DNA of 64,000 bases from Streptomyces sp. ITFR-21 (GTDB lineage: Bacteria > Actinomycetota > Actinomycetes > Streptomycetales > Streptomycetaceae), in contig NZ_CP134605.1 of assembly GCF_031844685.1 (NCBI RefSeq), positions 1,955,501 to 2,019,500 on the forward strand, given 5' to 3'. Positions 1-64,000 of this stretch are shown in pieces. Each line of letters starts with the position of its first letter. Position 1 is the first letter of the stretch. The notes beneath the pieces were generated by a model. It made no database searches and was not told where the DNA came from. It saw only the letters and a list, made by a program, of their open reading frames with translations. Made by a program: the position numbers and the translations under genes.

Positions 1-310
1 ACCTCGCCGACAGCTGATCTTCTCCCCCACCCGCCGGACACCTCGAACCCTCCGGACCGCCTGTGCGTCGTACCCGCGGTCCGGAGGCGGCGTACGGCGG
101 CTCCCGGCGTGGCGGCTCGGCCGCCTTCCTCGCACCCTCCTCCCCCGTCTCCCACTCGTTCTCCCCCGACGGGACCCGAGCGGCCAGCCTGTTGCATGTT
201 TCTGTTCATTTGGAGCCATCTGCAAGCAGGAACAGTCATCTACACTGGCGAAGTCACCACCGCGGCGCCCGGATGCCGTGCCCTGGCCGACCCCGTCGTG
301 AGGAGTACCG
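1..310. other. Gene-free left edge, upstream of the SIS gene
   Basis: I recognise no gene here. The stretch holds the upstream region of the SIS-domain gene. CTGTTC (202-207) and GAACAG (230-235) form a spaced inverted repeat that could be a regulator site, and GAGGAG at about 299-304 is the ribosome binding site for the next gene. The bases around 193-245 are less GC-rich than their surroundings, which would suit a promoter, but no clear -35/-10 pair stands out. Confidence 0.4.
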
Positions 311-1201
311 ATGCCCGCGTCGTCCCTGACCACCGCCGAGATCGCCACCCAGCCGGAATGCTGGCAGCGGGCGGCCGAGACCGCCGGCGCCGAGGGCGGA
401 AAACTGCCCCGGCCCGGTGAACGCGTCGCAGTGATCGGCTGCGGCACCTCCTGGTTCATGGCCCAGTCCTACGCGGCGTTGCGCGAGCGGAGCGGGCAGG
501 GGGAGACGGACGCCTTCGCCGCCTCCGAGTTCCCCTTCGGACGCCGCTACGACCGGGTGGTGGCCATCACCCGCTCCGGCACCACCACCGAAGTGATTCG
601 GGCCTGTGAACAGCTTCGTGGCTCGACACCGGTCACCGCGGTCACCGCCGATCCGAACACCCCCGTCATGGCCGCGGCCGACGAGGTCGTCGTCCTTGGC
701 TTCGCCGACGAACAGTCCGTCGTCCAGACCCGGTTCGCCACGACCGTGCTGATCCTGCTGCGCGCGCATCTGGGCGAGGATCCGACCTCGGCGATCACCG
801 ACGCCCGCACGGCGGTCAAGGACGAACTCCCCGCCGGACTCACCGACGCCGATCAGTTCACCTTTCTCGGCACCGGTTGGACCTACGGTCTCGCCCAGGA
901 GGCAGCCCTCAAGATGCGGGAAGCGGCGGGTGCCTGGACCGAGTCCTACCCGGCTATGGAGTACCGCCACGGCCCGGTCAGCATCACCGGCCCCGGTCGC
1001 GCCGTCTGGTCCTTCGGCCCGCTCCCGGACGGTCTGGCCGACGACGTCGCCGGCGCCGGCGGCCGCCTTGAAGCCCGCCCTGCCATCGACCCGCTCGCCG
1101 ACCTCATCCGTGCCCAACGCCTCGCGGTGGCCATCGCCGAAGCCAAGGGCGACGACCCGGACCGGCCCCGCAACCTGACCCGCTCCGTCATCCTCTCCTG
1201 A
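311..1201 (+). CDS. SIS-domain sugar isomerase/deaminase-like protein
   Basis: The 296-residue protein carries two SIS (sugar isomerase) folds of the kind found in AgaS, NagB-II and the isomerase half of GlmS. The first begins with VAVIGCGTSWFMAQSY and includes ITRSGTTTEVIRA; the second begins near FLGTGWTYGLAQEAALK and contains EYRHGPVS, a GlmS-like phosphosugar-site motif. It has no glutaminase domain, so it more likely isomerises or deaminates a hexosamine or ketose phosphate than makes glucosamine-6-phosphate. It is shorter than typical AgaS (about 380 residues). The ATG is preceded by GAGGAG at good spacing. The aldolase gene follows 54 bp downstream on the same strand, so the two probably form the end of an amino-sugar or tagatose-type catabolic operon. 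The substrate is not determinable from sequence. Confidence 0.85.
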   Translation: MPASSLTTAEIATQPECWQRAAETAGAEGGKLPRPGERVAVIGCGTSWFMAQSYAALRERSGQGETDAFAASEFPFGRRYDRVVAITRSGTTTEVIRACEQLRGSTPVTAVTADPNTPVMAAADEVVVLGFADEQSVVQTRFATTVLILLRAHLGEDPTSAITDARTAVKDELPAGLTDADQFTFLGTGWTYGLAQEAALKMREAAGAWTESYPAMEYRHGPVSITGPGRAVWSFGPLPDGLADDVAGAGGRLEARPAIDPLADLIRAQRLAVAIAEAKGDDPDRPRNLTRSVILS

Positions 1202-1255
1202 ACTTTCTGCGCACCCCTCCGACGCCCCGCCCGCACGACCCGAGGGACCCGCCCC

Positions 1256-2092
1256 ATGCCCGCCGCCACCGTAGCCGAACTGCTCCGCTCCGCCCGCGCC
1301 TCGGGCCGCGGCCTGGCCGCCTTCAACGTCATCACGCTGGAGCACGCCGAGGCGATCACCGCCGCCGCCGAGCAGACCGGCCTCCCGGTCGTCCTGCAGA
1401 TCAGCGAGAACGCGGTGCAGTTCCACGGTGGCCGCCCCGAACCCGCCATCGCCGCGACCGCCGTGATCGCCCGTGCAGCCGCTGTCCCCGTCGCCCTCCA
1501 CCTCGACCACATCGAGGACGAGGCCCTGCTGCGCGCGGGCGTCGCGGCCGGCGTGACCTCGGTGATGTTCGACGCCTCCCGACTGCCCTACGAGGAGAAC
1601 GTCCGGGCCACCGCCCGTATCACCACGTGGGCCCACAGCCGCGGCGTCTGGGTCGAGGCCGAACTCGGTGAGGTCGGCGGCAAGAACGGTGCCCACGCCC
1701 CGGGCGCCCGCACCGACCCGGCCGAGGCCGTCTCCTTCGTCGCAGACACGGGCGTGGACGCGCTCGCCGTCGCGGTCGGCAGTTCCCACGCGATGACCGA
1801 GCGCACAGCCGGCCTCGACCTCGCCCTGATCGCCCGGCTGAGTACCGCCGTCAATGTGCCGCTGGTCCTGCACGGTTCCTCCGGCGTGCCCGACGCCGAA
1901 ATCGCCCGTGCCGTCGCTGCCGGCATAACCAAGGTCAACATCGGCACCGCGCTCAATGCCGCCTTCACCAGCGCCGTTCGTGACCGCCTCGCCACCGATG
2001 CCGCGGTGGTGGACCCCCGGCGCTACCTGCGCCCGGCCCGCGACGCGATGACCGCCACGGCCGCGCACTTCCTCCGCGTTGTCGCCGGCTGA
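1256..2092 (+). CDS. Class II (zinc) fructose/tagatose-bisphosphate aldolase family protein
   Basis: This 278-residue cytoplasmic protein matches the GatY/KbaY/FbaA class II aldolases, which cleave ketose-1,6-bisphosphates to dihydroxyacetone phosphate and an aldehyde. Visible hallmarks are LAAFNVITLEHAEAI near the N terminus, the metal-binding HLDH at about residue 82, ELGEVGGKNG with following residues, VLHGSSGV (metal His and phosphate-binding loop) and the C-terminal KVNIGT phosphate-site motif. The length is near that of GatY/KbaY (284-286). Its place behind a SIS isomerase argues for a tagatose/galactosamine or similar side pathway rather than central glycolysis, although that is inference. 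It converges on the photolyase gene. Confidence 0.87.
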   Translation: MPAATVAELLRSARASGRGLAAFNVITLEHAEAITAAAEQTGLPVVLQISENAVQFHGGRPEPAIAATAVIARAAAVPVALHLDHIEDEALLRAGVAAGVTSVMFDASRLPYEENVRATARITTWAHSRGVWVEAELGEVGGKNGAHAPGARTDPAEAVSFVADTGVDALAVAVGSSHAMTERTAGLDLALIARLSTAVNVPLVLHGSSGVPDAEIARAVAAGITKVNIGTALNAAFTSAVRDRLATDAAVVDPRRYLRPARDAMTATAAHFLRVVAG

Positions 2093-2129
2093 ACCAGCCC
2101 GCTGTCCGAGGCACGGGGGCCCTTCCGGG

Positions 2130-3551
2130 TTAGCGCGGGTTCCGCCCCTCGGCGAACCGCTCCTGTCCCTCCGCGAGCGACACGATCGGCTCGGGGTAGT
2201 CATATCGCGCCCGATCCCGTTCATGCAGCTTCCACGGCTCGTGGACCGACCGGCCCGCCAGCCCGCCGAGCTCCGGCACCCACCTGCGCACGTACTTTCC
2301 CTCCGGATCGAACCGAATTCCCTGCCGCACCGGGTTGAGCACCCGGTTGGGCCGGGTGTCGGTGCCGGTGCCCGCGACCCACTGCCAGTTCAGTTGGTTG
2401 TTCACCAGGTCCCCGTCCACCAGCAGGTCGAGGAAGTGGCGGGCGCCGATGCGCCAGTCGATGTACAGCGTCTTGGCCAGAAAGCTCGCCGCCAGCAGCC
2501 GGGCCCTGTTGTGCATCCACCCCTCGTGTCGCAGCTGCCGCATCGCCGCGTCCACCACGGGGTAGCCCGTACGGCCCTCCTTCCACGCGGCGACCTCCTC
2601 AGGGGCGGTGCGCCATCGGTCGTTCCTCTTCCGGTAGTCGTGCCATGCCGCGTCCGGTCGGGCGGCGAGCACTTGGTGGTGGAAGTCGCGCCAGGCCAGT
2701 TGCCGGACGAAGTCCTCCGTCCCGGAACCCTTCCCCGGGGCTTTCTCCGGCCAACTGCCGGGATGCTCGCCGGATCCCCTGGCCCGGCGGACGAGTTCGG
2801 TCGCCGAAAGGCATCCGAAGTGCAGATAGGGCGACAGGTGGGAGGTGGCGTCGCCCGCCAGATCGTCGTGCCGCTCCCCGTACGCGTCGAGCCCGTCACG
2901 CCGCCACCCGCCCGACAACGCGCGGCCTGCCCTCTCTCCGCCCCGCGGCCGCCCCGGCGACAGCTCGCCGTCCCCGGGGCCGGTCAGGTCGGACGCCGTC
3001 GGCAGCGGGTGCCCGTCCACTGCCTCGGGCACCGCCACCCGCCGCGGCGCCGCTCGCAGCGGCCGGAGTGGTTCCGCCTGCCAACGCCGCCAGTAGGGCG
3101 TGAACACTGCGAAGTGGTCACGGTCCGCCGGGGTGATCACGCCGGGCGGCACCGCCGTGATCACCGCGTCGTGTGCGACCAGTCCGCAGCGCAGCCCAAC
3201 CAGTTCCGTGCGGAGCCGCTCCTCACGTCCGGTCGCGTAGCCGCTCACCCCGCCGGCGATGTGCACCTCGCTGGCGCCGGTCTCGCGTACCACCCGGCAG
3301 ACCTGCTCGACCGTATCGCCGTACCGCACGACGAGCCGTCCGCCACGCGACCGCAGTCCCTCGTCCAAGTCGGCCAGGCACTCGGCGAGGAAAGCCGCCC
3401 TGTTCGGCGCGGCGAACCCGGCACGGGCGATACCCGGGTCCACGACGAAGAACGGCACCGTCCGGTCGGCCGTCGCAGCTTCGGCCAGTACCGGATTGTC
3501 GTACAACCGGAGGTCCGCCGTGAACAGGGCGACGGACACGGACTCACTCAT
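2130..3551 (-). CDS. phr: Deoxyribodipyrimidine photolyase (class I cryptochrome/photolyase family)
   Basis: A 473-residue light-dependent DNA repair flavoenzyme that splits cyclobutane pyrimidine dimers. The N-terminal antenna-binding alpha/beta domain starts VALFTADLRLYDNPVL; the C-terminal FAD/DNA domain has LAWRDFHHQVL, GRTGYPVVDAAMRQL, GWMHNRARL, WRIGARHFLDLLVDGDLVNN, WQWVAGTGTD and PNRVLNPVRQG, all typical of CPD photolyases. The ATG at 3551 has no convincing Shine-Dalgarno sequence. A GTG five codons in (VSVALFT...) preceded by GAGTGAG is a possible alternative start. A seven-codon ORF overlaps the start region. Length is usual for the family (about 455-480). Confidence 0.93.
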   Translation of the reverse strand: MSESVSVALFTADLRLYDNPVLAEAATADRTVPFFVVDPGIARAGFAAPNRAAFLAECLADLDEGLRSRGGRLVVRYGDTVEQVCRVVRETGASEVHIAGGVSGYATGREERLRTELVGLRCGLVAHDAVITAVPPGVITPADRDHFAVFTPYWRRWQAEPLRPLRAAPRRVAVPEAVDGHPLPTASDLTGPGDGELSPGRPRGGERAGRALSGGWRRDGLDAYGERHDDLAGDATSHLSPYLHFGCLSATELVRRARGSGEHPGSWPEKAPGKGSGTEDFVRQLAWRDFHHQVLAARPDAAWHDYRKRNDRWRTAPEEVAAWKEGRTGYPVVDAAMRQLRHEGWMHNRARLLAASFLAKTLYIDWRIGARHFLDLLVDGDLVNNQLNWQWVAGTGTDTRPNRVLNPVRQGIRFDPEGKYVRRWVPELGGLAGRSVHEPWKLHERDRARYDYPEPIVSLAEGQERFAEGRNPR

Positions 3552-3815
3552 GAGTGGTGGGGGTCATGAGCGTTGCTGGGGTCGTCATGTGTTCGAAGTC
3601 TGCCGCAGAACAACCAATCCGAAACGGCAGAACACCCCGAAAGCCACGAAAGAGTGATCGAACAACAGATCACGGTCAAAGTTACCCGCTTGCCACTTTG
3701 TCACCGTTACGCGGGTTCCACGTCACAGAAGATCAACAAGCCCATGCGGCCGTCCTCATCAGTCGTTGACGAGGCGAAGGTACTGATCGACATCCCCACC
3801 GCATGGAGGTGCATC

Positions 3816-4019
3816 ATGACCGACCGGACCTTGTGGTCGTACGCGGACATTGCCGCGCACATCCGCGTACAGGTCGACACCGTGCGTTCGTACCGCAAGC
3901 ACGGGCACCTGCCCGAGCCCGATGTCGTGGAGGGCGGAAAGCCGTTCTGGTACGCCGACACCATCAGGGCGTGGAGCGCCCGGCGGCCCGGGAACCGGGG
4001 CCGCCGGGATCCCGGCTGA
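3816..4019 (+). CDS. Small MerR/excisionase-type helix-turn-helix protein
   Basis: A 67-residue basic protein. LWSYADIAAHIRVQVDTVRS reads as a winged helix-turn-helix recognition region of the MerR/HTH-17 type, followed by YRKHGHLPEPD, a wing-like turn, and FWYADTIRAW. Similar tiny proteins are widespread in Streptomyces; resemblance to BldC or excisionases is structural only, and I infer DNA binding without knowing a target. The start is fixed by GGAGGT at 3804-3809, seven bases before the ATG. A longer in-frame ORF begins upstream at 3573, but its extra residues are not protein-like. The gene converges on the MMPL exporter gene. Confidence 0.75.
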   Translation: MTDRTLWSYADIAAHIRVQVDTVRSYRKHGHLPEPDVVEGGKPFWYADTIRAWSARRPGNRGRRDPG

Positions 4020-4033
4020 CCTTCGGGCCTCAG

Positions 4034-6247
4034 CTACCGGTGGGCAGGCTCGGGGTCCCGCCGCTCCTCGGAGCGCGGGGCCCCCGCGCCGTCCCGAGCG
4101 GGATCGCCGCCCTCAAAAATGCCGAACCGGTTGTGGAACCTGCGCAGCGGCGGCGGCGCCCACCAGCTGAACCGCCCGGTCAGGCGCATCACCGCGGGAA
4201 CCAGCAGGGTCCGTACCACCATCGCGTCCATGAGGACGGCCAGCGCGATCCCGAGACCGAGCATCTTGGTATTGGCCACCCGCGAGGTGCCGATCGCCAC
4301 CATCACCACCGCGAGGATCACCGCAGCCGCCGTGATCAGTCCTCCGGTCCGCTTCAGTCCGAAGACAATGGACGCCTGATGGTCGCCGGTCCGGTCGTAC
4401 TCCTCTTTGATCCGGGACAGCAGGAACACGCCGTAGTCCATGGACAGTCCGAAGGCCACGCAGAACATCAGCACCGGCAGAGTCGTCTCGATGGTGCCGG
4501 TCGCAGTGAAGTCCAGCAGTCCGGAGAGGTGACCGTCCTGGAAGACCCATACCACCGCCCCGAACATCGCCGTCAGGCTGAGGGCGTTGAGCAGCACCGC
4601 CTGAAGCGGGATGACCACGCTCCCCGTGAGCAGGAAGACGAGCAGCAGCGTGACCAGCGCGATGATCCCGGCCGCCCACGGCAGCTTCTGGGCTATGGCG
4701 TCCTTGCTGTCCACCAGGATTGCCGCCTGCCCGGTGACCGAGGCGTGGAAGCCGGCGGGCACTGCCCGTATCTCCTTCACCAGGTTCTGGGTGGCGGTGT
4801 CCACCGCCTCGCCCCTGGGGAGGACCGTCACATAGGCCGTGTCCGAACCGGTGGTGGTGAACGGCCCGTCGACCCGTACCACGCCGGGCAACGCTGCCAC
4901 CCGGTGGTCGTAATCGGTCAGCCGGCCCACGTCGGCGCCTTCGGCGAGCACGGTGATCGCCCCGTCCGGACTGCCGGGGAACTCCTGTCGGATGTGCTGC
5001 TGGACCACGTGGGACTCGGCGGCAGCCGGCAGCTGCCGGTCGTCCGCGCTGCCGAACCTGACCTGGAGGAACGGCAGTCCGAGCAGCAGCAGCCCGGCGA
5101 CCGCGCCGATCGCGAACAGCGGGGCCCGGCGCATCACCAGCCGCGCCAGCCGTGCGTACCCGGCCCCGGGATCTCCGGACGGCTTCAGCCGCAGGGCCTT
5201 CCGCAGGTCCAGCGCGTTGACCCGGTTGCCGAGCAGCACCAGCGAGGCGGGCAGCACGATCAGCGCGGCCGCCGCGGCCAGCAGCACCACGGCGATGCCC
5301 GCGTAGGCGAACGAGCGGAGGAAGTACTGCGGGAAGACCAGCATCGCGGAGAGCGAGGCGGCGACCGTCAGCGCGGAGAACAGCACCGTCCGACCGGCAG
5401 TACGCAGCGTTCTGCCCGCCGCGGACTGCGGCGTGGCTCCGGCGGCCAGCTCCTCGCGGAATCTGCGCACGATGAAGAGCGCGTAGTCGATCGCCAGTCC
5501 CAGACCGAGGGCCGTGGTGAGGTTCTCCGCGAAGACCGAGACATCGGTGAACTCGGTGACAGCGCGCAGAACCGCGCTGGTGCCAAGGATCGCCATGATG
5601 CCGATCACCAGCGGAAGCAGTGCCGCTACGGCGCTGCCGAAGACCATGACGAGCAGCAGGAGGGTGACAGGCAGGGCGATCACCTCGGCGCGCACCAAGT
5701 CGTCCTTGATGGTGGTCTGCAACTCGTCTCGCACCGCGGCGGATCCGCCGATCGTCACCTTCACAGGTCCGTGATCGCCGCGGTAGGCGGGCGCTATCCG
5801 CTTGACCTCATCGGCCACCGCGTCGTCGTCACCCCGGAGCCGGGCGGTGATCAACGCGGAACCGCCGTCCCTGGCACGCAGAGCCGGTGCGTGCGTACTC
5901 CAGTAGGAGGTCACTCCGCTCACCGCGCGGTCGGCGGCGAGCTCTCGGGTCAGTTCGCCCGCCTGGGCGACCACCGCCGGGCTGTCCACACCGGCGCCGC
6001 GGGCGTCGACGAGCAGCACCAGGTTGGGCTGTGAGGCGGGGAAGTGCTGAGCCAGGGCGTCAGTGGCGTAGGAGGACTGGGATTCCGGAGCCTCCCAGCC
6101 GCCGCTGGCGAGTCGGTCGGCCACTCCGCTGCCCGCGGCCACCGCGAGTGCGGTGAGGAGCAGCGCCAGCAGCAGTGTCAGTCGCGGTCTCGCGGTGACG
6201 ACCCGCGTCCAGCCGTGGACCGCACCCTCGCGGTTGACTTCGGACAT
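4034..6247 (-). CDS. MMPL/RND-family membrane transporter
   Basis: A 737-residue integral membrane protein with the MMPL architecture: an N-terminal membrane helix (LTLLLALLLTALAVAAGSGV), a large outside loop, a six-helix bundle, then a second loop and six-helix bundle. Membrane motifs seen include GLAIDYALFIVRRFREEL in the first half and GLSMDYGVFLLSRIKEEYDR in the second; the GxxxDY signature is diagnostic of MMPL/RND proteins. Such proteins export lipids, antibiotics or pigments using the proton gradient. The ATG at 6247 is chosen because GGGAGGGG lies upstream; the ORF runs on to 6460, but that would cover the divergent regulator's operator. It is very probably repressed by the TetR gene across the nested palindrome at 6314-6365. 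Confidence 0.9.
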   Translation of the reverse strand: MSEVNREGAVHGWTRVVTARPRLTLLLALLLTALAVAAGSGVADRLASGGWEAPESQSSYATDALAQHFPASQPNLVLLVDARGAGVDSPAVVAQAGELTRELAADRAVSGVTSYWSTHAPALRARDGGSALITARLRGDDDAVADEVKRIAPAYRGDHGPVKVTIGGSAAVRDELQTTIKDDLVRAEVIALPVTLLLLVMVFGSAVAALLPLVIGIMAILGTSAVLRAVTEFTDVSVFAENLTTALGLGLAIDYALFIVRRFREELAAGATPQSAAGRTLRTAGRTVLFSALTVAASLSAMLVFPQYFLRSFAYAGIAVVLLAAAAALIVLPASLVLLGNRVNALDLRKALRLKPSGDPGAGYARLARLVMRRAPLFAIGAVAGLLLLGLPFLQVRFGSADDRQLPAAAESHVVQQHIRQEFPGSPDGAITVLAEGADVGRLTDYDHRVAALPGVVRVDGPFTTTGSDTAYVTVLPRGEAVDTATQNLVKEIRAVPAGFHASVTGQAAILVDSKDAIAQKLPWAAGIIALVTLLLVFLLTGSVVIPLQAVLLNALSLTAMFGAVVWVFQDGHLSGLLDFTATGTIETTLPVLMFCVAFGLSMDYGVFLLSRIKEEYDRTGDHQASIVFGLKRTGGLITAAAVILAVVMVAIGTSRVANTKMLGLGIALAVLMDAMVVRTLLVPAVMRLTGRFSWWAPPPLRRFHNRFGIFEGGDPARDGAGAPRSEERRDPEPAHR

Positions 6248-6313
6248 GACAGAGGTGTCCCCTCCCCCGTAGAACAGCATGACGGCATGACCCGCATACG
6301 CGGCATACAATCG

Positions 6314-6365
6314 AAACACGAACGATCGCTCGCATTTCCTAGAATGCGAGCGACCCCTCGTGTTT
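6314..6365. promoter_or_regulatory. Nested palindromic operator between MMPL exporter and TetR genes
   Basis: Two perfect inverted repeats share one centre (6339/6340). The inner arms are 11 bp, TCGCTCGCATT (6326-6336) and AATGCGAGCGA (6343-6353), with a 6-bp spacer. The outer arms are 8 bp, AAACACGA (6314-6321) and TCGTGTTT (6358-6365). The element lies in the short gap between divergent exporter and TetR genes, the usual place for a TetR operator that controls both. Regulator identity is inferred from position. Confidence 0.75.
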
Positions 6366-6388
6366 GTCAATCCTCCCTGGGAGTCGAC

Positions 6389-7024
6389 GTGTCCGAGGCG
6401 GACGAAAGACCGCGCCGCCGTCAGGCCCGCGGTGAGCGGCGGGTCGCACAGTTGCTGCACGCCGCGGCCAGCGTGTTCTGCGCGGTGGGCTACACCGCGT
6501 CCAGTACGAACGCCATCGCCCGCGAGGCGGGCGTGTCACCGGGCACGCTGTACCAGTTCTTCCCGAACAAAGAAGCCATCGCCGTCGAGCTGAGCGCGCA
6601 GTTGATCAAGGAGATGGAGGCCGCCCATGGCCGGGTCTTCACTTCCGAGATCGCCCGGTTGCCGCTGGACCGGCTGATCGACGAGGTGACGGACCCCTTC
6701 ATCGAGTTCAACACGGCCAATCCCGCGCTCCTGGCGTTGATCAAGGGCCCGGACGCGCCCGGCAGGGTCACCGACGACCACGGCGTGCTGCACGACTCAC
6801 TGCTGGAAGGGGTCACGGAACTTCTGGCGGTCCGCAAGCCGTCCCTGTCCCGTATGGAGCGTGCGCTCATCGCGGAGGTGTCGTTCGCGATGTTCAAGAC
6901 CGGCCTCAACCTCGTCATGCAGCACGAGGACGGGGAGAAGGACGTCTACGTACGGGAGCTGAAGACCATGCTCCACCGCTATCTCGCACCCTACGTGGGC
7001 ATCGGGGCCGTACCGGCGCCATGA
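6389..7024 (+). CDS. TetR-family transcriptional regulator
   Basis: A 211-residue one-component repressor. The N-terminal helix-turn-helix is clear: RRVAQLLHAAASVFCAVGYT, then STNAIAREAGVSPGTLYQFF and NKEAIAVELS, the standard TetR DNA-binding module at residues about 15-65. The C-terminal ligand-binding half is divergent. I use the GTG at 6389 (VSEADERP...), since it starts just ahead of the domain and follows TGGGAG; an ATG at 6344 would sit inside the operator palindrome. It is divergent from the MMPL exporter gene and probably represses it until an exported compound binds. Confidence 0.88.
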   Translation: MSEADERPRRRQARGERRVAQLLHAAASVFCAVGYTASSTNAIAREAGVSPGTLYQFFPNKEAIAVELSAQLIKEMEAAHGRVFTSEIARLPLDRLIDEVTDPFIEFNTANPALLALIKGPDAPGRVTDDHGVLHDSLLEGVTELLAVRKPSLSRMERALIAEVSFAMFKTGLNLVMQHEDGEKDVYVRELKTMLHRYLAPYVGIGAVPAP

Positions 7025-7112
7025 GGATCGGGCTCAGACCGCCCTTGAGCGCCCCAACAGGACGAAGCGACGGCCAGGACCCGGGGCGCCGTCCACACGC
7101 CGCTTGCCCGGG

Positions 7113-7970
7113 CTACTTCCCGCGCCCGGCGAAACCGCGGGAGCAAGGACATCTGTCTTTGCTCCCTTTCCCTTCCGGGGACGCGGATGGCGGCCCGATC
7201 TTCGGGCCGCCATCGGGCGGCACACTCGCCACCGTCGCTCCGTTGGACGCGGGAGGAGTGGGCATCGGCACCGCCACCGTGCCGCTCTCCCCGGCGAGGG
7301 AGGCCGCCACCACCGCGGAGGGCCGGACGAAGCCTCCTGGTCCTCGGAGCAGCCGCCGTTCGCGGGCCCGGGAGGTCCACTGGGCCACCGTGCCCGCAGC
7401 CCCCACCAGCACCGATACGCCGACGCCGAGAGAGAGTGCGTAGAAGTCGTTGGAGGCCGCGCGCCCGCTGAAGTAGCCGGCGCCGACCGAGTACGAGGCC
7501 CAGACGGCCTCCGCGACGCCCGCACCGACCGCGTATCGGCGGGCCGGGTACCGGACGATACCGGCCGCGAGCCCGCCGATCACCCGTCCACTGGGCAGGA
7601 AGCGGATGCCGATGACGAAGGGCACCCCATGTCGCTGTATGCGCACCGCCGCCCACCTGAGCAGGGCGGCCTGGCGCGGCCGGCGCTTCATCCGGCGCAG
7701 CACCCGGCCGCTCACCGCGTGGCCCGCGCGGTGGATGAGCAGATCACCCATAACGGCGCTGCCGGCCACCACAAGCAGGACGAGCGCCAGATTGAGCCTG
7801 CCCTCGGCCGCCATCACCCCACCGGTGACGAGCAGCACCGCGTTGGGCACGAGCGGCGGGGCCGTCGTCACGGCCAGCAGCGCGTACGCCCAGTAGACGT
7901 GTCCACCCCGCAGGTACTCGGCGAGTCCGGAGGTGAAGTCCAGTGACGACACGTTCAGTGCAACGTCCAT
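7113..7970 (-). CDS. DedA/VTT-family membrane protein with an atypical C-terminal tail
   Basis: A 285-residue predicted inner-membrane protein. Residues about 20-195 match the DedA (SNARE-associated, VTT) fold: APPLVPNAVLLVTGGVMAAE with a re-entrant hydrophobic segment, GDLLIHRAGHAVSGRVLRR, and GIRFLPSGRVIGGLAAGIVR, which holds the family's conserved arginine/glycine motif. DedA proteins are implicated in phospholipid flipping and membrane-potential maintenance. Members are usually about 200-220 residues. The final 75 or so here are Pro/Gly/Ser-rich and are encoded across two terminator-like hairpins, so the true protein may once have ended sooner. Start ATG 7970 sits very close to a GGGAGG, so a slightly different start is possible. 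Confidence 0.78.
   Translation of the reverse strand: MDVALNVSSLDFTSGLAEYLRGGHVYWAYALLAVTTAPPLVPNAVLLVTGGVMAAEGRLNLALVLLVVAGSAVMGDLLIHRAGHAVSGRVLRRMKRRPRQAALLRWAAVRIQRHGVPFVIGIRFLPSGRVIGGLAAGIVRYPARRYAVGAGVAEAVWASYSVGAGYFSGRAASNDFYALSLGVGVSVLVGAAGTVAQWTSRARERRLLRGPGGFVRPSAVVAASLAGESGTVAVPMPTPPASNGATVASVPPDGGPKIGPPSASPEGKGSKDRCPCSRGFAGRGK
7141..7214. terminator. Two tandem hairpins between convergent TetR and DedA genes
   Basis: Hairpin 1 pairs GAGCAAGGACA (7141-7151) with TGTCTTTGCTC (7154-7164), with one mismatch. Hairpin 2 pairs ATGGCGGCCCGA (7187-7198) with TCGGGCCGCCAT (7202-7213) perfectly around a 3-base loop. They lie downstream of the TetR gene and at the 3' end of the DedA ORF, so they probably end transcription from one or both sides. 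Neither has a strong U-tract. Confidence 0.55.
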
Positions 7971-8120
7971 CCTCCCGCCCCTCTTCCCCTCCGCCTTCCC
8001 GTACTTCCACGCTGTCAGCGATCGATGGGGGCGGCAAGCCGGTTTTCCGGAGATCAGGGAACTCCCCGGGACTTCTCAGGGCAGGGGTCCGGCCGTGATA
8101 CGGCTCCACGGCGACCCTGC

Positions 8121-8870
8121 TCAGCGGCCGAGCAGCTCCCCGCCGTTGCACTGCAGGATCTCGCCGGTGATGAAGCCCGCCTCCGGCGAGGCGAGGAAGA
8201 GCACGGCCGCCGCCACGTCTGCGGGCCGTCCGACCCGGCCGACCAGAGTGCGCCCGGCCCGGCGGGTCACCTCTGCCGCGTTGAGCCGCGAGCCGAAGAA
8301 CTCGGTGCCGGCGACCGTGCCGGGCGCCACGATGTTGCAGGTCACGCCCTGCGGCCCCAGCTGGGCGGCCAGCGAGTGGTTCCAGGCGTGCAGGGCCGCC
8401 TTGGATGCCCCGTACGAGCCGCCGCCGCGCAGAGCAGCCACCGAGGTCACCGTCACCACCCGGCCGCCGTCGGTGGTGAACCGGTCACGCAGCGACTCGG
8501 TCAACAGGACCGCGGTCAGCACATTGCGCTCGAAATCGCCGCGCCAGCGGGCCAGCACACCATGTGGACCGGCGCCGACCGCCAGCTCTCGGCTGCCCGC
8601 GTTGTTCACCAGGACGTCCACCCGGTCCGGAAGCTTCGGCAGTACGGCCTCCACGTCGTCGGGGTCGGCGAGATCGCAGACGACGGGAGTGATGTCCAGG
8701 CCACGCGCGGTGCGCAGCTCCTCGGCGGTGGCACGGAGCACCTCACGTCGACGTCCGACGATCGTGACGCGGTGGCCGCCCTCGGCGAACCGCGTGGAGA
8801 TGGCCAGCCCGATGCCCGTACCCCCGCCGGTGACCACGACATTGCGGACCGCTGTCCCGTTCTCTGCCAT
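8121..8870 (-). CDS. Short-chain dehydrogenase/reductase (SDR)
   Basis: A 249-residue classical SDR. The Rossmann cofactor motif is VVTGGGTGIGLAISTRFAEG (TGxxxGxG) near residue 13, followed by VVCDLADPDDVEAV, VDVLVNNAG, and the catalytic Ser/Tyr/Lys set in VTSVAALRGGGSYGASKAAL. The C-terminal GRVGRPADVAAAVLFLASPE and FITGEILQCNGG are typical of 3-ketoacyl-ACP-reductase-like members. The arginine after the first beta strand region (GRRREV) suggests NADPH preference. Substrate unknown. It stands alone, flanked by a convergent-free gap on the left and the gltA downstream region on the right. Confidence 0.88.
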   Translation of the reverse strand: MAENGTAVRNVVVTGGGTGIGLAISTRFAEGGHRVTIVGRRREVLRATAEELRTARGLDITPVVCDLADPDDVEAVLPKLPDRVDVLVNNAGSRELAVGAGPHGVLARWRGDFERNVLTAVLLTESLRDRFTTDGGRVVTVTSVAALRGGGSYGASKAALHAWNHSLAAQLGPQGVTCNIVAPGTVAGTEFFGSRLNAAEVTRRAGRTLVGRVGRPADVAAAVLFLASPEAGFITGEILQCNGGELLGR

Positions 8871-9189
8871 GTACTCCGCCCCTCGAGAAGAACAGCACGG
8901 TACGGGATCCGCCGCCGCCCACCGCGACCGGGGTAGCCTGCAGAAACACCGTTCGAACGCGGAGACGGTGGAGAGACGTAGATCACACGACTTGGAACGT
9001 AACCATTAAGATGGTTCGTGGGTCTTAGGTCCTGAGCACCGCACTCCCGGCGGAGTCGGTGTGGGGGATGCGGTACGGACCGTCTTGGGGGACGGTCCGA
9101 GTTGCGTTGCCGGGGCGACGCCTGGGGAGCTTTGAGCGGCCCTCCCGGGCCCTGCGTCCCGGCCGCCGCTGCGCCTCCGCCGAAAACGC
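8871..9189. other. Intergenic region upstream of the SDR gene
   Basis: No gene is recognisable. A perfect 9-bp stem CGGACCGTC (9076-9084) / GACGGTCCG (9091-9099) with loop TTGGGG stands alone and could terminate transcription coming leftward through gltA. The SDR ribosome binding site (AGGGGCGGAG on the minus strand) lies just above 8870. The rest is GC-rich and unassigned. Confidence 0.4.
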
Positions 9190-9300
9190 CCGGTCCGGAC
9201 CCGTGGGGGGATCCGCTCCGGGACACGGGAGCGCCCCGTGCCGGACCCGTGGGGGGATTCGACGCGGGGCGCTCCTTACCTCTGCAAGAACACTGGGCGT
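9190..9300 (-). ncRNA. Candidate double C6-loop hairpin RNA (6C-like) or gltA 3' element
   Basis: On the minus strand, starting about 33 bases after the citrate synthase stop codon, two hairpins each expose a run of six C residues. Hairpin 1: GGAGCGCCCCG (9275-9265) pairs perfectly with CGGGGCGCTCC (9238-9228) around a 26-base loop. Hairpin 2: CCGGA pairs with TCCGG around a 17-base loop. The sequence ATCCCCCCACGGGTCCGG occurs once in each. Two stem-loops each with at least six Cs is the published description of the actinobacterial 6C RNA, but I cannot align it to the Rfam model. It could instead be part of the gltA terminator or 3' UTR. Confidence 0.35.
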
Positions 9301-9307
9301 ACCCCGT

Positions 9308-10597
9308 TCAGCGGGCCTCGACCGGCACGTAGTCGCGGGTCACGACACCGGTGTAGATCTGCCGGGGGCGGCCGATGCGGGAACCCGGTTCCTTGATCAT
9401 CTCGTGCCACTGGGCGATCCAGCCGGGCAGCCGGCCGATCGCGAAAAGGACGGTGAACATGCTGGTCGGGAAGCCCATCGCCCGGTAGATCAGGCCGGTG
9501 TAAAAGTCCACGTTCGGATAGAGCTTGCGCGACACGAAGTAGTCGTCGCTGAGCGCGTGCTCCTCCAGCTTGAGGGCGATGTCGAGCAACTCGTCGGACT
9601 TGCCGAGCGCCGACAGGACGTCGTGCGCCGCCGCCTTGATGATCTTCGCCCGAGGGTCGAAGTTCTTGTAGACGCGGTGCCCGAAGCCCATGAGCTTCAC
9701 GCCGTCTTCCTTGTTCTTCACCTTGGCGATGAAGGAGTCGACGTCGCCGCCTTCGGCCTGGATGCGCTCCAGCATCTCCAGCACCGACTGGTTGGCACCG
9801 CCGTGCAGCGGGCCCCACAGCGCGCTGATGCCCGCCGAGATCGACGCGAACTGGTTCGCCTGCGAGGACCCGACCAGTCGGACCGTCGACGTCGAGCAGT
9901 TCTGCTCGTGGTCCGCGTGCAGGATGAACAGCTTGTCCAGCGCGCTGACCACCACCGGGTCCAGTTCGTACTCCTCGGCCGGCACCGAGAAGGTCATCCG
10001 CAGGAAGTTCTCGACGTAGCCCAGGTCGTTGCGCGGGTAGACCACGGGCTGGCCGACGGACTTCTTGTACGCGTACGCCGCGATCGTCGGCAGCTTGGCG
10101 AGCAGCCGGATCGTCGACAGGTGGCGCTGCTTCGGGTCGAACGGGTTGTGGCTGTCCTGGTAGAACGTGGACAGCGCGCTGACCACGGACGACAGCATCG
10201 CCATGGGGTGCGCGTCGCGCGGGAACCCGTCGTAGAACCGTTTGACGTCCTCGTGCAGCAGGGTGTGCTGGGTGATCTCACCCTTGAATTCGGACAGCTG
10301 GTCGACGGTCGGCAGCTCACCGTTGATCAGCAGGTAGGCGGTCTCCAGGAAGCTCCCGCGCTCGGCAACCTGCTCGATCGGGTAACCCCGGTAGCGCAGG
10401 ATGCCTTCCTCCCCGTCCAGGAAGGTGATCGCGGACTTGTAGGCCGCGGTGTTGCCGTAACCGCTGTCCAGGGTGACCAGACCGGTGTCGGCACGCAGCT
10501 TGCCGATGTCGAATCCCTTGTCGCCGACGGTGCTGTCCACAACCGGGTAGCTGAATTCGCTGTCCCCGTACCGCAGAACTACAGAGTTGTCGCTCAC
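9308..10597 (-). CDS. gltA: Citrate synthase
   Basis: A 429-residue type II citrate synthase that condenses acetyl-CoA with oxaloacetate at the entry of the TCA cycle. Visible landmarks: ILRYRGYPIEQVAERGSFLE in the N-terminal part, WGPLHGGANQSVLEML with the substrate-binding His, and MGFGHRVYKNFDPRAKI containing the catalytic His; the catalytic Asp lies further on in the C-terminal small domain. About 430 residues and the N-terminal beta-strand extension are usual for the hexameric bacterial type. It lies 124 bp downstream of recD2 on the same strand, though the gap probably carries its own promoter. Confidence 0.96.
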   Translation of the reverse strand: MSDNSVVLRYGDSEFSYPVVDSTVGDKGFDIGKLRADTGLVTLDSGYGNTAAYKSAITFLDGEEGILRYRGYPIEQVAERGSFLETAYLLINGELPTVDQLSEFKGEITQHTLLHEDVKRFYDGFPRDAHPMAMLSSVVSALSTFYQDSHNPFDPKQRHLSTIRLLAKLPTIAAYAYKKSVGQPVVYPRNDLGYVENFLRMTFSVPAEEYELDPVVVSALDKLFILHADHEQNCSTSTVRLVGSSQANQFASISAGISALWGPLHGGANQSVLEMLERIQAEGGDVDSFIAKVKNKEDGVKLMGFGHRVYKNFDPRAKIIKAAAHDVLSALGKSDELLDIALKLEEHALSDDYFVSRKLYPNVDFYTGLIYRAMGFPTSMFTVLFAIGRLPGWIAQWHEMIKEPGSRIGRPRQIYTGVVTRDYVPVEAR

Positions 10598-10721
10598 GTC
10601 ATTCCCTCACCGACCGTGTTGCCTCTTCTTCGAGGTGCCCTGACTACATCCACTGTCCCCCATTTGACACCGTCGTGTGCACTCGGGGTCGGCCATCAGG
10701 CCAAAAAGTGGCACGGAGTGC

Positions 10722-12947
10722 CTAGGTTGAGCCCCGGGACAGGCGATGGTCGAGTGCCGTGAAGCGACGTCCGGCCGACACGGTGCGCACCGCCTGGCCG
10801 ATCGCACGCCGCGACCCGACCAGCACCACCAGCTTCTTCGCCCTGGTCACGGCCGTGTAGAGCAGATTCCGCTGGAGCATCATCCAGGCACCGGTGGTGA
10901 CGGGGATAACTACGGCCGGATACTCACTGCCCTGCGAGCGGTGGATGGTGACCGCGTACGCGTGGGCCAGCTCGTCCAGCTCGTCAAAGTCGTAATCGAT
11001 CTCCTCGTCCTCGTCGGTGCGCACGGTCAGCTTCTGCTCGTCCGTGTCCAAAGCGGTGACCACCCCGACCGTGCCGTTGAAGACACCGTTGGCGCCTTTG
11101 TCATAGTTGTTTCTGATCTGCGTCACCTTGTCACCCACCCGGAAGGTACGGCCGCCGAACCTCCGCTCCGGCAGGTCCGGGCGGGCCGGGGTGACGGCTT
11201 GCTGGAGCAGTCCGTTCAGAACGCCGGCCCCGGCCGGGCCACGGTGCATCGGGGCGAGCACCTGCACGTCCCGGCGCGGGTCGAGGCCGAACTTGGCCGG
11301 GATCCGTCGGGCCACCACGTCCACGGTGAGCCGTCCGGCCTCCTCGGAGTCCTCCTCGGGGAAGAGGAAGAAGTCGGGCAGGCCCTTGGTGACCGGCTGC
11401 TCGCCCGCGTTGATCCGGTGCGCGTTGGTCACCACGCCGGACTGCTGCGCCTGGCGGAAGATCCGGGTCAGCTGCACCGAGGGCACAGGGCTGGCGGGCG
11501 CCAGAAGATCCCGCAGCACCTCGCCCGCGCCGACGCTCGGCAGCTGGTCCACGTCCCCGACGAACAGCAGGTGGGCGCCGGGGGGCACGGCCTTCGCCAG
11601 TTTGTTCGCCAGCAGCAGGTCCAGCATCGACGCCTCGTCGACCACCACCAGGTCGGCCTCCAGCGGCCGGTCCCGGTCGTACGCGGCGTCACCGCCCGGC
11701 TTAAGCTCCAGCAGACGATGCACGGTGGACGCCTGCGCGCCGGTCAGCTCCGCCAGTCGCTTGGCGGCACGGCCGGTGGGCGCGGCCAGGACCACCTTGG
11801 CCTTCTTGGCCAGAGCGAGGGCCACCACCGAACGTACGGTGAAGGACTTGCCACAACCGGGGCCACCGGTGAGAACCGCGACCTTCTGTGTCAGGGCCAG
11901 CCGTACCGCCTGCTGCTGTTCCGGAGCGAGGTCGGTGCCGGTTGTCGCGGCGAGCCAGGCCAGTGCCTTGTCCCAGTCCACGTCGTGGAACGCCGGCAGC
12001 CGGTCCTCCGGCCCGCGCAGCAGCCGGAGCAGCTGGGCGGCGAGCGATATCTCGGCGCGGTGGAAGGGCACCAGGTAGACCGCTTTGACCGGCTCCTGGT
12101 CGCCGTCGGCGGCCGGTACGTCCTCACGGACCACCCCTTCAGCGTCCGCCAGTTCGCCGAGGCAGTCGATCACCAGGCCGATGTCCACTTGGAGCAGCTT
12201 CACCGAGTCGGCGATGAGCCGTTCCTGCGGCAGGAAGCAGTTGCCCTGGTCGGTGGCCTGGGAAAGGGCGTACTGGAGGCCGGCCTTGACCCGCTCCGGA
12301 CTGTCGTGCGGTATCCCGACCGCCTGCGCGATCCGGTCCGCGGTGAGGAAGCCGATGCCCCAGACGTCGGCCGCCAGCCGGTAGGGCTGGTTCTTCACCA
12401 CCGAGATGGAGGCGTCCCCGTAGGACTTGTAGATCCGCACGGCGATGGATGTGGAGACGCCCACGCCCTGCAGGAAGACCATCACCTCCTTGATAGCTTT
12501 CTGTTCCTCCCACGCGGTGGCGATCAGCTTGGTGCGCTTGGGACCGAGCCCGGGCACCTCGATGAGGCGCTTGGGCTCTGACTCGATGACCTCCAGGGTG
12601 CCGGTGCCGAAGTGTTCGACGATGCGCTCGGCGATCCTCGGCCCGATGCCCTTGATCAGCCCCGATCCCAGGTAGCGGCGGATGCCCTGGATCGTGGCCG
12701 GCAGGACCGTCGTGTAGTTCTCCACCGTGAACTGCTTGCCGTACTGCGGGTGCGAGCCCCAACGGCCGTGCATCCGCAGGGATTCGCCAGGCTGGGCGCC
12801 GAGCAGCGCGCCGACCACGGTGAGCAGGTCCGCGGAGCCGCGACCGGTGTCCACCCGCGCGACTGTGTAACCGTTGTCCTCGTTGGCGTAGGTGATGCGC
12901 TCCAGGACGCCTTCCAGAACGGAAAGGTGCGTCGTCGTCTCCGCCAT
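10722..12947 (-). CDS. recD2: RecD2-type ATP-dependent DNA helicase
   Basis: A 741-residue SF1B 5'-3' helicase of the RecD2/YrrC group, the RecD-like helicases found outside RecBCD and used in DNA repair and replication. The N-terminal region has an OB-like part (ITYANEDNGYTVARVDTG) and tandem helix-hairpin-helix segments (GSGLIKGIGPRIAERIVEHF; GLGPKRTKLI). The motor begins at LTGGPGCGKSFTVRSV (Walker A); VVVDEASMLDLLLANKL is Walker B; GDVDQLPSVGAGEVLRDL and LTRIFRQ are motifs III-IV; YAVTIHRSQGSEYPAVVIP and YTAVTRAK are motifs V-VI. The ATG at 12947 is backed by GAGGAGG; the ORF continues upstream to 13211 without protein-like sequence. Confidence 0.93.
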   Translation of the reverse strand: MAETTTHLSVLEGVLERITYANEDNGYTVARVDTGRGSADLLTVVGALLGAQPGESLRMHGRWGSHPQYGKQFTVENYTTVLPATIQGIRRYLGSGLIKGIGPRIAERIVEHFGTGTLEVIESEPKRLIEVPGLGPKRTKLIATAWEEQKAIKEVMVFLQGVGVSTSIAVRIYKSYGDASISVVKNQPYRLAADVWGIGFLTADRIAQAVGIPHDSPERVKAGLQYALSQATDQGNCFLPQERLIADSVKLLQVDIGLVIDCLGELADAEGVVREDVPAADGDQEPVKAVYLVPFHRAEISLAAQLLRLLRGPEDRLPAFHDVDWDKALAWLAATTGTDLAPEQQQAVRLALTQKVAVLTGGPGCGKSFTVRSVVALALAKKAKVVLAAPTGRAAKRLAELTGAQASTVHRLLELKPGGDAAYDRDRPLEADLVVVDEASMLDLLLANKLAKAVPPGAHLLFVGDVDQLPSVGAGEVLRDLLAPASPVPSVQLTRIFRQAQQSGVVTNAHRINAGEQPVTKGLPDFFLFPEEDSEEAGRLTVDVVARRIPAKFGLDPRRDVQVLAPMHRGPAGAGVLNGLLQQAVTPARPDLPERRFGGRTFRVGDKVTQIRNNYDKGANGVFNGTVGVVTALDTDEQKLTVRTDEDEEIDYDFDELDELAHAYAVTIHRSQGSEYPAVVIPVTTGAWMMLQRNLLYTAVTRAKKLVVLVGSRRAIGQAVRTVSAGRRFTALDHRLSRGST

Positions 12948-13089
12948 GTCCAGCCTCCTCTTGGGCTCGTTGGTGATCTGCTCAGAAGGTACCGCTCGGC
13001 ACGGACAGCTCGTCGGCCCACCGCCCGGCCCTGTGGACAACCTGGCCCGCGCACGACTCGCCCCAGCGGCCCGCCCGGCGCGGGACACG

Positions 13090-13120
13090 AAAAAGGGTCC
13101 GGCACCGGGCCGGACCCCTT
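13090..13120 (-). terminator. Intrinsic terminator of the sugar operon
   Basis: GGGTCCGGC (13095-13103) and GCCGGACCC (13109-13117) form a perfect 9-bp stem with a 5-base loop. Read on the minus strand it is followed by a TTTT run (13094-13091), the classic intrinsic terminator layout. It lies about 150 bp past the end of the 13272-16428 operon and before recD2. The remaining bases of the 12948-13271 gap show no gene. Confidence 0.8.
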
Positions 13121-13271
13121 CCGTGTTCCCCCCTCTTACCCCCGAAGCCCCCCTCGGGCGTTTTCTTACCCTCTTGGCTCCCTGAACCCCTCCTGGGAAC
13201 CGTGATGCCATGTATGACGGCCCACCCCCCGGAAGGGTTGTAGTACGGTCCTCGAGTTTCTCAAGATCTTT

Positions 13272-14132
13272 TCACCGGACGTGCCGGCGGTACCTCTCGG
13301 CGATCTCGGCTAGCACCTCGGCGCCGTCCCGGGCCCACAGCGCGGAGCTGAAGATCTCCACCTCGACGGCGCCCCGGTAGCCGGCCGCGTCGACCTGCTC
13401 GCGGAATCTGCGCAGGTCGACACAGCCGTCACCGAGCTGTCCGCGCCCGAGCAGTACCCCCTCGGGCAGCGGGGTCACCCAGTCGGCGACCTGGAAGCAC
13501 GCGATCCTGCCGCCGACGCCCGCCCGTGCGATCTGGGTCGGCGCCCGGTCGTCCCACCAGAGGTGGTAGGTGTCCACGACGACACCCACCTGGTCCGCGG
13601 GAAAGCGTTCCGCGATGTCCAGTGCCTGGCCGAGGGTGGAGATCACGCAGCGGTCCGAGGCGTACATCGGATGCAGCGGCTCGATGGCCAGCCGCACCCC
13701 GCGCTCGGAGGCGTACGGTGCCAGGACGGCGATCGCCTCGGCGACGCGTTCGCGGGCGGCGCCGATGTCACGGTCGCCTCCGGGCAGGCCGCCGGAGACC
13801 AGTACGAGGGTGCCGGTCCCCAGCGCCGCCGCCTCGTCGATCGCCGCGCGGTTGTCGTCCAGGGCAGCCGCCCGGCTCTTGGGGTCCGACATGGTGAAGA
13901 AGCCGCCCCGGCACAGCGACGTGACGTCCAGCCCGCTGTCCCGCATCAGGGCCGCCGCGCGTTCGACGCCGTACTCCTGTACGGGTGCACGCCACAGTCC
14001 GACCCGGGTGACGCCCATGGCAACACATCCCGCCGCCAGTTCGGGCAGCGACCACTGCTTGAGGGTCTCCTGGTTGAGGCTCAGCCGTTCCAAGCCGCCC
14101 GGTCTCTCCGGGTACGTCGCCTCTTCGCTCAT
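13272..14132 (-). CDS. Sugar phosphate isomerase/epimerase family (TIM barrel) protein
   Basis: A 286-residue AP-endonuclease-2-like TIM barrel of the xylose isomerase superfamily. Recognisable blocks are TRVGLWRAPVQEYGVERAAA, RLAIEPLHPMYASDRCVIST (metal-binding Glu and His), VGVVVDTYHLWWD (Asp/His metal site) and GAVEVEIFSSALWARDG near the C terminus. Family members isomerise or epimerise sugars, inososes or keto-acids with a divalent metal. Its ATG overlaps the stop of the DUF993 gene (ATGA), so the two are translationally coupled. It is the last gene of a three-gene operon with a Gfo/Idh oxidoreductase. The sugar is unknown. Confidence 0.85.
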   Translation of the reverse strand: MSEEATYPERPGGLERLSLNQETLKQWSLPELAAGCVAMGVTRVGLWRAPVQEYGVERAAALMRDSGLDVTSLCRGGFFTMSDPKSRAAALDDNRAAIDEAAALGTGTLVLVSGGLPGGDRDIGAARERVAEAIAVLAPYASERGVRLAIEPLHPMYASDRCVISTLGQALDIAERFPADQVGVVVDTYHLWWDDRAPTQIARAGVGGRIACFQVADWVTPLPEGVLLGRGQLGDGCVDLRRFREQVDAAGYRGAVEVEIFSSALWARDGAEVLAEIAERYRRHVR

Positions 14133-15280
14133 GCATCCACCCCGTGCACGGCGAGCAGGCGGCGCATCCGGTCCTCGGCGAGCGCCGGATCGGGGAAGAG
14201 TCCGATGCCGTCGGCGAGTTCGTACGCCTTTGCCAGGTGCGACAGTGAGCGGGCCGACTGCAGCCCTCCCACCATGGTGAAGTGCGACTGGTGCCCGGCC
14301 AGCCAGGCCAGCAGGACGACGCCGGTCTTGTAAAAGCGGGTCGGCGTACGGAACAGGTGCCGGGCCAGCTCCACGGTGGGATCGAGCACGCGCCGAAAGG
14401 CGACCGGGTCGCCGGTGTCGAGGGCGCTGACCGCCGACGCCGCCAGCTGCGCCAGCGGGTCAAAGATCCCGAGCAGAGCGTGGCTGAATCCCTCCTCGTC
14501 GCCTCCGATCAGTTCCGGGTAGTTGAAGTCGTCGCCCGTGTAGCAGCGCACGCCCTCCGGGAGGCGACGGCGCAGGGCGATCTCCCGCTCCGCGTCGAGC
14601 AGGGAGATCTTGACACCGTCGACCTTGTCCGGGTGGGCGGCGATCACCTCCAGGAAGGTCTCGGTCGCCGCGTCGAGATCGTCCGAGCCCCAATAGCCCT
14701 CCAGTGCGGGATCAAACATGGGACCGAGCCAGTGCAGGATCACTCGATCGGTGGACTGCCGCAGCAGGTGTTCGTACACCTCCAGGTAGTCGTCCGGCCC
14801 CTCGGCCACCGCGGACAGAGCGCGGGAGGCCATCAGGACGGCCTGCGAACCCACGGCCTCCACGACCGCCAGTTGCTCTTCGTAGGCGGCGACGACCTCG
14901 GTGAGGGTGGCCGGGCCGGTCAGCTGGTCGGTGCTGACGCCGCACGCGATACGCCCGCCGACGGACCGCGCTTCGGCTGAGGACCTGCGGATCAGTTCGG
15001 CGGCCACGGCCCAGTCCAGCCCCATGCCGCGCTGCGCGGTGTCCATCGCCTCCGCCACTCCGAGGCCGTGAGCCCACAAATGGCGCCGGAAGGCCAGGGT
15101 GGCGTCCCAGTCGACGGCCGCCGGCCCCTCGGCCGAGGTACGCAGCGGGTCCGCGACGACATGTGCGGCGGAGAACACCACGCGGCTGCGCAGCGGCAAG
15201 TCCGCGGCGTGGGAGACGGGGTGCGAACGCGGCTCGAAGGGACGCGGGACACCAAACTCGGAGGGCAGCAGAATGCTCAC
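14129..15280 (-). CDS. DUF993 family protein (probable aldolase-like TIM barrel)
   Basis: A 383-residue protein I recognise as the DUF993 (PF06187) family, seen in actinobacterial and proteobacterial sugar operons and usually annotated as dihydrodipicolinate-synthase-like. Supporting segments are DWDATLAFRRHLWAHGLG, AMDTAQRGMGLDW, VILHWLGPMFDPALEGYWG and LPEGVRCYTGDDFNYPELI. The biochemical role is unproven; context suggests cleavage of a keto sugar acid or inositol/polyol intermediate. The GTG start at 15280 is chosen because it overlaps the upstream gene's TGA (GTGA) and gives the expected family length, whereas the longer ORF runs back over the Gfo gene. Confidence 0.8.
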   Translation of the reverse strand: MSILLPSEFGVPRPFEPRSHPVSHAADLPLRSRVVFSAAHVVADPLRTSAEGPAAVDWDATLAFRRHLWAHGLGVAEAMDTAQRGMGLDWAVAAELIRRSSAEARSVGGRIACGVSTDQLTGPATLTEVVAAYEEQLAVVEAVGSQAVLMASRALSAVAEGPDDYLEVYEHLLRQSTDRVILHWLGPMFDPALEGYWGSDDLDAATETFLEVIAAHPDKVDGVKISLLDAEREIALRRRLPEGVRCYTGDDFNYPELIGGDEEGFSHALLGIFDPLAQLAASAVSALDTGDPVAFRRVLDPTVELARHLFRTPTRFYKTGVVLLAWLAGHQSHFTMVGGLQSARSLSHLAKAYELADGIGLFPDPALAEDRMRRLLAVHGVDA

Positions 15281-16428
15281 AGGGACAGCTCCGGAATCGC
15301 GACACGGCGGCCCTGATCGGAGGACGCCAGGCCGAGTTCGGCGAGCTGCATCCCTCGGGCGCCCGCCAGCAGGTCCCACCGCCACGGCTCGTCCAGCACA
15401 ACATGCCGCAGGAACAGCTCCCACTGCGCCCTGAAGCCGTTGCTGAACTCGGCGTTGTCGGGGACCGTCTGCCACTGGTCGCGGAAGGACTCGGTGACGG
15501 GCAGATCCGGGTTCCACACCGGCTTGGGCGTGACGGACCGGTGCTGCACCCTGCAGTCGCGCAGTCCGGCGACGGCGGAGCCGTGCGTGCCGTCGACCTG
15601 GAACTCCAGTAGCTCCTGCCGGTCGACGCGCACCGCCCAGGACGAGTTGATCTGCGCGATCACCCCGCCTTCCAGCTCGAAGACACCGTAGACGGCGTCG
15701 TCGGCCGTGGCGTCGTACGGCTTGCCCTGCTCGTCCCAGCGTTGCGGAATGTGCGTGGTGGCCAGGGCCTGTACGGTGCACACCCGGCCGAACAGCTCGT
15801 GCAGTACATACTCCCAGTGGGGGAACATGTCAAGGACGATGCCACCGCCGTCCTCCGCCCGGTAGTTCCACGACGGACGCTGCGCGCTCTGCCAGCCGCC
15901 TTCGTGGACCCAGTAGCCGAACTCGCCCCGGACCGAGAGGACCCGGCCGAAGAAGCCGCCCTCGACCAGTCGCCTGAGCTTGAGCAGGCCGGGGAGGAAC
16001 AGCTTGTCCTGCACCACTCCGTGCTTGATCCCCGCCGCCTCGGCGAGCCGGGCGAGTTCGAGGGAGCCGTGCAGTGTGGTGCCGGTGGGCTTCTCACAGT
16101 AAACGTGCTTGCCGGCCGCGATGGCCTCCTTCACCGCGGCTTCACGGGCGGCGGTCACCTGGGCGTCGAAGTAGATCTCCACCGAGGGATCGGCGAGTAC
16201 CGAGTCCAGATCGGTGGTCCAGTGCTCGATGCCGTGCTGCTCGGCGATTGCCCCGAGTGCGTGCGCGCGCCGGCCGACCAGCACGGGCTCCGGGACCAGG
16301 ACGTCGCCGTCCCCCAGATCGAGCCCACCCTGGTCACGCAGGCTCAGGATCGAGCGGACCAGGTGCTGGCGGTAGCCCATACGTCCGGTGACGCCGTTCA
16401 TGGCGATCCGCATCGTCCTGCGTGTCAT
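15277..16428 (-). CDS. Gfo/Idh/MocA family oxidoreductase
   Basis: A 383-residue NAD(P)-dependent sugar dehydrogenase. The Rossmann half spans residues about 1-145 (MRIAMNGVTGRMGYRQHLV, then EIYFDAQVTAAREAAVKEAI and the signature GKHVYCEKPTGTTL, with the EKP lysine). The C-terminal half has MFPHWEYVLHELFG and DDAVYGVFELEGGVIAQINS. Substrates in this family include inositols, glucose derivatives and amino sugars. It is the first gene of the leftward operon, with GAGGAG just ahead of the ATG, and lies beneath a LacI-type operator at 16475-16490. Confidence 0.9.
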   Translation of the reverse strand: MTRRTMRIAMNGVTGRMGYRQHLVRSILSLRDQGGLDLGDGDVLVPEPVLVGRRAHALGAIAEQHGIEHWTTDLDSVLADPSVEIYFDAQVTAAREAAVKEAIAAGKHVYCEKPTGTTLHGSLELARLAEAAGIKHGVVQDKLFLPGLLKLRRLVEGGFFGRVLSVRGEFGYWVHEGGWQSAQRPSWNYRAEDGGGIVLDMFPHWEYVLHELFGRVCTVQALATTHIPQRWDEQGKPYDATADDAVYGVFELEGGVIAQINSSWAVRVDRQELLEFQVDGTHGSAVAGLRDCRVQHRSVTPKPVWNPDLPVTESFRDQWQTVPDNAEFSNGFRAQWELFLRHVVLDEPWRWDLLAGARGMQLAELGLASSDQGRRVAIPELSL

Positions 16429-16457
16429 GGCTGCTCTCCTCGGAGCCGAAGGCCGGT

Positions 16458-16515
16458 CTCTCAGAAAAGATCGATAGCAAGCGCTTTCTAGAGCGTCACG
16501 CTAGCCTCAAGGACC
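16458..16515 (-). promoter_or_regulatory. LacI-type operator inside the promoter of the Gfo operon
   Basis: TAGCAAGCGCTTTCTA (16475-16490) is a 16-bp palindrome with one mismatch and the CG-centred core typical of LacI-family operators. Read on the minus strand, GTGACG, then 17 bases containing this operator, then TATCGA resembles a vegetative promoter in which the operator occupies the spacer. Binding here would block the leftward operon directly. The likely regulator is the divergent LacI gene at 16727. Confidence 0.65.
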
Positions 16516-16726
16516 TGGCAGGGGCAAGACCGACCCTGCACAGGCACAGGTAGGCGCTGTGTGCTCACGTGGCCCGTCCACCCCCTGTCGGGGCTGTCCA
16601 GGACCGCCGCTGCCGCCCGCAGTCCCGGAATGAGAGCATGAGCCGCGCCGAACAGCGGTCTTTCTCCTAAAGGACGACTGCCGTCGGCAGCCACAGCGCC
16701 CACCCCACGAGGAGGACCGGACCGAG

Positions 16727-17815
16727 ATGGCAGTGACTCTGGCCGATGTCGCGGCGCGAGCCGGAGTGTCGTCGGCGACCGTCTCCCGAGTCCTCAACGG
16801 CAACTACCCGGTGGCCGGCAGTACCAGGGAACGCGTCCAGCGGGCGGTCGAGGAACTGGACTATGTCGTCAACGGCCAGGCGCGTGCCCTCGCGGCGGCC
16901 ACTTCGGACCTCGTCGGAGTGCTTGTGAACGATGTCGCCGACCCCTTCTTCGGCCTCATCGCCAGCGCGCTCCAAGGTGAGATCGGTGCAGGCGGCGCTC
17001 AGCCGGGCGGCGGCAAACTCGCGGTGGTCTGCAACACGAACGGTTCACCCGCGGCCGAGCTGACCTATCTCACCCTGCTCGAACGACAGCGGGCAGCGGG
17101 AGTGGTGCTCACCGGCGGCGCCGTGGAGAGCGAGGCCCACACGGCGGCGGTCACCGCACGGCTCACCCGGCTGGCCGCCTCCGGCACGCGAATCGTGCTG
17201 TGCGGCCGGCCTCCGCTGGAACCGGCCGACAACTCACTCGGCCTGATGACGATCGCGTTCGACAACCGGGGCGGTGCGCGACGGCTGACCGAGCATCTGC
17301 TGTCCCTGGGCCACCGGCGGATCGGGTACGTCGCCGGTCCGGCCGAACGCAGCACGACCCGTCATCGTCTGGAAGGCCACCGCGACGCGATGGCCGCCCG
17401 CGAGCTGGGACCGGACACCCCCGAGGGAGAGAACGCCGCCCGGTTGACCGTGCACGGCGGCTACGACCGGGCGTCGGGATACGACGCGACACTGGAACTG
17501 CTGCGCAGGGATCAGGCGGTGACGGCGATCGTGGCCGCCAACGACACCGTGGCGCTGGGCGTGTGTGCGGCGCTGCGGGACAGCGGCCTCGGTATTCCGG
17601 GTGACGTGTCGGTGGCGGGCTTCGACGATCTGCCGTTCAGCGTGGACGCGTCACCCGCGCTGACCACGGTCCGCATCCCGTTGCAGGAGGCGGGAGCGCG
17701 GGCGGGCAGGCTGGTGATGGGGCGCCAGGCTCCACCGCCCGGTGGGGTCGTGACGGTCACCACCGAGCTGATGGTCCGCGGGTCGACGGCGCCACCCGCA
17801 CCAGAGCGTCGCTGA
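16727..17815 (+). CDS. LacI-family transcriptional regulator
   Basis: A 362-residue LacI/GalR repressor. The N-terminal helix-turn-helix and hinge are plain: VTLADVAARAGVSSATVSRV, LNGNYPVA, and VEELDYVVNGQARALAA; the effector domain follows (DLVGVLVNDVADPFFG, then FDNRGGARRLTEHLLSLGHR and RIGYVAGP, ending with VSVAGFDDLPFSVDASPALT). GAGGAGG lies upstream of the ATG. It is divergent from the Gfo/DUF993/isomerase operon, with an operator between them, so it most likely represses that operon and releases on a sugar or polyol. The effector is unknown. Confidence 0.92.
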   Translation: MAVTLADVAARAGVSSATVSRVLNGNYPVAGSTRERVQRAVEELDYVVNGQARALAAATSDLVGVLVNDVADPFFGLIASALQGEIGAGGAQPGGGKLAVVCNTNGSPAAELTYLTLLERQRAAGVVLTGGAVESEAHTAAVTARLTRLAASGTRIVLCGRPPLEPADNSLGLMTIAFDNRGGARRLTEHLLSLGHRRIGYVAGPAERSTTRHRLEGHRDAMAARELGPDTPEGENAARLTVHGGYDRASGYDATLELLRRDQAVTAIVAANDTVALGVCAALRDSGLGIPGDVSVAGFDDLPFSVDASPALTTVRIPLQEAGARAGRLVMGRQAPPPGGVVTVTTELMVRGSTAPPAPERR

Positions 17816-18032
17816 AGTTATCCACAGGCTGGAAATTGGTTCTTCCGCCCGGGTGTCGAACCGCCCTACCTTTGACTCAGGAAAGGGAAACAAGGAAGGA
17901 ATCATGACCTTCGGGAAGACTCGCGCGTTCAACCACTATCACACGGGCCCCACCGGGCGCGCCGAAGTGGGGAAAGGACAGGTCGGCCACCGCACGCAGC
18001 TCGGAAAAGTCGGAAAATACGAGGGGGAGATC

Positions 18033-18743
18033 ATGTCCATTTCGCTGGACAAGGTGGAACGGACCGCGCCCGGTCTGATCAGCCTCTACAAGCAGGCCGC
18101 AGTAAGTCTGGACAAGCACCGGCTGTCCGGAGAAAGAGCCACCGTCTACCTGGTGCTCGACCGATCGGGAAGCATGAGGAAATTCTACCGCGACGGTACC
18201 GTCCAGCACCTGGCCGAGCAGACGCTGGGGCTGGCCGCGCACTTCGACGACGACGGCACCGTGCCGCTTGTCTTCTTCTCCGCCGGGGTGGACGGGGTGG
18301 CCGAGGTGTCACTCACGGACTACAGCGGCCGAGTCGGCGAGCTCAACGAGGCATACGGCCATATGGGCCGCACCAACTACGCGGCGGCCATGGAAGCTGT
18401 CATCGACCACTACCGGCGTTTCGGTTCGAGCGCGCCTGCTTTCGTGGTGTTCCAGACCGACGGAGGGCCGAGCAGCAAAAGGGCGGCCGTCGATGTCCTG
18501 TGCAGGGCGTCGCGGCTGCCGGTGTTCTGGCAGCTCATCGGATTCGGCGAGGATGACTTCCGCTTTCTGCGCTGGCTGGACGAACGCCCGGTACCCGCCG
18601 AACGGGTGGTGGACAACGCGGGATTCTTCGCGGCGGGCAGCAACCCACGGGCGATACCCGACAGCCCACTCTACGACTTGTTGACGGCGGAGTTCCCCGA
18701 ATGGCTGGCGGCTGCCAGGGCTCAGAAAATCGTCGCCTGCTGA
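18033..18743 (+). CDS. VWA-domain protein of the TerF/tellurium-resistance-associated type
   Basis: A 236-residue von Willebrand factor A domain protein. The metal-ion-dependent adhesion site is visible as VYLVLDRSGSMRKFYRDGT (DxSxS) with a downstream Thr (GRTNYAAA) and VVFQTDGGPSSK. Related Streptomyces proteins accompany TerD-type genes in stress or metal-ion responses; none is adjacent here. I choose the ATG at 18033, which has GAGGGGGAG ahead of it and matches the usual family N terminus. An in-frame ATG at 17904, also with a good Shine-Dalgarno (AAGGAAGG), would add 43 residues. Confidence 0.85.
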   Translation: MSISLDKVERTAPGLISLYKQAAVSLDKHRLSGERATVYLVLDRSGSMRKFYRDGTVQHLAEQTLGLAAHFDDDGTVPLVFFSAGVDGVAEVSLTDYSGRVGELNEAYGHMGRTNYAAAMEAVIDHYRRFGSSAPAFVVFQTDGGPSSKRAAVDVLCRASRLPVFWQLIGFGEDDFRFLRWLDERPVPAERVVDNAGFFAAGSNPRAIPDSPLYDLLTAEFPEWLAAARAQKIVAC

Positions 18744-18749
18744 TCCCGG

Positions 18750-18789
18750 TTGACCCGATGACCACTCGGTGCCTAGTGTCCGGCGAGTG
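18750..18789 (+). promoter_or_regulatory. Predicted promoter giving a leaderless transcript
   Basis: TTGACC (18750-18755), an 18-base spacer and TAGTGT (18774-18779) resemble a HrdB-type promoter. The first base of the GTG start codon (18787) is 8 bases after the -10 element, so transcription would begin at or next to the start codon. There is no Shine-Dalgarno sequence before this GTG, which fits leaderless translation, common in Streptomyces. Confidence 0.55.
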
Positions 18790-19584
18790 AGATTCGCCTT
18801 TTCCACACTCGGGGTCCCCACGCTGCCCGTCGATGAGGTGGTCCGGCTCGCGTCGGAGTACGGCTACCACGGCGTCGAACTGCGCGCGAGCGATGAAGGT
18901 CCGGTACACACGGGCCTGACGGCCGGCGAACGCTCCCGGGTGGCTCGGCAGTTCGCAAAGGCGGGGGTGGAGATCCTCACGGTGGCCGCCTACGCCAAGG
19001 TGGCCGCCCCGGGAGACGACGATCCGGTGCTGGACGAGATCGGCGCGGCGATGAAGCTTGCCGCCGACCTGGGTGCCCCGTTCGTACGCGTCTTCCCCGG
19101 GGGCGGGGATCTGACGGCAGCGGAGGCGGACGGGGTCGCGGCGCGGCGGCTGGCGGCAGCGGCGCCTGTCGCCGGGGACCTCGGAGTACGGGTGCTGCTG
19201 GAGACGCACGACTCACACCGCGGCGGCGCCGATGTCGCAAGGGTGCTGGGCCTGGTGGGGCACCATGCGGCCGGGGCGATCTGGGACGTGATGCACACCT
19301 GGCTGGCCGAGGAGCAGCCGTCGGCGACCTACCCGGTGCTCGCCCCCTACCTGGGCTACGTACAGGTGAAGGACATCGCTTCCGCCACCGATACGACACC
19401 CTTGCCGCTGGGGGCGGGGGTACTCCCGCTGGCGGAGACCATTGAGGTGCTCAGCCGGGCCGAATGGGAGGGCTGGTTGTGCTGGGAGTACGAGAAGCGC
19501 TGGTATGACGAGGCGGCTGAGCTGCCGGGCCTGCTGGAGGCCGGTCGGGAGCATCTGGCGCGGCTGCTGGTCGAGTCGGCCTGA
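18787..19584 (+). CDS. Sugar phosphate isomerase/epimerase family (TIM barrel) protein
   Basis: A 265-residue xylose-isomerase-like TIM barrel, similar in type to but different in sequence from the one at 13272. It begins VRFAFSTLGVPTLPVDEVVR, followed by GYHGVELRASDEGPVHTGLT, APFVRVFPGG, VLLETHDSHRGGADVARVLG (metal-binding Glu) and AGAIWDVMHTWL, with VQVKDIASAT and WEGWLCWEYEKRWY towards the end. The GTG at 18787 is preferred over the upstream ORF start because it opens the first beta strand and fits the promoter just before it. It is probably a monocistronic sugar-metabolism gene; the substrate is unknown. Confidence 0.83.
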   Translation: MRFAFSTLGVPTLPVDEVVRLASEYGYHGVELRASDEGPVHTGLTAGERSRVARQFAKAGVEILTVAAYAKVAAPGDDDPVLDEIGAAMKLAADLGAPFVRVFPGGGDLTAAEADGVAARRLAAAAPVAGDLGVRVLLETHDSHRGGADVARVLGLVGHHAAGAIWDVMHTWLAEEQPSATYPVLAPYLGYVQVKDIASATDTTPLPLGAGVLPLAETIEVLSRAEWEGWLCWEYEKRWYDEAAELPGLLEAGREHLARLLVESA

Positions 19585-19809
19585 ACGCGGCGGCAGGTCG
19601 TCGCGTCGAGGCGGGCGGTGTGGACACCTGTCTGCCGGTGGAGCTGTTGACCGGCGGGGCCTGCTCGGCCGCGAGGACGGCCGACACGAAGCGGGCCCGG
19701 AAGCGGGTTGCCGCCCGAGCGGGGGTCGGGCGCTGATGATCGGCACATGCGTTCAGCGAACCCGGACAGCCGGGCGGAACCAGCCGGAGAGCACGGCCGT
19801 CCCATCGGC

Positions 19810-20340
19810 ATGATGAGAGTGGACTTGCGGAAAGTTCTCCTGGCCGTGCTGCTGGCCGCGTCGCTGACCGCACTCGCCGTCGGGTGCGGGGAGCAGTCGC
19901 GGGCTGGAGACGTCCCGGACGATCGGCCGGCAGCCAGTACGTCGCCTTCGTCGAGCCCTTCCGGCGGTACGACGATCGCAAGCCGGGTCGTGTACTTCTC
20001 GTCGTCGGCGCCGTCGACTTTCGGAGCCCATGCGGTGGTGCACAACCTGGATGAGCTCAGCCGGTACGCCCAGCAGGCGACGGCGGGACACCTCGAGACG
20101 GCAGCGGAGATCACAGCCGCCGGGAAGGGTACGGACTTCTCACAGAACGTGCTGGTGGGATGGACGGCGACGACGGGGTGCAGCGCGGCGACCGCGGCGG
20201 CGCTGGAGGCATCGGGCGATCGGCTGTCGCTGCGGGTGAGCCAGCCGGAGCCGCCGCCGGAGTGCCTGCGGGCGTTCTGGGTGACGGTGGTGTTCGAGGT
20301 GCCCAAGGAGCGGATGCCGCAGCAGCCCGTTTTCGGTTGA
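19810..20340 (+). CDS. Putative lipoprotein of unknown function
   Basis: A 176-residue secreted protein. MRVDLRKVLLAVLLAASLTA is a signal peptide ending in a lipobox-like LAVGC; the mature N terminus is a Ser/Pro/Thr linker, followed by a small domain containing AVVHNLDELSRYAQ and FSQNVLVGWTATTGC. The domain vaguely recalls PrcB-like small periplasmic domains, but I would not assign a function. The start is ATG 19810 or 19813, chosen for the signal peptide; an ATG at 19747 would give an implausibly long n-region. It lies 157 bp before the GH3 remnant on the same strand. Confidence 0.65.
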   Translation: MMRVDLRKVLLAVLLAASLTALAVGCGEQSRAGDVPDDRPAASTSPSSSPSGGTTIASRVVYFSSSAPSTFGAHAVVHNLDELSRYAQQATAGHLETAAEITAAGKGTDFSQNVLVGWTATTGCSAATAAALEASGDRLSLRVSQPEPPPECLRAFWVTVVFEVPKERMPQQPVFG

Positions 20341-20497
20341 CGGGAGGCCGGGGGACTGGACAGCTCGAAGAGGCGGTAGACGGCGGGTGACCGTTCGACC
20401 GTTGGCATTGGCTGGTGGAGACTTGCCGGCTGACCGTTCGGGTCGGGAATATTCCCGCAGCGTGCGTGCCCTCTCCTGCGTCCGGAAGGGGTTCGTC

Positions 20498-21932
20498 GTG
20501 CACCGCCACCCAGCCCGTCGTACCGTCCTTGCCACCGCCGCGGCCACCTCAGCCGTGTTCGCGAGCGGTATCCCTTCGACTGCCGCACGGAGCGGGGTCC
20601 GCCCACGGCCGCCGACCGCCGGCGGCTGCAGGCTGTCATCAGGCGGATGAGCCGGGAGGAGGAGGTCTGCCGGCCGTTCGTGGTGCGGGTGTACGGGAGA
20701 TCGGCGACCGATCCCGATCCCGCCGACGTGGCCGCCGACCAGCCCGAGATCGAGGTCTCCAGCGCGATGACCTGTTCGCCGACTACCACGTCGGCGGCAT
20801 CGTCTACTTCGCCTGGGCGCACAACACCCCGTATCCCCGTCAGATCACCGATCCACCCAACGGCATCCAGCGGGCGAGGCTGCGGCACGGCACTCCGATC
20901 CCACTGCTGATCTCCATCGACCAGGAGCAGGGCGACCGTCGCGCGGATCGGTGCACCGGCGACGCTCTTTGCCGGCGGGATGGCGCTGGGCGCGGACGGC
21001 AACACCCGGGACGCCGTACGGCGTCCCGGGTCGTCGGCACCGGACGCGCCGCGAAGGGTGCCAACCAGAACTACTCCCCCGTCTGCGGCGTCAACGTCAT
21101 TTCGGCCGACCCGGTCATCGGCGTACGGTCGTTCGGCGCCGGTCCGGAGGCCGTCGCCGCTCTTGCAGCAGCTCAGGTGGTGGGCTGCCGGATGTCGCCT
21201 TCCGGGTGGTTTTGGACTCGGTGAAGTCGGGTGAGCTGACTGAGGCACGGATCGACGTCTCGCTGACCCGGGTCCTCGGGCTGAAACTCCGCGGGGCCCT
21301 GTTCCGCGATCCGTTCGTCGCCCGTGCAGGGGTGCAGCAAGCGGTAGGCGCCCGTTCGCACCTCGCGACAGCCGACCTGATCAGCGAGCGCGGCTTCACT
21401 CTGCTCACCAACAGCGGGTGCTGCCCCTCCCCTGCCGAGCGCACCGGCAGGTACGGCGGTCGGTGCCGATCCGGTCGCGCCGACGGGCACCGGCAGCCCA
21501 CCGACCGCCGTCCTGGAGCGGGCGCGCACCGAACTCGGCTGCCCGACGCGGGCGCTGTCCTCCGGTAGCGAGTCGAGCCAAGCCGGGCCGGGATCGACCG
21601 GGCGGTGGCCGCGGCCCGGGGCAAGGGCGCGGTGGTGGTCACCACCTGTGAGTCAACGGCGGGGCGCCTGAGCGGATCGCCCTGGTCGAGGCATCGACTG
21701 CCACCCGGACTCCTGTGGTCCGGCCGGCGATCCGCGATCCGTACTACGTCGCCTGGCTGCCGACAGTGGCGGCGGCGCCGGCTGCTTGAGGCTGGACCGA
21801 TGTGTCGCTGCGCGCCGCCGCCCGGTCATCGCGGGCAAGTCGTCCCGGGCTGGCCGGCGGCCCGTTGCGGTCCCCCGCGCGGACGCCCCGGCCGCCGTGC
21901 TGTTTCCGACCGGCCACGGCCTGCGCTGCTGA
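20498..21932 (+). pseudogene. Decayed GH3 beta-N-acetylhexosaminidase-like gene
   Basis: A glycoside hydrolase family 3 gene broken by at least five frameshifts and one in-frame stop. Pieces occur in order across all three frames. They are a Tat-like signal (VHRHPARRTVLATAAATSA, GTG 20498 after GGAAGGGG), then MSREEEVCRPFVVRVYGRS and DYHVGGIVYFAWAHNT, then TPIPLLISIDQEQG (substrate-binding region), NQNYSPVCGVNV and NPVIGVRSFG-like sequence. A C-terminal part follows with VRPAIRDPYYVAWLPTVAA, a stop, SWTDV-like residues and AVLFPTGHGLRC. Intact homologues run about 600 residues and are exported lipoproteins or Tat substrates for chitin or muropeptide turnover. No functional product is expected. 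Confidence 0.85.
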
Positions 21933-21951
21933 CCTCCGGCGGCCGGTCCGG

Positions 21952-24900
21952 TCAGGCTGCGGCCCGCAACTCGCCGGTGAAAGTCCGCCATAGCTCGGCG
22001 TAGCGGCCGTCGCGGGCCAGCAGTGCCTCGTGCGTGCCGTCCTCGATCACCCGTCCGTGGTCGAGGACCACCACACGGTCCGCGCGGGCGGCGGTGCTGA
22101 GCCGGTGGGCGACCACCAGGGTCGTACGCCGTATGGTGAGCCGGTCGGCGGCCTGGTTGACCAGCCCTTCGCTTGCCAGGTCGAGGGCGGCCGTGGCCTC
22201 GTCCAGCAGCAGGACGGCCGGATCGACCAGCTCGGCCCTTGCCAGGGCGATCAGCTGCCGTTGCCCGGCGGACAGGTTGCGGCCCCGCTCGGCGACTTCG
22301 TGCAGATAGCCGCCCTCCAGGGTGGCGATCATCGCGTCGGCGCCCACCGCGCGGGCCGCGGCCTCCACCTCGGCGTCGGTGGCGTCCATCCGCCCGTAGG
22401 CGATGGCGTCGCGTACGGTGCCCGCGAAGAGGAAGGGCTCCTGCGGGACGACTCCGAGTTGTCCGCGGTAGGCGGTGAGGTCGAGGTCGCGGATGTCGGC
22501 GCCGTCCACCAGGACCGCGCCGCCTGTCGGGTCGTAGAACCGCGCCACCATCTTGACCAGGGTGGACTTGCCCGCGCCGGTCTCGCCGACGAAGGCCACG
22601 GTCTGGCCGGCGGGGATCCGCAGAGAGACGCCGGCCAGTGCCTCGGCGCCTTCCGCGTCGGCGCCTCCGTAGCGGAAGTGCACATCGCGGAAGGCGATCT
22701 CGCCGCGCAGCCGGGCTACCGACCGCGGTTCGGCGGCGGCTGGCACGGTGGTGCGCTCACGCAGCAACTCACCGATCCGGCTCAGTGAGACGGTTGCCTG
22801 CTGGTAGCCGTCGAAGACCTGGGAGAGCTGCTGCACCGGTGAGAAGAAGAGGTCGATGTAAAGCAGGTACGCGACCAGGGCGCCCGCGGTCAAAGTGCCG
22901 TCGGTGACCCGGTGCGCGCCGACGGCCAGCACCAGCGCCGCCGCGACGCTGGACAGGAACTGGACGAAGGGGAAGTAGACGGACAGCAGGAACTGACCGT
23001 GGACCCTGGCCTTGCGGTACTCGTCGCTGCGCCGCAGGAAGCGGGCCGACCCGCGCCGTTCGCCGTGGAACGCCTGTACGACACGGAGACCGGCGACGTG
23101 TTCCTGCAAATCGGCGTTGATGACGGAGACGCGTTCACGGGCCAGTTCGTACGCCTTCTTGGACTTGCGGCGGAAGATCCAGGTGCAGACCACCAGTAGC
23201 GGCAGGGTGGCGAAGACCATCAGCGCCAGCTCCACGTCGAGGGCGAGCAACGCGACGAGGATGCCGAGAAAGGTGAGCACGCTGACGAGTGCGGTGACGA
23301 GGCCGGTCTGCAGGAACGTGGACAACGCGTCGACGTCCGTGGTCATCCGGGTCATGATCCGGCCGGTCAGCTCGCGTTCGTAGAAGTCGAGCCCGAGGCG
23401 GTGCAGGTGGGCGAAGATCTTCACCCGCAGGGTGTACAGGACACGTTCGCCGGTGCGGCCGGTCAGCAGCGTCGAGCCCCACTCGGCGAACCACTGGGTG
23501 ATCACCAGCGCCAGGCCGAGCAGCGATGCGCCCCATACCGCACCCAGCTCCGCCTGCCGAACGCCGGCGTCGATGCCGTGCCGGATCAGGATCGGCAGCA
23601 CCAGTCCGGCGACCGCGTCGACCGCGACCAGCAGCAGGCTCAGCAGCAGCGGGGTGCGGAATCCGCTCAGCAGGCCGCGCAGGCCGAAGGCGGGGTCGGC
23701 GGCCCTGGCCTGTTCCTCGTCGACGTCGGGAGTGTCGAGCGCGGGCGGCAGCGAGGCCACATCGGCGAGCAGTTCGGGGGTGGCGGGCATACCGGACACG
23801 GCGCCCGCTATAACCCCGCGAGCCGCGGGACGCACGACAGGTGACGGCGCGATGCCCGGCGTACCGGAACCGTCCGCGTCGACCCCGCGCCGGTCGGCCG
23901 GCCACAGCTCGGGGGTGATCCCGGGGACGTCCGCTTCCTCCGGATCGGCTGCGGCGGCCAGGGCCACCGGGTCCGCTTCCGCGATGTCCGCGCCGAGGGC
24001 GTCGGGGTCGGTGAGCAGCGCGCGGTAGAGGGCGCTGCGGCCCTCCAGTTCCTCATGGGTGCCCACGTCGGCGAGCCGTCCGGCGTCCAGGACGGCGATC
24101 CGGTCGGCGAGTGCGAGCGTGGACCGGCGATGGGCGATCAGCAGGGTCGTACGGCCGCGCGTCACCTCACGCAGCGCGTCGAAGATCTCGGCTTCCACCC
24201 GGGCGTCGATCGCGGAGGTGGCGTCGTCGAGCAGCAGCAGTCGCGGGTCGGTGAGAATCGCGCGGGCCAGAGCGACCCGCTGCCGCTGGCCGCCGGAAAG
24301 AGTGAGTCCCTTCTCGCCGACCACGGTGTCGTACCCGTCCGGCAGCGCGCTGATGAATTCGTGGGCCTGAGCGGCCCGGGTGGCGGCGACGACCTCCTCG
24401 TCGGAGGCTTCGGGGTGGCCGTAGGCGATGTTGGCGCGGACGGTGTCGGAGAACAGGAAACTCTCCTCGGGCACCAGACCGATCACCGATCGCAGCGACG
24501 CGAAGGTCAGCTCCCGGACGTCGGTGCCGCCGATCCGCACCGAGCCGCCGGTCACGTCGTAGAAGCGGGGCAGCAGCAGGGAGACGGTGGACTTGCCGGA
24601 GCCCGAGGAACCGACGACGGCGATGGTTTCGCCCGGCGCGACGTGCAGGTCGAAGCCGTCGAGGACGGGCCGTTCCTCGGTGTACCCGAAGGTCACCTGG
24701 TCGAAGTCGATGGTGGTGGGCACGTCGGCCGGAAGCGTGCCCGTGCCCTCTTCGAGAGTAGGTTCGGTGTCGATGAGTTCGAAAACGCGTTCGACACCAG
24801 CTCGGGCCTGCTGACCGACCGTCAGCATCGTGGTGAGCATCCGGACCGGACCGGTGAGCTGCGCGAGGTACGTGGAGAAGGCGACGAAGGTGCCCAGGGT

Positions 24901-25728
24901 GATCTGGCCCCGGGTGGCCATCCAGCCACCGAGCGCCAGCATGCCGATCTGGCCGAGGGAGGGCACTGCCTGGAGTGCCGGGGTGTAGCGGGCGCTGAGC
25001 CGGACGGTACGCAGCCGACCGGCGAACAGCCGGCGGCTGACCGTCTCCAGTTTGCCCATTTCCTGCTGCTCCTGTCCGAAGCCCTTGACCACGCGGACGC
25101 CGGTGACGGATCCGTCGACGATGCCCGCGACGGCGGCGGCCTGCCCTTGGGCGTACCAGGTGGCGGGGAACAGGCGGCGCCGGGACCGGTTGGCGATGAA
25201 CCACAGGGCCGGGGCGACGGCCAGCGCGACCAGGGTGAGCAGCGGGGAGAGGGCCAGCATCACGACGAGTGAGAGCAGGAAGAGCAGCAGGTTGCCGATA
25301 GTCACCGGCAGCATGAAGAGCAGGCCCTGGACGAGTTGGAGGTCGCTGGTAGCCCGGCCGACGACTTGGCCGGTGCTCAGCTCGTCCTGCCGGCGGCCGT
25401 CGAGCCGCATGATGGAGCGGAACATGTCGTTGCGCAGGTCGTGCTGGACGTCGAGCGCGAGCCGGCCACCGTAGTAGCGGCGAACGTATGCCAGCACGTA
25501 GACCACGAGCGCGGCGGCGATCAGGGCCAGCGACCAGGGCAGCAGCGGCTTGTCCTGCTTGACGATCACGTCGTCGATGATCAGCTTGGGAACCAGCGGA
25601 ACCAGGGCGGTGACGGCCATGCCGGCCAGTGAGGCGCCGAACGCGAGCAGCACTCCGCGTTTGTACTGCCAGCCGTACGCCGTCAGCCGCCGGAGCCAGC
25701 CCTGCCGCGGATCGTCCTTCGCCCTCAT
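21952..25728 (-). CDS. Fused double-cassette ABC exporter (TMD-NBD-TMD-NBD)
   Basis: A 1258-residue protein that contains both halves of a heterodimer-type ABC exporter in one chain. NBD1: Walker A GSSGSGKST near residue 376, signature LSGGQRQRVALARA near 478, Walker B LLLLDDATSAID near 498. NBD2: Walker A GETGAGKST near 1052, signature LSAGQRQLIALARA near 1153, Walker B LLLDEATAALD near 1176. The two six-helix membrane domains precede the NBDs, and a Pro/Ala-rich linker joins the halves near residue 620. NBD1 has Asp where the catalytic Glu belongs and NBD2 has LSAGQ rather than LSGGQ, so one of the two ATP sites is degenerate. The ATG at 25728 has GGGGAGGAC ahead of it. Drug or lipid efflux is likely; the cargo is unknown. 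Confidence 0.92.
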   Translation of the reverse strand: MRAKDDPRQGWLRRLTAYGWQYKRGVLLAFGASLAGMAVTALVPLVPKLIIDDVIVKQDKPLLPWSLALIAAALVVYVLAYVRRYYGGRLALDVQHDLRNDMFRSIMRLDGRRQDELSTGQVVGRATSDLQLVQGLLFMLPVTIGNLLLFLLSLVVMLALSPLLTLVALAVAPALWFIANRSRRRLFPATWYAQGQAAAVAGIVDGSVTGVRVVKGFGQEQQEMGKLETVSRRLFAGRLRTVRLSARYTPALQAVPSLGQIGMLALGGWMATRGQITLGTFVAFSTYLAQLTGPVRMLTTMLTVGQQARAGVERVFELIDTEPTLEEGTGTLPADVPTTIDFDQVTFGYTEERPVLDGFDLHVAPGETIAVVGSSGSGKSTVSLLLPRFYDVTGGSVRIGGTDVRELTFASLRSVIGLVPEESFLFSDTVRANIAYGHPEASDEEVVAATRAAQAHEFISALPDGYDTVVGEKGLTLSGGQRQRVALARAILTDPRLLLLDDATSAIDARVEAEIFDALREVTRGRTTLLIAHRRSTLALADRIAVLDAGRLADVGTHEELEGRSALYRALLTDPDALGADIAEADPVALAAAADPEEADVPGITPELWPADRRGVDADGSGTPGIAPSPVVRPAARGVIAGAVSGMPATPELLADVASLPPALDTPDVDEEQARAADPAFGLRGLLSGFRTPLLLSLLLVAVDAVAGLVLPILIRHGIDAGVRQAELGAVWGASLLGLALVITQWFAEWGSTLLTGRTGERVLYTLRVKIFAHLHRLGLDFYERELTGRIMTRMTTDVDALSTFLQTGLVTALVSVLTFLGILVALLALDVELALMVFATLPLLVVCTWIFRRKSKKAYELARERVSVINADLQEHVAGLRVVQAFHGERRGSARFLRRSDEYRKARVHGQFLLSVYFPFVQFLSSVAAALVLAVGAHRVTDGTLTAGALVAYLLYIDLFFSPVQQLSQVFDGYQQATVSLSRIGELLRERTTVPAAAEPRSVARLRGEIAFRDVHFRYGGADAEGAEALAGVSLRIPAGQTVAFVGETGAGKSTLVKMVARFYDPTGGAVLVDGADIRDLDLTAYRGQLGVVPQEPFLFAGTVRDAIAYGRMDATDAEVEAAARAVGADAMIATLEGGYLHEVAERGRNLSAGQRQLIALARAELVDPAVLLLDEATAALDLASEGLVNQAADRLTIRRTTLVVAHRLSTAARADRVVVLDHGRVIEDGTHEALLARDGRYAELWRTFTGELRAAA

Positions 25729-25903
25729 CGCGCGGTCCTCCCCACCGGTCATCGGGCGGCCGTGGTCGGCCGCCCGTGTCACCGCTCATCCGTTTCCGCC
25801 CGAGGCTGCAACGCGCCAGGCTGCGCGTTTCATCCTCCCGCAACAATTGAAACGATGGAGGTCGTACAGGAGTGCGACCGTGGGTGTAGCTCGTTCGGGT
25901 GAT

Positions 25904-26860
25904 TCAGCGAGGGGCGGCGATCTGCCGGGACATGATCGTCGTGAGTTCGTAGGCGGTGTGGGAGGCGGCGACCGAGGTGATCTCGGCGTGGTCGTATGCA
26001 GGGGCCACTTCGACGACGTCCGCCGAGACGAGTCGGCAGTCGGACAGGCCGCGCAGGATTTCCAGCAGCTCGCGGGAGGTCAGACCGCCGGCCTCGGGGG
26101 TTCCGGTCCCGGGCGCGTGGGCGGGGTCGAGCACGTCGATGTCGACGGACACGTACAGCGGCCGCCCGCCGATCCGCTCGCGGAGCTGCTGGGCGACCTC
26201 GTCCACGCCGCGGCGCATCACGTCCGCGGAGGTGACGATGCCGAATCCCATCCGCTCGTCGTCGTCGAGGTCCTTCTTGCCGTAGAGCGGCCCGCGGATG
26301 CCGACGTGGCTGAGTGCGGAGGTGTCGAGGATGCCCTCCTCGAAGGCCCGGCGGAAGGGCGTGCCGTGCGTGTAGGCGGCACCGAAGTAGGTGTCCCAGG
26401 TGTCCAGGTGGGCGTCGAAGTGCAGCAGGGCCACCGGGCCGTGCCGACGGGCGACCGCGCGCAGGAGCGGGAGGGCGATGGTGTGGTCCCCGCCGAGGGT
26501 CATCAGGCGGGCGCCGGTGCCGAGCAGGTCGTCGGCGGCGGCTTCGATGGTCTCGACGGCTTCGTCGATGTCGAAGGGGTTGGCGGCGATGTCCCCGGCG
26601 TCCGCGACCTGGGCGAGGGCGAAGGGGGAGGCGTCCTGGGCCGGGTTGTAGGGGCGCAGCAGCCGGGACGCCTCGCGGACGGCGTTGCCGCCGAAGCGCG
26701 CGCCGGGCCGGTAGGACACCCCCGCGTCGAAGGGCACACCGACCACCGCGACGTCCGCGACACCGACCTCGTCCAGCCGCGGCAGCCGGGCGAAGGTGGC
26801 GGGGCCCGCGTAGCGCGGGACGCGGGAGGAGTCGACGGGGCCGCGCGGCGGGCTGCTCAT
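25904..26860 (-). CDS. speB: Agmatinase/guanidinobutyrase family ureohydrolase
   Basis: A 318-residue binuclear manganese ureohydrolase that hydrolyses a guanidino compound to urea plus an amine. All metal motifs are present: [24 protein letters not shown] and [20 protein letters not shown], with the [12 protein letters not shown] segment following. Sequence style fits agmatinase, which makes putrescine, but Streptomyces also use guanidinobutyrase of the same fold, so the exact substrate is open. GGAAGGCAG precedes the ATG. It stands divergent from the phosphatase-like gene. Confidence 0.88.
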
Positions 26861-27059
26861 GGTGGCTGCCTTCCTGGTGGGGTGGGTCCGCGGGCGACCT
26901 TACGTGGCCGCCGGGCGCTCCCGGAATGTACGTTCACTCCAATTCGGGACGGCGAACACGCCTCGGCGTCGAGCCGTGACCACCCGTGCCGGCGAAGCCC
27001 CGGCCCACTTGTCCACAGGGCGTCGTACAGCCACGCCCTCGACGCGGGACAATGTCCGC

Positions 27060-27878
27060 ATGCCCATGGATCCCGCGCCCGTCGCACCCAGCCGTCAGGA
27101 CCTCGCCGACCACCTCGTCCGCACCCGGATAGCCGGGGACGTGGCGACCAGCCGCGAGAATAATCTGGACCACTACCGCGCGCTCGCCGAGGGCAACCGG
27201 TACTACTGGTTGGGGTTGGACCTCGGCGACCGTTGGACCGATCCGGCCGCGGTACTGGAACTGATGGCCGAGCGCTGCGGCGTCGTGGACGACCCGGAAC
27301 ACCGGCACGGACAGGACACCATAGACGCCGAGCTGACGATCGACGCCCTGGACCGGATGGCCGCGGTGCTGCACAAAGCGGCACGGAACGGCTCCCGGGT
27401 CCTGGTGGCCACCGGTCATCCGGCAGGGCTCTTCGCCGTGCACCACGAGTTGGCGGCGTCACTGCGGGACGCGGGATGCTCGCTGGTGGCGCCGGCCGAG
27501 AATCTGTACGCGGACGGCGGTGAGATACGTCACGTCGCGGGCGTGTTCATGCTGCACCGGGGCGGCGGCCTGGTGCACACGCATTCCCCCGACCCGATGA
27601 CGGAGATCCTGGACGCCCTGGAACGGGACGGGGAGCCGCTGCCGGATCTGGTGATAGCCGACCACGGCTGGGCGGGTTGCGCGGGCGCGCGCGGCCTGGA
27701 GACGGTGGGCTTCGCGGACTGCAACGACCCGGCACTGTTCGTCGGCGAGGCCGAGGGCAGCCTCCTGGTGAGTGTGCCGCTGGACGACAATGTGGCGCCG
27801 CACTACTACGCGCCGATGACCGCGTATCTGCTGGACGCGGCGGGACTGACGGCGAGCACGGACACCGAGGACGCCTGA
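27060..27878 (+). CDS. Conserved actinobacterial phosphatase-like protein
   Basis: A 272-residue cytoplasmic protein of a family usually labelled phosphatase in Streptomyces annotation. Characteristic pieces are LVRTRIAGDVATSRENNLDH, YYWLGLDLGDRW, AERCGVVDD, VLVATGHPAGLF and LPDLVIADHGWAGCAGARGL, plus NDPALFVGEAEG and VPLDDNVAPHYYAPMTAYLL. I see no standard phosphatase signature, so the activity is taken on family reputation only. Two in-frame ATGs (27060, 27066) open it; neither has a strong ribosome binding site. Confidence 0.7.
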   Translation: MPMDPAPVAPSRQDLADHLVRTRIAGDVATSRENNLDHYRALAEGNRYYWLGLDLGDRWTDPAAVLELMAERCGVVDDPEHRHGQDTIDAELTIDALDRMAAVLHKAARNGSRVLVATGHPAGLFAVHHELAASLRDAGCSLVAPAENLYADGGEIRHVAGVFMLHRGGGLVHTHSPDPMTEILDALERDGEPLPDLVIADHGWAGCAGARGLETVGFADCNDPALFVGEAEGSLLVSVPLDDNVAPHYYAPMTAYLLDAAGLTASTDTEDA

Positions 27879-27905
27879 TACCGCGGAAGCACCCCACCTG
27901 CCGGG

Positions 27906-28811
27906 TCAACCGCGCGGTACACGGACCAGGCCCTCCTGGATCACGGAGACCGCGAGCCTTCCGTCCTGGGTGTAGATGCGGGCGGTGCCGAGGCCGCGCC
28001 CACCCGAGGCGGACGGGCTCTGCTGGTCGTAGAGCAGCCACTCGTCGGCGCGAAAGGGCCGGTGGAACCACATGGCGTGGTCCAGGCTGGCGCCCACCAC
28101 GTCACCGACCGCCCAGCCGCCGCGGCCGTGGGCGAGCAGGACGGAGTCGAGCAGGGTCATGTCCGACACATAGGTGGCCAGGCAGACGTGCAGCAGCGGG
28201 TCCTCGGCAAGCTTGCCCCGGGTGCGGAACCACACCTGCGAGCGGGGCTCGCGGGCGACCCCGGCGGTGAGGAACGGCGGGTACTCCACATACCGGAGGT
28301 CGACGGCCGCACGGGCTTCGAGCAGCCGGTCCACGACGGTGGGGTCGGGAAACTTGTCGGCGTGCGCAGGGAGCAGTTCCTCGGCCGTCGGCAGCGTCTC
28401 GGGGTCGGGCGCGTACGGCATGGGCTCCTGGTGCTCCAGACCCTCCTCGTAGGTCTGGAAGGACGCCGAGAGGTGGAAGATCGGTTGGCCGTGCTGGATG
28501 GCCACGACCCGCCGGGTGGTGAAGGAGCGGCCGTCGCGGATGCGGTCCACCTGGTAGACGATCGGCGCGCCGGGGTCACCGGGTCTCAGGAAGTACGCGT
28601 GCAGGGAATGGGCGCCACGGTCCTCGGGTGCGGTGCGGCCTGCGGCGACCAGGGCCTGCGCGGCGACCTGGCCGCCGAAGACCCGGGGTACGACGGCGAG
28701 CCGGCTGACGCCGCGGAAGATGTCCTGCTCGATCCGCTCCAGGTCGAGCAGATCGAGTAGGGACTCCAGCGGCGGCAGGCCCTCGGCGGCGGGCCGGTCG
28801 GAGGGGCTCAC
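27906..28811 (-). CDS. tesB: Acyl-CoA thioesterase II
   Basis: A 301-residue double hot-dog thioesterase that releases free fatty acids from acyl-CoA. Typical segments are LLDLLDLERIEQDIFRG, VFGGQVAAQALVAAGRT, AHSLHAYFLRPGD, IVYQVDRIRDGRSFTTRRV and, in the second half, LDHAMWFHRPFRADEWLLYD, ending RLAVSVIQEGLVR. E. coli TesB is 286 residues. The GTG start overlaps the stop codon of the acyl-CoA dehydrogenase (GTGA), so the two are coupled; the longer open frame upstream is a shadow of that gene. Confidence 0.9.
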   Translation of the reverse strand: MSPSDRPAAEGLPPLESLLDLLDLERIEQDIFRGVSRLAVVPRVFGGQVAAQALVAAGRTAPEDRGAHSLHAYFLRPGDPGAPIVYQVDRIRDGRSFTTRRVVAIQHGQPIFHLSASFQTYEEGLEHQEPMPYAPDPETLPTAEELLPAHADKFPDPTVVDRLLEARAAVDLRYVEYPPFLTAGVAREPRSQVWFRTRGKLAEDPLLHVCLATYVSDMTLLDSVLLAHGRGGWAVGDVVGASLDHAMWFHRPFRADEWLLYDQQSPSASGGRGLGTARIYTQDGRLAVSVIQEGLVRVPRG

Positions 28812-29965
28812 AGGCCCATCGACTTGGCGATGATCGACTTCATGACCTCGCTGGTGCCGCCGTATATCCGGTTGACGCGGTTGTCGGCGTAGAGGCGGGC
28901 GATCGGGTACTCGTTCATGTAGCCGTAGCCGCCGTGCAACTGGAGGCAGCGGTCGATGACGCGGCCGGCGACCTCGGTGCAGAAGAGCTTGGCGGAGGCG
29001 GCGTCGGCGGCGGACAGTTCGCGCTTGTCGTGGGCTTCCAGGGCACGGTCGACCACCGCTTCGGCGGCGTCCACCTCCGCCTTGCAGGCGGCAAGTTCGA
29101 ACTTGGTGTTCTGGAAGGCCGCGACGGTCTGGCCGAAGACGGTGCGCTCCTGGACGTACTTCTGCGCGAAGCGGATCGCGGCGGCGGCCTGCGCGTAGGC
29201 GCCGATCGCGATGCCGAGGCGTTCCTGGGGAAGATTTTGGCCAAGGTAGGAGAAACCCTTGCCCTCCTCGCCGAGCAGGTCCTCGACCGGCACCCGCACG
29301 TCGGAGAAGGACAGCTCGGCGGTGTCGGAGGTCTTCAGACCGATCTTGTCGAGCTTGCGGCCGACGGCGTAGCCCTCGGACGTGGTGTCGACGACGAACA
29401 GCGAGATGCCGGCCCGGCGGTCCTCGGGGCTGGGCGGGGCGGTGCGGGCGCAGACGATGACGCGGTCGGCGTGGACACCGCCGGTGATGAAGGTCTTGGA
29501 GCCGTTGAGCAGGTAGTGGCCGCCGTCGGCGGAGAGCTTGGCGGTGGTCTTCATACCGGCCAGGTCGGAGCCGGTACCGGGCTCGGTCATGGCGATGGCG
29601 AACATGACCTCGCCGCCGGCGAAGCCGGGCAGCCAGCGCTTCTTCTGCTCCTCGGTGGCGTACGCCAACACATAGGGCAGGCACAGGCTGACATGGACGC
29701 TGCTGCCACCGAAGCTGACGCCGGCGCGGGCGCACTCCTCGCTGATGACGGCCTGGAACTTGAAGCTCCGCTCGCCGGCGCCGCCGTACTCCTCGGGGAC
29801 CTCGATACCGAAGACGCCCAGTTCGCCGAGCTTGTAGTAGAAGTCACGGGGCACCTGGCCCGCCGCCAGCCATTCGTCGTAGACCGGCACGACCTCGGCC
29901 TCGATGAAGGCCCGTATCGTCTCGCGGAACGCTTCGTGGTCCTCGTTGTACACCGTACGGCGCAT
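28808..29965 (-). CDS. Acyl-CoA dehydrogenase
   Basis: A 385-residue FAD enzyme of fatty-acid beta-oxidation. Family features are IEVPEEYGGAGERSFKFQAV, FAIAMTEPGTGSDLAGMKTT (FAD and substrate loop), YLLNGSKTFITGGVHADRVI, GLKTSDTAELSFSDVRVP, and the C-terminal CLQLHGGYGYMNEYPIARLY with YGGTSEVMKSIIAKSMGL. GGGAGGCG sits seven bases before the ATG at 29965. It is cotranscribed with tesB and follows the TetR gene in the same direction, so the trio may respond to the same acyl-CoA signal; chain-length preference cannot be read from sequence. Confidence 0.92.
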   Translation of the reverse strand: MRRTVYNEDHEAFRETIRAFIEAEVVPVYDEWLAAGQVPRDFYYKLGELGVFGIEVPEEYGGAGERSFKFQAVISEECARAGVSFGGSSVHVSLCLPYVLAYATEEQKKRWLPGFAGGEVMFAIAMTEPGTGSDLAGMKTTAKLSADGGHYLLNGSKTFITGGVHADRVIVCARTAPPSPEDRRAGISLFVVDTTSEGYAVGRKLDKIGLKTSDTAELSFSDVRVPVEDLLGEEGKGFSYLGQNLPQERLGIAIGAYAQAAAAIRFAQKYVQERTVFGQTVAAFQNTKFELAACKAEVDAAEAVVDRALEAHDKRELSAADAASAKLFCTEVAGRVIDRCLQLHGGYGYMNEYPIARLYADNRVNRIYGGTSEVMKSIIAKSMGL

Positions 29966-30046
29966 GGGCGCGCCTCCCATCGGCCAGCGGACTCGACCGG
30001 TCCCGGCGGGGCGGCCGATCATCGGACAAGGATAATAAGCAAGCGC

Positions 30047-30697
30047 TCAGAAAGTTACCGGCCGGTCCTTACCGCTGTCCAGGGCGGTCCCGTCCGGCGC
30101 GGGGTCGTTGCCGCCGTCGAGGGCTTCCAGAGCACTCAGCGCCAGGCGGTGCAGCAGCGCGGCCATGGCGGAACGGTCCGGGAGTCCAAACTGGCCGCCG
30201 AGGTGCGGGGTGGAGTTGAGCAGGCCGAACACGGCGTGTACGGCCGCACGCACCTCGAGCCGGGTGGCGCCGGGGTGGACCCGGTGCACGACACCGACCC
30301 ATTCCTCCACGTACTGCCGCTGGAGCTGGCGGACGAGCTTGCGGTCGGAGTCGCGCAGCCGGTCGAGCTCGCGATCGTGCAGGGTGATCAGCGGGCGGTC
30401 GTCGATGGCGAAGTCGATGTGACCGCGGATCAGCGCGTCCAGCGCCTGCCCCGGGTCGTCGGTCTCGGCCACCCGCATCCGGCCGGCGGTCAGCAGCCGG
30501 TCGCTGATGCCGACCAGCAGCTCGGCGAGCATGGCGTCCTTCCCCGCGAAATGGCGATACAGGCCGGGCCCGCTGATGCCCACCGCCGCGCCTATCTCGT
30601 CCACGCCGACCCCGTGGAAACCGCGCTCGGCGAAGAGCCGCGCGGCCTCCCGGAGGATCTGCTCGCGCCGGTTTTCCACAACCTTCGTCGGGTTCAT
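30047..30697 (-). CDS. TetR-family regulator, probable repressor of the liu operon
   Basis: A 216-residue TetR protein. The DNA-binding head is standard: RREQILREAARLFAERGFHG, VGVDEIGAAVGISGPGLYRH and FAGKDAMLAELL. The C-terminal domain resembles acyl-CoA-responsive TetR regulators. Its start lies 22 bp from a 45-bp operator it shares with the divergent leucine catabolism operon, so autoregulation and repression of liu are likely. In S. coelicolor a TetR gene holds the same position beside this operon. It could also influence the acyl-CoA dehydrogenase and tesB downstream. Confidence 0.9.
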   Translation of the reverse strand: MNPTKVVENRREQILREAARLFAERGFHGVGVDEIGAAVGISGPGLYRHFAGKDAMLAELLVGISDRLLTAGRMRVAETDDPGQALDALIRGHIDFAIDDRPLITLHDRELDRLRDSDRKLVRQLQRQYVEEWVGVVHRVHPGATRLEVRAAVHAVFGLLNSTPHLGGQFGLPDRSAMAALLHRLALSALEALDGGNDPAPDGTALDSGKDRPVTF

Positions 30698-30718
30698 GGA
30701 TTCAGTCTAGACAGTCGC

Positions 30719-30763
30719 GTTAGCGAGCGTTAACGTAGACCCATCACGTTAACGCTCGCTAAC
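30719..30763. promoter_or_regulatory. Perfect 18+18 bp inverted-repeat operator of the liu region
   Basis: GTTAGCGAGCGTTAACGT (30719-30736) and ACGTTAACGCTCGCTAAC (30746-30763) are exact reverse complements separated by 9 bases. Each arm also contains its own near-palindrome of the form GTTAGCG-AG-CGTTAAC, so the element offers two stacked operator sites. It fills the gap between the divergent TetR gene and the carboxyltransferase gene and is the strongest operator candidate in the window. Confidence 0.85.
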
Positions 30764-30781
30764 ATTTCGGGGGGCCGAACC

Positions 30782-32410
30782 ATGACAGCACCCGCCCTGT
30801 CCAGCGCCGCCGATCCGGCGTCGGAGGCGTACCGGGCCAACACCGACGCACACACGGCGCTCAGCGCCACACTCCGCGGCAAACTGGCCGCCGCGCGTCT
30901 TGGCGGAGGCGAGAAGGCGCGTGCGCGGCACACCGCACGCGGCAAGCTCCTGCCACGCGACCGGGTGGACGGGCTGCTCGACCCGGGTTCGCCCTTTCTG
31001 GAGCTGGCTCCGCTGGCCGCGGAGGGAATGTACGACGGGCAGGCGCCGGCCGCGGGGGTGATCGCCGGCATCGGGCGGGTGTCGGGGCGTGAGGTCGTCG
31101 TGGTCGCCAACGACGCGACCGTCAAAGGCGGCACCTATTACCCCATGACGGTGAAGAAGCACCTGCGCGCGCAGGAGGTGGCCCTCGACAACCGGCTGCC
31201 GTGCGTCTACCTGGTGGATTCCGGTGGCGCGTTCCTGCCTCGCCAGGACGAGGTCTTCCCCGACCGCGACCACTTCGGCCGGATCTTCTACAACCAGGCC
31301 ACCATGTCCGCCCGGGGAATCCCGCAGATCGCCGCGGTGATGGGCTCCTGCACGGCGGGCGGCGCCTACGTGCCGGCGATGAGCGACGAGGCGGTGATCG
31401 TACGCAACCAGGGCACGATCTTCCTGGGCGGTCCTCCGCTGGTGAAGGCAGCCACCGGTGAGGTGGTGACCGCCGAGGAGCTGGGCGGCGGAGATGTGCA
31501 CGCGCGCACCTCGGGTGTCACCGACCATCTGGCGGAGGACGACACGCACGCGCTGAGCATCGTCCGCGACATCGTGGCCACGCTCCCGGCCCGGGGCGCG
31601 CCGCCGTGGACGGTACGGTCGGCGGAGCCGCCCGCCGTGGACCCCGCGGGTCTGTACGGGGCGGTGCCGGTGGACCCGCGGACGCCTTACGACGTGCGGG
31701 AGGTGGTGGCACGGCTGGTGGACGGCAGCCGGTTCGCGGAGTTCAAGGCGGAGTACGGGACCACGCTGGTCACCGGGTTCGCCCATGTACAGGGTCATCC
31801 GGTGGGCATCGTGGCGAACAACGGCATCCTGTTCGCAGAATCCGCCCTCAAGGGAGCACACTTCATCGAGCTGTGCGACCAGCGCGGCATTCCGCTGCTC
31901 TTCCTGCAGAACGTCTCCGGGTTCATGGTGGGCCGCCAGTACGAGGCGGGCGGCATCGCCAAGCACGGCGCGAAGATGGTGACCGCGGTCGCCTGCGCCC
32001 GGGTGCCGAAGCTGACCGTGGTGATCGGCGGCTCCTACGGCGCGGGGAACTACTCGATGTGCGGCCGGGCCTACAGTCCCCGGTTCCTGTGGATGTGGCC
32101 CAACGCCAAGATCTCGGTGATGGGCGGGGAGCAGGCCGCGTCGGTGCTGGCCACCGTGAAACGGGACCAGTTGGCGGCGGCCGGGACGAAGTGGAGCGAG
32201 CAGGCGGAGGAGGAGTTCAAGGCCCCGGTCCGCGAGCAGTACGAGACGCAGGGCAACGCCTACTACGCCACGGCCCGGCTCTGGGACGACGGGGTGATCG
32301 ACCCGATGGAGACCCGCACCGTGCTGGGCCTGGCCCTGACCGCCTGTGCCAACGCCCCGCTGCCCACCACTGATCCGACCGCGCCAGGCTACGGCGTCTT
32401 CCGGATGTGA
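30782..32410 (+). CDS. liuB: Methylcrotonyl-CoA carboxylase carboxyltransferase (beta) subunit
   Basis: A 542-residue biotin-dependent carboxyltransferase. In order: [20 protein letters not shown], then the enoyl-CoA-hydratase-like N-domain ([60 protein letters not shown]) and the C-domain ([60 protein letters not shown]). These features place it with 3-methylcrotonyl-CoA carboxylase rather than acetyl/propionyl carboxylases. It is the first gene of the liu operon and carboxylates methylcrotonyl-CoA in leucine degradation with the LiuD subunit. Its stop overlaps the next gene's start (GTGA). Confidence 0.9.
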
Positions 32411-34551
32411 GCGCCATGACGAACTCCGCAACACCCGCCATGAACAACCCGCCCACGGCAAGTAAGACGCCCGCTTCCGGCCACTCCGCAGGCCGGGCGG
32501 ACACACCGGGCACGGCGGGCGCGGCTTCCGCCACGACCCCCCGGGACATGTTCGACACGGTGCTGGTCGCCAACCGGGGCGAGATCGCTGTGCGTGTGAT
32601 GCGCACCCTGCGTGAGCTGGGGGTACGGTCGGTGGCTGTGTTCACCGACGCGGACGCCGACGCCCGCCATGTGCGGGAGGCCGACACGGCGGTACGGGTG
32701 AGCAGCTATCTGTCGGCCGCGGAGCAGGTGCGGGCCGCGGGGGTCGCAGGCGCCCAGGCCGTGCACCCCGGCTACGGCTTCCTCGCCGAGAACGCGGGTT
32801 TCGCCCGGACCTGCGCGGAGGCCGGGCTGGTCTTCGTCGGACCGCCGGCCGGGGCGATCGAGCTGATGGGCGACAAGATCCGGGCCAAGGAGCGGGTGCG
32901 GACCGCCGGGGTTCCGGTGGTGCCGGGCAGCAGCGGCAGCGGACTGACCGACGCCGAACTGGTGGAGGCGGCGCGGGAGACCGGTCTGCCGGTGCTGCTC
33001 AAGCCGTCGGCGGGCGGCGGCGGCAAAGGCATGCGGCTGGTGCGGGACGCCGCGCTGCTGGCCGAGGAGATCGCGGCGGCCCGCCGGGAGGCGCGCGGCT
33101 CGTTCGGGGACGACACTCTGCTGGTCGAGCGGTGGATCGACCGGCCGCGGCACATCGAGATCCAGATCCTCGCCGACGGCCACGGCGCAGTGGTGCACCT
33201 CGGGGAGCGCGAGTGCTCGCTGCAGCGGCGGCATCAGAAGGTGATCGAGGAGGCGCCGTCGGTCCTGCTGGATCCGGCGACCAGGGCGGCGATGGGCGAG
33301 GCCGCGGTGCAGGCCGCGCGGTCCTGCGGCTACACCGGTGCGGGGACGGTGGAGTTCATCGTGCCCAGCGACGATCCGGGCGCCTACTTCTTCATGGAGA
33401 TGAACACCCGGCTCCAGGTGGAGCACCCGGTGACCGAACTGGTGACCGGCCTGGACCTGGTGGCCTGGCAGCTGCGGGTGGCCTGCGGGGGGCAGCTGGA
33501 CTTCTGCCAGCAGGACATCGCTCTGACCGGACACGCGATCGAGGCGCGGATCTGCGCGGAGACGGCCCGCCCCGACGGGGATCGGGTGGACTTCCTGCCG
33601 TCGGCCGGGACGGTGCTGGGGCTTTGGGAGCCGACGGGGCCCGGAGTGCGGGTGGACTCGGGGCTGGCGCCGGGTACCGAGGTGGGTACCGGTTATGACC
33701 CGATGCTGGCCAAGGTGATCGGTTACGGCCCGGACCGGGCGACGGCGCTGCGGCGACTGCGGGCGGCGCTGGCTGACACGGTGGTGCTGGGACTGGACAC
33801 CAACACCGGGTTCCTGCGGCGGCTGCTGGCCCATCCCTCGGTGGTGACGGGCGAGTTGGACACCGGGCTGATCGACCGGGACGCGGCGGCGCTGGTGCCG
33901 GACCGTGTGCCGGACGAGGTGTACGAGACCGCGGCACTGTTGCGGCAGCGCGCGCTGGCCCCGGAGCCCAACGGGGGCGGCTGGACCGACCCCTTCTCGG
34001 TGCCCAGCGGTTGGCGGCTCGGCGGTGAGCCCGCCTGGACGGCACACCATCTGCGGGTGCCGGGCGGAGAGCCGGTGACGGTACGGGTCAGGGACGGCCT
34101 GGTACGAGTGGGCGACGGCCCGGCGGTGGAGGCACGGCTCGTGGTGGACGGGGAGCGGGCGCTGCTGCACCGGGAGGGCACGGTGACTGCCTTCCGGTAC
34201 GTGGGCGAGTGGCTGGGCCGGGACGGGGACGGCTGGCGGGTGCAGCCGTACGACCCGGTGGCCGCGGCGTTGCGGGGCGCCGCGGGCGGTGCCGGGGGCG
34301 GAGCGCTGACCGCTCCGATGCCCGGCACGGTGACGGTGGTGAAGGTAGCCAAGGGTGACGAGGTGGTGGCCGGCCAGAGCCTGCTGGTGGTGGAGGCCAT
34401 GAAGATGGAACACGTGATCACCGCCCCGCACGACGGGACGGTTGCCGAGGTCGACGTCACCGTGGGAACGACGGTGGCGATGGACCAGGTACTGGCCGTG
34501 GTGACCCCGGCCGGGGACGCGGCCCGCGAGGACAGCGAGGAGGCGTCATGA
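32407..34551 (+). CDS. liuD: Methylcrotonyl-CoA carboxylase biotin-carrying (alpha) subunit
   Basis: A 714-residue protein joining biotin carboxylase and biotin carrier domains. Residues about 48-495 are the carboxylase: [49 protein letters not shown] (ATP grasp loop), [19 protein letters not shown]. The C-terminal biotinyl domain ends with [14 protein letters not shown], with the biotinylated Lys at about residue 666. The first 47 residues are an Ala/Pro/Thr-rich extension not usual in the family; homologues tend to begin at [11 protein letters not shown] (32548). I keep the GTG at 32407 because it overlaps the liuB stop, but ATG 32416 or 32548 are possible. Confidence 0.9.
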
Positions 34552-35837
34552 CGGATACCCCGGACATCTCGCACTTCAGGGCCGCCCGGTCCCGCGGTGC
34601 CGCCGAAACCGCCGTCCCGGCCGGTACCCGCACCCGCACCCGCACCCACACCGGCACCGGCACCGGCACCGGCACCGGCACCGGCACCGATGCGGCCACG
34701 GGTACCGGCGCGGACGCAAGCGCCGACGCCCTGCCGGCCGGGCTTCCGATGGCCGTGCCGCTGGAGGGTCTGCCGTCCGAGGTCCGCATCCACGAGGTCG
34801 GCGCGCGGGACGGCCTGCAGAACGAGAAGACGACGGTGCCGACGGAGGTGAAGGCCGAGTTCATCCACCGGCTGGTGGAAGCGGGGCTGAACACGATCGA
34901 GGCGACCAGCTTCGTTCACCCGAAGTGGGTGCCCCAACTGGCCGACGCCGGCGAGCTGATGCCGCTGCTGGCGGATCTGGCCGGGCGGGAGTCCGCGCCG
35001 CGGCTGCCGGTGCTGGTGCCGAACGAGCGCGGTCTGGAGCGGGCGCTGGAGCTGGGAGTGCGGGAGATCGCGGTGTTCGGCAGCGCCACCGAGTCGTTCG
35101 CCAGGGCCAACCTCAACCGGACGGTGGACGAGTCGCTGGCGATGTTCGAGCCGGTGGTGGCCAGGGCCAGGGCGGCGGGTGTCCGGGTGCGGGGCTATCT
35201 GTCGATGTGCTTCGGCGATCCCTGGGAGGGCCCGGTGCCGGTCCGCCAGGTCGCCGGCGTGGCCCGCCGGCTGTACGAGATGGGCTGCACCGAGTTGAGC
35301 CTCGGCGACACCATCGGGGTGGCCACGCCCGGCCATGTCACCGCTCTGCTGGACGAACTGACCGGCGGCGTGCCCGACAGCGGTGCCGACACCGGTCCCG
35401 GGTCCGGTTCCAAGTCCGGGCCCAGGTCCGCCCCCGCCCCCGCCCCCGGCACCGGCACCGGCACCGGCACCGGCACCGGCACCGGCCCAGCGTCGGCGGG
35501 TTCGGCGGCGGGGCCGGGGGGTGCCGTCCCGGTCGGTCACCTGGCCGTCCACTTCCACGACACCTACGGCCAGGCCCTGTCCAACACGCTCGCCGCGCTC
35601 CGACGGGGCGTCACCGTGGTGGACGCCTCGGCGGGGGGACTCGGCGGCTGCCCGTACGCCAAGAGCGCCACCGGCAACCTCGCCACCGAGGACCTCGTAT
35701 GGATGCTGAACGGACTCGGCGTCCGCACCGGGGTCGACCTCGGCCGCCTCAGCGCCACAAGCGTCTGGATGGCCGAGCATCTGGGACGGCCGAGCCCGTC
35801 CCGTACCGTCCGCGCCCTGACCCACCAGGAGCAGTAG
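34548..35837 (+). CDS. liuE: Hydroxymethylglutaryl-CoA lyase with repeat insertions
   Basis: A 429-residue HMG-CoA lyase (usually about 300), which cleaves HMG-CoA to acetoacetate and acetyl-CoA at the end of leucine breakdown. The TIM-barrel core is intact: VRIHEVGARDGLQNEKTTVP, ATSFVHPKWVPQL, VRGYLSMCFGDPWEG, CTELSLGDTIGVATPGHV, LAVHFHDTYGQALSNTLAAL (metal His) and GLGGCPYAKSATGNLATEDL (catalytic Cys). Two additions explain the length: an N-terminal extension of about 75 residues containing alternating Thr-Arg/Thr-Gly, and an insertion of about 47 residues (278-325) containing repeated Gly-Thr. Both are encoded by ACCGGC hexamers. ATGA overlap with liuD; GAGGAGG is the ribosome binding site. 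Confidence 0.9.
   Translation: MTDTPDISHFRAARSRGAAETAVPAGTRTRTRTHTGTGTGTGTGTGTDAATGTGADASADALPAGLPMAVPLEGLPSEVRIHEVGARDGLQNEKTTVPTEVKAEFIHRLVEAGLNTIEATSFVHPKWVPQLADAGELMPLLADLAGRESAPRLPVLVPNERGLERALELGVREIAVFGSATESFARANLNRTVDESLAMFEPVVARARAAGVRVRGYLSMCFGDPWEGPVPVRQVAGVARRLYEMGCTELSLGDTIGVATPGHVTALLDELTGGVPDSGADTGPGSGSKSGPRSAPAPAPGTGTGTGTGTGTGPASAGSAAGPGGAVPVGHLAVHFHDTYGQALSNTLAALRRGVTVVDASAGGLGGCPYAKSATGNLATEDLVWMLNGLGVRTGVDLGRLSATSVWMAEHLGRPSPSRTVRALTHQEQ
34625..34690 (+). repeat. ACCGGC hexamer microsatellite in liuE, N-terminal part
   Basis: A run of ACCCGC units followed by about seven ACCGGC units, in frame, encoding alternating Thr-Arg then Thr-Gly. The unit is 6 bp, so copy-number change would alter length without shifting the frame. 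Confidence 0.9.
35446..35486 (+). repeat. ACCGGC hexamer microsatellite in liuE, internal insertion
   Basis: About six or seven exact ACCGGC copies encoding repeated Gly-Thr in the middle of the 47-residue insertion between two conserved barrel blocks of HMG-CoA lyase. It is the same unit and phase as the N-terminal run 800 bp upstream. Confidence 0.9.
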
Positions 35838-35839
35838 CC

Positions 35840-37006
35840 ATGTCTGTCGATCACCGGTTGTCCGATGAGCACGAGCAACTGCGCGCCACTGTCGCGGAGT
35901 TCGCCCGGGATGTGATCGCCCCGAAGATCGGGGAGTTCTACGCGCAGGAGGAGTTCCCATACGAGATCGTGCGGGAGATGGGGCGGATGGGCCTGTTCGG
36001 GCTGCCGTTCCCGGAGGAGTACGGCGGGATGGGCGGGGACTACTTCGCGCTGGGGCTGGCGCTGGAGGAGCTGGCCCGGGTGGACTCCTCGGTGGCGATC
36101 ACCCTGGAGGCGGGGGTGTCACTGGGGGCGATGCCGATCTTCCGGTTCGGGACCGAGGAGCAGAAGCGGACCTGGCTGCCGAAGCTGTGCTCGGGTGAGA
36201 TGCTGGGCGGGTTCGGGCTGACCGAGCCGGAGTTCGGTTCGGACGCGGGCGGCACCCGGACCACCGCGCGACTGGACGAGTCGACCGGTGAGTGGGTGAT
36301 CAACGGCACCAAGAGCTTCATCACCAACTCCGGTACGGACATCACCGGCCTGGTGACGGTGACCGCGGTGACCGGCCGGGCGGAGGACGGCAGGCCGCGG
36401 ATCTCGTCGATCATCGTGCCGTCGGGGACACCGGGGTTCACCGTGTCGAAGAAGTACAGCAAGGTCGGGTGGAACGCCTCGGACACCCGTGAGCTGTCCT
36501 TCGCCGACTGCCGGGTGCCGGCCGCGAACCTGCTGGGTGCGGAGGGCCGGGGGTACGCCCAGTTCCTGCGGATCCTGGACGAGGGGCGGATCGCGATCTC
36601 GGCGCTGGCCACCGGGCTGGCGCAGGGCTGCGTGGACGAGTCGTTGTCCTACGCGCGGACCCGGCAGGCGTTCGGCCGCCCGATCGGGGCCAACCAGTCG
36701 ATCCAGTTCAAGATCGCGGACATGGAGATGCGGGCGCACACCGCACGGCTGGCGTGGCGGGACGCGGCGTCGCGGCTGGTGCACGGGGAGCCGTTCAAGA
36801 AGGAGGCGGCGCTGGCCAAGCTGTACTCCTCGGAGATCGCGGTGACCAACGCCCGGGAGGCCACCCAGATCCATGGCGGGTACGGGTTCATGAACGAGTA
36901 CCCGGTGGCCCGGATGTGGCGGGACTCCAAGATCCTGGAGATCGGCGAGGGCACCAGCGAGGTCCAGCGGATGCTGATCGCCAGGGAGCTGGGGCTCACG
37001 GGCTGA
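35840..37006 (+). CDS. liuA: Acyl-CoA dehydrogenase, isovaleryl-CoA/branched-chain type
   Basis: A 388-residue FAD acyl-CoA dehydrogenase ending the liu operon two bases after liuE. Landmarks: FGLPFPEEYGGMGGDYFALG, GGFGLTEPEFGSDAGGTRTT, WVINGTKSFITNSGTDITGL, VGWNASDTRELSFADCRVPA, TRQAFGRPIGANQSIQFKIA and IHGGYGFMNEYPVARMWRDS, then ILEIGEGTSEVQRMLIAREL. Position after HMG-CoA lyase and the methylcrotonyl carboxylase pair points to isovaleryl-CoA oxidation, the first committed step of leucine catabolism; S. coelicolor AcdH in the same position also accepts other branched acyl-CoAs. Confidence 0.92.
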   Translation: MSVDHRLSDEHEQLRATVAEFARDVIAPKIGEFYAQEEFPYEIVREMGRMGLFGLPFPEEYGGMGGDYFALGLALEELARVDSSVAITLEAGVSLGAMPIFRFGTEEQKRTWLPKLCSGEMLGGFGLTEPEFGSDAGGTRTTARLDESTGEWVINGTKSFITNSGTDITGLVTVTAVTGRAEDGRPRISSIIVPSGTPGFTVSKKYSKVGWNASDTRELSFADCRVPAANLLGAEGRGYAQFLRILDEGRIAISALATGLAQGCVDESLSYARTRQAFGRPIGANQSIQFKIADMEMRAHTARLAWRDAASRLVHGEPFKKEAALAKLYSSEIAVTNAREATQIHGGYGFMNEYPVARMWRDSKILEIGEGTSEVQRMLIARELGLTG

Positions 37007-37138
37007 GGCAGCGGGCTTCGAGCGCCCGACCCCGCTTGCCCGCCCGCCCGCCAGCTCGGACGCGGGACGCGGGGCGGCCGGCGCCGGGCCCGACCCAACA
37101 GCCGGCGCCGGGCGCGACCGGACAACCGGGGCCGGGGC

Positions 37139-38809
37139 TCAGGAGGGCCAGCTCACCTGCGGGGAACGGTAGTAGCCGATGCCGAGGGCGTCCCAGCGCG
37201 GGGCCTGGGCGGCCAGGCGGACGCGGTAGGTGCCCCAGTCGTGCGTGGCTGCCGGGGACCAGCCGAGTTCGGCGATTCCCGGCAGCCGCGGGAAGGCCAT
37301 GTCGTCCAGGTCGGCTGTGGTGGCCAGGGTCTCCGTCCACAGCGCCGCCTCCACGCCGTCGACCGCTGACGCCGGGACGCCCTGGACGAAGGTGGCCGGG
37401 TCCCAGTCGTAGGCGGTCCGCACCTCCACGTAGCCCGCCCACGCTTTGCCCAGCGCGGTGGAGGAGGTGTACTTCATGTCGAGATACGCCCGGTTCGCCG
37501 GGGACATGATCACCCGGGTGCCTGCTCGGGCCGCCGCGGCGACCTCGGTCTCGTTGCCGGCCGTGCCCCAGTACTGGGCGATGGTGCCGGGCGCCGGGCT
37601 CGCGCCCACGATCTGATGCCAGCCGATCACGGTCTTGCCGTAGCCGGCGACCAGTCGTTGCACGCGGTCCACGTACGTCGCGTAGTCCGTCTGGCTGGTG
37701 GACTGCGCCTCGTCGCCGCCGATGTGCAGATACGGGCCGGGGGTCAGCGCGGCGATCTGGCCGATCACGTCGTCCAGAAAGGCGTACGTGGTCTCCAGGG
37801 GGGCGCACAGCGAGCTGAAGCCGACCGCTGTGCCGGTGTAGAGCGGCGGGGCGCTGCCGCCGCAGTTGAGTTCCGGGTACGAGGCCAGGGCCGCGTTCGT
37901 GTGGCCGGGGCCGTCGATCTCGGGCACGACGGTGAGGAAGCGGGCGGTCGCATGGCGGACGATCTCGCGGTAGTCGTCCTGCGAGTAGGAGCCGCCCCGG
38001 CCGCCGCCGACCTGGGTACTGCCGCCGTATGCGGTCAGCCGCGGCCAGGAGTCGATCGCGATCCGCCAGCCCTGGTCGTCGGTGAGGTGCAGGTGCAGTG
38101 TGTTGACCTTGTACAGGGCCAGCTCGTCGATGAACCGCTCGACCTGGGCGACGGTGAAGAAGTGCCGGGCCACATCCAGCATCGCCCCCCGGTAGGCGTA
38201 GCGGGGCACGTCCCGGATGTCGGTGTCCGGCACCGTCCAGGCGGTGTCCCGGACCGGTGAGCGGCTCTCCACCGAGGCCGGCAGCAGTTGCCGCAGCGTC
38301 TGCGCCCCGTGGAACAGCCCGGCCGCCGTCCGGGCGCTGATCACCACGGCGCTGTCCGTCGTCCGCAGCCGGTAGCCCTCGTCGCCGAGGCCCTGGTCGG
38401 TGTCGCCGAGCGCCAGGACGACGCCGGCCGGGTCGCCCGCCGCGGCGCCGCCCTCGGCCACGCCGCGGGCGGCGCCGCCGGTGACGACCGGCAGCGCGTA
38501 GCCGGTGGCGGGGCGGAGCAGACCGGCGACGTAGTCCGCGACGTCGCGGGCGGCGCCGGCGGAGGCCGCGTCCAGTTCCACACGCGCGGAGGAGGTGATC
38601 CGGAACGCGCCGCCGCCCGGCCGCACGGAGGCCGGCACCGGCACCACCCGGGAGGTGACGGCGGCCACCGCGGGATCGGCCGCCGGCGCCTCCGAAGAGG
38701 CGGCCCGTGCCCCCGCCGCCGGCGCGGGCGCCGCCACGGCCAGCATCACCACGCACAGCACACGCAGCGGCAGCGGCCCGCGCGCCGCCCGCCCATCGAG
38801 TCGGTTCAC
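37139..38809 (-). CDS. Secreted beta-N-acetylhexosaminidase (GH20)
   Basis: A 556-residue exported enzyme that removes terminal N-acetylglucosamine or galactosamine, typically from chitin fragments. After a signal peptide (LRVLCVVMLAVAAPAPAAGA) comes the small GH20b-like domain, then the barrel: RYAYRGAMLDVARHFFTVAQ, LHLHLTDDQGWRI, VVPEIDGPGHTNAALAS and PYLHIGGDEAQST with the catalytic Asp-Glu pair. The GTG at 38809 is chosen because it puts the signal peptide near the N terminus; an ATG at 38893 with AAGGGGG ahead of it would give a 57-residue leader. Released GlcNAc would feed the glmS-adjacent amino-sugar pathway. Convergent with liuA. Confidence 0.9.
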   Translation of the reverse strand: MNRLDGRAARGPLPLRVLCVVMLAVAAPAPAAGARAASSEAPAADPAVAAVTSRVVPVPASVRPGGGAFRITSSARVELDAASAGAARDVADYVAGLLRPATGYALPVVTGGAARGVAEGGAAAGDPAGVVLALGDTDQGLGDEGYRLRTTDSAVVISARTAAGLFHGAQTLRQLLPASVESRSPVRDTAWTVPDTDIRDVPRYAYRGAMLDVARHFFTVAQVERFIDELALYKVNTLHLHLTDDQGWRIAIDSWPRLTAYGGSTQVGGGRGGSYSQDDYREIVRHATARFLTVVPEIDGPGHTNAALASYPELNCGGSAPPLYTGTAVGFSSLCAPLETTYAFLDDVIGQIAALTPGPYLHIGGDEAQSTSQTDYATYVDRVQRLVAGYGKTVIGWHQIVGASPAPGTIAQYWGTAGNETEVAAAARAGTRVIMSPANRAYLDMKYTSSTALGKAWAGYVEVRTAYDWDPATFVQGVPASAVDGVEAALWTETLATTADLDDMAFPRLPGIAELGWSPAATHDWGTYRVRLAAQAPRWDALGIGYYRSPQVSWPS

Positions 38810-38975
38810 GTCCCGATCCCTACCCGCGACCTCCGCCCCGGTCAAGGCGTCCTGCGCCGCACGCCACCCGCCCGCCCCACCTCGCTCACCCATTCGGCCC
38901 CCCTTAGGGCGCATGGGTGCCCGAAAGCGGGCAGGATTCTTGCAAAGAGCAGCTCGACCGCAGCAGGATCAGCAG

Positions 38976-39251
38976 ATGCCCGAACGCCGGACGGCCCACG
39001 AGGACCTCATCGACCACTTGGTGCGCACCACGCCGCTGCAGCGCGGCGAGGCCGTCCGGGTGGTGCTGGACGTCCTGGCGTACTTCGACGAGACGACCGA
39101 AGAGTTCGTCCGCCGCAGGCACCGCGAGCTCCAGGCCAAGGGCCTGGTGAACGCGGAGATCTTCGAGCGGATCGGCGAGGAGCTGCCGCACCGGGCGGTC
39201 ACACCGGCGGCGCTCACCCAGCGCCAGCTCCGGCGGATCGTCTACGGCTGA
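38976..39251 (+). CDS. Small conserved Streptomyces protein upstream of glmS
   Basis: A 91-residue predicted alpha-helical cytoplasmic protein with a high proportion of charged residues. It starts MPERRTAHEDLIDHLVRTTP and contains VVLDVLAYFDETTEEFVRRR and AKGLVNAEIFERIGEEL. It has no signal peptide or membrane segment. I recognise it only as a small protein that occurs beside glmS in Streptomyces; function unknown. The ATG has a weak ribosome binding site. It ends 140 bp before glmS on the same strand, so they may share transcription. Confidence 0.65.
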   Translation: MPERRTAHEDLIDHLVRTTPLQRGEAVRVVLDVLAYFDETTEEFVRRRHRELQAKGLVNAEIFERIGEELPHRAVTPAALTQRQLRRIVYG

Positions 39252-39391
39252 GCGAGCCGGGCGGCCGGAGCGAACCGAGCGAGCGGACCGGCGGGCGGCA
39301 CCGCCGGCCGGGAACGGACCGGCCGCGCGGCACGGACCGCAGGGAACCCCGTACGGCGACGTACGGCCAGGACGACGGAGAGGGACGACAC

Positions 39392-41206
39392 ATGTGCGGA
39401 ATCGTCGGCTACATCGGCAGGCGCGACGTGGCGCCGCTGCTGCTGGAGGGCCTCCAGCGGCTGGAGTACCGGGGCTACGACTCGGCCGGCATCGTCATCG
39501 CCGGCAAGTCGGGCGACCTGCGGACCGTGAAGGCCAAGGGCCGGGTCCGCGAGCTGGAGGCCCGGATCCCCAAGCGGTTCGCCGGCACCACCGGCATCGC
39601 CCACACCCGGTGGGCCACCCACGGCGCCCCGAGCGACGAGAACGCCCACCCGCACCTGGACGCCGAGGAGAAGGTCGCGGTGGTCCACAACGGGATCATC
39701 GACAACGCCTCCGAGCTGCGGGTCCGGCTGATGGCCGAGGGCACCGTCTTCAGCTCGGAGACCGACACCGAGGTGCTCGCCCACCTGATCGCCCGCTCCC
39801 CCGCCGAGACGCTGGAGCAGAAGGTCAGCGAGGCGCTGCGCGCCATCGAGGGCACCTTCGGCATCGCGGTGCTGCACAAGGACTTCCCGGACCGGATCGT
39901 GGCCGCCCGCAACGGCTCCCCGGTGGTGCTGGGCATCGGCGAGAAGGAGATGTTCGTCGCCTCGGACGTCGCCGCGCTGGTCGCCCACACCCGCCAGGTC
40001 GTCACCCTGGGGGACGGCGAGATGGCCACCCTCAAGGCCGACGACTTCCGCACGTACACCACCGAGGGCTCCCGTACCACCGCCACGCCGACCACCGTGG
40101 AGTGGGAGGCCGAGTCGTACGACATGGGCGGTCATGAGACGTACATGCACAAGGAGATCACCGAGCAGGCCGAGGCAGTGGACCGGGTGCTGCGCGGCCG
40201 GATCGACGACAAGTTCGCCACCGTGCACCTGGGCGGGCTGAACCTGGAGCCGGGCGAGGCCCGCCGGGTGCGGCGGATCAAGATCCTCGGCTGCGGCACC
40301 AGCTACCACGCCGGCCAGATCGGCGCCGGGCTGATCGAGGAGCTGGCCCGTATCCCGGCCGACGCCGAGCCCGCGTCGGAGTTCCGCTACCGCAACCCCG
40401 TGGTGGACCCGGACACGCTGTACGTGGCGGTGTCGCAGTCCGGTGAGACGTACGACGTGCTGGCCGCGGTGCAGGAGCTCAAGCGCAAGGGCGCGCGGGT
40501 GCTGGGCGTGGTCAACGTGGTGGGGTCGGCGATCGCCCGCGAGGCGGACGGCGGCACGTATGTGCACGCCGGGCCCGAGGTGTGCGTGGTGTCCACCAAG
40601 TGCTTCACCAACACGGTGGTGGCCTTCGCGCTGCTGGCCCTGCACCTGGGCCGGATCCGCGACCTGTCGGTGGCCGACGGCAAGCGGATCATCGCCGGCC
40701 TGCGCCGGCTGCCGGGCCAGATCGACGAGATCCTGCGGTCGGAACCGGAGATCAAGGTGCTGGCCAAGCAGTACGCGGACGCCAGGTCGATGCTGTTCAT
40801 CGGGCGGGTACGCGGCTACCCGGTGGCCCGCGAGGCGTCGTTGAAGCTCAAGGAGGTCAGCTACATCCACGCCGAGGCGTACCCGGCCTCCGAGCTCAAG
40901 CACGGGCCGCTGGCGCTGATCGACCCGTCCATGCCGACGGTGGCGATCGTGCCGGACGACGAGCTGCTGGAGAAGAACCGGGCGGCGCTGGAGGAGATCA
41001 AGGCGCGCAGCGGCCGTATCCTCGCCGTCGCCCACCAGGAGCAGGAGAAGGCCGATGACACGATCGTCGTACCGAAGAACGAGGACGAGCTGGACCCGAT
41101 CCTGATGGGCATCCCGCTCCAGCTCTTCGCCTACCACACGGCGCTGGCGCTCGGCCGGGACATCGACAAGCCGCGCAACCTGGCGAAGTCGGTCACCGTG
41201 GAGTAG
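39392..41206 (+). CDS. glmS: Glutamine--fructose-6-phosphate aminotransferase
   Basis: A 604-residue enzyme that makes glucosamine-6-phosphate from fructose-6-phosphate and glutamine, the first step to UDP-GlcNAc and peptidoglycan. The nucleophilic Cys follows the initiator Met (MCGIVGYIGRRDVAPLLLEG); the glutaminase half includes HTRWATHGAPSDENAHPH and VVHNGIIDNASELR. The isomerase half has two SIS domains (ILGCGTSYHAGQIGAGLIEE, AVSQSGETYDVLAAVQELK, then MLFIGRVRGYPVAREASLKL) and ends DKPRNLAKSVTVE, the conserved tail. GGAGAGGGA precedes the ATG. S. coelicolor has two glmS copies; by location this corresponds to the second. The usp gene converges on it. Confidence 0.96.
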   Translation: MCGIVGYIGRRDVAPLLLEGLQRLEYRGYDSAGIVIAGKSGDLRTVKAKGRVRELEARIPKRFAGTTGIAHTRWATHGAPSDENAHPHLDAEEKVAVVHNGIIDNASELRVRLMAEGTVFSSETDTEVLAHLIARSPAETLEQKVSEALRAIEGTFGIAVLHKDFPDRIVAARNGSPVVLGIGEKEMFVASDVAALVAHTRQVVTLGDGEMATLKADDFRTYTTEGSRTTATPTTVEWEAESYDMGGHETYMHKEITEQAEAVDRVLRGRIDDKFATVHLGGLNLEPGEARRVRRIKILGCGTSYHAGQIGAGLIEELARIPADAEPASEFRYRNPVVDPDTLYVAVSQSGETYDVLAAVQELKRKGARVLGVVNVVGSAIAREADGGTYVHAGPEVCVVSTKCFTNTVVAFALLALHLGRIRDLSVADGKRIIAGLRRLPGQIDEILRSEPEIKVLAKQYADARSMLFIGRVRGYPVAREASLKLKEVSYIHAEAYPASELKHGPLALIDPSMPTVAIVPDDELLEKNRAALEEIKARSGRILAVAHQEQEKADDTIVVPKNEDELDPILMGIPLQLFAYHTALALGRDIDKPRNLAKSVTVE

Positions 41207-41265
41207 ATACCGGCCGTACGGAACGGTCCCGGCGGAGTAGCCGCCGGCAGACACCGGGACCACCG

Positions 41266-41289
41266 GGGCCCCGCCGATCGGCGGGGCCC
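41266..41289. terminator. Palindromic terminator between glmS and usp
   Basis: GGCCCCGCCGATCGGCGGGGCC and one further base pair on each side (41266-41289) make a perfect 24-bp palindrome. It lies midway between two convergent genes and can fold on either strand, so it is a good bidirectional terminator candidate. There is no U-tract, as is common in Streptomyces. Confidence 0.7.
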
Positions 41290-41327
41290 TCCTACGCCGC
41301 GGGTGCCGCGGGTGCCGCGGGAAAGTC

Positions 41328-41849
41328 CTACGGGATGACCACGACCGGCCTTTGCGCCCGGCGGGCCAGCCGGCCGGCCACCGAGCCGAAGATCCGGCCG
41401 ACCAGGCCGTGCGTACCGCCGACCACGATCGCGTCGGCCTCGTACTCCCGGCCGACTTCCTCCAGTTCGTGGCAGATGTCGCCGCCGCGCTCCACCAGCA
41501 CCCAGGAGATCTCGGCGAGATGGTCCGCGCAGGCCAGCTCCAGGCCGAGCAGCTCGGTGCGGTGGTCGGGCACGTCCACGAAGACCGGTGGCTCGCAGCC
41601 GGCCCACACGGTGGCCGGCAGCCTGTTGGCCACATGCACGATGATCAGCGCCGATCCGGTCCTGCGGGCCATGCCGACCGCGTAGGAGAGGGCGCGCTCA
41701 CTGGACACCGAACCGTCGAACCCCACCACGACACCGTGCCGGAAGGCCGGGTCGCAGGCGTGCCGCGCGGCCAGGGCCGGCTCGGGCAGCGCCGTCGCAT
41801 CGGCCAGCGGCCTGCCGTCGGCGGGTTCGGGAAACTCATGACCGGCCAT
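41328..41849 (-). CDS. Universal stress protein (UspA family)
   Basis: A 173-residue protein with one Usp domain. The N-terminal strand HGVVVGFDGSVSSERALSYA and the C-terminal nucleotide-binding motif VVGGTHGLVGRIFGSVAGRL (G-2x-G-9x-G type, here GGTHG...GSVAGRLA), followed by AQRPVVVIP, are diagnostic. ATP-binding stress proteins of this sort protect cells in starvation or dormancy; the partner is unknown. The ATG at 41849 is used because the domain starts soon after it; the ORF continues upstream into non-conserved sequence. It is divergent from adpA across a 720-bp gap. Confidence 0.85.
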   Translation of the reverse strand: MAGHEFPEPADGRPLADATALPEPALAARHACDPAFRHGVVVGFDGSVSSERALSYAVGMARRTGSALIIVHVANRLPATVWAGCEPPVFVDVPDHRTELLGLELACADHLAEISWVLVERGGDICHELEEVGREYEADAIVVGGTHGLVGRIFGSVAGRLARRAQRPVVVIP

Positions 41850-42568
41850 GATGCGGATTCTCGTCGGCGAGGGCGGCGCTGACGCGCCGAGCGGCGGACA
41901 GGACAGGTCGAGCGGGGCGGGCCGCAGCAGCAGCCGGTTTCGGCCGGTTCGACACTTCCCGTCCCCCTCCCTCCAGAGTACGGCCGCGAAGTCCGCCTGC
42001 ACAGCCTTGGCGGCGCGTTCACAGGCTCTCCGTACCCGGAGTTCCCAGGAGGATGCCGGAGCCGGGCCCCGAGCGCAACGCCATCCCGCCAACCCGCAGC
42101 ACGGTTCGGCGCACCGGCGCACCCGGGGGCGCACCGCCCGCCGCCCGTACGGCCTCGTCAGACCGGGGTTGAGGGGCCGGCCGGCGCGCGGCCCGACGCC
42201 TTTTACGCACACCGGTCCGCCGAAGGGCGATTTTCGGCCAACTTCTCAGTGCGGCGTGCCCATTGGACTTTCCCCCGGCTAACACCTCTGCCACCTGCGG
42301 TTCTACGATGCGCGATGACTCGGAAGGTGGCTTCAGGGACCCGAGTGACGAGAGGCGTACTTCCCAGCGGGCGCTCGGGATGAAACGCTTCGTGATCGAA
42401 CGCTTTACGCCACGTTATCTTGTCGACTTAGCGTCAGATGGTGAACTTGTCACTAGCGCCCCACCTGACACAGTAGATTTGATCTTGAGGTGACCGCGCG
42501 GGGACAAGCGGGGGAGAACGTGCAGGACCGAGGGGACGACGCGTCGATTCGAGGGGGGCTTGAGCTCC
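41850..42568. other. Long regulatory gap upstream of adpA
   Basis: No gene is convincing in these 719 bases. The right-hand part (about 42398-42492) is noticeably less GC-rich than its surroundings and contains several TTGTCN hexamers (for example near 42420 and 42448), so the adpA promoter or promoters probably lie there with a long 5' leader. adpA genes generally have such a gap, where AdpA itself and other developmental regulators bind; I could not identify an exact AdpA box by eye. Confidence 0.5.
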
Positions 42569-43861
42569 ATGAGCCAGGAGTCCAGTTCCGGTACGGCGGC
42601 GGACAGCCCGTCGCAAGCACCATCGGCATCGCCTCGCGCCATTCGCAAACTTTCCGCGCGACGTCGACCGGAAGTCGTCGCGGTGCTGCTCTTCAGCGGT
42701 GGACCGATCTTCGAGAGCTCCATACCGCTCTCGGTGTTCGGCATCGACCGGCAGGACGCGGGTGTGCCGCGCTATCGGCTGCTGGTGTGCGCCGGTGAGG
42801 AAGGTCCGCTGCGCACCACCGGCGGCCTCGAACTCACCGCGCCCTACGGCCTGGAGGCGCTGACCCGGGCCGGCACCGTCGTGGTGCCGACCTGGCGCTC
42901 CATATCCCAGGCGCCCCCGCCCGAGGCGCTGGACGCGATCCGCCGCGCCCACGAGGAGGGCGCCCGGATCGTCGGGCTGTGCACAGGCGCCTTCGTACTG
43001 GCCGCGGCCGGGCTGCTCGACGGACGGCCGGCCACCACGCACTGGATGTACGCCCCCACCCTCGCCAAGCGCTATCCGTCGGTCCACGTGGACCCGCGGG
43101 AGCTGTTCGTGGACGACGGGGACGTGCTGACCTCGGCGGGTACGGCCGCGGGTATCGACCTGTGCCTGCACGTGGTCCGTACCGACCACGGCAACGAGGC
43201 GGCGGCGGCGCTGGCCCGGCGGCTGGTGGTTCCGCCCAGGCGGTCGGACTGGCAGACCGGCCAGCGGCACCTGGACAGGTCTTTACCCGAGGAGATCGGG
43301 GCCGACCCGCTGGCCGAGGTCGTCTCCTGGGCGCTGGAGCACCTGCACGAGCAGTTCGACGTGGAGGCGCTGGCCGCGCGCGCGTACATGAGCCGGCGGA
43401 CCTTCGACCGGCGGTTCCGGTCGCTGACCGGCAGCGCCCCGCTGCAGTGGCTGATCACCCAGCGGGTGCTCCAGGCGCAGCGGCTGCTGGAGACCTCCGA
43501 CTACTCGGTGGACGAGGTCGCGGGCCGCTGCGGCTTCCGCTCGCCGGTCGCCCTGCGCGGGCACTTCCGGCGGCAGCTCGGCTCCTCGCCGGCGTCCTAC
43601 CGGGCCGCCTACCGGGCCCGGCGGCCGCAGGACGAGCCGGACCGGCCGGCGCCGTCCCCGGAACTGCCGGCGCTGCGCCGTGGGCCGGTGTCGCAGATCC
43701 TGGCCGCGCCCGGCAAGGCCGACCCGGACGCGTACAGCGCCCGTATCCCGGAGCAGTCGGGCAGGCCCGAGGTGTCGGACGCCTCGGGACGCAACCGGCT
43801 GCGGACCGCCCGTGGCCTCGGCGCCGCACTGCCGGGACCCCGCGACCGCCCCGTAGGGTGA
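42569..43861 (+). CDS. adpA: AdpA (BldH), pleiotropic AraC-family developmental regulator
   Basis: A 430-residue master regulator of morphological differentiation and secondary metabolism in Streptomyces. The N-terminal DJ-1/PfpI-like dimerisation domain has FESSIPLSVFGIDRQDAGVP, RYRLLVCAGEEGPLRTTGGL, VGLCTGAFVLAAAGLLDGR and ATTHWMYAPTLAKRYP. The C-terminal AraC double HTH has FDVEALAARAYMSRRTFDRR and YSVDEVAGRCGFRSPVALRG. These blocks match my recollection of S. griseus AdpA almost word for word. GAGGGGGGC lies 9 bases before the ATG. Leu-239, in the linker between the domains, is a TTA codon (43283-43285), so translation should need the bldA leucyl-tRNA. orn follows 5 bp downstream, as in other streptomycetes. 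Confidence 0.97.
   Translation: MSQESSSGTAADSPSQAPSASPRAIRKLSARRRPEVVAVLLFSGGPIFESSIPLSVFGIDRQDAGVPRYRLLVCAGEEGPLRTTGGLELTAPYGLEALTRAGTVVVPTWRSISQAPPPEALDAIRRAHEEGARIVGLCTGAFVLAAAGLLDGRPATTHWMYAPTLAKRYPSVHVDPRELFVDDGDVLTSAGTAAGIDLCLHVVRTDHGNEAAAALARRLVVPPRRSDWQTGQRHLDRSLPEEIGADPLAEVVSWALEHLHEQFDVEALAARAYMSRRTFDRRFRSLTGSAPLQWLITQRVLQAQRLLETSDYSVDEVAGRCGFRSPVALRGHFRRQLGSSPASYRAAYRARRPQDEPDRPAPSPELPALRRGPVSQILAAPGKADPDAYSARIPEQSGRPEVSDASGRNRLRTARGLGAALPGPRDRPVG
43283..43285 (+). promoter_or_regulatory. TTA codon in adpA (bldA-dependent control point)
   Basis: The sequence AGG TCT TTA CCC GAG encodes Arg-Ser-Leu-Pro-Glu in the interdomain linker of AdpA. TTA is very rare in Streptomyces and is read only by the bldA tRNA. 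Its position matches the well-known conserved TTA in adpA/bldH genes. Confidence 0.93.
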
Positions 43862-43866
43862 GCCGT

Positions 43867-44481
43867 ATGAACGACCGGATGGTGTGGATCGACTGTGAGA
43901 TGACGGGGCTGTCACTGGCGCACGACGCGCTGGTCGAAGTGGCGGCCCTCGTCACCGACTCGGAGCTGAACGTGCTGGGCGAGGGGGTGGACATCGTCAT
44001 CCGCCCTCCCGCCGAGGCGTTGGAGTCGATGCCGGACATCGTCCGGCAGATGCACACCGCCTCCGGGCTGCTCGACGAGCTGGACGGCGGGGTGACGCTC
44101 GCCGAGGCGGAGAAGCTGGTGATGGCCTACGTGCGCAAGCACGTCAGGGAGCCGCGGAAGGCCCCGCTGTGCGGGAACTCGGTCTCCACCGACCGCGGCT
44201 TCCTGGCGCGTGACATGCCCACGCTGGAGCAGCACCTGCACTACCGGATCGTGGACGTCTCCTCGATCAAGGAGCTGTCCCGGCGCTGGTATCCGCGGGC
44301 CTACTTCAACAGCCCGGAGAAGAAGGGCAACCACCGGGCCCTGGCGGACATCCGCGAGTCCATCGCCGAGCTGCGCTACTACCGCGAGGTGGTCTTCGTA
44401 CCGGCCCCGGGTCCCGACACGGACACGGTCCGGGCGATCGCCGCCAAGCACGTCCTGCCCGCGGAGAAGCACGCGCACTGA
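43867..44481 (+). CDS. orn: Oligoribonuclease
   Basis: A 204-residue DEDDh 3'-5' exoribonuclease that degrades 2-5 nt RNA and pGpG (from cyclic di-GMP turnover). The DEDDh residues are in VWIDCEMTGLSLAHDALVEV (motif I), LCGNSVSTDRGFLARDMP (motif II) and KKGNHRALADIRESIAELRY (motif III, His and Asp). It overlaps the adpA operon arrangement closely (5-bp gap) with AGGGTGAG just before the ATG; ornA and adpA are adjacent in other Streptomyces, where orn loss slows aerial growth. Confidence 0.95.
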   Translation: MNDRMVWIDCEMTGLSLAHDALVEVAALVTDSELNVLGEGVDIVIRPPAEALESMPDIVRQMHTASGLLDELDGGVTLAEAEKLVMAYVRKHVREPRKAPLCGNSVSTDRGFLARDMPTLEQHLHYRIVDVSSIKELSRRWYPRAYFNSPEKKGNHRALADIRESIAELRYYREVVFVPAPGPDTDTVRAIAAKHVLPAEKHAH

Positions 44482-44580
44482 TCGCCGGGGCCGGCCGCGC
44501 GGAAGGGCGGGCGCGACCACCCCTCCCGACCCTGTACACTTTTTCAGGCGGCGTCACCCCGGTAGGGAACAGCCGCTCAT

Positions 44581-44654
44581 GGTGGGTGTAGCTCAGCTGG
44601 TAGAGCACCTGGTTGTGGTCCAGGATGCCGCGGGTTCGAGTCCCGTCACTCACC
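44581..44654 (+). tRNA. tRNA-His (anticodon GTG)
   Basis: The acceptor arm GTGGGTG (44582-44588) pairs with CACTCAC (44647-44653), with one G-T pair. The extra 5' G (44581) opposite C (44654) is the G-1:C73 pair peculiar to tRNA-His. The D-arm (GCTCAGCTGGTAGAGC), the anticodon stem and loop CCTGGTTGTGGTCCAGG with anticodon GTG, and the T-arm CGGGTTCGAGTCCCG are all regular. CCA is not encoded. Confidence 0.96.
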
Positions 44655-44660
44655 CTCTGT

Positions 44661-44701
44661 GGAGGAGGCCGCCTCCCGCGTATGCGGGAGACGGCCTCCT
44701 C
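44661..44701 (+). terminator. Terminator of tRNA-His
   Basis: GAGGAGGCC and GCCTCCCGC pair with GCGGGAG and GGCCTCCTC around a GTAT loop, with a one-base bulge, giving a stem of about 17 bp beginning six bases after the tRNA. It is a strong factor-independent-style hairpin lacking a U-run. Confidence 0.8.
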
Positions 44702-44849
44702 TGTCTCCGGCGGTCCTCACCGTTGTCCGCGGCTTGCCCTGTCTCCGGCGGTCCTCACCGTTGTCCGCGGCTTGCCCTGTCTCCGGCGGTCCTCACCGTT
44801 GTCCGCGGCTTGCCCTGTTTGCGGCGGTCTCCTCCGTTGCCGGCTTGCC
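44701..44849. repeat. 38-bp tandem repeat, three and a half copies
   Basis: Three exact 38-bp units (44701-44738, 44739-44776, 44777-44814), each CTGTCTCCGGCGGTCCTCAC followed by CGTTGTCCGCGGCTTGCC, and a diverged fourth of about 35 bp (44815-44849). Units abut without spacers, so this is a direct tandem repeat and not CRISPR. It lies immediately behind the tRNA-His terminator, whose last base is shared. Confidence 0.95.
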
Positions 44850-46140
44850 CTGTCTGCTGCGGGGGGTCGGGGCGGCCCGACGACCCGCCCGGGTGCCGGG
44901 TGGGCACGGCCCGGAACAGATCGTTTCGCGCCGACCTGGAGGCAGACGCGGGCGCCGGCCACCGCCCGCCGGCTGAACGACGCCCCTGGGAGGGGCCGGA
45001 AGGCCACCAGCGGATCCACCGCGGGAACACCATTCCGTCACTGATCCGGTAGGCCTTGGGGTCTGCCGACGGCTGGTGTGCGCTCCACAAACCACCGCCT
45101 TGACCACCAAAACAGGCAGAGCCGTACGCCCCGGCGATAGTTGAAATTGACACGGGTGGTGACATCGGAGTCGGCGGTGATTGTCTTGTTTCCGCCGAAT
45201 GACTTGACAGTGAGGTGCCGTGCGAGGGGGGCTCGTGCCAGGCCGGTGGGCCGGCCTGGAGGCCGGTAAACGGGTGGGCCGGCCGGCGGGCCGGCGCGCG
45301 GGCGCCGCGGCCGGTCCACGGGAGGACAACCCCGAGGGCGGGCCGCCGCGTCGGGCGCGGCCCGGAGCAACAGTCGTACCCGTCGCGTACGCGGGCTACG
45401 CGTGGGGTCTGTCATGTGGATCTCCGGAGTGGGGGACGTTGGGTGGGGGGTGCCCGTGAGTGGGTGACGTACGGCGTCGGGACACCCACAGGCCGGTGCC
45501 GTCGGGCGTCAGGGCGCCCATGAGTGGGCGCCGTCCAGCGTTATGGCACCGCCCTTTCCCTTTTTTGCCGCCTTCTCGCCTCCGGGCGCTTCGGTCCGGT
45601 GTCGACGGTCGACCGTGCTCACTCGCTCGTACCTCGCTCACTGCGCGCGCTCTCCCTTTCGACACCGGCGCGCCCTTCGGCTCACCGGCTACCCGGCCGA
45701 ACGTCGGGCGTCAGGTGGGCCCAGCGGCCGAACGCACCACGCACAGCGGACCCGGTGGCCGAACACACGGCGTCAGGTGGGCGCGGGGATGGACCTTCGG
45801 GGGTGTCGGTGCCCCAAGGGGTGCCGTCAGGGGTGGGGGTGCCCCAAGGGGGTGCCGTGGGGTGGGGGCCGTACGGCGTCGGGACGCGGCGTGGCTGGTG
45901 GTCTGGTGCAACGGGCCGCGTCGGCGGGCGTGTTCGGGCCGGGCGCGGCCAGGCGTACGGAGCTCTCGACGGTCTGGCCCTTGTACGCGACAAGGGCGCC
46001 CCCTACCGTCCGGGCGGAGCGGATCTTCTTCCCGCCCGTCCCCCCGTTCACACGGGTTTTTCGGCCCGCGTTCAACGACCCGCGCTGAACAGGCACTTGC
46101 CCGTTCGAGACTCGAAATCGGCGGGGCACCAACAGACCAC
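44850..46140. other. Gene-free repeat-rich region between tRNA-His and the glucanase gene
   Basis: I find no credible coding sequence here. It contains several imperfect direct repeats. GTACGGCGTCGGGAC occurs at 45469-45483 and 45871-45885; GGCGTCAGGTGGGC at 45707-45720 and 45769-45782; and a pair of 29-30 bp units starting TGCCCCAAGGGG at about 45810 and 45840. A GC-only stretch near 45240-45320 is built from GGGCCGGC variants. Open frames through it are Arg/Pro/Gly-rich and lack ribosome binding sites. The cause (decayed element or intergenic expansion) is not visible. Confidence 0.6.
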
Positions 46141-46154
46141 TATTGAACAACTTA

Positions 46155-46206
46155 TTGACGGCGATGTACGGGGCTTGTAAACATCACCTCGCTAGAGAGC
46201 GCTCTC
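46155..46206 (+). promoter_or_regulatory. Promoter and CebR-like operator of the GH64 gene
   Basis: TTGACG (46155-46160) followed by TGTAAAC near 46176-46182 suggests a promoter, with an AT-rich stretch around it. Just downstream lies the perfect 12-bp palindrome GAGAGCGCTCTC (46195-46206). In its flanks it matches the CebR box TGGGAGCGCTCCCA at 11 of 14 positions. A LacI-type repressor bound there would block elongation or open complex formation. Confidence 0.6.
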
Positions 46207-46258
46207 AGGTGGGCGCTCCGGCCTCCATCACGGACCCCCACCCGGTTGAGGAGAACAC

Positions 46259-48067
46259 ATGTCAGGCAGCACAGCCTCATTGGTGCGCCGACGGCCAGGA
46301 CGGAACGACAGATCCCGGCCGTATCTGATCCTCGCGCTGCTGGTCGCCCTCGTGGCGGGCCTCGCGCTCGTCGTGACCTCACAGTCCCCGGCCCGCGCGG
46401 CCGACACCCTGCTGTCCCAGAACAAGCCCACCACCGCGTCCTCCACCGAGAACGCGGGCACGCCCGCCTCGGCGGCGGTGGACGGCGACACCGGCACCCG
46501 CTGGTCCAGCGCCGCCGCCGACCCGCAGTGGCTCCAGGTCGACCTCGGCGCGGCCCAGAGCATCTCCCAGGTGACCCTCAACTGGGAGACGGCGTACGGC
46601 AAGTCCTTCAAGATCCAGACCTCCGCCGACGGCACCGCGTGGACGGACGTCTACTCCACGACGGCCGGCACCGGCGGCGTACAGAACCTCACCGTAAACG
46701 GTTCCGGGCGTTACGTCCGGTTCTACGGCACGGTCCGGGGCACGCAGTACGGCTACTCCCTGTGGGAGTTCCAGGTGTACGGCGGCGGCCCGACCCAGCC
46801 GGCCGTGTGCAGCGGCGACAACGCGGCGCTGAACAGGCCCGCCACGGCGTCCTCCTCCGAGAACGCGGGCACCGCCGCCTCGGCCGCGGTGGACGGCAAC
46901 ACCGGCACCCGCTGGTCGAGCGCGTTCAGTGACCCGCAGTGGCTCCAGGTGGACCTCGGCGCGACCCAGCAGATCTGCGGGGTCGGCCTGAACTGGGAGG
47001 CCGCGTACGCCTCGGCGTACCAGATCCAGACCTCCGACGACGGCACCAACTGGACCTCGGTCTACTCCACCACCACGGGCACCGGCGGCGTGCAGAACCT
47101 GAACGTCACCGGCACCGGCCGCTACATCCGGGTCTACGGCACCACGCGTGCCACGGGCTACGGCTACTCGCTGTGGGAGTTCCAGGTCTACCTGCTGTCC
47201 GGTTCCACCACCCCGCCGCCGACCTCCCCGACGACCCCGCCGCCGAGTGACGCGTTCTGGGGCACGACCAGCGACATCCCGGCCGCGCACAACGTGCTGG
47301 AACTGAAGATCCTCAACCGGACCAACGGCCAGTACCCCGACAGCCAGGTCTACTGGAGCTTCAACGGCCAGGTGCACTCGATCGCGGAGCAGCCGTACTT
47401 CGACATGCCGGCGAACTCCTCGGGCCGGATGTACTTCTACCTCGGCTCCCCGACCAGCCAGTACTACGACTTCATCGAGTTCACCATCGGCGCGACCGTC
47501 TTCAACGGGAACACCACCCGCGTCGACGCGTGGGGCCTGCCGCTGGCGATCCGGCTGCACTCGCACGACGGCCAGGACATCCAGCTCGGTGACAGCCAGG
47601 ACCTGTTCAACCAGAGCCGGGACGCCACGTTCGCCCAGTTCCAGGCGGCCGTGCCGCAACAGTTCAAGGTGCTGGCCCAGACCCAGGCTCCGTACCGGAT
47701 CATCGCCCCCGGCAGCGACCCGAGCTTCCAGGTCGGCGGCGTGAACGCCGACTACTTCACGGCGTACGCCAACTCGGTCGGCGTCAACGAGCCCACCTCG
47801 AACGTCTTCGGCTGCGCCGGTTCGCTCGGCGCCGACGCGAGCCTGTGCGCGGCGCTCAACCGCCACACCGCCACCCTCCCGACGGCCCAGCAGCAGGACC
47901 CGACCAAGTTCTACTCGGCCGACCCGGCCAACTGGTACGCCAAGTTCTGGCACGACCACGCGATCAACCACCTCGCCTACGGCTTCCCGTACGACGACGT
48001 GGCCGGCCAGGCCGCGTACGCCACCGTACAGAACCCGCAGTGGATGGAGATCGCCGTCGGCTGGTGA
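46259..48067 (+). CDS. Secreted GH64 beta-1,3-glucanase with two F5/8C (discoidin) domains
   Basis: A 602-residue exported polysaccharidase. A signal peptide (YLILALLVALVAGLALVVTS) is followed by two F5/8 type C carbohydrate-binding domains, residues about 50-175 and 190-315. They are near duplicates: both contain TGTRWSS, DPQWLQVDLGA and YGYSLWEFQVY. After a Pro/Thr linker (PPPTSPTTPPPS) comes the GH64 catalytic domain (334-602) with LNRTNGQYPDSQVYWSFNGQ, SIAEQPYFDMPANSSGRMYF, YLGSPTSQYYDFIEFTIG and, near the end, HDHAINHLAYGFPYDDV. GH64 enzymes release laminari-oligosaccharides from fungal beta-1,3-glucan. GAGGAG precedes the ATG. Its operator resembles the CebR box, linking it to the neighbouring glucoside uptake system. 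Confidence 0.9.
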   Translation: MSGSTASLVRRRPGRNDRSRPYLILALLVALVAGLALVVTSQSPARAADTLLSQNKPTTASSTENAGTPASAAVDGDTGTRWSSAAADPQWLQVDLGAAQSISQVTLNWETAYGKSFKIQTSADGTAWTDVYSTTAGTGGVQNLTVNGSGRYVRFYGTVRGTQYGYSLWEFQVYGGGPTQPAVCSGDNAALNRPATASSSENAGTAASAAVDGNTGTRWSSAFSDPQWLQVDLGATQQICGVGLNWEAAYASAYQIQTSDDGTNWTSVYSTTTGTGGVQNLNVTGTGRYIRVYGTTRATGYGYSLWEFQVYLLSGSTTPPPTSPTTPPPSDAFWGTTSDIPAAHNVLELKILNRTNGQYPDSQVYWSFNGQVHSIAEQPYFDMPANSSGRMYFYLGSPTSQYYDFIEFTIGATVFNGNTTRVDAWGLPLAIRLHSHDGQDIQLGDSQDLFNQSRDATFAQFQAAVPQQFKVLAQTQAPYRIIAPGSDPSFQVGGVNADYFTAYANSVGVNEPTSNVFGCAGSLGADASLCAALNRHTATLPTAQQQDPTKFYSADPANWYAKFWHDHAINHLAYGFPYDDVAGQAAYATVQNPQWMEIAVGW

Positions 48068-48285
48068 CGCCGGTGCCACCGTGACGGGGTCGTTCCGCCC
48101 GGGATGATCCCGTCACCCTCCGAACCGTCTCCCGATCCCCCCACAAAGAACCGCCGGGGGCGGGACGCGGACACCCCCCATGTGTCCGCGTTCCGCCCCC
48201 GGCGGCGTCTCGTGCCGGCGGCGCGCGTCTCGCGCCGGGCGCGCGGCCCGTCAACGCGACCCGTCAACGGGGCCCGCCGGATCGT

Positions 48286-48786
48286 CTACGGGGTGAGCAG
48301 GAGGCAGCTGCTGGTGGCGGTGGCCAGCAGGCGGCCTCCGGCGGTCTCCAGGCGGGCCTCGGCCAGGGCGGTGCGGCGGCCGAGGTGGACGACGCGGCCG
48401 GTGCAGCGGACCGTGCCGGAGCCGACGCGGAGGGCGTTGAGGAACTTCACGCCGAGATCGAGGGAGGTGTAGCCGGTGCCGGCCGGCAGGCGGGTCTGCA
48501 CGGCGCAGCCGGCCGCGGAGTCCAGCAGGGTGGCGTAGACGCCGCCGTGCACGGACCCGATGGGGTTGTAGTGGAACTCGGCGGGTTCCAGGACGAAGAC
48601 GGCCTCGCCTTCGGCGACGGACTCCAGCCGCATGCCGAGGGTGTGCAGGATCGGCGGTGCCGGTACGTCGCCGGCCAGCATCGCGCGCAGGAACTCCAGC
48701 CCGCTGCGGCCGGTCATGCCTGCCGCGGTGACCAGCGGGTCCTCCCACTCGACCACCCGCCGCCGCCCGGTTTCCCCGTCTGCCAC
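48286..48786 (-). CDS. PaaI-type hot-dog thioesterase
   Basis: A 166-residue single hot-dog domain protein. The family core is LGMRLESVAEGEAVFVLEPA, FHYNPIGSVHGGVYATLLDS (the HGG segment with catalytic Asp nearby), AGCAVQTRLPAGTGYTSLDL and VHLGRRTALAEARLETA. Such proteins hydrolyse aromatic or medium-chain acyl-CoAs; the specific substrate is not evident. The GTG at 48786 has GGGAGAGG about ten bases ahead; the ORF extends further upstream to 49299 over the AsnC remnant on the other strand and is not used. No obvious operon partner. Confidence 0.82.
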   Translation of the reverse strand: MADGETGRRRVVEWEDPLVTAAGMTGRSGLEFLRAMLAGDVPAPPILHTLGMRLESVAEGEAVFVLEPAEFHYNPIGSVHGGVYATLLDSAAGCAVQTRLPAGTGYTSLDLGVKFLNALRVGSGTVRCTGRVVHLGRRTALAEARLETAGGRLLATATSSCLLLTP

Positions 48787-48954
48787 GCCGCCCGCCTCTC
48801 CCTGGGTTCGTTCCGGGCCGAGCCTATGCCGGTCCGTGCGCACGGCTCGGACCGGGCACCCGCGGGGGCCCGGCGGCGGTGCTCGCGGGTCGGGCCGGGC
48901 GCTTGCGGGGGGGGTGGCGCCGGGATCGCGCGATCCGGCGGCCCCGGCCGGCAC

Positions 48955-49437
48955 GTGCGGCGCTCTGTGGGCGGAAGGACCGCGGCGGGCGCGGCGGGCG
49001 GGCCGCCCGACGGCACCGACCGGCGGATCCTGGCCGCCCTCGCCGACGACGCCCGGCCGCCCGCCGCCGCGCTCGCGGCACTCACCGGCCGTCTCCAGTC
49101 GACCGTCCGCCGCCGTCTGGCCCGACTGGCCGCCAGGCAGCGGCTCATCACCCAGATCGTGATCGACCCGCACCGCCTCGGCCTGGCCGTACGCCAACGT
49201 CAGGCCGCGCGTGCCCCCGGACCGCCTGGCCACGGCCGGCCGCGCGCTCACCGAACACCCGGCCGTCCACGGCGCCTTCGCCACCTCGGGCCCGGCCAAC
49301 CGCCACGCGGCCGTACGGGTACGGGCCCTGGCCGCCCTCTACGCCTTCCTCGCGGGGACCTGCCGGGGCTCGGCATCACCCACGCCGAGACGGCCATCGT
49401 CTCCCAGGCCGTCCAGCGTCCGGGCCCCGGGCGTTGA
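48955..49437 (+). pseudogene. AsnC/Lrp-type regulator remnant with compensating frameshifts
   Basis: The 160-codon frame is open from a GTG at 48955, yet only its two ends are protein-like. The first part, DRRILAALADDARPPAAALA and STVRRRLARLAARQRLITQI, is an AsnC helix-turn-helix; the end, LPGLGITHAETAIVSQAVQR, is the tail of the ligand-binding domain. The missing middle (VPPDRLATAGRALTEHP, VHGAFATSGPANRHAAV, LAALYAFLAGT) is found in another frame at about 49200-49370. Two opposite shifts therefore scramble some 55 residues. Double-HTH Streptomyces AsnC proteins are about 330 residues, so the 5' half is also gone. A functional product is unlikely. Confidence 0.75.
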
Positions 49438-49722
49438 GCGGCCCGCGCCCTGGTCGGCGACCACGGGACCGCCGAGCGTTCCCTGGCCGGCGAGACCGCC
49501 CCCGGCCTCGACGTCCTGGGGCCGCCGGCGCCGGCCTCGGGATCGGCACGGACTCCGCCGCGGCCGGGAAGCGGTCCGCCGTCCCAGGCGGAAGGCGCTC
49601 CCGCCGCCGCAGCCGGGAAGCAGTGCCCCGCTGCCTCGGGCAGGAAAGACGGCCGCTCCCTCAGGCCGGCGGCAGGCCGGGTCCGCGGGGCGGGCGACGG
49701 CGCCAGCCGGCGCCGACACGCC
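49438..49722. other. Unassigned stretch between AsnC remnant and cebR
   Basis: No gene is recognisable. Short segments have protein-like composition but no family I know, and no ribosome binding site. It may be further eroded sequence of the same locus as the AsnC remnant. The cebR gene reads leftward into it. Confidence 0.4.
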
Positions 49723-50745
49723 CTATACCGAGTCCCGTTGAATCAGCTCCGTCGCCAGCACCACGTGTCTGCGGACCGAGGCCCGTTCGGCGATCTCCTC
49801 CATCAGGACGCGCGCCATCGTACGGCCCATCTCCTCGGTGGGCTGGCGCACGGAGGACAGCGCGGGGTCCATGTGGCGGGCGATGGCGGAGTCCTCGAAG
49901 CCGACCATGGCCACGTCGTCCGGCACCCGGCGGCCGAGTTCGCGCAGTACGGCGCGCGCGCCGGCGGCCATCACGTCGGAGGCGGCGAAGACCCCGTCGA
50001 TCCCGGGCTGCCGGGCGAGCAGCTCCCGCATCGCGCGCCGGCCGCCCTCCTCGGTGAAGTCGCCGCCCGCCACCAGGGATTGGGGGAGGTCGAGTCCGGC
50101 CTGGCCGACCGCCTGGTAGTAGCCGTCGAGCCGGCAGCGGGCCACGTACATGTCCAGCGGGCCGGTGATCGTGGCGACCTGGCGCCGCCCGCGGGCGACG
50201 AGGTGGGCGACGGCGGCCCGGGCGCCGCCGACGTTGTCGGCGTCGACGTAGGAGACGGATTCCAGGTCGCTGCGGCGGCCGTTGAGGACGGCCGGCATCT
50301 CCAGCTGCTCCAGCAGGTCGGGCAGCGGGTCGTCCTCGTGCACGGAGACGAGCAGGACGCCGTCCACCCGGTGGGCGGCCAGGTACTGGCCGAACCGGGA
50401 CCGCTCCTTGGGCGTGCGGATCAAGGTGAGCAGCAACTGCATCTCGGTGTCGGCGAGTTCGGCGCCGATGCCGCGGATGATGTCGGAGAAGTAGGGCTCG
50501 GCGAACAGCCGTGTCTCGGGCTCCGGGATGACGAGGGCGATCGCGTCGGTGCGGTTGCCGGCCAGCGCGCGGGCCGCCCGGTTGGGTACGTACCCCAGCT
50601 CGGCGATGGCGGCCTCGACGGCGGCCTTCGCGCGGTCGCTGACCCGCGGCGAGCCGTTGATCACGCGCGAGACCGTACCGCGCCCCACCCCGGCGCGTAC
50701 GGCCACCTCTTCCAGAGTGGGCCGTCCACTGTGCCGCCCGTTCAT
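49723..50745 (-). CDS. cebR: CebR, LacI-family repressor of cellobiose/cello-oligosaccharide utilisation
   Basis: A 340-residue LacI protein. The HTH and hinge are RPTLEEVAVRAGVGRGTVSR, INGSPRVSDRAKAAVEAAIA and LGYVPNRAARALAGN; the sugar-binding domain includes DAIALVIPEPETRLFAEPYF, ARGRRQVATITGPLDMYVAR, CRLDGYYQA and VAMVGFEDSAIARHMDPALS. Divergence from cebEFG-bglC and the boxes between them identify it as CebR, which senses cellobiose or cellotriose. The ATG at 50745 with GGAGG ahead of it is preferred to 50781. It probably autoregulates through the box at 50816-50829. Confidence 0.93.
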   Translation of the reverse strand: MNGRHSGRPTLEEVAVRAGVGRGTVSRVINGSPRVSDRAKAAVEAAIAELGYVPNRAARALAGNRTDAIALVIPEPETRLFAEPYFSDIIRGIGAELADTEMQLLLTLIRTPKERSRFGQYLAAHRVDGVLLVSVHEDDPLPDLLEQLEMPAVLNGRRSDLESVSYVDADNVGGARAAVAHLVARGRRQVATITGPLDMYVARCRLDGYYQAVGQAGLDLPQSLVAGGDFTEEGGRRAMRELLARQPGIDGVFAASDVMAAGARAVLRELGRRVPDDVAMVGFEDSAIARHMDPALSSVRQPTEEMGRTMARVLMEEIAERASVRRHVVLATELIQRDSV

Positions 50746-50815
50746 GGCCACTTCCGCCTCCTGCTGGCTCTGTCGCGCCACCTTAGCGCCCGCCGCGTAC
50801 GCTTCCGAGGGCGCT

Positions 50816-50829
50816 TGAGAGCGCTCCCA
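50816..50829. promoter_or_regulatory. CebR box 1 (near cebR)
   Basis: TGAGAGCGCTCCCA differs from the CebR consensus TGGGAGCGCTCCCA at one position. It lies 71 bp upstream of the cebR start and 188 bp from the second, perfect box, which would suit looping or separate control of cebR. Confidence 0.8.
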
Positions 50830-50982
50830 CGATACAAGGCCCAGGCAACCGGGCCGGTCAGCGGTACGACGCGCCGCACATCTGAACCGGGCGCCCGGCG
50901 CGGTACCGGAGAGTACTTGTGTTCAAGAAGTGATCCCTGGTCAGCGCCGGACACGTTCCGGCAACGAAATCGACTTCATGTC

Positions 50983-51040
50983 TTGACACTGCCCCCCCTG
51001 AGGCGTGACTGTTCCGGAAAGCGCAATGGGAGCGCTCCCA
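50983..51040 (+). promoter_or_regulatory. cebEFG promoter and perfect CebR box 2
   Basis: TTGACA (50983-50988), a 17-base spacer and TGACTG (51006-51011) suggest the cebE promoter. TGGGAGCGCTCCCA (51027-51040) is the exact 14-bp CebR operator just past the start site, which would block transcription until cellobiose binds CebR. cebE starts 85 bp later. The rest of the 50746-51125 gap has no gene. Confidence 0.87.
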
Positions 51041-51125
51041 CAGCTCCCATGCCGGTGCACCACCCGATTCACCCGGCTCACCCAGCAGCACCCGCACGCC
51101 GACCCACCCTGACAAGGAGAGTGGA

Positions 51126-52475
51126 ATGCGCACTTCCGGCAGAACCCGCAAGACCGCCGTCATCGCGGTCGCGGGTCTCGCAGCCTGCGCGACCCTGATC
51201 ACCGGATGCAGCAGCGACAGCAAGGACTCCGGCAGCGGCGGTGGCAAGGCCGCCGCGAACGAGAAGATCACGCTGCACATCGGTGACTTCGGCTCGTTCG
51301 GCTATGACGACAAGACGGGCGCCAAGCTCTTCTCCGAGTACCACGCGCTGCACCCCAACATCACCGTGATCGAGGACAACGTCTCGGACAGCGGGGCGTA
51401 CTGGAACTCCCTGAAGCTGCACCTGACCCAGAACAGCGGGCTCGACGACATCCAGGCGCTGGAGATCGGCTTCATCGCCAACGCGACCCAGCCGCAGTAC
51501 GCGTCGAAGTTCGTGGACTTCAATACGGTCAAGGGGTTCGACGCGGGCGCCTGGCTGGACTACAAGGAGAAGGAGGCCACCACCTCCGACGGCAAGGTCA
51601 TCGGTGTGGGCACGGACGTCGGCCCGACCGCGATCTGCTACCGCAAGGACCTGTTCCAGCAGGCCGGGCTGCCGACCGACCGGGACGCGGTGGCGGCGCT
51701 GTGGGCGGGCGACTGGGGCAAGTTCGTCACCGCCGGGAAGCAGTTCAAGGCGCACGCGCCGGCCGGGGTGGCCTTCACCGACTCCGCCAGCGGCCTGTTC
51801 AACGCGGTGCTGTCCAGCCAGCCCGACCAGTATTCGGACGGCTCGGGGAACCTGGTCTACGACACCAGCCCGGGGGTGAAGACGGCCTGGGACATCGCGT
51901 CCACCGCGGTGCAGGACGGACTGACCGCCAAGCTCCAGCAGTTCGACGCGAACAACACCTGGACCGCGGCCTTCAAGACCAACAAGTTCGCCACCGTGGC
52001 CTGCCCGAGCTGGATGATCGGCCTGGTCGCCACCAACTCCGGTCCGGCCAACCAGGGCAAGTGGGACATCGCGCAGCCGCCGCAAGCCGGCAACTGGGGC
52101 GGGTCCTTCCTGGCGGTGCCCAAGTCCGGCAAGCACGTGGCCGAGGCGACCGCGCTGGCGCAGTGGCTGACCGCCGCGGCGCAGGAGGTCAAGGTCTTCC
52201 AGAAGTTCGGCAACATCCCGTCGAACAAGGCCGCGCTGAGTGACCCGGCGGTGCTGAACACCACCAACGCGTACTTCCCCGGCACCCCGGTCGGCAAGAT
52301 CTTCACCGCGACCGCGAACGACATCAAGCCGGCCCCGATCGGCCCGAACGACGGCGTGGTGAAGGACACCATCACGCAGAACGGCCTGCTCGACATGGAG
52401 CAGCGCGGCACCTCCAAGGACAAGGCCTGGTCCAACGTCCAGGCCCAGGTCAAGGACAAGGTCGGCGACCAGTAA
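51126..52475 (+). CDS. cebE: CebE, cellobiose/cellotriose-binding lipoprotein
   Basis: A 449-residue extracellular solute-binding protein. [20 protein letters not shown] and CATLITGC form a lipoprotein signal with lipobox LITGC, followed by a Ser/Gly linker. The mature family-1 sugar-binding fold has [60 protein letters not shown] and [20 protein letters not shown]. It delivers cello-oligosaccharides to CebF/CebG; the ATPase is normally supplied in trans by MsiK, whose gene is absent here, as expected. AAGGAGAG precedes the ATG. Confidence 0.93.
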
Positions 52476-52488
52476 CCCCCCGGCCGCG

Positions 52489-52528
52489 GGCCGCCCGGCG
52501 GTGTTCCTCCGCTCCGCCGGGCGGCCCC
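52489..52528 (+). terminator. Strong hairpin between cebE and cebF (probable attenuator)
   Basis: GGGCCGCCCGGCGG (52489-52502) and CCGCCGGGCGGCCC (52515-52528) are exact complements around a 12-base loop, beginning 13 bases after the cebE stop. A hairpin here usually lowers read-through into permease genes or stabilises the binding-protein mRNA. Confidence 0.7.
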
Positions 52529-52682
52529 GGGCCGCCGTCCGCCCCCGCACCGGCCGCCGCCGCGCGGCGCGCCGCGCGGACCGTTACCGCGCGGATCCCC
52601 GCCCCGCAGACCCCTCCCGAGACCGGAAGACCCCCGCCCCCTCGACACCCTCGCCCGCTCCCCTACCGGAAGGACGCCACTC

Positions 52683-53630
52683 GTGGCCACCTCCGTGAGG
52701 GCGACGTCGGACGGCGACTCCACCGGCTGGCGCAGCAAGCTGTACCGGCTGGACACCAAGGCGTCGCCGTACGCGTACATCGCCCCCTTCTTCCTCTGCT
52801 TCGCCGCCTTCGGACTCTTCCCACTGATCTACACCGGCTGGCTCTCCCTCAACCAGGTGGAACTCGGCACCGGTGCCCAGTGGGTCGGCTTCCACAACTA
52901 CGCCGAGCTGTGGGACAACCAGTTCTTCTGGAACGCGCTGCGCAACACCTTCACGCTGGGCCTGATCTCCACCGTGCCGCAGCTGCTGATGGCGCTGGGC
53001 CTGGCGCACCTGCTCAACTACAAACTGCGCGCCCGCGGCTTCTTCCGGGTGGCGGTGCTGGCGCCGTACGCGACCTCGATCGCGGCGGCGTCGCTGGTGT
53101 TCGTCCAGCTGTTCAACCCCGACTACGGGATGATCAACCAGCTGCTCGGGCACCTCGGCGTCGACCCGGTGCAGTGGTCGTCGTCCAAGTGGCCGGCGCA
53201 GATCGCGATCTCCTCCATCGTGACCTGGCGCTGGACCGGCTACAACGCGCTCATCTACCTGGCCGCCATGCAGGCGGTCTCCGGCGACCTGTACGAGGCG
53301 GCGGCGCTGGACGGCGCCTCCCGGTGGCGGCAGTTCGTCAGTGTGACGATCCCGTCGATCCGGCCGACGATCTTCTTCACGATCATCGTCTCCACCATCG
53401 GCGCCACCCAGCTGTTCGGCGAGCCGCTGATCTACGGCGGCAACAGCGGCTCGGGCGGCTCGGCACACCAGTACCAGACACTGAGCCTGTACATGTACGA
53501 CAAGGGCTGGCAGGTCGGCGAGCTGGGGCAGGCGTCCGCGGTGGCCTGGGTCATGCTGCTGATCCTGCTGCTCATCGGCGCCGTCCAGCTGTTCGTGTTG
53601 CGGAACAACCGCCGGAAGCTGGGAGGCTGA
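52683..53630 (+). CDS. cebF: CebF, cellobiose ABC transporter permease
   Basis: A 315-residue MalF-type inner-membrane permease. Six membrane segments are apparent, beginning [20 protein letters not shown]. The EAA loop that contacts the ATPase is [20 protein letters not shown] (EAA-3x-G-9x-I/L-x-L-P form). The GTG start has GGAAGG upstream. cebG starts 4 bases after its stop. It is the first of the two permeases importing cello-oligosaccharides bound by CebE. Confidence 0.92.
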
Positions 53631-53633
53631 CCG

Positions 53634-54557
53634 ATGGCACAACTCACCCAGCCGGTGGCGCCCGCGGGGTCCCGGCCGTCCACCGCCGCCAGGCCGGCCC
53701 GCCGCCGGTTCCGGCCGCGCGCGGGCGGCGCGGGCAAGCAGCAGAGCGGCGGCCCGGTCGCGTACCTGTTCCTGATCGTCGCCACGCTGCTGTCGCTGTT
53801 CCCGCTGTACTGGACGGTGGTCGCGGCCTCGCACACCGACACCGACATCGTCACCCCGCCGACGCCGCTGCTGCCCGGCAGCCATCTGATCTCGAACCTC
53901 AGAATCGTCTGGGACCAGGTCGACATGACCACCGCCCTGGTCAACTCCACCATCGTGGCCGGGTGCGTGGCCTTCAGCACCGTGCTGTTCGCGACGCTGG
54001 CCGGATTCGCCTTCGCCAAGCTGGAGTTCAGGGGGCGCAACGCCCTGCTGACCGTCGTGGTGGCGACCATGACCATCCCGCCACAGCTCACCGTGATCCC
54101 GCTGTACCAGATCATCACCGACGTCGGCTGGGTCGGGCACATCCAGTCGGTGATCCTGCCGTCGCTGGTGGCCGCGTTCGGGGTGTTCTTCATGCGGCAG
54201 TTCCTCAGCGAGGCACTGCCGGTGGAGCTGGTCGAGGCGGCCCGGGTGGACGGGGCGCACAGCATGCGGATCATCTGGCACGTGGTGTTCCCGGTCGCCC
54301 GGCCGGCCATGGCGGTGCTCGGCATGCTGGTGTTCGTGCAGGCCTGGAACGACTTCTTCTGGCCGTTCATCGCGCTGAACCAGCAGAACCCGACGGTCCA
54401 GGTCGCCCTGGCCGGGCTGGGCTCCGGCGACCACACCATCGACCACGCGGTGGTGGTGACCGGCGCGCTGGTGGCGACGCTGCCACTGCTGCTGGTCTTC
54501 GCCGTGCTCGGCCGGCAGATCGTCGGCGGTATCACCGCCGGCGCGGTCAAGAACTGA
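53634..54557 (+). CDS. cebG: CebG, cellobiose ABC transporter permease
   Basis: A 307-residue MalG-type permease. The first helix is [20 protein letters not shown]; the EAA loop is [20 protein letters not shown], followed by [21 protein letters not shown] basic, Pro/Arg-rich N-terminal tail of about 40 residues precedes the first membrane helix. GGGAGG before the ATG is the ribosome binding site. Translational closeness to cebF and downstream bglC define the operon. Confidence 0.93.
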
Positions 54558-54628
54558 GCCTCCCGGTGCCGCCCCGGCCCGCGGCCCCTTCCTCCGACGA
54601 CCCCCTGATTCCCCTGGAGTCCCCCGCC

Positions 54629-56125
54629 ATGACAGCTGTCCGTTCCGAGAGCGCCGAAAGCGCCGAGACCGCCACCGGTGCGGCCCCGGCCCCGCTCCGT
54701 TTTCCCCCCGGTTTCATCTGGGGGGCGGCCACCGCCGCCTACCAGATCGAGGGCGCCGCGGCCGAGGACGGTCGCACCCCTTCCATCTGGGACACCTTCA
54801 GCCACACCCCCGGCCGGGTGCTCAACGGCGACACCGGCGACATCGCGGCCGACCACTACCACCGGTTCCGCGACGACGTGGCGCTGATGTCCGGCCTGCA
54901 CCTGGGCGCGTACCGCTTCTCGGTCTCCTGGTCGCGGGTGCAGCCGACCGGCCGCGGCCCGGCCGTGCAACGCGGCCTGGACTTCTACCGGCAGCTGGTC
55001 GACGAGCTGCTGGGCCGGGGCATCACCCCGGTCGCCACCCTCTACCACTGGGACCTGCCGCAGGAGCTGGAGAACGTCGGCGGCTGGACGGTACGGGACA
55101 CCGCCGAGCGGTTCGCCGAGTACGCGGGCATCGTGGGCGGCGCGCTCGGCGACCGGGTGCCGTACTTCACCACGCTCAACGAGCCCTGGTGCTCTGCCTT
55201 CCTCGGCTACGGCTCCGGGGTGCACGCGCCGGGCCGCACCGACCCGGAGGCGGCGCTGAAGGCCGCGCACCACCTCAACCTCGCGCACGGCAGGGCGGTC
55301 GGGGCGCTGCGCGCCACGCTGCCCGCCGCCGCGCAGACCTCGATCACCCTCAACCTGCACCAGATCAGGCCGCTTTCCGCGACGCCGGCCGACCTGGACG
55401 CGGCCCGCCGGATCGACGCGGTCGGCAACCGGGTCTTCCTCGACCCGATCCTGTCCGGCAACTACCCGGCCGACCTGCTCGCGGACACCGCGCACCTGGT
55501 GGACTGGGAGGCGCTGGTCCGGGACGGCGACCTCGCCGAGATCTCCCGGCCCATCGACCTGCTGGGCGTCAACTACTACACGCCGACGCTGGTCTCGGAC
55601 GGCCGTACGCACGCCGAGGGCACCGACCTGGCCCGCAACGACGGCCACGGCGCCAGCGCCTACTCGCCGTGGCCGGGCTCCGAGCACGTCGCCTTCCACC
55701 TGGCGCCCGGCGAGACCACCGCCATGCGCTGGTCGGTGGACGCGACCGGCCTGTACGACCTGCTGATGCGGATCAGCCGGGAACACCCCGAGCTGCCGAC
55801 GATGGTCACCGAGAACGGCGCCGCCTACGACGACTACCTGTCGCCCGAGGGCGCGGTCAACGACCCGCAGCGCATTGCCTACGTGCACGGCCATCTCGCC
55901 GCCGTGCACCGGGCGCTGGCCGACGGCGCGGACGTCCGCGGCTACTTCCTGTGGTCGCTGATGGACAACTTCGAGTGGGCGTACGGCTACAGCAAGCGGT
56001 TCGGCGCGGTGTACGTGGACTTCTCCACCCAGCGGCGGATCCCGAAGCGGAGCGCGCACTGGTACGCCGCGGTGGCGCGCGACAACGTCCTGCCGGATGT
56101 GCCGGAGGAGGCCGGGACGTCCTGA
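54629..56125 (+). CDS. bglC: BglC, intracellular GH1 beta-glucosidase
   Basis: A 498-residue family 1 beta-glucosidase that hydrolyses imported cellobiose to glucose. The barrel motifs are [54 protein letters not shown] (acid/base Glu in NEP) and [14 protein letters not shown] (nucleophile Glu in TENG), with [20 protein letters not shown], a typical GH1 aglycone-site segment. No signal peptide, as expected after transport by CebEFG. In S. scabies BglC also shapes the CebR inducer pool. The ATG is used; there is a weak Shine-Dalgarno, consistent with coupling to cebG. Confidence 0.95.
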
Positions 56126-56586
56126 AGGGACGGGTGCGGCGGGGCGGTTCGAGGGTGCCGTCCCCCGCACCGCACACGGCACGGGCGGCTCCTCTCCCAT
56201 GGGGGAAGGAGAGGAACTGCCCGCGGGTCCCGGGGTGGACGCCCCGGGGCGGCGGTCAGCCGGTGCGTGCGGCCGCAGGACCGGGGAGGAAGGCGACGCG
56301 GTGTGTCGCCGACCGGCGGGAACGCGGCAGGTGTGCGGGCCGGGGCCCGCGACGCCGCGGGGATCCAAACGAAGACCCTGGCCACCGGGCGACGGACAGG
56401 AGCCGGGTTGACGGCGGTGGGGCGGATTCTTATGGCGGGTTCAAGGAAGCGGAAGGCGTGGCTCAACGGAGCCGGGCCCACCGGCCCCACCGGGCCCGGG
56501 CAGCCTCATCCCGCCGGGCCCCGGGCAGCCTCATCCCGCCGGGCAGGGCGGCGCGGCCCGGCGGTGGTCATTACGGCGGGCGGCGG
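56126..56586. other. Gap after bglC with a 25-bp direct repeat
   Basis: No gene is seen. GGGCAGCCTCATCCCGCCGG plus two more bases is repeated at 56498-56519 and 56523-56544, one unit directly after the other. The remainder is GC-rich without a clear terminator. It marks the point where gene order departs from the S. coelicolor ceb neighbourhood. Confidence 0.5.
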
Positions 56587-57330
56587 TCAGTCCTGCCGAC
56601 CGGAGTCCAGGTGGGCGAAGACCACCACGTTGTCCTTGTAGTCCTGTTTGGCGTGGTCGAAGGTGCCGCCGCAGGTGATGATCCGCAGCTCGGCGTCCGG
56701 GGTGTCGCCGTAGACCCGCTGGTCCGGGAAGTCGTTCTTGGCGAAGGTCGCCAGCGAGTCGACGGTGAAGTGCGCGACGCTGTTGTCGGCCCGGGTGACG
56801 TCGACGCCGCTGCCGGGCTTGAGCAGCGACAGCAGGAGGAACACCGCGGGTCCGGTCTTGGTGTCCACGTGGCCGGCGACGATCGCGGCCCCGCGCTCGC
56901 CGGGCGTCGGACCGTCGCCGTACCAGCCGACCAGGTTGGGGTCGTCCTCCGGCGGGGGCTGGAGCCGGCCGTCGGAGCCGAGGGACAGCTCGGTGAAGGG
57001 CGCGTTCACCCCGATGGCGGGGATCGACAGCAGCGTCGGCGCGGACCGCTCCATCGCCGGTCCCCCGGTGGGCGCGGGGGTGCCCGGCTGCGGCGCGGCG
57101 GAGGCGGTCGGGTCGTCCGGCGCGCCCGGGTCGTCCGGCACGCCCGGGGCGGTCGGGGCGGTCGGGGCCGCGAACACCCCGGTGCCGATGGCGGATTCGC
57201 CTTCGGCGTGGGTCAGCGAGTTGTACATCAGGATCCCGCCGAACAGAACCGCGGCGGTGGCCCAGCGCAGCAGCCGCGGCCGGCTCTCACGAGCCGGCGC
57301 GGCGCCCTGCTGGGGGGACTGCACGACCAT
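56587..57330 (-). CDS. Class F sortase
   Basis: A 247-residue membrane-anchored sortase. One N-terminal helix (RLLRWATAAVLFGGILMYNS) is followed by a Pro/Ala/Asp-rich linker and a compact sortase domain: PTLLSIPAIGVNAPFTELSL, LVGWYGDGPTPGERGAAIVA, GHVDTKTGPAVFLLLSLLK (catalytic His) and ELRIITCGGTFDHAKQDYKD (catalytic Cys). Class F sortases occur mainly in actinobacteria and attach or process surface proteins. The residue 12 after Cys, where I expect the catalytic Arg, is Lys here. A protein with an LAGTG tail lies upstream on the same strand (57816-58247) and is the likely partner. Confidence 0.88.
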   Translation of the reverse strand: MVVQSPQQGAAPARESRPRLLRWATAAVLFGGILMYNSLTHAEGESAIGTGVFAAPTAPTAPGVPDDPGAPDDPTASAAPQPGTPAPTGGPAMERSAPTLLSIPAIGVNAPFTELSLGSDGRLQPPPEDDPNLVGWYGDGPTPGERGAAIVAGHVDTKTGPAVFLLLSLLKPGSGVDVTRADNSVAHFTVDSLATFAKNDFPDQRVYGDTPDAELRIITCGGTFDHAKQDYKDNVVVFAHLDSGRQD

Positions 57331-57815
57331 GGGGCGATGCCTTTCGACGGCTGCGGGAATCCGGGGCGGTGAGGGCGGTGACGGCGGTGGGGGCGGTGAC
57401 GGCGGCGCCCGTCCGCCAGGGGTCCGCGCCGACCCGCGGGCGCCCTCGGCCGCCGCGGGCGGCGCCGCCCGCGGCGGCGGTCGTCCCGGGCGGGACGGCG
57501 AGGAGGCCGGCCCCTGTCAGGGTGGGGGCGGCCTCCGGGCCGGGAGCCACGGACCGGACCGCCGAACGGACCGCGGGGCGGGCCATGAGACGGACCGGGC
57601 CGCGGGCCGCGGCCAGACCGTGGAACAGACCGGGCTGAGCCGCGGAACGGGACCGGACGGCGGACCGGACGGCCGACCGCGGGGCGGGACGGCGGGTGGC
57701 GGGACGGGCCGGGTGGCGGGGTCCGGGGAGGGTGCCGGAGGGCCCGCCACCGGGGTGGCGGCGAAACCGGGTCGCCCGGAAGGGTGGCGGACCCGGCTCG
57801 CCGCCGCCGGCGGCG
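57331..57815. other. Low-complexity gap between sortase and its likely substrate
   Basis: No coding sequence is convincing. The DNA is built from repeated GGCGGTGA and CGGACCG-like units, so frames open on both strands give Arg/Gly/Pro-rich nonsense. The sortase promoter probably lies at the left edge, although nothing distinct is visible. Confidence 0.5.
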
Positions 57816-58247
57816 TTACGCGGTGGTCGGGCCGCCCGCCGCGGCGTTGCGGCGGCGCAGCGCCCACGCGCCGGCGCCGAGGCCGCCGACCAGCAGGACG
57901 GAGCCGGCCGCCAGACCGCTGCCGCCGGTGCCGGCGAGGCCGCCGCCACCGGTGTGCATGCCGCCGTGCGGCTTGTGCCAGCCGCCGTCGTCGCCGGCCC
58001 GGTCTCCGTCGCCCTTCTCGAAGCCGCCCTCGCCGGAGTCACGGCCGGACTCCTGGCCGGACTCCTGGCCGTCGGCCCTGCCCTTCTCGAAGCCGCCCTG
58101 GCCCGACTCGCGGCCGGCACCGGAGGAGGCGGCGGGTCCGCTCGGGTCGTAGGCGTCGACGGCACCCGTGGCGTGGGCGGCCGGGGCGGCGATGGCGAGA
58201 GCTGCGGTGAGGGCGGCACCGGCCAGCAGGGAGCGCGCAGTACGCAT
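57816..58247 (-). CDS. Secreted LAGTG-tailed surface protein, probable sortase substrate
   Basis: A 143-residue protein. A signal peptide (MRTARSLLAGAALTAALAIA) is followed by a low-complexity acidic, Gly/Gln/Lys-rich mature part with the phrase GGFEKG twice and RESGQ/ESGQE repeats. Then come an LAGTG motif, a hydrophobic helix (LAAGSVLLVGGLGAGAWAL) and RRR, the three parts of a cell-wall sorting signal. LAxTG is the motif described for class E sortases. A class F sortase lies 486 bp downstream on the same strand. Function beyond wall or membrane anchoring is unknown. GGAAGG precedes the ATG. Confidence 0.78.
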   Translation of the reverse strand: MRTARSLLAGAALTAALAIAAPAAHATGAVDAYDPSGPAASSGAGRESGQGGFEKGRADGQESGQESGRDSGEGGFEKGDGDRAGDDGGWHKPHGGMHTGGGGLAGTGGSGLAAGSVLLVGGLGAGAWALRRRNAAAGGPTTA

Positions 58248-58573
58248 GGGGACGTTCCTTCCGTCGCGACGTACGCCGGTCGGCTTCGTACCGGCCCTGG
58301 AAAGCGCAGTGGCGACGTGCTCACCGTCCGTGGCTTCCCACGGGCGCGCCACCGGGGAGGGCCGGCAGGGGGACGGGGTGCGCCCACCGGGTGAGGGGAG
58401 TCCCCTGAACGGCAGTCGACCAAGGCCTTTGGCCCGGCGGACCGGTGTCCGGCCGGTCCCGGCGTCACCCGCTCGGCCCGGACGGACGGCGCGGCGTCCC
58501 GGATGGCGCCCACAGTGGTGACCACGAGCAGTGCGGCCCCTCGCCTCCCCCTCCCTTTCCCCGAAAGGACGCC
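58248..58573. other. Divergent promoter region of surface protein and oxidase genes
   Basis: This gap separates the leftward surface-protein gene from the rightward oxidase. GAAAGGAC at its right end is the oxidase ribosome binding site, and GGAAGG at the left end serves the surface protein. I see no clear operator palindrome. Confidence 0.4.
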
Positions 58574-59809
58574 ATGGCTCCGAACCCGGTACCGGCCTCC
58601 CCTTCCGGCAGCGGTCGCCGGACCCTGCTGCGCGCGCTGACCGGTGGCGGCGCCCTGGCCGCGCTGACGCTGCCGGGCGGCGTGCCCGCGGCGGCGGCGG
58701 GTCCGCGCGCCGCGGATCCCGACCCGTTCGCCGAGGACCGGTTCCGGCCCAGCGGGCGGATCCGCGAGTACTGGGTCCGGGCCGACTCGTTCGTCCACGA
58801 CGTGGCGCCGAACGGCCGCGACGCCATGACCGGCATGACGTTCACCGCCGACCGGACCTCGTACCCCGCGATCGGCTACCGCGCCTGCACCCCCGGCTGG
58901 GAGCGGCCGTTGGACGGCGACCTCGGCCCGTACGGGGTCGGCGTCAACACCGGCATCCCGGGACCGGTCATCCGCGGCGAGGTCGGCGACGTCATCAAGG
59001 TGCACTTCAAGAACAACGACGCGCACTACGGGTGGCCGCACAGCATGCACCCGCACGGGGTCCGCTACGGCGGCGACAGCGACGGCAGTTGGATGGCCGA
59101 CGACCCCAACCGGCCGGGTACGGCGGTGCCGTTCGGCGGTACGTACACCTACACCTGGCTCTGCACGCCCGGCTCGGTGGGGAGTTGGCCGTACCACGAC
59201 CACGCGGCCCCGCAGAGCGCCGCACACGGCGCGGCCACGGGATCGGGCACCGGCACCGGCACCGGCACCGGCACCGGCACCGGATCGGGATCGGGCATGG
59301 ACGGGGGCAACGGCACGACCACGGCGGCGGGTTCGGGGCCGGCCATGGACATGGCGGCCGTGCGCGGCGGCGGTCCGGTGATGGAGATCGGCGCGGAGCT
59401 CGGCCTGTTCGGCATGATCGCCGTGACCGACGAGCACACCCCGGCGGTGGACCGGGAGTTCGTGCTGTTCTTCCACGACCTGTCCGCCGCCGACGCGCCC
59501 CCGCTCGCGCAGGACGTGTCCCTGTGCAACGGCGGCGCCTTCGTGGACAACGCGCCCACCTTCACCGCGCGGCCGGGCGACCGGGTGCGCTGGCGGGTCG
59601 GCACGCTGGGCAACACCTTCCACGTCTTCCACGTCCACGGGCACCGCTGGCGCGCCGGCGGCGGCTGGACGGACGCCCAGGTGCTCGGTCCCGCCACCAC
59701 GCTGACCGTGGAGTACCGGGAGGACAACCCGGGCGACTGGCTCTACCACTGCCATGTGCCCGGCCACATGATGCGCGGCATGTGCGGGCGCTACCGGGTG
59801 ACCGGCTGA
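58574..59809 (+). CDS. Secreted multicopper oxidase with a Gly-Thr repeat insertion
   Basis: A 411-residue two-domain multicopper oxidase. A Tat-type signal (GRRTLLRALTGGGALAALTL) precedes the first cupredoxin domain, with MHPHGVRYGGD (residue about 159) and WPYHDHAAPQ (about 207). The second has NTFHVFHVHGHRW (about 351) and WLYHCHVPGHMMRGM (about 392), supplying type 1, 2 and 3 copper ligands. Small size suggests a SLAC-like or copper-tolerance oxidase. Residues about 219-240 between the domains are a Gly-Thr/Gly-Ser tract coded by ACCGGC hexamers. GAAAGGAC lies before the ATG. It faces the whiE hydroxylase gene convergently. Confidence 0.88.
   Translation: MAPNPVPASPSGSGRRTLLRALTGGGALAALTLPGGVPAAAAGPRAADPDPFAEDRFRPSGRIREYWVRADSFVHDVAPNGRDAMTGMTFTADRTSYPAIGYRACTPGWERPLDGDLGPYGVGVNTGIPGPVIRGEVGDVIKVHFKNNDAHYGWPHSMHPHGVRYGGDSDGSWMADDPNRPGTAVPFGGTYTYTWLCTPGSVGSWPYHDHAAPQSAAHGAATGSGTGTGTGTGTGTGSGSGMDGGNGTTTAAGSGPAMDMAAVRGGGPVMEIGAELGLFGMIAVTDEHTPAVDREFVLFFHDLSAADAPPLAQDVSLCNGGAFVDNAPTFTARPGDRVRWRVGTLGNTFHVFHVHGHRWRAGGGWTDAQVLGPATTLTVEYREDNPGDWLYHCHVPGHMMRGMCGRYRVTG
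59247..59286 (+). repeat. ACCGGC hexamer microsatellite in the multicopper oxidase
   Basis: Six or so exact ACCGGC copies encode Gly-Thr repeats in the interdomain loop of the oxidase, flanked by GGATCG units encoding Gly-Ser. It is the same hexamer as the two tracts in the HMG-CoA lyase gene 24 kb away. Confidence 0.9.
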
Positions 59810-59823
59810 CCCCGGGGACGGAC

Positions 59824-59866
59824 GAGCCGCCGGGCCGTACGCGACGTCCGTAGGGCCCGGCGGCTC
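59824..59866. terminator. Bidirectional terminator between oxidase and whiE hydroxylase
   Basis: GAGCCGCCGGGC (59824-59835) and GCCCGGCGGCTC (59855-59866) form a perfect 12-bp stem around a 19-base loop in the gap between two convergent genes. Confidence 0.75.
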
Positions 59867-59927
59867 CCCTGGCCGGCGGACCCCCCGCCAGCCACTCCCC
59901 GCCCGGTCGGGTGAGCCGCCCCGCGGG

Positions 59928-61544
59928 TCAGACCCGCCGCAGCACCCGGTCCAGCACCTCCCCGAGGGTCCGTTCCGGGTCGGCGTCCGCGCCCTCGGAG
60001 CACCACGCGGTGAACCCGTCGGGACGGACCAGCACCGCGCCCTCGTCGCTGACGGCGTGCAGCCGCGCCCACGCCGATCCGTCCTCGGGGTGCAGGTCGT
60101 GCCCGATGCCGTAGCACACCAGCGGGATGCCGGTGCGCTCGGCGATCCGCCGGCCCGCGGCGCGCCAGGCGCCGCCCGCCGGGCCGCTGAGCAGCACCGG
60201 GGTGCGCTCGTAGAGGTCCAGCGTGGACAGCCGTTCGCCGCCGCGCCGCACCCACTGGTGCGGGGCCCGGCCGCCCGGCCGGCCCACCGGGCTGAACTCC
60301 TCCGGGAGGGCGGCGGCGTCCGCGGGGACGCCTTCGACGGCGCCGGCCGGGTAGCGGTAGGCGAGTACCACCGCGAGCATCCCGGCCTGCCGGCCGACGG
60401 CCGGGCCGACGTCGTACCCCGGATGGCGGTGTTCGGCGGATCGGGCCGAGGCCCGCGCCGCGGTGGCCTCCGCGACCGGGCGGCGCTCGGCGTCGTAGGT
60501 CTCCAGCAGACCGGGTCCGGCCCAGCCGGCCAGCACGGCGGCGAGTTTCCAGGCGAGGTTGTGGGCGTCCTGGATGCCGGTGTTGGAGCCGAACGCGCCG
60601 GTCGGCGACATCTCGTGGGCGGAGTCGCCGGCCAGCAGCACCCGGCCCCGTCCGTAGCGCTCGGCCACCCGCTCCGCGGCGTGCCAGGGGGCCTTCCCGG
60701 TGATCTCGACCTCCAGGCCGGGCACGCCCGTCGCGGTGCGGATCAGCTCGGCGCACCGCTCGTCGGTGAAGTCCTCCAGGGTCTCGCCGTCGTCGGGCCG
60801 CCACGGCGCGTGGAAGACCCAGTCCTGCTCGTTGTCCACCGGGAGCAGCGCGCCGGGGCCGGCCGGGTTGGTCAGGTAGCAGACGATGAACCGCCGGTCG
60901 CCGACCGCGTCGGCCAGCCGCTTGGCGCGGAAGGTGATGCTCACGTTGTGGAACAGGTCGCCGGGGCCGGTCATGGCGATGCCGAGCCGCTCGCGTACCG
61001 GGCTGCGCGGTCCGTCGGCGGCGATCAGGTAGTCGGCCCGGACGGTACGGTCCCGGCCGGTCTCGCGGGACCGGATGACGGCCGTCACCCCGTCGGCGTC
61101 CTGCTCGCAGGAGATCAGCTCGGTGCCGAAGCGGATGTCGCCGGTGAGCGAGCGGGCGTTGCGCAGCAGCACCGGCTCCAGGTCGTTCTGGCTGCACAGG
61201 CACCAGCCGGAGGGGCTGATCCGGTCCAGCGTGCCGCCCGGGTCGATCTGTCTGAAGAGCCACTCCTGGTCGGCGCCCGTCAGGGTGTCGGCCTGCAGGA
61301 TGCCGTGGTTGCCGGCCAGCACCGAGGCGGCGGCCCGGATCTGCGGCTCCACCCCGGCGGCCCGGAACAGCTCCATCGTGCGGACGTTGTTGCCGCGCCC
61401 CCGGGGGTGGCGGGAGGTGCGCGAGTGCCGCTCCACCAGCAGGTGCTCGACGCCGAGGCGTCCCAGGAACAGCGACGCGGACAGCCCCACCAGGGAGCCG
61501 CCGGCGATCAGGACGGGCACACGCTCGTCGGTTGTGAGGGTCAT
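59928..61544 (-). CDS. FAD-dependent aromatic hydroxylase, WhiE-ORFVIII type
   Basis: A 538-residue class A flavin monooxygenase of the polyketide-tailoring type (as in RdmE, PgaE). The Rossmann FAD motif is VPVLIAGGSLVGLSASLFLG (GxGxxG-like), then ADYLIAADGPRSPVRERLGI and the FAD-ribityl motif GRGRVLLAGDSAHEMSPTGA. The C-terminal thioredoxin-like part is typical of polyketide hydroxylases. It is divergent from the SchA/CurD, cupin and ketosynthase genes, as WhiE ORFVIII is in spore pigment loci, so it probably oxidises the polyketide chain. No strong ribosome binding site at the ATG. Confidence 0.87.
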   Translation of the reverse strand: MTLTTDERVPVLIAGGSLVGLSASLFLGRLGVEHLLVERHSRTSRHPRGRGNNVRTMELFRAAGVEPQIRAAASVLAGNHGILQADTLTGADQEWLFRQIDPGGTLDRISPSGWCLCSQNDLEPVLLRNARSLTGDIRFGTELISCEQDADGVTAVIRSRETGRDRTVRADYLIAADGPRSPVRERLGIAMTGPGDLFHNVSITFRAKRLADAVGDRRFIVCYLTNPAGPGALLPVDNEQDWVFHAPWRPDDGETLEDFTDERCAELIRTATGVPGLEVEITGKAPWHAAERVAERYGRGRVLLAGDSAHEMSPTGAFGSNTGIQDAHNLAWKLAAVLAGWAGPGLLETYDAERRPVAEATAARASARSAEHRHPGYDVGPAVGRQAGMLAVVLAYRYPAGAVEGVPADAAALPEEFSPVGRPGGRAPHQWVRRGGERLSTLDLYERTPVLLSGPAGGAWRAAGRRIAERTGIPLVCYGIGHDLHPEDGSAWARLHAVSDEGAVLVRPDGFTAWCSEGADADPERTLGEVLDRVLRRV

Positions 61545-61729
61545 GGGCTGTCTCTTCCCTGCCGGCCGCCTCCGGGGCGCGCAACGGCGGGGTCTTCACC
61601 CGCTCGCGTCACGCGCCGTGCGCACCGGGCGGCTTCACGTGAGCATGACGGTAGCCGGGCAGCTCGCCGCATATGCGCGAGGCATGCGTCCGGCGCTGTG
61701 CCGATCCCGTATCCGAGAGGACCCTTCCC

Positions 61730-62971
61730 GTGACGACCCTTGACGACCGGCACACCCCGCCGGCCACCGCGCCCCCCCTCACCCGGCTGCGGGTCATATT
61801 GCAGCTGGACGTCCTCGACGGTCAGGACCAGGCGTTCCTGGCCGCGTACGAGAAGATCCGCCACCAGGTCGCGGCCGTGCCGGGCCACGTCAGCGACCAG
61901 CTGTGCCAGTCGCTGGGCAACTCCTCCCAGTGGCTCATCACCAGCGAGTGGGAGGACAGCGCGTCCTTCCTGGAGTGGGTGGAGAGCGCCGCCCACCGCG
62001 CGATGGTCGAGCCGCTGCACGACTGCGTACGGGACACCACCTCGCTGCGGTACGTCGTGGTCGCCGAGACGCCGGAGGGCGGGGCGCGTCCGGCGGGCGC
62101 CACCGCCGCGGCGGCGCGGGGCACCTCGGCGGCGAAGACACCGGCGGTCGACCCGCTCCCCGCGCCGCCGCTGTGCTCCGGCGGGGTGGTCCGGCACGCG
62201 ATCACCTTCACCGTCAGACCGGGCAGCGAGCCGGAGGTGGCCCGCATCCTGGCCGGCTACCGGTCGCCGCAGGCCCAGGTGGACGACGCCACACGGCTGT
62301 TGCGGACCTCGCTGTTCATGGACGGCAACCGGGTGGTGCGGGCCGTCGAGGTGACCGGCGACCTCGGCAACGCGCTCCGGCACGTGGCCGCCCAGCCCGA
62401 GGTCAAAGCGGTGGAGGAGGCGATCAACCCGTATCTGGAGGAACGGCGGGACCTGACCGACGGCGCGTCGGCGCGGGCCTTCTTCGCACGGGCGGCGCTG
62501 CCTGCCGTCGAACACGTGCCGGCCTTTGGCCCGGCCGCACATCCCGCCGCACATCCCGCCGCACATCCGGACGCGGGCCCGGACGCGGGCCCGGACGCGG
62601 GCCCGGACGCGGGCCCGGACGCGGGCCCGGACGCGCACCCGGCCCGGCGGTCGGCCGCCGGTACCGGCGCCGCCGGCGACCGGACCGCGGGCGGCCACCG
62701 GCCCTCCGACGTGGTCAGGCACGCCTTCGTCCACCCCGTCGACGGCTCCCAGGGACCGGCCGAGGCGCGCCGGCTGGCCGCCCTCGACGCGGAGGCCGCG
62801 GCCGACCCCGGTCAGCCGATCGTGGCGAGCACCGTCTTCCAGCGCGGTGACGTGCTGGTCCGGGTGGTGGACGTACGGGCCGGCGCCGGCGCCGGCGCGG
62901 TGGCGCGCGGTGGCCGGGCGATGTCGCCGATCACCGACCGCACCTCCGCCCCGGCCTCCGCCCTCGCCTGA
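61730..62971 (+). CDS. SchA/CurD-domain protein (WhiE-ORFI type) with repeat tract
   Basis: A 413-residue protein of the SchA/CurD/WhiE-ORFI family, present in spore pigment and angucycline-like clusters. The N-terminal domain resembles antibiotic biosynthesis monooxygenase ([20 protein letters not shown], then [37 protein letters not shown]). The central domain has [20 protein letters not shown] and [20 protein letters not shown]; the last has [15 protein letters not shown]. Between them (residues about 268-304) are Pro-Ala-His and Pro-Asp-Ala-Gly repeats. Its exact role in the polyketide pathway is not settled. GTG start with GAGAGGAC upstream. Confidence 0.85.
62535..62640 (+). repeat. In-frame 12-bp tandem repeats in the SchA/CurD gene
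   Basis: Three GCCGCACATCCC-type units encode Ala-Ala-His-Pro, then five CCGGACGCGGGC units encode Pro-Asp-Ala-Gly, ending with a Pro-Asp-Ala-His variant. Both repeat types are 12 bp and therefore keep the reading frame. Confidence 0.9.
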
Positions 62972-63027
62972 CCCCGTCCCCGGAACGACCGGCGCCCAGC
63001 GCCTCGCACCCCCCAGGAGCAGCAGCC

Positions 63028-63468
63028 ATGACCGAACGGCAACCCCTCATCGTCCACCTGGACGACACCACTCCCAACCGCCGCCGCGGCGGTGATCTGC
63101 GGGCCATGCTCACTCCGGCGACGGTCGGAGCGACCAGCGGGTTCATGGGGATGGCGCTGATCCGGCCCGGGGAGCGGATCGGGGAGCACTACCACCCGTA
63201 CTCCGAGGAGTTCGTGTACGTCGTCAGCGGGCACCTGGAGGTGGACCTCGACGGGGTGAGCCACCCGCTGCGCCCGGACCAGGGCCTGCTGATCCCGGTG
63301 GACCAGCGGCACCGGTTCCGCAACGTCGGCGACACCGAGGCACGGATGGTCTTCCACCTGGGGCCGCTGGCGCCCCGGCCGGAACTCGGGCACGTGGACA
63401 CGGAGCTCACCGAAGCGGCCGAGGCGGGGGCGGGAGCGCCCCCCGACCCGGCCGGGGCCCGCGCGTGA
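63028..63468 (+). CDS. Cupin-domain protein, WhiE-ORFII type
   Basis: A 146-residue single cupin. Motif 1 is [20 protein letters not shown] with its metal-binding His/Glu set, and motif 2 is [37 protein letters not shown] lies between them. Its place between the SchA/CurD gene and KS-alpha is that of WhiE ORFII, which is thought to influence cyclisation or stability of the polyketide. Its stop overlaps the ketosynthase GTG (GTGA), so they are translationally coupled. The last 25 residues are a charged, Ala-rich tail. Confidence 0.88.
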
Positions 63469-64000
63469 ACCGGCGGGTGGCGGTCACCGGGCTGGGGGTG
63501 GTCGCCCCCGGCGGCATCGGTGTGCCGGCCTTCTGGGACCTGCTCACCGCCGGCCGGACCGCGACCCGGGGCATCACCCTCTTCGACCCGGCGGGCTTCC
63601 GGTCCCGGATCGCCGCCGAGTGCGACTTCGACGCCCCGGCGGCGGGGCCCGGCCCGGAGCGGGCCGAACCGGCCGACCGCTACATCCGGTTCGCGCTGGC
63701 CGCGGCCCGCGAGGCGGTCGCCGACAGCGGCCTGGACCTGGCGGCGGCCGACCCGTGGCGGGTCGGCACCTCGCTCGGCTCGGCGGTGGGCGGCACCACC
63801 CGGCTGGAGCGCGACTATGTGGCGGTCAGCGGCGGCGGCAGCCGCTGGGACGTGGACCACACCCGGGCGGGACCGCATCTGCACCGGGCCTTCCAGCCCA
63901 GTGCGCTCGCCTCCGAGGTGGCCGAGGACCTGGGCGTGTTCGGACCGGTGCAGACCGTCTCCACCGGCTGCACCTCGGGTCTGGACGCGGTGGGCCACGC
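63465..64000 (+). CDS. Type II polyketide ketosynthase alpha (5' part, cut by window end)
   Basis: The first 178 or so residues of a minimal-PKS beta-ketoacyl synthase (KS-alpha, WhiE-ORFIII type). [20 protein letters not shown] opens the thiolase fold, [20 protein letters not shown] follows, and [14 protein letters not shown] carries the active-site Cys at about residue 169. A Cys here (rather than Gln) marks the alpha, condensing subunit. It starts at a GTG overlapping the cupin stop. The rest of the gene, and by analogy KS-beta, ACP and cyclases, should follow beyond the window. Confidence 0.9.

Follow-up and report, generated by a model that had tools for sequence, protein, structure and literature searches.

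In Streptomyces sp. ITFR-21, a gene for a β-1,3-glucanase of glycoside hydrolase family 64 (GH64) adjoins cebR, and a palindrome resembling the CebR box lies ahead of it, raising the question of which repressor acts on that site. A sequence-only reading of the window, the whole 64,000-nucleotide stretch analysed here (contig NZ_CP134605.1, positions 1,955,501–2,019,500), had assigned the site to CebR, which would couple attack on fungal walls to the uptake of cellobiose or laminaribiose. Here, by computation, we show the site, its position and its conservation, the gene set that shares it and, within the genus, a match between operator base and recognition helix.

The predicted GH64 operator and its neighbourhood

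The features of the window that bear on the question are as follows.

46155–46160, plus strand: probable −35 element TTGACG, read by eye, with TTGAC conserved before boxed GH64 genes
46178–46183, plus strand: probable −10 element TAAACA, read by eye, 17 nt beyond the −35 element
46195–46206, no strand assigned: predicted operator GAGAGCGCTCTC of the A/A type, from the sequence (with flanks, AGAGAGCGCTCTCA at 46194–46207)
46259–48067, plus strand: GH64 β-1,3-glucanase of 602 amino acids with two F5/8C domains (Pfam; PDB relatives 5h9x and 9vp9)
49723–50781, minus strand: cebR, a LacI-family repressor with the helix GRGTVSR (Arg-Gly), by domain and helix reading
50816–50829, no strand assigned: hybrid site TGAGAGCGCTCCCA ahead of cebR, combining a CebR half with an A half (box scan)
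51027–51040, no strand assigned: perfect CebR box TGGGAGCGCTCCCA before cebE (box scan)
51126–52475, plus strand: cebE-like solute-binding protein (SBP_bac_8)
52683–53630 and 53634–54557, plus strand: two permease genes, cebF-like and cebG-like, respectively (BPD_transp_1)

The name cebR rests on position, the gene having a CebR box and a cebE-like gene as neighbours. The sequence-only reading described the GH64 site accurately: GAGAGCGCTCTC occupies exactly 46195–46206, Pfam places the gene behind it (46259–48067) in GH64 and, with its flanks, the site shares 11 of 14 bases with the CebR box, AGAGAGCGCTCTCA differing from TGGGAGCGCTCCCA at positions 1, 3 and 12. The distance of 3.5 kb to cebR holds for the end of that gene, the start of which is 4.6 kb away, and the placement just past a promoter stands on elements read by eye (TTGACG–17 nt–TAAACA, 46155–46183), with GAGAGCGCTCTC lying 11 bp past the probable −10 element and 52 bp ahead of the GH64 ATG. 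A consensus promoter scan reported no sigma-70 site at the GH64 gene. TTGAC is found 33–46 bp ahead of the box in all 58 boxed GH64 promoters compared (the window and 57 further loci), and at that place in none of 58 control windows taken 100 bp further upstream. Judging from the −10 element, GAGAGCGCTCTC would cover the transcription start, a usual place of repressor sites, and it looks like a LacI-type operator just downstream of the GH64 promoter. Taken by itself, the likeness to the CebR box carries little weight, because the window holds five matches to that box at three or fewer mismatches against 7.9 expected.

The GH64 gene sits between cebR and an AraC-type gene (window 42569–49723; AraC domains by domain search), which we take to be AdpA-like. 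In five genus stretches (G007 and G019–G022), GH64 is missing from this interval and roughly 1 kb separates the AraC gene from cebR, which would suit either an insertion or a loss of GH64. A possible AsnC/Lrp remnant seen by eye at about 48950–49440 matched no Pfam family in the frames searched. GH64 adjoins cebR in 19 of the 32 genus stretches examined, and an A box lies inside 16 of these 19; the other three end short of the promoter.

Beyond these stretches, the box was sought in the 1,800 bp ahead of the catalytic part at the best 80 of 208 GH64 loci, drawn from named genomes, a selection in which close relatives weigh most. Among these 80 loci, 57 carry the A/A form, eight a hybrid and none the G/G form of the CebR box; the 15 with neither comprise three cut by contig ends and 12 uncut. 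Shuffled upstream sequence gave no box match in any of 20 rounds, and no other palindrome recurred in the 17 box-less loci in which one was sought. In stretches that extend at most 9 kb to either side, cebR was found in seven of the same best 80 loci. The hybrid replaces the A form at eight Streptomyces GH64 promoters (L070, L072, L073, L079, L080, L081, L088 and L089).

Recognition helices and operator bases

The recognition helix of CebR has Gly-Arg-Gly where all three LacI proteins of the A-type sites have Ser-Arg-Ala. According to the LacI code set out in a part of PMC2978694, two helix residues determine, in each half-site, bases 4 and 5; by alignment to LacI Tyr17-Gln18, we took these residues to be the last two of the three. 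It is at base 5, counted from the centre, that the core of each half-site differs between the A form and the CebR box. A CebR box is defined here by G at position 5 in both halves, and the GH64 site has A in both.

Helix and box were compared across 35 genomes of the genus, with the box sought within 450 bp upstream of the helix; own-promoter sites used in this way presuppose autoregulation, which is itself an assumption here. Arg-Ala LacI genes have GAGAGCGCTCTC upstream in 66 of 67 cases (67 of 68 including L189, which the first pattern missed), the sole genus gene without the exact box being L154 of genome G018, where a one-mismatch form is present. The Arg-Gly genes of the genus, namely cebR, have TGGGAGCGCTCCCA in 33 of 33 cases and the A form in none, a tally that covers 33 of the 35 genomes, as G016 and G026 gave no cebR-like match. 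In other genera of the family, cebR has G/G in 23 of 24 loci and A/A in none. Outside the family, the A/A box was absent within 450 bp in all 13 Arg-Ala LacI loci, so that the helix–box rule holds as shown for this genus only; within the family, one other genus contributed four loci, with two A/A boxes, one hybrid and one neither, and Arg-Gly loci outside the family had G/G in one of four. This wider comparison, across the class, took 59 loci, of which seven were left uncounted (five with helices outside the pattern and two duplicates by position).

The cebR promoter itself carries both kinds of half-site. Of 33 cebR promoters in the genus, 28 contain the hybrid TGGGAGCGCTCTCA, and the CebR half occupies the same side in every one; none of 24 cebR loci in other genera of the family has it. 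It is also present in genus cebR stretches that have no adjoining GH64 gene and is thus independent of that neighbourhood. The hybrid before cebR leaves room for cross-talk, and a contribution of CebR at GH64 may still exist, because the cebR promoter and eight of the best 80 of 208 GH64 promoters are half-and-half; it is there that the coupling proposed in the sequence-only reading might yet apply. BglC of S. scabiei degrades laminaribiose, as stated in a part of PMC9426481, and bglC carries a CebR box in the S. scabies list (PMC5332605, Table 1), which together make a metabolic link plausible.

The A-type gene set and its outer flanks

The exact 12-mer GAGAGCGCTCTC greatly exceeds chance frequency: it occurs 17 times in the 7.36-Mb genome, and the reversed pattern not once; across the 35 genus genomes there are 591 copies, whereas the backward control gave one copy in each of two genomes. 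We examined the surroundings of all 17 sites, with genes called by a simple script. Twelve precede intact glycoside hydrolase genes: GH64, two GH16, three GH55 (one with two sites), four GH3 and one GH2-like. One GH16 call was made by Pfam and the other by PDB relatives. The three GH55 calls are relatives of 4pew, an entry that its own listing describes as a putative secreted protein and that we take to be SACTE_4363; two of these relatives (L039:6165–7979 and L042:5249–7105) gave no match to Pfam at 0.001. SACTE_4363 is given as a GH55 laminarinase in a part of PMC12772271. The script placed the start codon beyond the site in four genes (the L032 GH55, the L034 GH3, the GH2-like gene and the L041 LacI), which makes those starts doubtful; the encoded domains all start behind the sites.

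The remaining sites precede a GH3 remnant (one), LacI genes (three, none of which is CebR) and a PAS-SpoIIE gene (one). At L040:5936–7130 (genome C1:6302435), the GH3 gene, with an F5/8C domain, is now a remnant and its operator is intact. The site at L031:6017–6028 has a LacI gene on one side, which it closely follows, and a PAS-GAF-SpoIIE phosphatase gene on the other; each of the other 16 is ahead of a LacI gene, a glycoside hydrolase gene or the remnant of one. None of the 17 exact sites has a sugar transporter as a neighbour. The genome also holds nine exact CebR boxes, of which seven stand at cebE, cellulase or CBM2 genes (cebE, three GH6 genes, a GH48 and a GH5 gene with one box in common, and two further CBM2 genes); of the other two, one lies close to a Roadblock gene, and no gene was assigned to the second. 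The A-type sites apparently mark a separate β-1,3-glucan gene set, which a single base in each half-site seems to keep distinct from the cellulose genes.

Two types of LacI gene with A-type sites are distinguished below, and in this genome they lie at the following positions.

genome C1:5669622–5670662: L038-type LacI
genome C1:523591–524634: L038-type paralogue, 79% identical
genome C1:6380235–6381374: L041-type LacI

Identity to CebR is 52% for the L038 regulator and 43% for the L041 regulator. L038-type genes occur in all 35 genus genomes (identity at least 71%) and L041-type genes in 29 (identity at least 61%). Their own sites differ in the bases immediately outside the core: those of L041-type genes are flanked by G...C in 28 of 28 cases (28 of 29 once L189 is counted), whereas those of L038-type genes, in a tally that covers part of the listed second copies, are so flanked in none of 40 (A...A in 20, G...A in nine, T...C in five and others in six). 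The GH64 site is flanked by A...A and not by G...C, as in L038-type own promoters. This split emerged only on inspection of the data, and the first comparison, which includes the regulator's own site, found GGAGAGCGCTCTCC in 28 of 29 genomes with an L041-type gene and in none of five near-complete genomes without one; with one site per genome set aside, GGAGAGCGCTCTCC is still present in 27 of 29 against none of five. The exception, G010, has an L041-type gene (L189, Arg-Ala) with an A...T box of its own and no GGAGAGCGCTCTCC; in G016, which is 71% complete, there are two G...C sites and no L041-type gene was found. Sites whose two flanking bases are each A or T occur in all 35 genus genomes, the same distribution as the L038-type genes.

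Samples of one locus per genome show what stands beside each class. The 29 G...C sites lie near GH2-like genes, L041-type LacI genes, GH3 genes and F5/8C proteins, with GH55 once and none at GH64, GH16 or L038-type genes; the 30 A/T-flanked sites lie near L038-type LacI genes (six), GH55 (six), GH64 (four), GH16 (two), F5/8C proteins and a single GH3-like gene, L041-type and GH2-like genes being absent. Five of the 29 and eight of the 30 matched no query protein. In G034, which has no L041-type gene, the GH64 box is still present.

The regulator of GH64 and its relation to known systems

What endures of the sequence-only reading is a LacI-family operator, resembling the CebR box, on a β-1,3-glucanase promoter; the part that probably does not is CebR as its regulator, and the outcome named there as contrary, binding by another LacI regulator, appears the better-supported one. 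That CebR itself binds the 46195 site and couples GH64 to cellobiose is quite unlikely. The 11 of 14 matching bases, the adjacency of GH64 and cebR in 19 of 32 genus stretches and the co-secretion of a GH64 enzyme with a CebR-controlled GH6 on xylan by Streptomyces SirexAA-E, reported in a part of PMC12772271, all speak for it. Set against the promoters of cebR and of GH64 relatives, this reading lost ground: there is no A/A form at the 33 genus or 24 other cebR promoters, no G/G core at the best 80 of 208 GH64 loci, and the site stands on many GH64 genes with no cebR in the stretch covered. The S. scabies CebR boxes listed in Table 1 of PMC5332605, several of which deviate from consensus at other positions, never do so at position 3 or 12, where the core of the GH64 site differs. 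A chance palindrome with no function is scarcely credible, even though CebR matches at three mismatches are no commoner in the window than expected, given the 17 copies against no reversed ones in the genome and the fixed place past TTGAC in 58 of 58 boxed GH64 promoters (the window and 57 of the best 80 of 208 loci).

Two further explanations involve the paralogues. The L041-type LacI, which is found among GH2-like and GH3 genes, shares the core box; more sites occur in the 29 genomes that have it (median 19) than in the six that do not (2–12), and a 61–63% identical LacI protein is encoded directly upstream of GH64 in L091, L109, L117 and L121. As the main regulator of GH64 it is nevertheless unlikely, because 28 of its 29 own sites have the G...C flank where GH64 has A...A, GH64 stands at none of the 29 sampled G...C sites and at four of the 30 A/T-flanked ones, and G034 keeps its GH64 box without an L041-type gene. 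An A/A site common to two or three paralogues, bound weakly by CebR and integrating several sugar signals, is conceivable but doubtful: hybrids before cebR (28 of 33) and on eight of the best 80 of 208 GH64 promoters would fit it, as would the 52% and 43% identity of the L038 and L041 regulators to CebR, but pure sites are strictly sorted by helix type within the genus.

Probably, then, a CebR paralogue and not CebR itself represses GH64 through the 46195 site, and the A...A flank makes the L038-type LacI, or its 79% identical paralogue, the best candidate. We propose that an Arg-Ala LacI dimer would bind GAGAGCGCTCTC over the presumed transcription start and block transcription, until a β-1,3-glucan product, perhaps laminaribiose or a longer oligomer, releases it; release would jointly derepress the GH16, GH55 and GH3 genes that share the site. 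The base pair at position 7, outside the core, would assign GH64 to the L038-type and not to the L041-type regulator, and CebR, with its Arg-Gly helix, would read G at position 5 and control the cellulose genes.

More tentatively, and with no great probability, the three LacI paralogues may form one scheme in which G or A at position 5 separates cellulose from β-1,3-glucan genes, A/T against G...C at position 7 separates the L038 from the L041 set, and the hybrid is a bridge between them. The L038-type set would then comprise secreted glucanases and the L041-type set GH3 and GH2-like genes, and CebR and the L038-type regulator might compete for the hybrid or form a mixed dimer on it, so that the supply of β-1,3-glucan would tune the cellulose repressor.

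The proposed paralogue system has known counterparts. The CebR/CelR regulon, as described in parts of PMC4898821 and PMC4890002 and in Table 1 of PMC5332605, is alike in its LacI-family regulator, 14-bp palindrome, glucan-degrading enzymes and site at the regulator's own gene; it differs in having G in its box TGGGAGCGCTCCCA where the A-type system has A at position 5 of each half-site, an Arg-Gly instead of an Arg-Ala helix, and β-1,4-glucan instead of β-1,3-glucan genes. A 2012 survey of actinobacterial cellulose systems (PMC3377646) gives TGAGAGCGCTCTCA, AGAGAGCGCTCTCT and GGAGAGCGCTCTCC sites in C. acidiphila, S. roseum and T. bispora. In the section of it compared here, these have the same core 12-mer and lie near LacI genes, GH16 genes (which may encode endo-1,3-β-glucanases), GH3 and CBM32; they are noted there, in contrast, for operons of cellobiose-type transporters and a small number of other genes, and that section contains no helix–box test, larger regulon or outer-flank split. 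The recognition code of Camas et al. (2010), in the part of PMC2978694 concerned, likewise has two helix residues setting bases 4 and 5 and uses own-promoter sites as evidence. Beyond the PMC3377646 sites, a search of the open-access literature did not find the regulon in this genus, the helix–box match or the flank split. The A-type system thus appears to be a CebR-like LacI system for β-1,3-glucan, the palindromes themselves being already known in other genera.

Searches for CebR sites that tolerate mismatches could misassign A-type sites. If the proposal is true, the control of a fungal-wall enzyme by CebR would be corrected, its likely regulators named and a whole β-1,3-glucan regulon predicted. 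It would also provide a natural example of duplicated repressors whose separation rests on two helix residues and a single base in each half-site, the host bacteria being able to attack plant and fungal walls alike.
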